A DNA stretch of 14,478 nt, from NCBI GenBank assembly GCA_900404475.1, contig OUQQ01000532.1, positions 1-14,478 on the forward strand, given 5' to 3'. Position numbers and translations under genes: made by a program. The notes beneath the pieces were generated by a model. That model was not told the origin of the DNA, searched no databases, and saw only the letters and a program-made list of their open reading frames with translations. The stretch comes from Spongospora subterranea (taxonomy: Eukaryota > Endomyxa > Phytomyxea > Plasmodiophorida > Plasmodiophoridae). Positions 1 to 14,478 of the stretch are shown one piece after another; position 1 is the first letter of the stretch; every line of letters starts with the position of its first letter.

Positions 1-1168
1 GAGTTCCAAAGCCTGAGCGAAGCCGCATATCAGACGGTGATGAGGAAATACGTCGACAAGCTGCCGGATATGTTGGGTGGACGCCGACCTCCCATCCCTC
101 GTACCCAATCCACCATTTTGCATTTGCTACATGTTGACCTTATTCCATTCTTATAGCCATGGATTTTGATGAAGGCGGCGACGTTTGGGGAAGCGCGGAT
201 CTTGACAATAATTTCTGTAAGACCAGCACCCTTGGTGTCTGTTGATTCTTTCGCTTCACTATCGTATTTGTGCATTTGATTTCTATAATTCTGTGGATCT
301 CCATTTAACGATGCGATTACAGGGCCTGGAGCCGAGCTGGAAGAGCCTGCTGAGTTGCGGCCAGGCATATTTGACTCATCGTTCAGGGTGTTCAAATTCC
401 ATGATCCAGATGAGGAGAAGCCTAACCCTGATATATCGTACGCGATATTATCTGTAGATAGGAGGACCAAAGTCTGTCGACAAAGTTCCTGATCTCACCA
501 TGTTCTGACTAACGACAATCCATTAGGTCACCAAAAGTGGTCGCGTAATGAGTATATCATCCTTAGTAGCGGCCGGGAACGGCAACGGCCTGGCTGGTTT
601 CGCCATCGGCCGTGGACCAACCAGCGAAGAGGCAACACGGAAGGCGTCCCGAAAAGCCGCCAAACGCATGGTGTTCGTCCCTCGACTCTATGAGGAGTCT
701 TTATTCCACGATGTTGAAGGTTTGTTCGCTTATGAACGATTTGTTTTCGAGGTTACTCACGCTATTTGCAGGAAAACATGGCGCAACGACGGTCCTGATT
801 CAGGCGGTGCCTCCTGGTCGTGGACTACGGTGCAGTAAACTAATTAGGTGTTTCATGGAGCTATTCGGAATCCGGGATGTGACCTGTAAAGTCATCGGCA
901 GCTCCAACCCATATAATGTCTGTCACGCGCTCTTGAACGGGCTAACGAAGCAACAGGTTCGATCGTTATCATTGTACAAAAATTTGAGCGTGATTGTAAA
1001 CTTTTTTTCGAGCAGGACCATGGGTTGGTTCGTGCGGTTCGCGGGAATCATAGTCTGCCACTCAATATTCGCTATCCATCGTTCACAGCCCGATTACCTC
1101 CCGGATATCATCCAGTGCAAACTCCAAATAATATCAAAGCCATTTTGACATCACTCAATATCAGTTAA
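1..1168 (+). CDS. MRPS5: Mitochondrial small ribosomal subunit protein uS5m, 3' part (6 exons)
   Basis: Structural protein of the mitochondrial ribosome small subunit, acting in the mitochondrial matrix. Exons joining in one frame: 1-100, 157-216, 323-471, 527-719, 772-956 and 1016-1168 (TAA 1166-1168), giving 279 residues; the N-terminus lies upstream of the window. Exons 3-4 encode the S5 N-terminal RNA-binding domain, with the signature AAGNGNGLAGFAIGRGPT, then KAAKRMVF and SLFHDVEG across the exon 4/5 junction. Exon 5 encodes the S5 C-terminal domain, with PPGRGLRCSKLI, ELFGIRDVTCKVIGSSNPYN and LLNGLTKQQ. The HDVEG-KHG link and the GL..Q ending resemble animal MRPS5 more than the bacterial form. 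Introns are 51-106 nt; phases agree at all five junctions. The first two exons (acidic, GGDVWGSADLD) are supported only by phase and splice sites. The 3' neighbour is convergent, 137 bp away. Family assignment is secure; the exact first junctions are less so. Confidence 0.92.
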
Positions 1169-1305
1169 ATGAATCATGTTTTCTCTATTATACATAATGG
1201 TTTTGAATCAGGCACCACCTTCTGGATAAATTACGTCAGGATTTGATTTGGAAGTCAAATATGCCAGGCAACTGTTTAGCTGGAGATTGCGTTGCCGGTA
1301 GTTTG

Positions 1306-3144
1306 TCAAACGATCTCCTGCAGATGCATTTCGTGAATTGTTTTCGGCACGTTGATGGGCATCCTACCGAGATTACGACATAGATCGTGTAAAGCTTCAA
1401 TCGTGTCAAATGAACGTCGCAATGCATCCACAGCCAAATCGAGATGTTGCAGGATCGGACCGATCTCACATTCTAGTGAGGAACCCAGTCCTTCTTTGCC
1501 TCGAACAATATCCTAAACTCGCGATCAGAACGATCCGATATCTGCATATATGATACCTCAGCGTAGGACGAGCGTAAACGATTCAACAGTGCTTGCAATT
1601 TCGACTCGATATCCAGCTCGCTCTGTACAGTTAACGACGCTAGCCGCCCCTGACAACGCTCGTCTACCTGGTCGGCATGCACCGTCACCTAATCAACCGT
1701 CAGATCTCCAACCCACGATCAACCGTAGACGTTGGTAAACTATTCGACAACCGTCACGATGTTGCTACGTTCCAGTAACGCAACACCCGAACGATTGCCG
1801 CGTAACGTTAGGCGGGGGCCAGATGTCGTAACGTGAACTGTTACCGGCGACAGATACTGGGCGAAAGTGGATGACAATCCGACCACGCTGGCGTATAGCT
1901 GATCGACATCGAATCCTGTCGGGGGTCCGGGTAGATCCTTTATCGATAAGGGATGGGTCGGGAGTCGGACCTGCGTCACCAAATGGGAATCGATCAGCTA
2001 CAAGAGCCTACATCAGGACATGTGCAGGGACCCGATCTCTCAACGCACCGCAGAACGAATAACCCATTTGATTGTTCTGGCGAGCGTTGGTGGAGCAGGA
2101 TTTTGAAAACAACTGACCTGGTCTAGGATGGCGTTGGCCGAAGATAGCTCGTTTTGTAGAGCGGTCACTAGACACCTTAGGAATAAGACCGGTAGTGATT
2201 TTAATGGACGTCGCTTCAATAGCGGATCGTGAGCGAACCTCACTTCTCTATGTGGTTCACCATTATTGGGTTCACAAACACAAAACGTCGGGGGAGGACC
2301 GGGACTGACCGTAGCCTTAGACAAGCGTTTTCGGACTCCAGTCGCTCCATCTTCGCTTTCACGTTGTCGATCGATCCGAACTGGTCAATAAGCGGTGCCA
2401 GCGACGACTGTGCCAGCTGATATTCCACCATCCGCCTGGCACCAAACAGGGGATCGGGGGTCGGGATCGCCGACCAACACACTCAACTCCCTCGACTTTT
2501 AGTACCTTTTCATGATAAACAGCAATTCCGACTGAAGCTGCAGTTTCATGGCGATGGGCGCTTGAGCAGACGGCAGTTCCGAAACCCACCTAAAGCAAAA
2601 GTGATTGGTCAATACTTAAATCTCAGCAAATTTGGAATTTGAAATGAAGTAAAAATTTCAGTCTGAACGGTCAACCAAACACTTTAGCATTGTATCAACG
2701 CAGGTTTTGGCCTCTCACAGAGGTCGATCGACAGCCCGTTTGGGCTCCATGGACCGGATCTGCTGGCGTAACGAGGCGATGTCGCTGTCGATCTGGGTCG
2801 AATCTGCGAACCCCTCGAAATCGGATTGCGTGAACCGGGCCTTCAGGCTGGCCAACTCCGCCTGCATTTGCTTACTGGTTTCCGACAATACGTTCGCATT
2901 CGCCAGCGACTCCCTCATGACGTTGGCGAATTTCGCCAATACGGTGAACAGATTCTACGAGCAGAAAATTCAACGTTGCCGCTGAAAATTAACCTCAACC
3001 GGAAGCGAAGACATTGTTCTCTGACCTGGGCGTTTTCGTCGATGTGAACAAGTTTGTCGACGGAGCGGAACTTCGCCATCCCTGCGGCACTGATCAGGCT
3101 CTGGCACAAATCGTTCGCGGCGACCTCGACCTCCAAGAACGTTT
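1306..3144 (-). CDS. Unrecognised coiled-coil protein, 8 exons, 5' end incomplete
   Basis: I do not recognise the family. Exons in transcript order: 3144-3026, 2954-2719, 2589-2506, 2435-2310, 2175-2118, 1970-1845, 1688-1557 and 1512-1306 (TGA 1308-1306). All phases match, giving about 362 residues. The protein is almost wholly helical and heptad-rich: FLEVEVAANDLCQSL, ESLANANVLSETSKQMQAEL, IDSDIASLRQQIRSMEPK, VKAKMERLESENACLRLR, LVTALQNELSSANAILDQ, FDVDQLYASVVGLSSTF, LDIESKLQALLNRLRSSYA and a C-terminal LDLAVDALRRSFDTIEALHD. A short proline-rich link (KDLPGPPTG) separates the halves. No signal peptide or membrane segment is seen. The layout faintly recalls dynactin subunit 2 (dynamitin), but no diagnostic motif is present and I do not assign it. 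An alternative is two genes split near 2715, where exon 2 reads through to a stop; the matching phase-2 donor at 2718 (GTGAGA) and acceptor before 2589 favour one gene. The first exon needs a phase-1 upstream partner. Confidence 0.6.
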
Positions 3145-3640
3145 CTGCAATCAGAATCACGGCGAATCCAAAAAAAATAACACAAACAACGATCCTGACT
3201 TCGGGTCTCGTTCGGCAATCGCAGATCGCCGGAAGGTCTCGATGGCGGTCGGCGATCTGGCGCTACGACCGATGCCTGCAGTCGTGCGGATTAGACAAAG
3301 TTGCCGTTCTTTGTACAGCATGGCGCTGAATTACGGTTCTCGATCGCCATGTGTTGGGCTGTTTGACAGGTTGGCTACAGTGCCAGCACACGTTCGGTTT
3401 CGCCTAAACCGGTCAGGGGTCACAAAAATCAGTGGACCGACCGCCCACATTTAACGGTTCGGACCTCAATTGGAAGGAGAGCGCCGGGGCGACGAAGACA
3501 TTGGCTTTGACTTCGATTCATATCGGCGTTCCTCCTTATTGACCGCGGCGCAGGACAAAAGATCTAGATCGATCGCGTAGACCGATGCGAAACAAGGATG
3601 GGACCCAGATTCCCCGAAATTCTTACCGTTCATGTTCTTC
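3145..3640 (-). other. Probable unresolved 5' exons of the coiled-coil gene
   Basis: The gene at 1306-3144 must continue upstream, because its first clear exon starts in phase 1. A plausible start is the ATG at 3633-3631, followed by donor GTAAGA at 3626; joining to 3563 gives MNDLLSCAAVNKEERRYES and onward to a stop near 3465. Other open stretches lie at about 3375-3240 (reading PNVCWHCSQPV) and 3254-3188 (reading PSGDLRLPNETRSQD, which has the required phase at donor 3188). I could not join these into one consistent model, so this region is marked as likely coding without a structure. Confidence 0.3.
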
Positions 3641-4092
3641 GTTCGTTGCGCCGACCAAGGACTTGTGCGAGCGATCTGATTTCGACCGACCACAGTTCGT
3701 TACGAACTGATTTGACACTTTGAAATGACAAGCTATTCTTCTGGTGTATTCGTCAAACAATATCTGGCAGTTAAAGTTCGTCCGGCACTATTTCGTGTAT
3801 CCAAATTCATCAGAATTTGCCCTGGCGTTGACTCGGTTAAAAAAACTGATGGCGTTAGCTCTTCCAAATTTCACAAACCCTTTGAATGTACGGTTCTACT
3901 CGTCGCGTTCTCCGCCAGTCCACAAGGGCATATATTTGAAGTGCCCTTTCCCCTTGGCTGCTTTGCAGTATGAAAGCTCAGGTCAAATAGGCAATTGGGA
4001 TGGCAATGTATCGCGACAAATACCGCTTTCACAGAATCTAACGAATAAATGGGGGAAACCACGACGCTCTCTTCTATCGCATGTAAAGAAAT
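3641..4092. other. Intergenic stretch between two minus-strand genes
   Basis: This lies between the end of the Dug2-like gene and the putative start of the coiled-coil gene. Short open frames exist on both strands, but none shows family motifs, heptads or a splice pattern. On the minus strand an AATAAA hexamer (4097-4092) overlaps the Dug2-like stop codon, so the 3' end of that transcript probably lies around 4060-4080. The remainder is presumably promoter and 5' leader of the coiled-coil gene. No repeat or RNA gene was seen. Confidence 0.4.
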
Positions 4093-7000
4093 TTATTCAG
4101 CTGCTGAATCAGTAGGTAAATTGTTGGAAAACGTCGTATCACTGGGCAGACGAAGCGGCAAGCAATGGGGATCGCCCGGGGTTCGCGTCGACGAGCCGGC
4201 AACCCCGAGATTTGATTTCGATTCGGAACCGATTTTGCGGATGAACGCCTTGAAGACATCGCGCCCATTCAACAGGTTCTTGATCCTAATTCGCTCATCC
4301 TCCAAGTGCGACTACGACAACCACTAAATCCCTCATCGTGTGACGCCATCAGGTCGAACCGATATCAAAACAGAACAGTCGTCTTTGAAGTAAACGAAAT
4401 AATTTCGAAAAAAAGCACCCAAAAAAGGTTAGAAAGAAAACTTTTAAACAAAGATAACAAACGTTCAAAGAGAGGAATCAAAATCGGTGTCGTTTGAGAC
4501 CTGATCTGACGCCTGGCCGAATGCAAAATGTACAGCTGGAGCGGCAAGAACGTCTTCCAGAAATCGAATCGTGGCCAAGGTGCCTGAAGTTTTGTGATTA
4601 GGTTGATCGTGGCATCAGGTCAAAAAGGCGCCAACCTCCTTCCCGAATAAATAATGGCGAGACACCCCAAACTTCGGCGATCGCCGCCACAGCGGCTTTG
4701 AACCTAATCGATGAGATTCAGCACGACGACGGTTTGCGGCGTACAATCGTTGCAAACCCGGCGCATTCTGGATCGCCAATCCACCAATCCGCTTCACGAG
4801 CTGTCTTAACCGACAACGTATTACTGGATTCCAAGCGATTGAATTCCTTCGTGACGTGGGCGGTAAACAGCTTCGCGATCTGACGATTCATCATCGGGAT
4901 AAGAGAATGTCGTAGACTTAACCCATCAACGAACACGACAACCGTCGTGGAAGAACTTCACCGTACCTGGGACGATTTTTGATTCGGCGTTGTTCGCATC
5001 GATACGCTGGCTTTGACAGAGCTGCTGATGATCGATCCTGATTGTTCCCTGTTCTTGTGCAGATTCTCAACCGAATGGATACTCAGTGTTGGCCGTCTCC
5101 AACGGCATTGCAGGATCGACGTCACATCTAACACCCGACGGATTTGAAATCGGAACATGAACACGCCATATAATTGCTCAAACCGTTGAATCTGAGCTTT
5201 CCGATCCCAGTTTCCTCTCTATAAGCGTCGATGTCGAAATCAGTTTCCGCGTAATAGCTTTCTTCCAGGGGCGAGATCTCGTCAACGCCATCGTAGAACC
5301 CGTCGATCAGCACGTTACCGTCACGGTCAATCAATGTGGAAAGAACGTGAATGGCGTCGGTTAACGGCTCGTGAAACGCTCCCCCGTGGACGCCTGAACC
5401 ACGACATCAGCCTTGCGCGATCCATCCAGAAAAACCCAGATTTTACCGGAATGCAAATCTTGTGATAATCCGCCAATCTCTAGAGTCATCGACACGATTC
5501 CTCGCGTCCCATAGCTGAACGCATTGTCTGATCAGACGATCGGCGGGTTTAGCCGGAAACAACAACCGAACGTACTTTAGACATGGGCGGACCTGACCAG
5601 ACCACACTGTATTGGCCAGCACCACGACCGTCGGATTCGCTAACCATTCTAATGGCCATAAATGAACCAGTGGACTTGTGGTAGATAATCGCTCAAAAAA
5701 AACTAAAACCAAAGAACAAAAAAAACAGGTCAAAGTTTTTTGTTGGAAATTCGGTGTAATTCTGCCCACCCATTGCGGATTGCACTGCGATACAGAATCC
5801 GCCCTTGAACGAATCCGTTTCGCCTTCACCGTCGAATATCATGACCACATCCGATGGAAGGCCTCCGTCCTCCGATATCAGTTCCTGTGCGATTGTTTGG
5901 CGTTTGTGTGTGTGTGAAGGAAACAGAGCCCTCCCCCGACCTTGACTGCATAGATGAAGGCCGCCAATGGGCCTTTGTTATCTGACGCGCCACGACCGTA
6001 CAGATACCCATTTCGTCCAGATAAAGTGAATGGAGGGACCGACCATTGCGATTCCACAACTGCAGAACTCAAAACCTCAGCGAAACCTCCAGAAATCAAC
6101 AGAGAAGGAATGGAGTGACAGAAAAAAAGCTGAAAGCGTCGGCAAAATTTAAGAGAGAAAGCGTTGGCGAAAGAAAACAAGGTGAAAGCGTCGACGAAAG
6201 GTGTTAATTTCGTCATGAAACCGACAAAAATACGTGGAGGAAACACAAAAATAAGCTCGATTCGAACCTGGAAATACATCATAATGCGCATAGAAAACGA
6301 CTTTGGGTCGAATCGGATCGTTCGAAAACGACGACAATTTGGCGATCAGAATCGGGTTGGAATCGGGGTTCACCTTAACGTCGGAGTGATCAAATCCAGT
6401 TAGGCGGCGAGCTCTTGTTCGGCGATGAACCAACCTGACGAAGCCTGGTCTCCGCTCCCATCTCCAACAAGCACTGCTCGATGAATCGAGCACAGTTCCA
6501 CGCTTCCGTTCGCTTACCTAGGAGAACCGTCAACGAAACCAGATTAACGGGTGGACGTTTCTGAATACTTGGATCAGAGCTGACGGTTTCCATTCCAACG
6601 AGCAATTGCAGAAAATGTATCAGATCGTTGTCGTTGGTGTTCCTCTGTGTGTTGTGCGAGAGACGGTCGATCATCGCCACAATCTGTCGTGCAAGGTGTC
6701 AATGTGGGTCTTATTGAACACTCTGTTTTCATTGGGCTTTGACCTTGCGTCGAGTCCCCAGCGGGATCCCGACCTGCTCCAGATCCTGATCGTTCAGCAG
6801 CAGGAGCGCCTCAAGATCGATCTAACTCCAACGCTCAGCGTAGGGTTACGGATCCAGACCGCGGGACAATCACCTCATGTTTGGCGAATAGATCGGCGTA
6901 TCGTTCGGCGCCGGCGCCAGCTAGCAGTTCAGAAAACGTAGCACTGCACGACACGACGGGCGTCGCTCTCAGTATCCTAATCAGATGCAGGTCATGATTG

Positions 7001-9029
7001 ATTGCTCCAACCACAGGGAGGTTAATAGAGTCAAACAATTGAATTCAGAGGTCAGACAGATTCGGTTCCCCAAATTAAAAATTCTCTGAACCGAGATTAG
7101 GGGCAACGGATATAACATCCGCATTAACCAATTAGATAACTGCGGTTCCCGGCAACAATTCAATAAAAAAAATGATGAAAACGGTGTTGAAAGCGTGAAA
7201 GCGCAAAGGAATATCGATCGAATCAGGAAACAACTTTGTTCGTTTGGGCTTCTGAGCTTCTGAAACATTACAAAGCAAAAAAACAAAACAATTGAACGAT
7301 AACACCATTTGATTGGATTCGGTGATCGGAAGCGATTGACTTACCCGCAGATGGGGGTCCTTGGTTTGGTCGCGGGATTGAAAAACGCCACGCCCGTTGG
7401 GTCTTCGTTCCTCCAGACCGTGATTGCCGAGTCGGTTCCGCAGCTGAATAAGAATTGTCGATCGCGGCATATAAACAGGGTCGTCCACGACGAACTGATC
7501 CTATGGACGCCATTCAACACATGAACATGGCACCATCGGGACGGAACTCGCGTACTTCCCGTGGCCGATTGGCCGGAACGTTTGCAGGTCCAACGCCTGG
7601 ATGGCGTTGTCGCTGGTCGACACGAACAGGGCGCTGTCCGCTATGCACGTGGCGATAATGGCGGCGCCCAGGTCAACGGACCGGACCAGATGCCAGGAAT
7701 CGAGACCCCATAACTTGATACTGTTGTCGCGACTGCCTAAATGAACAAACAGCTAATCTCAGCAGTGGATCGTCCATAAAACCTCAGGGATCGCTCGTAG
7801 GAACAAATTAAAAAAAACGATCCGCGAAACAAAATTTTGTACCCAGAGGAGACGCAAAAAAATCATTTCGCAAAATGTGAAATAAAGTTCGAGATGAAAA
7901 AGGTTTCGGGGGAAGAACGAAGCATTTTTCAAAACACCGGCGGCGTAAAAGAATAATTCTAGGAAAAAGTGAATTCGCAAGGATACCGGATATGAGATAT
8001 TGATCGGGGATAACAGCGAGCGATGTGACACTATCAGTATGGCCGACCATCGTCTTCAGGTACTCCATCGTCCGACAGTTCCAGACACCGATGGTGAAAT
8101 CGCCGGAGCCGGTGAACAGCAAGTCCTTCACCACCGTCAACGAATACTGACGAAGATCGGGAGACTTAGAACGAGATGTCGATTCGACATATTAAGGGAA
8201 AGACGCACGATGAAGCCGAGATGATGGGTGAAGAATTTGCAGAAGCGTTGGGCGTCGACGGCGGTCTCGTTGGCGACGGCAATGGGAAGCGACGCCAGGT
8301 CGACCGTCATGACATGGGTGTCGAGACACCCGGCGAACATCTGACTCCGGTCAAGGGCCAGGTCGAACGCGCAGCAGCCCATATTCTCCAGGACGTTCAG
8401 CAGCTGCATCGAGACCGAGTTCCAAATCCGGATCGTGTTGTCCCGAGCTGTGCACGAAAAAAAAACAATGAGATGGGAATTGGTCGGAGCGTTTAAGAGA
8501 GAACTGAAACCCAATATCGCTAAAGGAACAATAACAAGAAAACGGTGAAATTTCGAGAATTTGAGCGGAAGGGGTAGATATGGAGGATGAAAAAAAAGTT
8601 TGGCGAGATCTTACAGGCACTGATGAGCATATAGAATCCATTGATGGCGTTATCGGACACGATCATGGACGTGATCGGACGGCGATGTCCATAGAGTTCA
8701 CACTCAAACGAGAACGTATTCAGCTCCTGTTTTGGGGAATATCAGCGGGTGTGTGTGTCGAGACCGGAGAATTTGTCGTCGTTTGCCAACCCAGACGATA
8801 ATCAGCCCGTCTTGATCGCCGCTGAACAGGCGGTTTGTCCGACGCGATACAACCAGCGACAGCCTGGAAATCAACGGTCGGTCACGTCATGAAGAAACCC
8901 GGCAACAGAATCGCCAACATACACGGAATCGTTGTGGCGCGCGAGGACATGTTCAACACGCAGGATGGATCCATAGGGTCGGAGCGGCTCGTGAACCGTC
9001 GCTGGCTTATTGTCCAGGGCGGTCGTCAT
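4093..9029 (-). CDS. Dug2-like WD40-SAM-M20 protein (22 exons, about 920 aa)
   Basis: Exons: 9029-8923, 8863-8791, 8726-8615, 8447-8209, 8146-7987, 7736-7556, 7500-7345, 6976-6874, 6821-6744, 6683-6557, 6517-6435, 6373-6268, 6059-5941, 5884-5770, 5648-5576, 5514-5447, 5393-5184, 5127-4967, 4879-4758, 4703-4636, 4583-4501, 4311-4093. Phases agree at every junction. Start context is CACCATGA. Residues 1-345: seven WD blades (LFSGDQDGLIIVWEL, SASRDNTIRIWNS, FTGSGDFTIGVWN, ISGSRDNSIKLWG, SCGTDSAITVW). Residues 350-412: SAM domain. Residues 415-890: M20 peptidase fold with FYAHYDVFP (His503, Asp505), YGRGASDNKGP (Asp535), DGEGETDS (Glu570), YGTRGIVSMTLEIGG, LHSGVHGGAFHEPLTDAI, IREGG, and SDQSHLEDERI (His850). 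WD40 plus M20 is the layout of yeast Dug2 (878 aa), which with Dug3 breaks down glutathione and related gamma-glutamyl peptides in the cytosol. No Dug3 gene is in view. Two of the usual active-site positions are changed (Gly569, Asn599). The intron 6556-6518 is only 39 nt, in frame and open, so it may be coding. An AATAAA overlaps the stop. Confidence 0.85.
6744..6976 (-). other. SAM domain encoded by exons 8-9 of the Dug2-like gene
   Basis: Exon 8 (6976-6874) and exon 9 (6821-6744) encode FSELLAGAGAERYADLFAKH, then EIDLEALLLLNDQDLEQVGI and PLGTRRK, continuing into exon 10 as IVAMIDRL. This fits the sterile alpha motif pattern along its whole length: a first helix with an L..Y...F spacing, the ID..LL.L...DL core, GI..G.R.KI, and a final hydrophobic helix. 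SAM domains mediate homo- or hetero-oligomerisation or RNA binding. The phase-2 junction into exon 8 (donor 7345, acceptor before 6976) and the phase-0 junction out of exon 9 (donor 6744, acceptor before 6683) keep the WD40 and M20 parts in one frame. A WD40 propeller followed by SAM is also known from WDSUB1, but no U-box is seen here. Confidence 0.85.
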
Positions 9030-9448
9030 GGTGGTGGGGTCAAGTCTGTCCGTCCGACCCCCAGCGACTTACCCAACTCCGAATGTTGCAGGTGCCAGGT
9101 GCCCTGGGCGACCGAGGTCGAGCGGCGCACCTTTACCCGTCGCGGGTTGTCAAGTTTTGCCGAAAGGCAGTGGTGATCATCCAACCCGCAAAAAAAAAAC
9201 AATCATCATCGAAGCGCCATCCGCATCCGACGAATTTCGTTACAGAAACACCGTACTGGCTCCAAATCAATAGGAAACCGTACCCTTTGTCAAACAGATA
9301 AATGTTCTGTACGATAATTGCCATTGAGTTTCAGATCAAGCTGTGGAAGTTCTTTTAGAAGTGAGTGGGAGTTTTAATTGAATAAAATGTTGGGGCTGGG
9401 CGGGGCCCAATACAGTTATTTGGAAGATTGCAGAATTGGGCGGCTCCA
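9030..9448. other. Intergenic region; 5' leader of Dug2-like gene and 3' end of His-rich gene
   Basis: On the minus strand an open stretch at about 9178-9076 ends at a good donor (GTAAGT at 9075) and reads VAQGTWHLQHSEL. It could be a non-coding first exon or an extra N-terminal exon of the Dug2-like gene. The in-frame link to the ATG at 9029 is not convincing, so I left it out. A 10-nt T tract (minus strand, about 9199-9190) precedes it like a polypyrimidine tract. An ATTAAA on the minus strand (9377-9372) is a candidate poly(A) signal for the His-rich gene, about 75 nt after its stop. Confidence 0.35.
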
Positions 9449-10032
9449 TCAATGATGATGATGATGCAGATGATGGCGCATCCTGTGCTCATGACCGTCA
9501 TCGCCTCGCTCGCTGTTTGATTCTTTGTGCGTGTGCACCGCTGAACAGACAAACAACATGAGCCGAGGGACGTGATTGGCAAAACAAGCTCAGTCACGGT
9601 AACGTCGAACAGAGCCACGCTAGCGATACGCAGTAACGTGAATTGTCGTTACCGGCCAGTGTAACGAAACAAACCCAAAAAAAGTAACGTTTGAAACAGG
9701 TAGGAAAGTTGCTGGACAAAAGAGAGATCGCGTTACATACTGTTGACATTGCCATTGACGTTTCCTTGAAACACCTCTGTGCCATGGTCATCGTTGTCCA
9801 GGCGATTGTGGAAGTGGCCATCGCCGATATTGACACCGTGCCCGGCATGATGTTCGCCGCCGTCGATGTCGCCGTGCCCGAACCCGTCCAGGCCATGATC
9901 ACCGATATGGGAGTGCGCGAACCCGTCCACGACGTGTTCGAGGTGTAATCCCATCAGGTCGGCGTTCCCTCTGTAGGACCCCATGGTCACGGCAACGCCG
10001 ATCATCACCATCATCACGGTCTGGTAATTCAT
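9449..10032 (-). CDS. Secreted histidine-rich protein (2 exons, 127 aa)
   Basis: Exon 1 is 10032-9741 and exon 2 is 9540-9449, joined by a 200-nt intron with a strong GTATGT donor in phase 1. The start codon is the ATG at 10032-10030; a GTG just upstream also keeps the frame open. The first 24 or so residues (MNYQTVMMVMIGVAVTMGSY) look like a signal peptide. The mature part is rich in His, Gly and Asp: AHSHIGDHGLDGFGHGDID, GGEHHAGHGVNIGDGHFHN, HTHKESN, and a C-terminal HHLHHHHH that ends directly at the stop. I count 23 His in 127 residues and no cysteine. Such composition normally means binding of Zn, Cu or Ni ions outside the cell, but that is inference from composition; I recognise no family. 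It lies divergent to PA28-gamma with about 1.2 kb between the starts. Confidence 0.72.
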
Positions 10033-10666
10033 CACGAGAAAACGAAATCAAATAGACGACAAATCCGCTCAGCGATTTCGGGAATGCCCATCATGAGCGG
10101 AAGATGCTGTTTGGGTTCCGGTTATCAAATGACTCATCTGGTATTGTCGTGACGTATTACAGTTGATCATTGTTCTTATGGAATAAATCCACTGCAGTTG
10201 CAGGATGGATTGATTTTTGACACTTGGAAGATGTCCAGAAGACAGTTTATGCGTCGATTGCCTCCTTTGAAATGGCGTCAGTTTTCATCGATCATGCCAT
10301 GGCGATGTCAATCAAGCCACTTACTGAGACGCAACCGCGCTGTCTGCATCAATATCAAGTACTTATTGTGAATTGAATTGCTTGAGGGTGTACGCCGTGA
10401 CAAAGGTCTTGCGAAGGAGCAGCATCACCTTTCGTCCCAGTTTGCAGCCTCAACGACAGTTTGGATACTGTCGAGAGAGGTTATCTTCTGTTTGAATCGT
10501 TTATCACTCTTTCACGTTGATGAAAAAGTAGCCCGAGTTTTTCGCTCTAATTTTTGTTTTTTAGCGTAAAAAGGTCACGACGAAGACACATATTTTGAAC
10601 AACCGGATTGTAATATTGACAAGTAGATGGGGATCAGCAGACAAAACATGGATTCACACGTGTTTT
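10033..10666. other. Divergent upstream region without a clear gene
   Basis: This is the promoter side of the His-rich gene. A plus-strand open frame at 10378-10569 reads AASTTVWILSRE and later LFHVDEKVARVF. The HVDEK stretch and the preceding helix-turn-helix-like segment resemble, weakly, pieces of the mariner transposase found at 12901-13735, so it may be an old remnant. No splice pattern supports a real gene. No TATA-like element was identified with confidence. Confidence 0.3.
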
Positions 10667-11090
10667 AACACGCGATCGGTTCTCACTTTTCCTGTTTAAC
10701 AGACGGTCAATTCACGCGTTTTCCTGTTTTAGGAGGTAGATTCTCACGTTTCATGATATTTAACTGGAGGTAGATTCTCACGTTTCATGATATATAACAG
10801 GAGGTAGATTCTCACGTTTCATGCTTAACAGACGGTCAATTTCACACGTTTTCCTGTCGTTTCATGATATTTAACAGGAGGTAGATTCTCACGTTTCATG
10901 ATATTTAACAGACGGTCAATTTCACACGTTTTTCTGTTTTAGGAGGTAGATCTCACGTTTCCTAATTTAACAGACGGTCAATTTCACACGTTTTCCTGTT
11001 TTAGGAGGTAGATCTCACGTTTCCTGATTTAACAGACGGTCAATTCTCACGATTCCTGTTTTAGGCGGTCGATTCATACGTTTCCTGATT
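10667..11090. repeat. Minisatellite, about 14 units of about 30 bp in two versions
   Basis: Two related unit types follow each other. Type A has the core ACAGACGGTCAATTTCACAC followed by GTTTTCCTG. Type B has the core AGGAGGTAGATTCTCACGTT followed by TCATGA or CCTGA. Both can be aligned to a common GG..GATTCTCACGTTTC.TGA consensus. The order is roughly an irregular first unit, then A, B, B, B, A, a truncated unit, B, A, B, A, B, A and a diverged last unit, so the 3' half alternates regularly as a 60-bp higher-order repeat. Units are directly adjacent without unique spacers. The array ends about 170 bp before the PA28-gamma start codon and could be part of its promoter. Confidence 0.9.
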
Positions 11091-11171
11091 TTTCAGAGTT
11101 GTTTCAGGATATAATTGCGTGCGTGACGGAGTTTGTTGGGTTGTGTATTGCTCAGCCACAATCGTCTACAG

Positions 11172-11177
11172 TATAAA
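11172..11177 (+). promoter_or_regulatory. TATA-like box upstream of PA28-gamma
   Basis: A TATAAA hexamer within CAGTATAAACG lies 83 bp before the ATG at 11260 and just downstream of the minisatellite. The position fits a core promoter, but a single hexamer in moderately AT-rich DNA is weak evidence. Confidence 0.3.
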
Positions 11178-11259
11178 CGATCGACGATCTTCATTTCTAG
11201 GAAATTACATGCGATCGTGAGCCGAATTCGACTGAAAGGTTCAAGAAACCAGTTTGGAA

Positions 11260-12279
11260 ATGTCGTCAGCAGCTTCAGAGCGTGACGCTAGTCATATGGC
11301 TGAGAGTGCAGCATCGATCGCGGCTGCAACGATCGGAGCCGTTCAGATGGGTGAAGATGGGCGGCCAATGGAATTGTCTTCCCTCAAGGATAGTATATCG
11401 GATCAGGCCAAAAACGTCATTGAAAACATCATGCCGATGAAGGTCATCAGATTAACGGATCTGTATAAGGTTTGTGCCCCTGCGCTCATTTTGATTGAGA
11501 ATACTTATTTATTGATAGTCCCAACAGAATTCACAGCGGTCTTCCCATGATATCCTGGAAAGGACACCGAAAGGCGCCCTTTCTAATAAGGTCAACAATT
11601 TGGCCGTGGTTTTGCTAAAAAAATATTCGTCCTTATATATGCCGTACAGGGAGTCACTGAATTGCTGGAGACAATGAAGGTCGAAATTTTGGAGCTAATT
11701 CAGCATCTGGATATTCTAAAACTCTGGTGAAGGACAATTTTTACTTTTTTTTTAAACCTTACAGGTGCTTAAAATAGGGTTCAGCTCAATATTCCGAGCA
11801 TCCAGGATGGAAACAATTTTGGCGTTTCGATTCAAGAAGAAATCGCTGGAATGTTGGAATCTGGAAAGAGCAGCGGTCTAAATTTTCTTGATACTGTCGG
11901 TTTTTTTCAATTTGATTAATATTTGCTGATTTGTATTTTGCCAGTTCACAAAGTACTATGCCACTCGAGGAAAGATGATTACCAAAGTACAATGTGTAAT
12001 AGTGCAATGTGTTTTCCCTAATGCATTTTCAGATGAATAAGTATCCAAACGTGGAGGATTATCGACGTGGAGTCGGCGAGCTTGATGAGAAGAAACATTT
12101 ATTGCTTCGTCATTGCTGTCTGGATTTACGTAATAACTACGCCGTTCTGTACGATATGGTTAGTGGAAATCACACTGAGTGTACATGAACACTTATGCTT
12201 TCTGGCTCAGATCACGAAAAATAAAGATCGACTGGAAAGGCCTCGTGGACACGGAAACCATACGTCCACAATGTATTGA
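11260..12279 (+). CDS. PSME3: Proteasome activator PA28-gamma / REG-gamma subunit (7 exons)
   Basis: Subunit of the heptameric 11S cap that opens the 20S proteasome without ATP or ubiquitin; PA28-gamma is the nuclear form. Exons: 11260-11469, 11528-11590, 11650-11726, 11778-11895, 11945-11986, 12033-12158 and 12211-12279 (TGA 12277-12279), all in phase, 234 residues. The C-terminal half carries the family signatures: LDILKLWVQLNIPSIQDGNN, then FGVSIQEE (the activation-loop region), FLDTFTKYYATRGKMITKM, NKYPNVEDYRRGVGELDEK, LRNNYAVLYDMITKNKDR and the C-terminal STMY tail that docks into the 20S alpha ring (the human protein ends in LY). Helix 1 is present (SLKDSISDQAKNVIENIMP), but the N-terminus is rich in Ala and Ser and the homolog-specific linker is short, 20 residues shorter overall than the human 254. 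The donor of exon 4 (GTCGGT) is unusual, yet it is the only one that keeps the conserved spacing. The minisatellite precedes the gene. Confidence 0.93.
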
Positions 12280-12900
12280 TTGATAATCGCCAACTATATA
12301 CATTTAATCCAATAATTGTAATGCAAACCAAATGTGTGTTTTCACCGTCGGGAATAGTGGGAATCAAAAAGTATCCCTTTGCTAAATCGTCATAGCAGCT
12401 GGGTGCGCTTTAGATGTCACCGTATGACAAAAAACCCTGCGTGATTGGCGTTCACGTTTTCATCGGATCAAATTTCAATTGTTGATTCTTTGGTCCGCCT
12501 TATGTTCGCAAGAATATCCAAGACCGAATGATCGTGTTATTGATTACCGAATTTACGGCTGACTCTAAAAATTGTTTCGATTGGTGGGCGCACCCGAGCG
12601 TGGTTTGACGGTCACTTTTTACGCTGACGTCGCAATTTAGTAAAGATACATCGTGAACGAGAGCTTTGGGATACATTACATATTTTGGCTCGTACCGAAT
12701 TTATCATTCCGAGGAATCCTCTCGAACTTTACGAATGCGCTTGCAACCCACCTGTGCATCTGGGATTTGTACTAACACAAAGATGCTGTGACATTGGAAA
12801 TTCTATCTTTGAGAATATGGTTTGGCGGTACCACGTTGGCGCTCTTGTGAAAGGTATGAGCATGCGCAATAGCCGAGATCGTAATTTTCATCCAGCCATA
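12280..12900. other. 3' flank of PA28-gamma leading into mariner remnants
   Basis: No gene is visible. A plus-strand open frame from 12685 runs into the transposase-like segment at 12901 out of frame, and its first two thirds match nothing I know. The stretch CGGCTGACTCTAAAAATT at about 12556-12573 resembles the right arm of the hairpin at 13791-13808 (CGGACAGTCTCAAAATT) with several differences and might be a decayed terminal repeat of the left mariner copy. Confidence 0.25.
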
Positions 12901-13290
12901 TCGAGACATCATCCAACAGAAAGTGAAACAGGTTTCTTTGCGACAGAGACCCACTTTCGAAGCATTTCACATGCCGCTCACACCGATTGGGAACTCTCTT
13001 TAACATATTCAGAGAAGGAAGTATTAAGCGGGTCAACAAGTGTGTAAAGCCCACATTGACGCAGGACAACAAATGGGAACGGCTTCGGTCGATGATCGAT
13101 CCGAACTCTGAGTCAAATGAGTTTTACGGGATGTAAAACACGGTTTTATGTAAATGAAAAGTGGATTTATTTAACAAAAATAAGGAAGTTTTATCTTACT
13201 CCAGATGAAGATGCACCACATCGGCGTTGCAAGGCCTTGTTTATAACCCGCATCGGAAAGGCATGGCTTTCTGTAAGGACAAAAGTACAT
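12901..13290 (+). pseudogene. Truncated Tc1/mariner transposase, left copy
   Basis: Reading across frame shifts, the sequence encodes the N-terminal DNA-binding part (RDIIQQKVK, SISHAAH), then KAHIDAGQQM, the first catalytic block as FYVNEKWIYLTK, and YLTPDEDAPHRRCK. The block normally reads HVDEKWFYL, so the first catalytic Asp is changed to Asn here (codon 13153-13155). In-frame stops (for example TAA in the SLTYSEKE region) and frame shifts show it is dead. The second and third catalytic acids and the C-terminus are absent. This transposase type, with the HVDEKWFYLT and PDEE.P.R.CK blocks, is common in oomycetes and occurs scattered in other eukaryotes. It is the left arm of an inverted pair. 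Confidence 0.75.
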
Positions 13291-13616
13291 CCTCCAGTTT
13301 TTGTGGTCAGTTCCAACACAAAACTTCTTCCATATTTTTGTTAGATAAAACCACTTTTCATCCACATGAACCGTGTCATACATCCCGTAAAACTCATTTG
13401 ACTCAGAGTTCGGATCGATCATCGACAAAGAGAACCGACGCCGCTCGCGTTTGTTGTCCTCGGTCAATGTGGGCTTTACACACCCGCTTTCTACTTCCTT
13501 CTTTGAACATGTTAAAGAGAGTTCCCAATGGGATGTGAGCGGCATGTGAAATGCTTCGAAAAGTGAATCCCTGTCGCGAAGAAGCCTCTTTCACTTTCTG
13601 TTGGATGATGTCTCGA
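12901..13616. repeat. Inverted repeat formed by the two mariner copies
   Basis: The left arm 12901-13190 and the right arm 13616-13321 are reverse complements at roughly 85 percent by eye, with long identical runs such as TCGAGACATCATCCAACAGA and ATCGATCCGAACTCTGAGTC. The spacer of about 130 bp (13191-13320) continues as transposase only in the plus direction. The two copies therefore meet tail to tail, and a transcript through the region would fold into a hairpin of about 290 bp. Confidence 0.88.
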
Positions 13617-13735
13617 CCTTTTTGTTTTCGTCCACACGCTTTAGTGCCTTCTACTGTACTACCGGTGGTCACAGGTCGACATAGGTATAGCATATCAAAC
13701 GAAATCTCTTGAACAAATCTACACAAATATAGCAT
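13321..13735 (-). pseudogene. Truncated Tc1/mariner transposase, right copy
   Basis: On the minus strand the reading runs from GRKQKGRDIIQQKVKEA and FRSISHAAHIPLGTLFNMFK (helix-turn-helix DNA-binding region) through KAHIDRGQQTRA, a frame shift, MIDPNSESNEFYG, and VHVDEKWFYLTKIWKKF, where the first catalytic Asp is intact (codon 13362-13360). The rest of the DDE/D domain is missing: beyond about 13321 the sequence no longer reads as transposase on this strand. The N-terminal side contains a short internal duplication (MLYLCR twice, at about 13735-13678). The copy is non-functional, being about a third of a normal 330-400 residue transposase. Confidence 0.78.
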
Positions 13736-13769
13736 TCACGGAGATTTTTAACAATAATCCACCTCGTTA

Positions 13770-13808
13770 AATTTTGAGACTGTCCGCTTTGCGGACAGTC
13801 TCAAAATT
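13770..13808. repeat. Perfect 18-bp palindromic hairpin with 3-nt loop
   Basis: The left arm AATTTTGAGACTGTCCGC (13770-13787), the loop TTT, and its exact reverse complement at 13791-13808 form a perfect stem. It sits about 35 bp outside the N-terminal end of the right mariner copy, where a terminal inverted repeat would be expected, and a TA dinucleotide directly precedes it (13768-13769). It could be two terminal repeats joined back to back or a subterminal hairpin of a small non-autonomous element. GCGGAC occurs again just downstream at 13809. Confidence 0.85.
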
Positions 13809-13986
13809 GCGGACTACAACTTGTCATTTCTTGAGTTGACCGACTGGCATCAGACGAATCTCCACTAGAACCTGTACCTGAGGAAGATGCCCTTGGACAA
13901 AGAGGACCAGATCAAATCATTCATAATTCCCTTCAACAGTAGCGTCGACCTTCAACAGAAGGTACTGCATTACTGGGCACAACATT
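13809..13986. other. Short stretch between hairpin and edge gene
   Basis: No convincing gene. A plus-strand open segment reads DRLASDESPLEPVPEEDAL and onward for about 35 codons but has no start in frame and no recognisable motif. The complementary strand is open over parts of the same DNA. Confidence 0.2.
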
Positions 13987-14478
13987 TTATAGAAACACAA
14001 GCAATGGCATAACATTCAATGGAAACACAAGAAATAAAGCTTCCTTTATTTCTTCAATGTTGTGGCCCGCCTGCTTGAGACTGGCCACCATGTTGGCTTT
14101 GGCAATTTGTATTGCTAAAAGTGTTTGATCTTCCCGCTTCTGGGCTTCGATCGCTGCAAGTTTTTCCCTCCTTCTGTGACAAGGAGGAAATCTTCAGGAT
14201 TTTCCAAAAACGTCACTATTGCCGGGATCTCGGTAGACAAACACCCCAATTTGCTCGCAGAGGTCGCCAATGTTTCTCAATTTATGAATTTCGAACGCTG
14301 GAATCAGCATGGAAAATCGCAATAAAGCCCTGATGTACATATACTCCTCTGGAGGAGTATTCGGAATTCCTGTGGGCGCAGATTTTGGTTTAACAATTGA
14401 GATAACGATGCCAGGAAGGTCTCCACCATCGGTCGCAAACGCACCAGCAAAACCGAGATCCTGGCAATAGTGACGTTT
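13987..14478 (-). CDS. Unrecognised coding sequence, truncated by window edge, possibly decayed
   Basis: The clearest part is about 14167-13987 (minus strand), which encodes a charged helical segment: REKLAAIEAQKREDQTLLAI, QIAKANMVASLKQAGHNIEE, IKEAL, ending at TAA 13989-13987. Nearer the edge, 14478 to about 14357 reads ISVLLVRLRPMVETFLASLS and QLLNQNLRPQEFRILLQR, ending at a strong donor (GTATATGT). After a 47-nt intron this joins in phase to FEIHKLRNIGDLCEQIG. The link to the last exon is unclear: one possible 63-nt intron starts at a GTGACG donor, while an overlapping frame (IPAIVTFLENPEDFLLVTE) also looks protein-like and would need a frame shift. I recognise no family. A plus-strand frame through the same DNA (ORF ending near 14333) is also open, so strand choice rests on the helical segment. 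Confidence 0.42.
14208..14478. repeat. 27-nt inverted repeat pair, 26 of 27 identical
   Basis: The arm at 14208-14234 begins AAACGTCACTATTGCCGGGA and continues TCTCGGT. The arm at 14452-14478 is its reverse complement with one difference (A for G). The right arm ends exactly at the window border, so the repeat may be longer. About 217 bp lie between the arms. Confidence 0.85.

Follow-up and report, generated by a model that had tools for sequence, protein, structure and literature searches.

A Dug2-like protein of Spongospora subterranea with a predicted SAM domain between its WD40 propeller and its M20 domain

The WD40 propeller of yeast Dug2 reportedly binds Dug3, and its M20 domain is said to dimerize and to be devoid of peptidase activity, in work attributed to Kaur et al. 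in 2012. Two other protein types share parts of this layout: WDSUB1 combines WD40 repeats with a SAM domain and a U-box, and CN2/CNDP2 and yeast Dug1 are M20A dipeptidases that are not known to contain WD40 or SAM domains. The yeast Dug2p-Dug3p complex is described as cleaving glutathione and acting on gamma-Glu-Met (PMC6508711, PMC7617739), and the DUG route has been called fungus-specific in print (PMC9012958; “fungal-specific” in PMC6508711). The gene described here lies in a window of 14,478 nucleotides, the whole stretch of Spongospora subterranea DNA that was analyzed. Its product and fungal Dug2 have in common an N-terminal WD40 propeller, a C-terminal M20A domain and an Asn at the position of the metal ligand Asp195 of CN2; the protein of Spongospora, a rhizarian that causes powdery scab of potato, differs in having a SAM domain between the propeller and M20, in the replacement of the catalytic Glu by Gly and in its placement in a separate clade. 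Like the fungi that possess the (Dug2-Dug3)2 glutathione-degrading complex, Spongospora has a separate Dug3-type gene.

The spliced model of the gene (Table 1) is identical, letter for letter, to the S. subterranea database protein A0A0H5R413 (P0001), which bears out the original prediction of one 22-exon frame with agreeing phases and, exactly, of the junctions 7345/6976, 6874/6821 and 6744/6683. The 21 introns of this 916-aa model are 51–368 nt long. The query of the Pfam search was a preliminary 927-aa model, with GT-AG ends at 21 of 21 introns, that shares with the 916-aa model the start (9029), the end (4093), the 22 exons and the three junctions and differs from it at three splice-site regions (the donor of intron 1, the acceptor of intron 4 and both ends of intron 15). 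SAM_1 matched this query at residues 372–425 (E = 4.3e-11, 43.4 bits against a cut-off of 23; 49.3 bits against the same cut-off in later Pfam SAM_1 scoring), Peptidase_M20 with E = 5.7e-23 and WD40 with E = 4.9e-21, with four stretches above threshold. The placement of a SAM domain between propeller and M20 thus holds for A0A0H5R413, SAM_1 and M20 both being above their cut-offs, and the SAM domain, expected at residues 350–412, occupies about 354–411 of the 916-aa protein; the WD40 propeller of the prediction was likewise recovered, its count of seven blades having been made by eye only.

Table 1 Features of the WD40-SAM-M20 gene in the window.
Feature	Position	Strand	Basis
Whole gene, WD40-SAM-M20 Dug2 homologue, 22 exons, 916 aa	4093..9029	-	Spliced translation identical to P0001
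Exons 1–7, coding for aa 1–342: N-terminal part and WD40 propeller, with seven blades counted by eye	7345..9029	-	Pfam search and spliced model
Individual exons 1–7	9029-8923, 8863-8791, 8726-8615, 8447-8209, 8146-7987, 7736-7556, 7500-7345	-	Spliced model
Intron 7, 368 nt, between WD40 and SAM exons; GTAAGT donor, TTAG acceptor	6977..7344	-	Join present in P0001
SAM domain, aa 354–411, exons 8 (6945-6874), 9 (6821-6744) and 10 (6683-6660)	6660..6945	-	Pfam search and spliced model
M20 domain, aa about 423–876, exons 10–22	4216..6626	-	Pfam, structure-database sequence matches and spliced model
His499 codon, equivalent to CN2 His99, metal ligand kept	6284..6286	-	Alignment; ligand list in PMC6271292
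Gly565 codon, at the position of CN2 catalytic Glu166	5822..5824	-	Alignment; PMC6271292
Asn595 codon, at the position of CN2 metal ligand Asp195	5611..5613	-	Alignment; PMC6271292

SAM and M20 are joined without an intron, since exon 10 encodes both the final SAM helix and the beginning of M20; the link between WD40 and SAM depends on intron 7. The length of this intron, the longest of the 21, would suit two separate genes, WD40 and SAM-M20, fused into one frame as an annotation artefact. Such a split is extremely improbable: P0001 is continuous across intron 7, a Plasmodiophora brassicae protein (P0002) joins blade to SAM at the equivalent place, as does, by eye, a metagenome fragment (P0333), and on these three proteins we reject it. 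Moreover, the intron phases are in agreement, no ATG occurs in the open frame (6835-7044) containing the first SAM exon, and in fungal Dug2 the WD40 part is likewise followed by M20.

The WD40-SAM-M20 architecture was found also in P0002 (60% identity to the Spongospora protein over the SAM-M20 region searched and 57% in a full-length alignment), which has a longer N-terminus and the same Glu-to-Gly change, in P0333, and in P0003, where the weak SAM match (20.7 bits) stays under the cut-off of 23 and the domain is only 29–31% identical to those of Spongospora and Plasmodiophora. Between the two genera, identity amounts to 54% for WD40, 57% for SAM and 62% for M20, so that the conservation of SAM is similar to that of the rest of the protein. 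No description of this architecture, and none of the function of P0002, was found in the literature search, and the phrase “DUG pathway” was absent among the literature matches listed for protists; the earlier statement that no WD40-SAM-M20 protein had been described therefore stands for the literature searched, but databases already list two such proteins, each called ‘SAM domain(-)containing protein’.

In a tree of 38 chosen proteins, the Dug2 group (33 rows) was supported at 100/97, with the CNDP rows falling outside, and the SAM-bearing proteins, together with the M20-only fragment P0241, formed one clade apart from fungal Dug2; the branch uniting this clade with fungi alone was weaker (91/79). 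By this placement, and with WD40 and M20A in one chain, the gene is a Dug2 homologue in the SAM-bearing clade, in agreement with the Dug2-like identity originally proposed. The 25 rows on the fungal side (15 named fungi) made up a clade of their own (100/100) without plasmodiophorids, and recent transfer from fungi was rejected. Because the SAM-bearing proteins nest inside the Dug2 group, the plain two-domain WD40-M20 layout, from which the Spongospora protein departs by its SAM domain, does not, in our view, define the Dug2 family. The linker between propeller and M20 is 102 aa long, compared with a median of 18 aa across 98 WD40-bearing relatives, 94 of which have at most 73 aa. The likeness to WDSUB1 is limited to WD40 followed by SAM: M20 takes the next place, and no U-box was found among the 25 families shown of 37 in the Pfam search or in the precomputed domain list of P0001, read by what we take to be the U-box accession. 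Given this and the affinity of the M20 part with Dug2, a WDSUB1 relative was rejected as well.

The M20 half is clearly similar to solved dipeptidases (yeast Dug1, E = 1.4e-60; cytosolic non-specific dipeptidase, E = 2.7e-59) and keeps six of the eight active-site positions checked (the equivalents of His99, Asp101, Asp132, Glu167, His228 and His445), as would an M20 domain that is still an active peptidase, in which case one chain would combine WD40, SAM and a peptidase that cleaves Cys-Gly or different dipeptides. We regard this as distinctly unlikely. An active M20A enzyme has the catalytic Glu together with five metal ligands; this set is broken by Gly at the Glu166 position in both Spongospora and Plasmodiophora and by Asn at the Asp195 position; both residues are described as belonging to the active site of CN2 (PMC6271292), and CN2/CNDP2 and yeast Dug1, which share the M20A fold, keep them in the three alignments shown. 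Among the 98 WD40-bearing relatives, the Asp195 position is Asn in all 97 that can be aligned there (one has a gap), and the Glu166 position is occupied by E in 92, G in 5 and C in 1. Glu is kept in P0003 and P0241, both of the SAM clade, and has changed also in Dug3-WD40-M20 fusions (P0004, P0016, P0017 and P0019; Cys in one, Gly in three), which have a Dug2-type WD40-M20 part and differ from the Spongospora protein in their N-terminally fused amidotransferase, in that no SAM was found in them and in forming a separate clade. Because of the two substitutions, peptidase activity of the M20 half is improbable, and the original expectation of a working peptidase has to be given up; we read this half as a non-catalytic scaffold for the dimer and the substrate.

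The 20 PDB sequences that match the SAM domain include Bicc1, ANKS3, ANKS6, Polyhomeotic, Scm, tankyrase, DGK delta, ANKS4B and USH1G; several polymer formers are among the closest solved SAMs, and those of USH1G and ANKS4B are better known for binding other proteins. The mid-loop (ML) segment has six acidic residues and one basic in Spongospora and five and three in Plasmodiophora, and the end-helix (EH) segment has none and three in both. An acidic mid-loop with a basic end-helix is described for the SAM polymers of ANKS3 and tankyrase (PMC4105859, PMC4980433), and we infer that the domain may polymerize via its ML and EH surfaces. These charges, which fit self-association, speak against a heterotypic tether, that is, the same Dug2-Dug3 hydrolase localized by its SAM binding another SAM protein and not polymerized; we consider this reading doubtful, even though 12 other SAM matches above the family cut-off lie on 11 other contigs of the genome, the SAMs of USH1G and ANKS4B are among the closest by sequence, and SAM heterodimers are described (PMC4105859). 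That the domain is a passenger, a neutral linker insertion with no role in assembly, is unlikely: its conservation between the genera matches that of the flanking domains and its bearers form a single clade, against which stand the facts that fungal Dug2 works without SAM and that long linkers without a listed SAM occur in other Dug2-like proteins (206 aa in P0019, 73 in P0017 and 70 in P0016).

The original prediction had proposed searching the genome for a Dug3 homolog, and a Dug3-type gene turned up on contig C392. The encoded protein, 315 aa over 13 exons traced short of the 3' end, begins with Met-Cys, is 52% identical to P0238 and matches GATase_4 with 61.4 bits (cut-off 23; E = 8.6e-17). 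Since this separate gene starts with Met-Cys, a Dug2-Dug3 gamma-glutamyl hydrolase is likely in Spongospora. The partner could also be an EgtC-like enzyme, because the amidotransferase query resembles bacterial EgtC (TIGR03442, 177 bits, below the cut-off of 218.65) and bacterial proteins are among its matches. Of the 1215 Dug3-type matches, the best 120 include none named as coming from Plasmodiophora.

We propose that the gene product would serve as a Dug2-type scaffold subunit. As in yeast, the propeller would bind Dug3, a class II amidotransferase-type subunit, and the N-terminal Cys of Dug3 would attack the gamma-glutamyl bond in glutathione or in gamma-glutamyl dipeptides; the M20 half, its peptidase function lost, would dimerize and hold the substrate; and the SAM domain, placed between the two, would build larger assemblies by joining (Dug2-Dug3)2 units head to tail. 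The likely purpose would be to break down host glutathione so that Cys-Gly and glutamate are set free. We give an even chance to this explanation as a whole, with its Dug3-binding WD40, non-peptidase M20 and SAM-linked assemblies; what sequence establishes is the domain arrangement and its conservation, the altered active-site residues and a Dug3-type gene in the genome. Scavenging of host glutathione is plausible because plasmodiophorids are reported to be without sulfur-uptake genes: sulfur and nitrogen uptake genes are described as lacking in both plasmodiophorids, and genes for inorganic sulfate uptake and assimilation as lacking in P. brassicae (PMC4471660, PMC4815078). Only tentatively do we put forward the joint reading that plasmodiophorids build a Dug2-Dug3 glutathione hydrolase polymerized through SAM into a filament or cluster, with the substrate held by the pseudo-peptidase half and cut by Dug3, and have retained it as their route to host organic sulfur, that the SAM insertion predates the split of Spongospora and Plasmodiophora, and that the catalytic Glu of M20 was lost separately in plasmodiophorids and in the Dug3-fused Dug2 line.

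Despite the fungus-specific label, genes for Dug2 and a Dug3-type subunit are present in an obligate plant-parasitic rhizarian, and its Dug2 has an additional association domain and a peptidase half that looks dead. This makes testable whether the M20 fold of Dug2 is only a scaffold and what the cysteine source is of parasites reported without sulfur-uptake genes.

Family searches of the Spongospora genome gave no match for GGT, OPT or ChaC, the search for an OPT transporter being of low sensitivity; the absence of these families is not established, because the PF13230 family search also missed the C392 gene, which was found by a protein query. The CNDP2-like query P0116 gave two matches within the window gene and a single weak one on contig C314, which does not establish an equivalent of Dug1. 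The other M20 matches in the genome (contigs C134, C500 and C409) resemble, by eye, M20D amidohydrolases and an ArgE-like protein.

The WD40-SAM-M20 gene of Spongospora subterranea (Rhizaria, Phytomyxea) is real, conserved and intact. Its exons were traced by eye on the minus strand (9029..4093) of the window, contig C127 of an assembly of 679 contigs (20.6 Mb), and then joined by script, giving a draft of 22 exons and 927 aa in which all 21 introns are GT-AG with consistent phases. The final model is identical across all 916 residues to P0001 (A0A0H5R413), a Spongospora subterranea protein retrieved by protein search, the draft having deviated at three splice sites; the continuous 22-exon frame of the original prediction stands. 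P0001 comes from uniref and eukprot and is not tied to a genomic contig there; we infer that it derives from the Spongospora transcriptome deposited by PMC4471660. With the 927-aa draft as query, the Pfam matches to WD40 (E 4.9e-21), Peptidase_M20 (E 5.7e-23) and, upholding the predicted SAM domain, SAM_1 (E 4.3e-11) were all above cut-off. The propeller has seven blades (counted by eye), and the WD40-SAM join falls at intron 7. The SAM domain is encoded across exons 8-10; the last SAM helix and the start of M20 share exon 10, which rules out a splicing artefact at this join.

The same architecture, of which the original prediction knew no described example, was found among the best 120 of 414 protein-search matches in P0002 (Plasmodiophora brassicae, 936 aa) and in the metagenomic P0003 (818 aa), where the SAM match is weak (20.7 bits, below the cut-off of 23). 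A profile search (best 120 of 192 matches listed) added P0333, a metagenomic fragment of 289 aa (contig of 1,085 bases) that covers 27% of the query at 71% identity; its Pfam matches are SAM_1 and SAM_2 only, preceded by the last blade and followed by the M20 start (both by eye). The Spongospora and Plasmodiophora proteins are 54% identical in WD40, 57% in SAM and 62% in M20; the corresponding values for P0003 against these two are 27-28%, 29-31% and 39-41%. From the last Trp of the propeller to M20, the linker spans 102 aa in P0001, 99 in P0002 and 77 in P0003, against a median of 18 aa in the 98 of 120 relatives classed as WD40-bearing (more than 120 residues aligned ahead of the SAM position). 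Long linkers also occur in P0019 (206), P0017 (73) and P0016 (70), in whose domain lists SAM was not found.

In a midpoint-rooted tree of the M20 part of 38 chosen proteins (P0333 left out), the SAM-bearers and P0241 form a single clade (support 98/93), as do the Dug3-fused proteins (100/97) and 25 fungal-side entries (100/100); the branch uniting the SAM clade with fungi is weaker (91/79). P0242, an M20 protein named as Kariarchaeaceae (an archaeon) that keeps the EGEEE and MDNYW motifs (by eye), lies next outside (92/80), with CNDP beyond.

The best solved M20A match is yeast Dug1 (4g1p, E 1.4e-60), and alignment to solved M20A enzymes places DGEGET opposite EGMEES and LANTVW opposite ISDNYW. 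Asp101 and His228, which we take to be further active-site positions of the dipeptidase CN2, were included in the comparison. The CN2 metal ligands are described as His99, Asp132, Glu167, Asp195 and His445, with Glu166 catalytic (PMC6271292), and His228 from the second chain as sitting at the ligand (PMC12655758). Equivalents of His99, Asp101, Asp132, Glu167, His228 and His445 are kept in all 98 WD40-bearing relatives. The Asp195 position is Asn in 97 of these (a gap in the other) and in 21 of the 22 relatives without WD40 (Asp in one), so within the relatives sampled Asn is a mark of the family. Five of the 22 were placed in the tree, all among fungi, and these proteins therefore look like partial Dug2 records. 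Glu166 is retained in all 22 and in 92 of the 98, including P0003, and in P0241 (by eye); it is Gly in P0001, P0002, P0016, P0017 and P0019 and Cys in P0004, a change that sets the plasmodiophorids and the Dug3-fused line apart. P0004 (EukProt) and the metagenomic P0016, P0017 and P0019 carry a Dug3-type amidotransferase fused to WD40-M20, a covalent Dug2-Dug3 pair, with Glu166 altered in all four. Kaur et al. 2012 are said to have found that yeast Dug2p lacks peptidase activity, that its WD40 domain binds Dug3p and that its M20 domain dimerises. The Spongospora protein is a Dug2 variant bearing SAM, and a new kind of enzyme is rejected.

The search for a Dug3 homolog in the genome, proposed with the original prediction, yielded a Dug3-type gene. 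The amidotransferase part of P0004 matched one exon (C392:13932-14090, 60% identity, E 1.7e-14) of a gene whose product starts MCRLLVYKG, is 52% identical to P0238 and matches GATase_4 at 61.4 bits (cut-off 23); the placement of an exon boundary close to residue 40 is uncertain. A PF13230 family search of the genome missed this existing gene, so negative searches here carry little weight. Because the amidotransferase part of P0004 also resembles the bacterial EgtC model (177 bits, below the cut-off of 218.65) and bacterial proteins are among the best 120 of 1215 amidotransferase matches, the putative Dug3 identity leans on the co-occurring Dug2 and on similarity to fungal proteins (about 47% identity). 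The same 120 include six named non-fungal eukaryotes (Nannochloropsis, Guillardia, Haematococcus, Helicosporidium, Ostreobium and Chlorella), which, with the EukProt fusion, suggests that the DUG pathway may extend beyond fungi.

The Spongospora SAM matched 20 distinct PDB sequences at E <=0.01, among them Bicc1 (E 4.1e-9), ANKS4B, USH1G, ANKS6, Polyhomeotic, a Polyhomeotic-like protein, ANKS3, Scm, tankyrases, a SHIP2-EphA2 fusion and DGK delta; the Plasmodiophora SAM matched six. Bicc1 SAM is termed self-polymerizing (PMC6056059), and in ANKS3 and tankyrase polymers the mid-loop surface is described as acidic and the end-helix as basic (PMC4105859, PMC4980433). Acidic/basic counts, taken for these four SAMs alone in segments cut by eye, are 6/1 (mid-loop) and 0/3 (end-helix) in Spongospora, 5/3 and 0/3 in Plasmodiophora, 7/2 and 0/3 in P0333, and 5/1 and 1/2 in P0003, a pattern that fits self-association, short of proof.

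Both plasmodiophorids are described as lacking sulfur and nitrogen uptake genes (PMC4471660), P. brassicae as also devoid of genes for taking up and assimilating inorganic sulfate (PMC4815078), and yeast is reported to use gamma-Glu-Met as a sulfur source via Dug2p/Dug3p and Ecm38p (PMC7617739). A Dug2-Dug3 complex may plausibly scavenge host glutathione; an OPT-type importer was not detected in a low-sensitivity search of the same genome. The strongest new points are the shared catalytic Glu change, the Dug3-type gene in the same genome and the non-fungal SAM clade.

Elsewhere in the window, no Pfam match was obtained for the one mariner-like piece searched, and none above cut-off for three pieces of the coiled-coil-like frames. 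The S5 product is probably mitochondrial.

Features located in the window and on contig C392 of the same genome
Feature	Location	Strand	Evidence
Dug3-type gene	G000:C392:13498-15054 (L019 1067-2623)		13 exons, 315 residues traced; 3' end beyond trace
Ribosomal protein S5 gene, bacterial or organelle type	window about 160-1168	+	Ribosomal_S5, S5_C above cut-off
Open frames, coiled-coil-like sequence	window about 1.3-3.7 kb	minus	by eye
Degenerate tandem repeats	window 10661-11092		62-nt unit, 3.5 copies, plus other units
Open frame, weak proteasome activator PA28 N-terminal match	window about 11236-11470	+	19.2 bits, cut-off 21.2
Mariner-type transposase relic-like pieces	window about 12.9-13.6 kb		HVDEKWFYLTK reading, by eye
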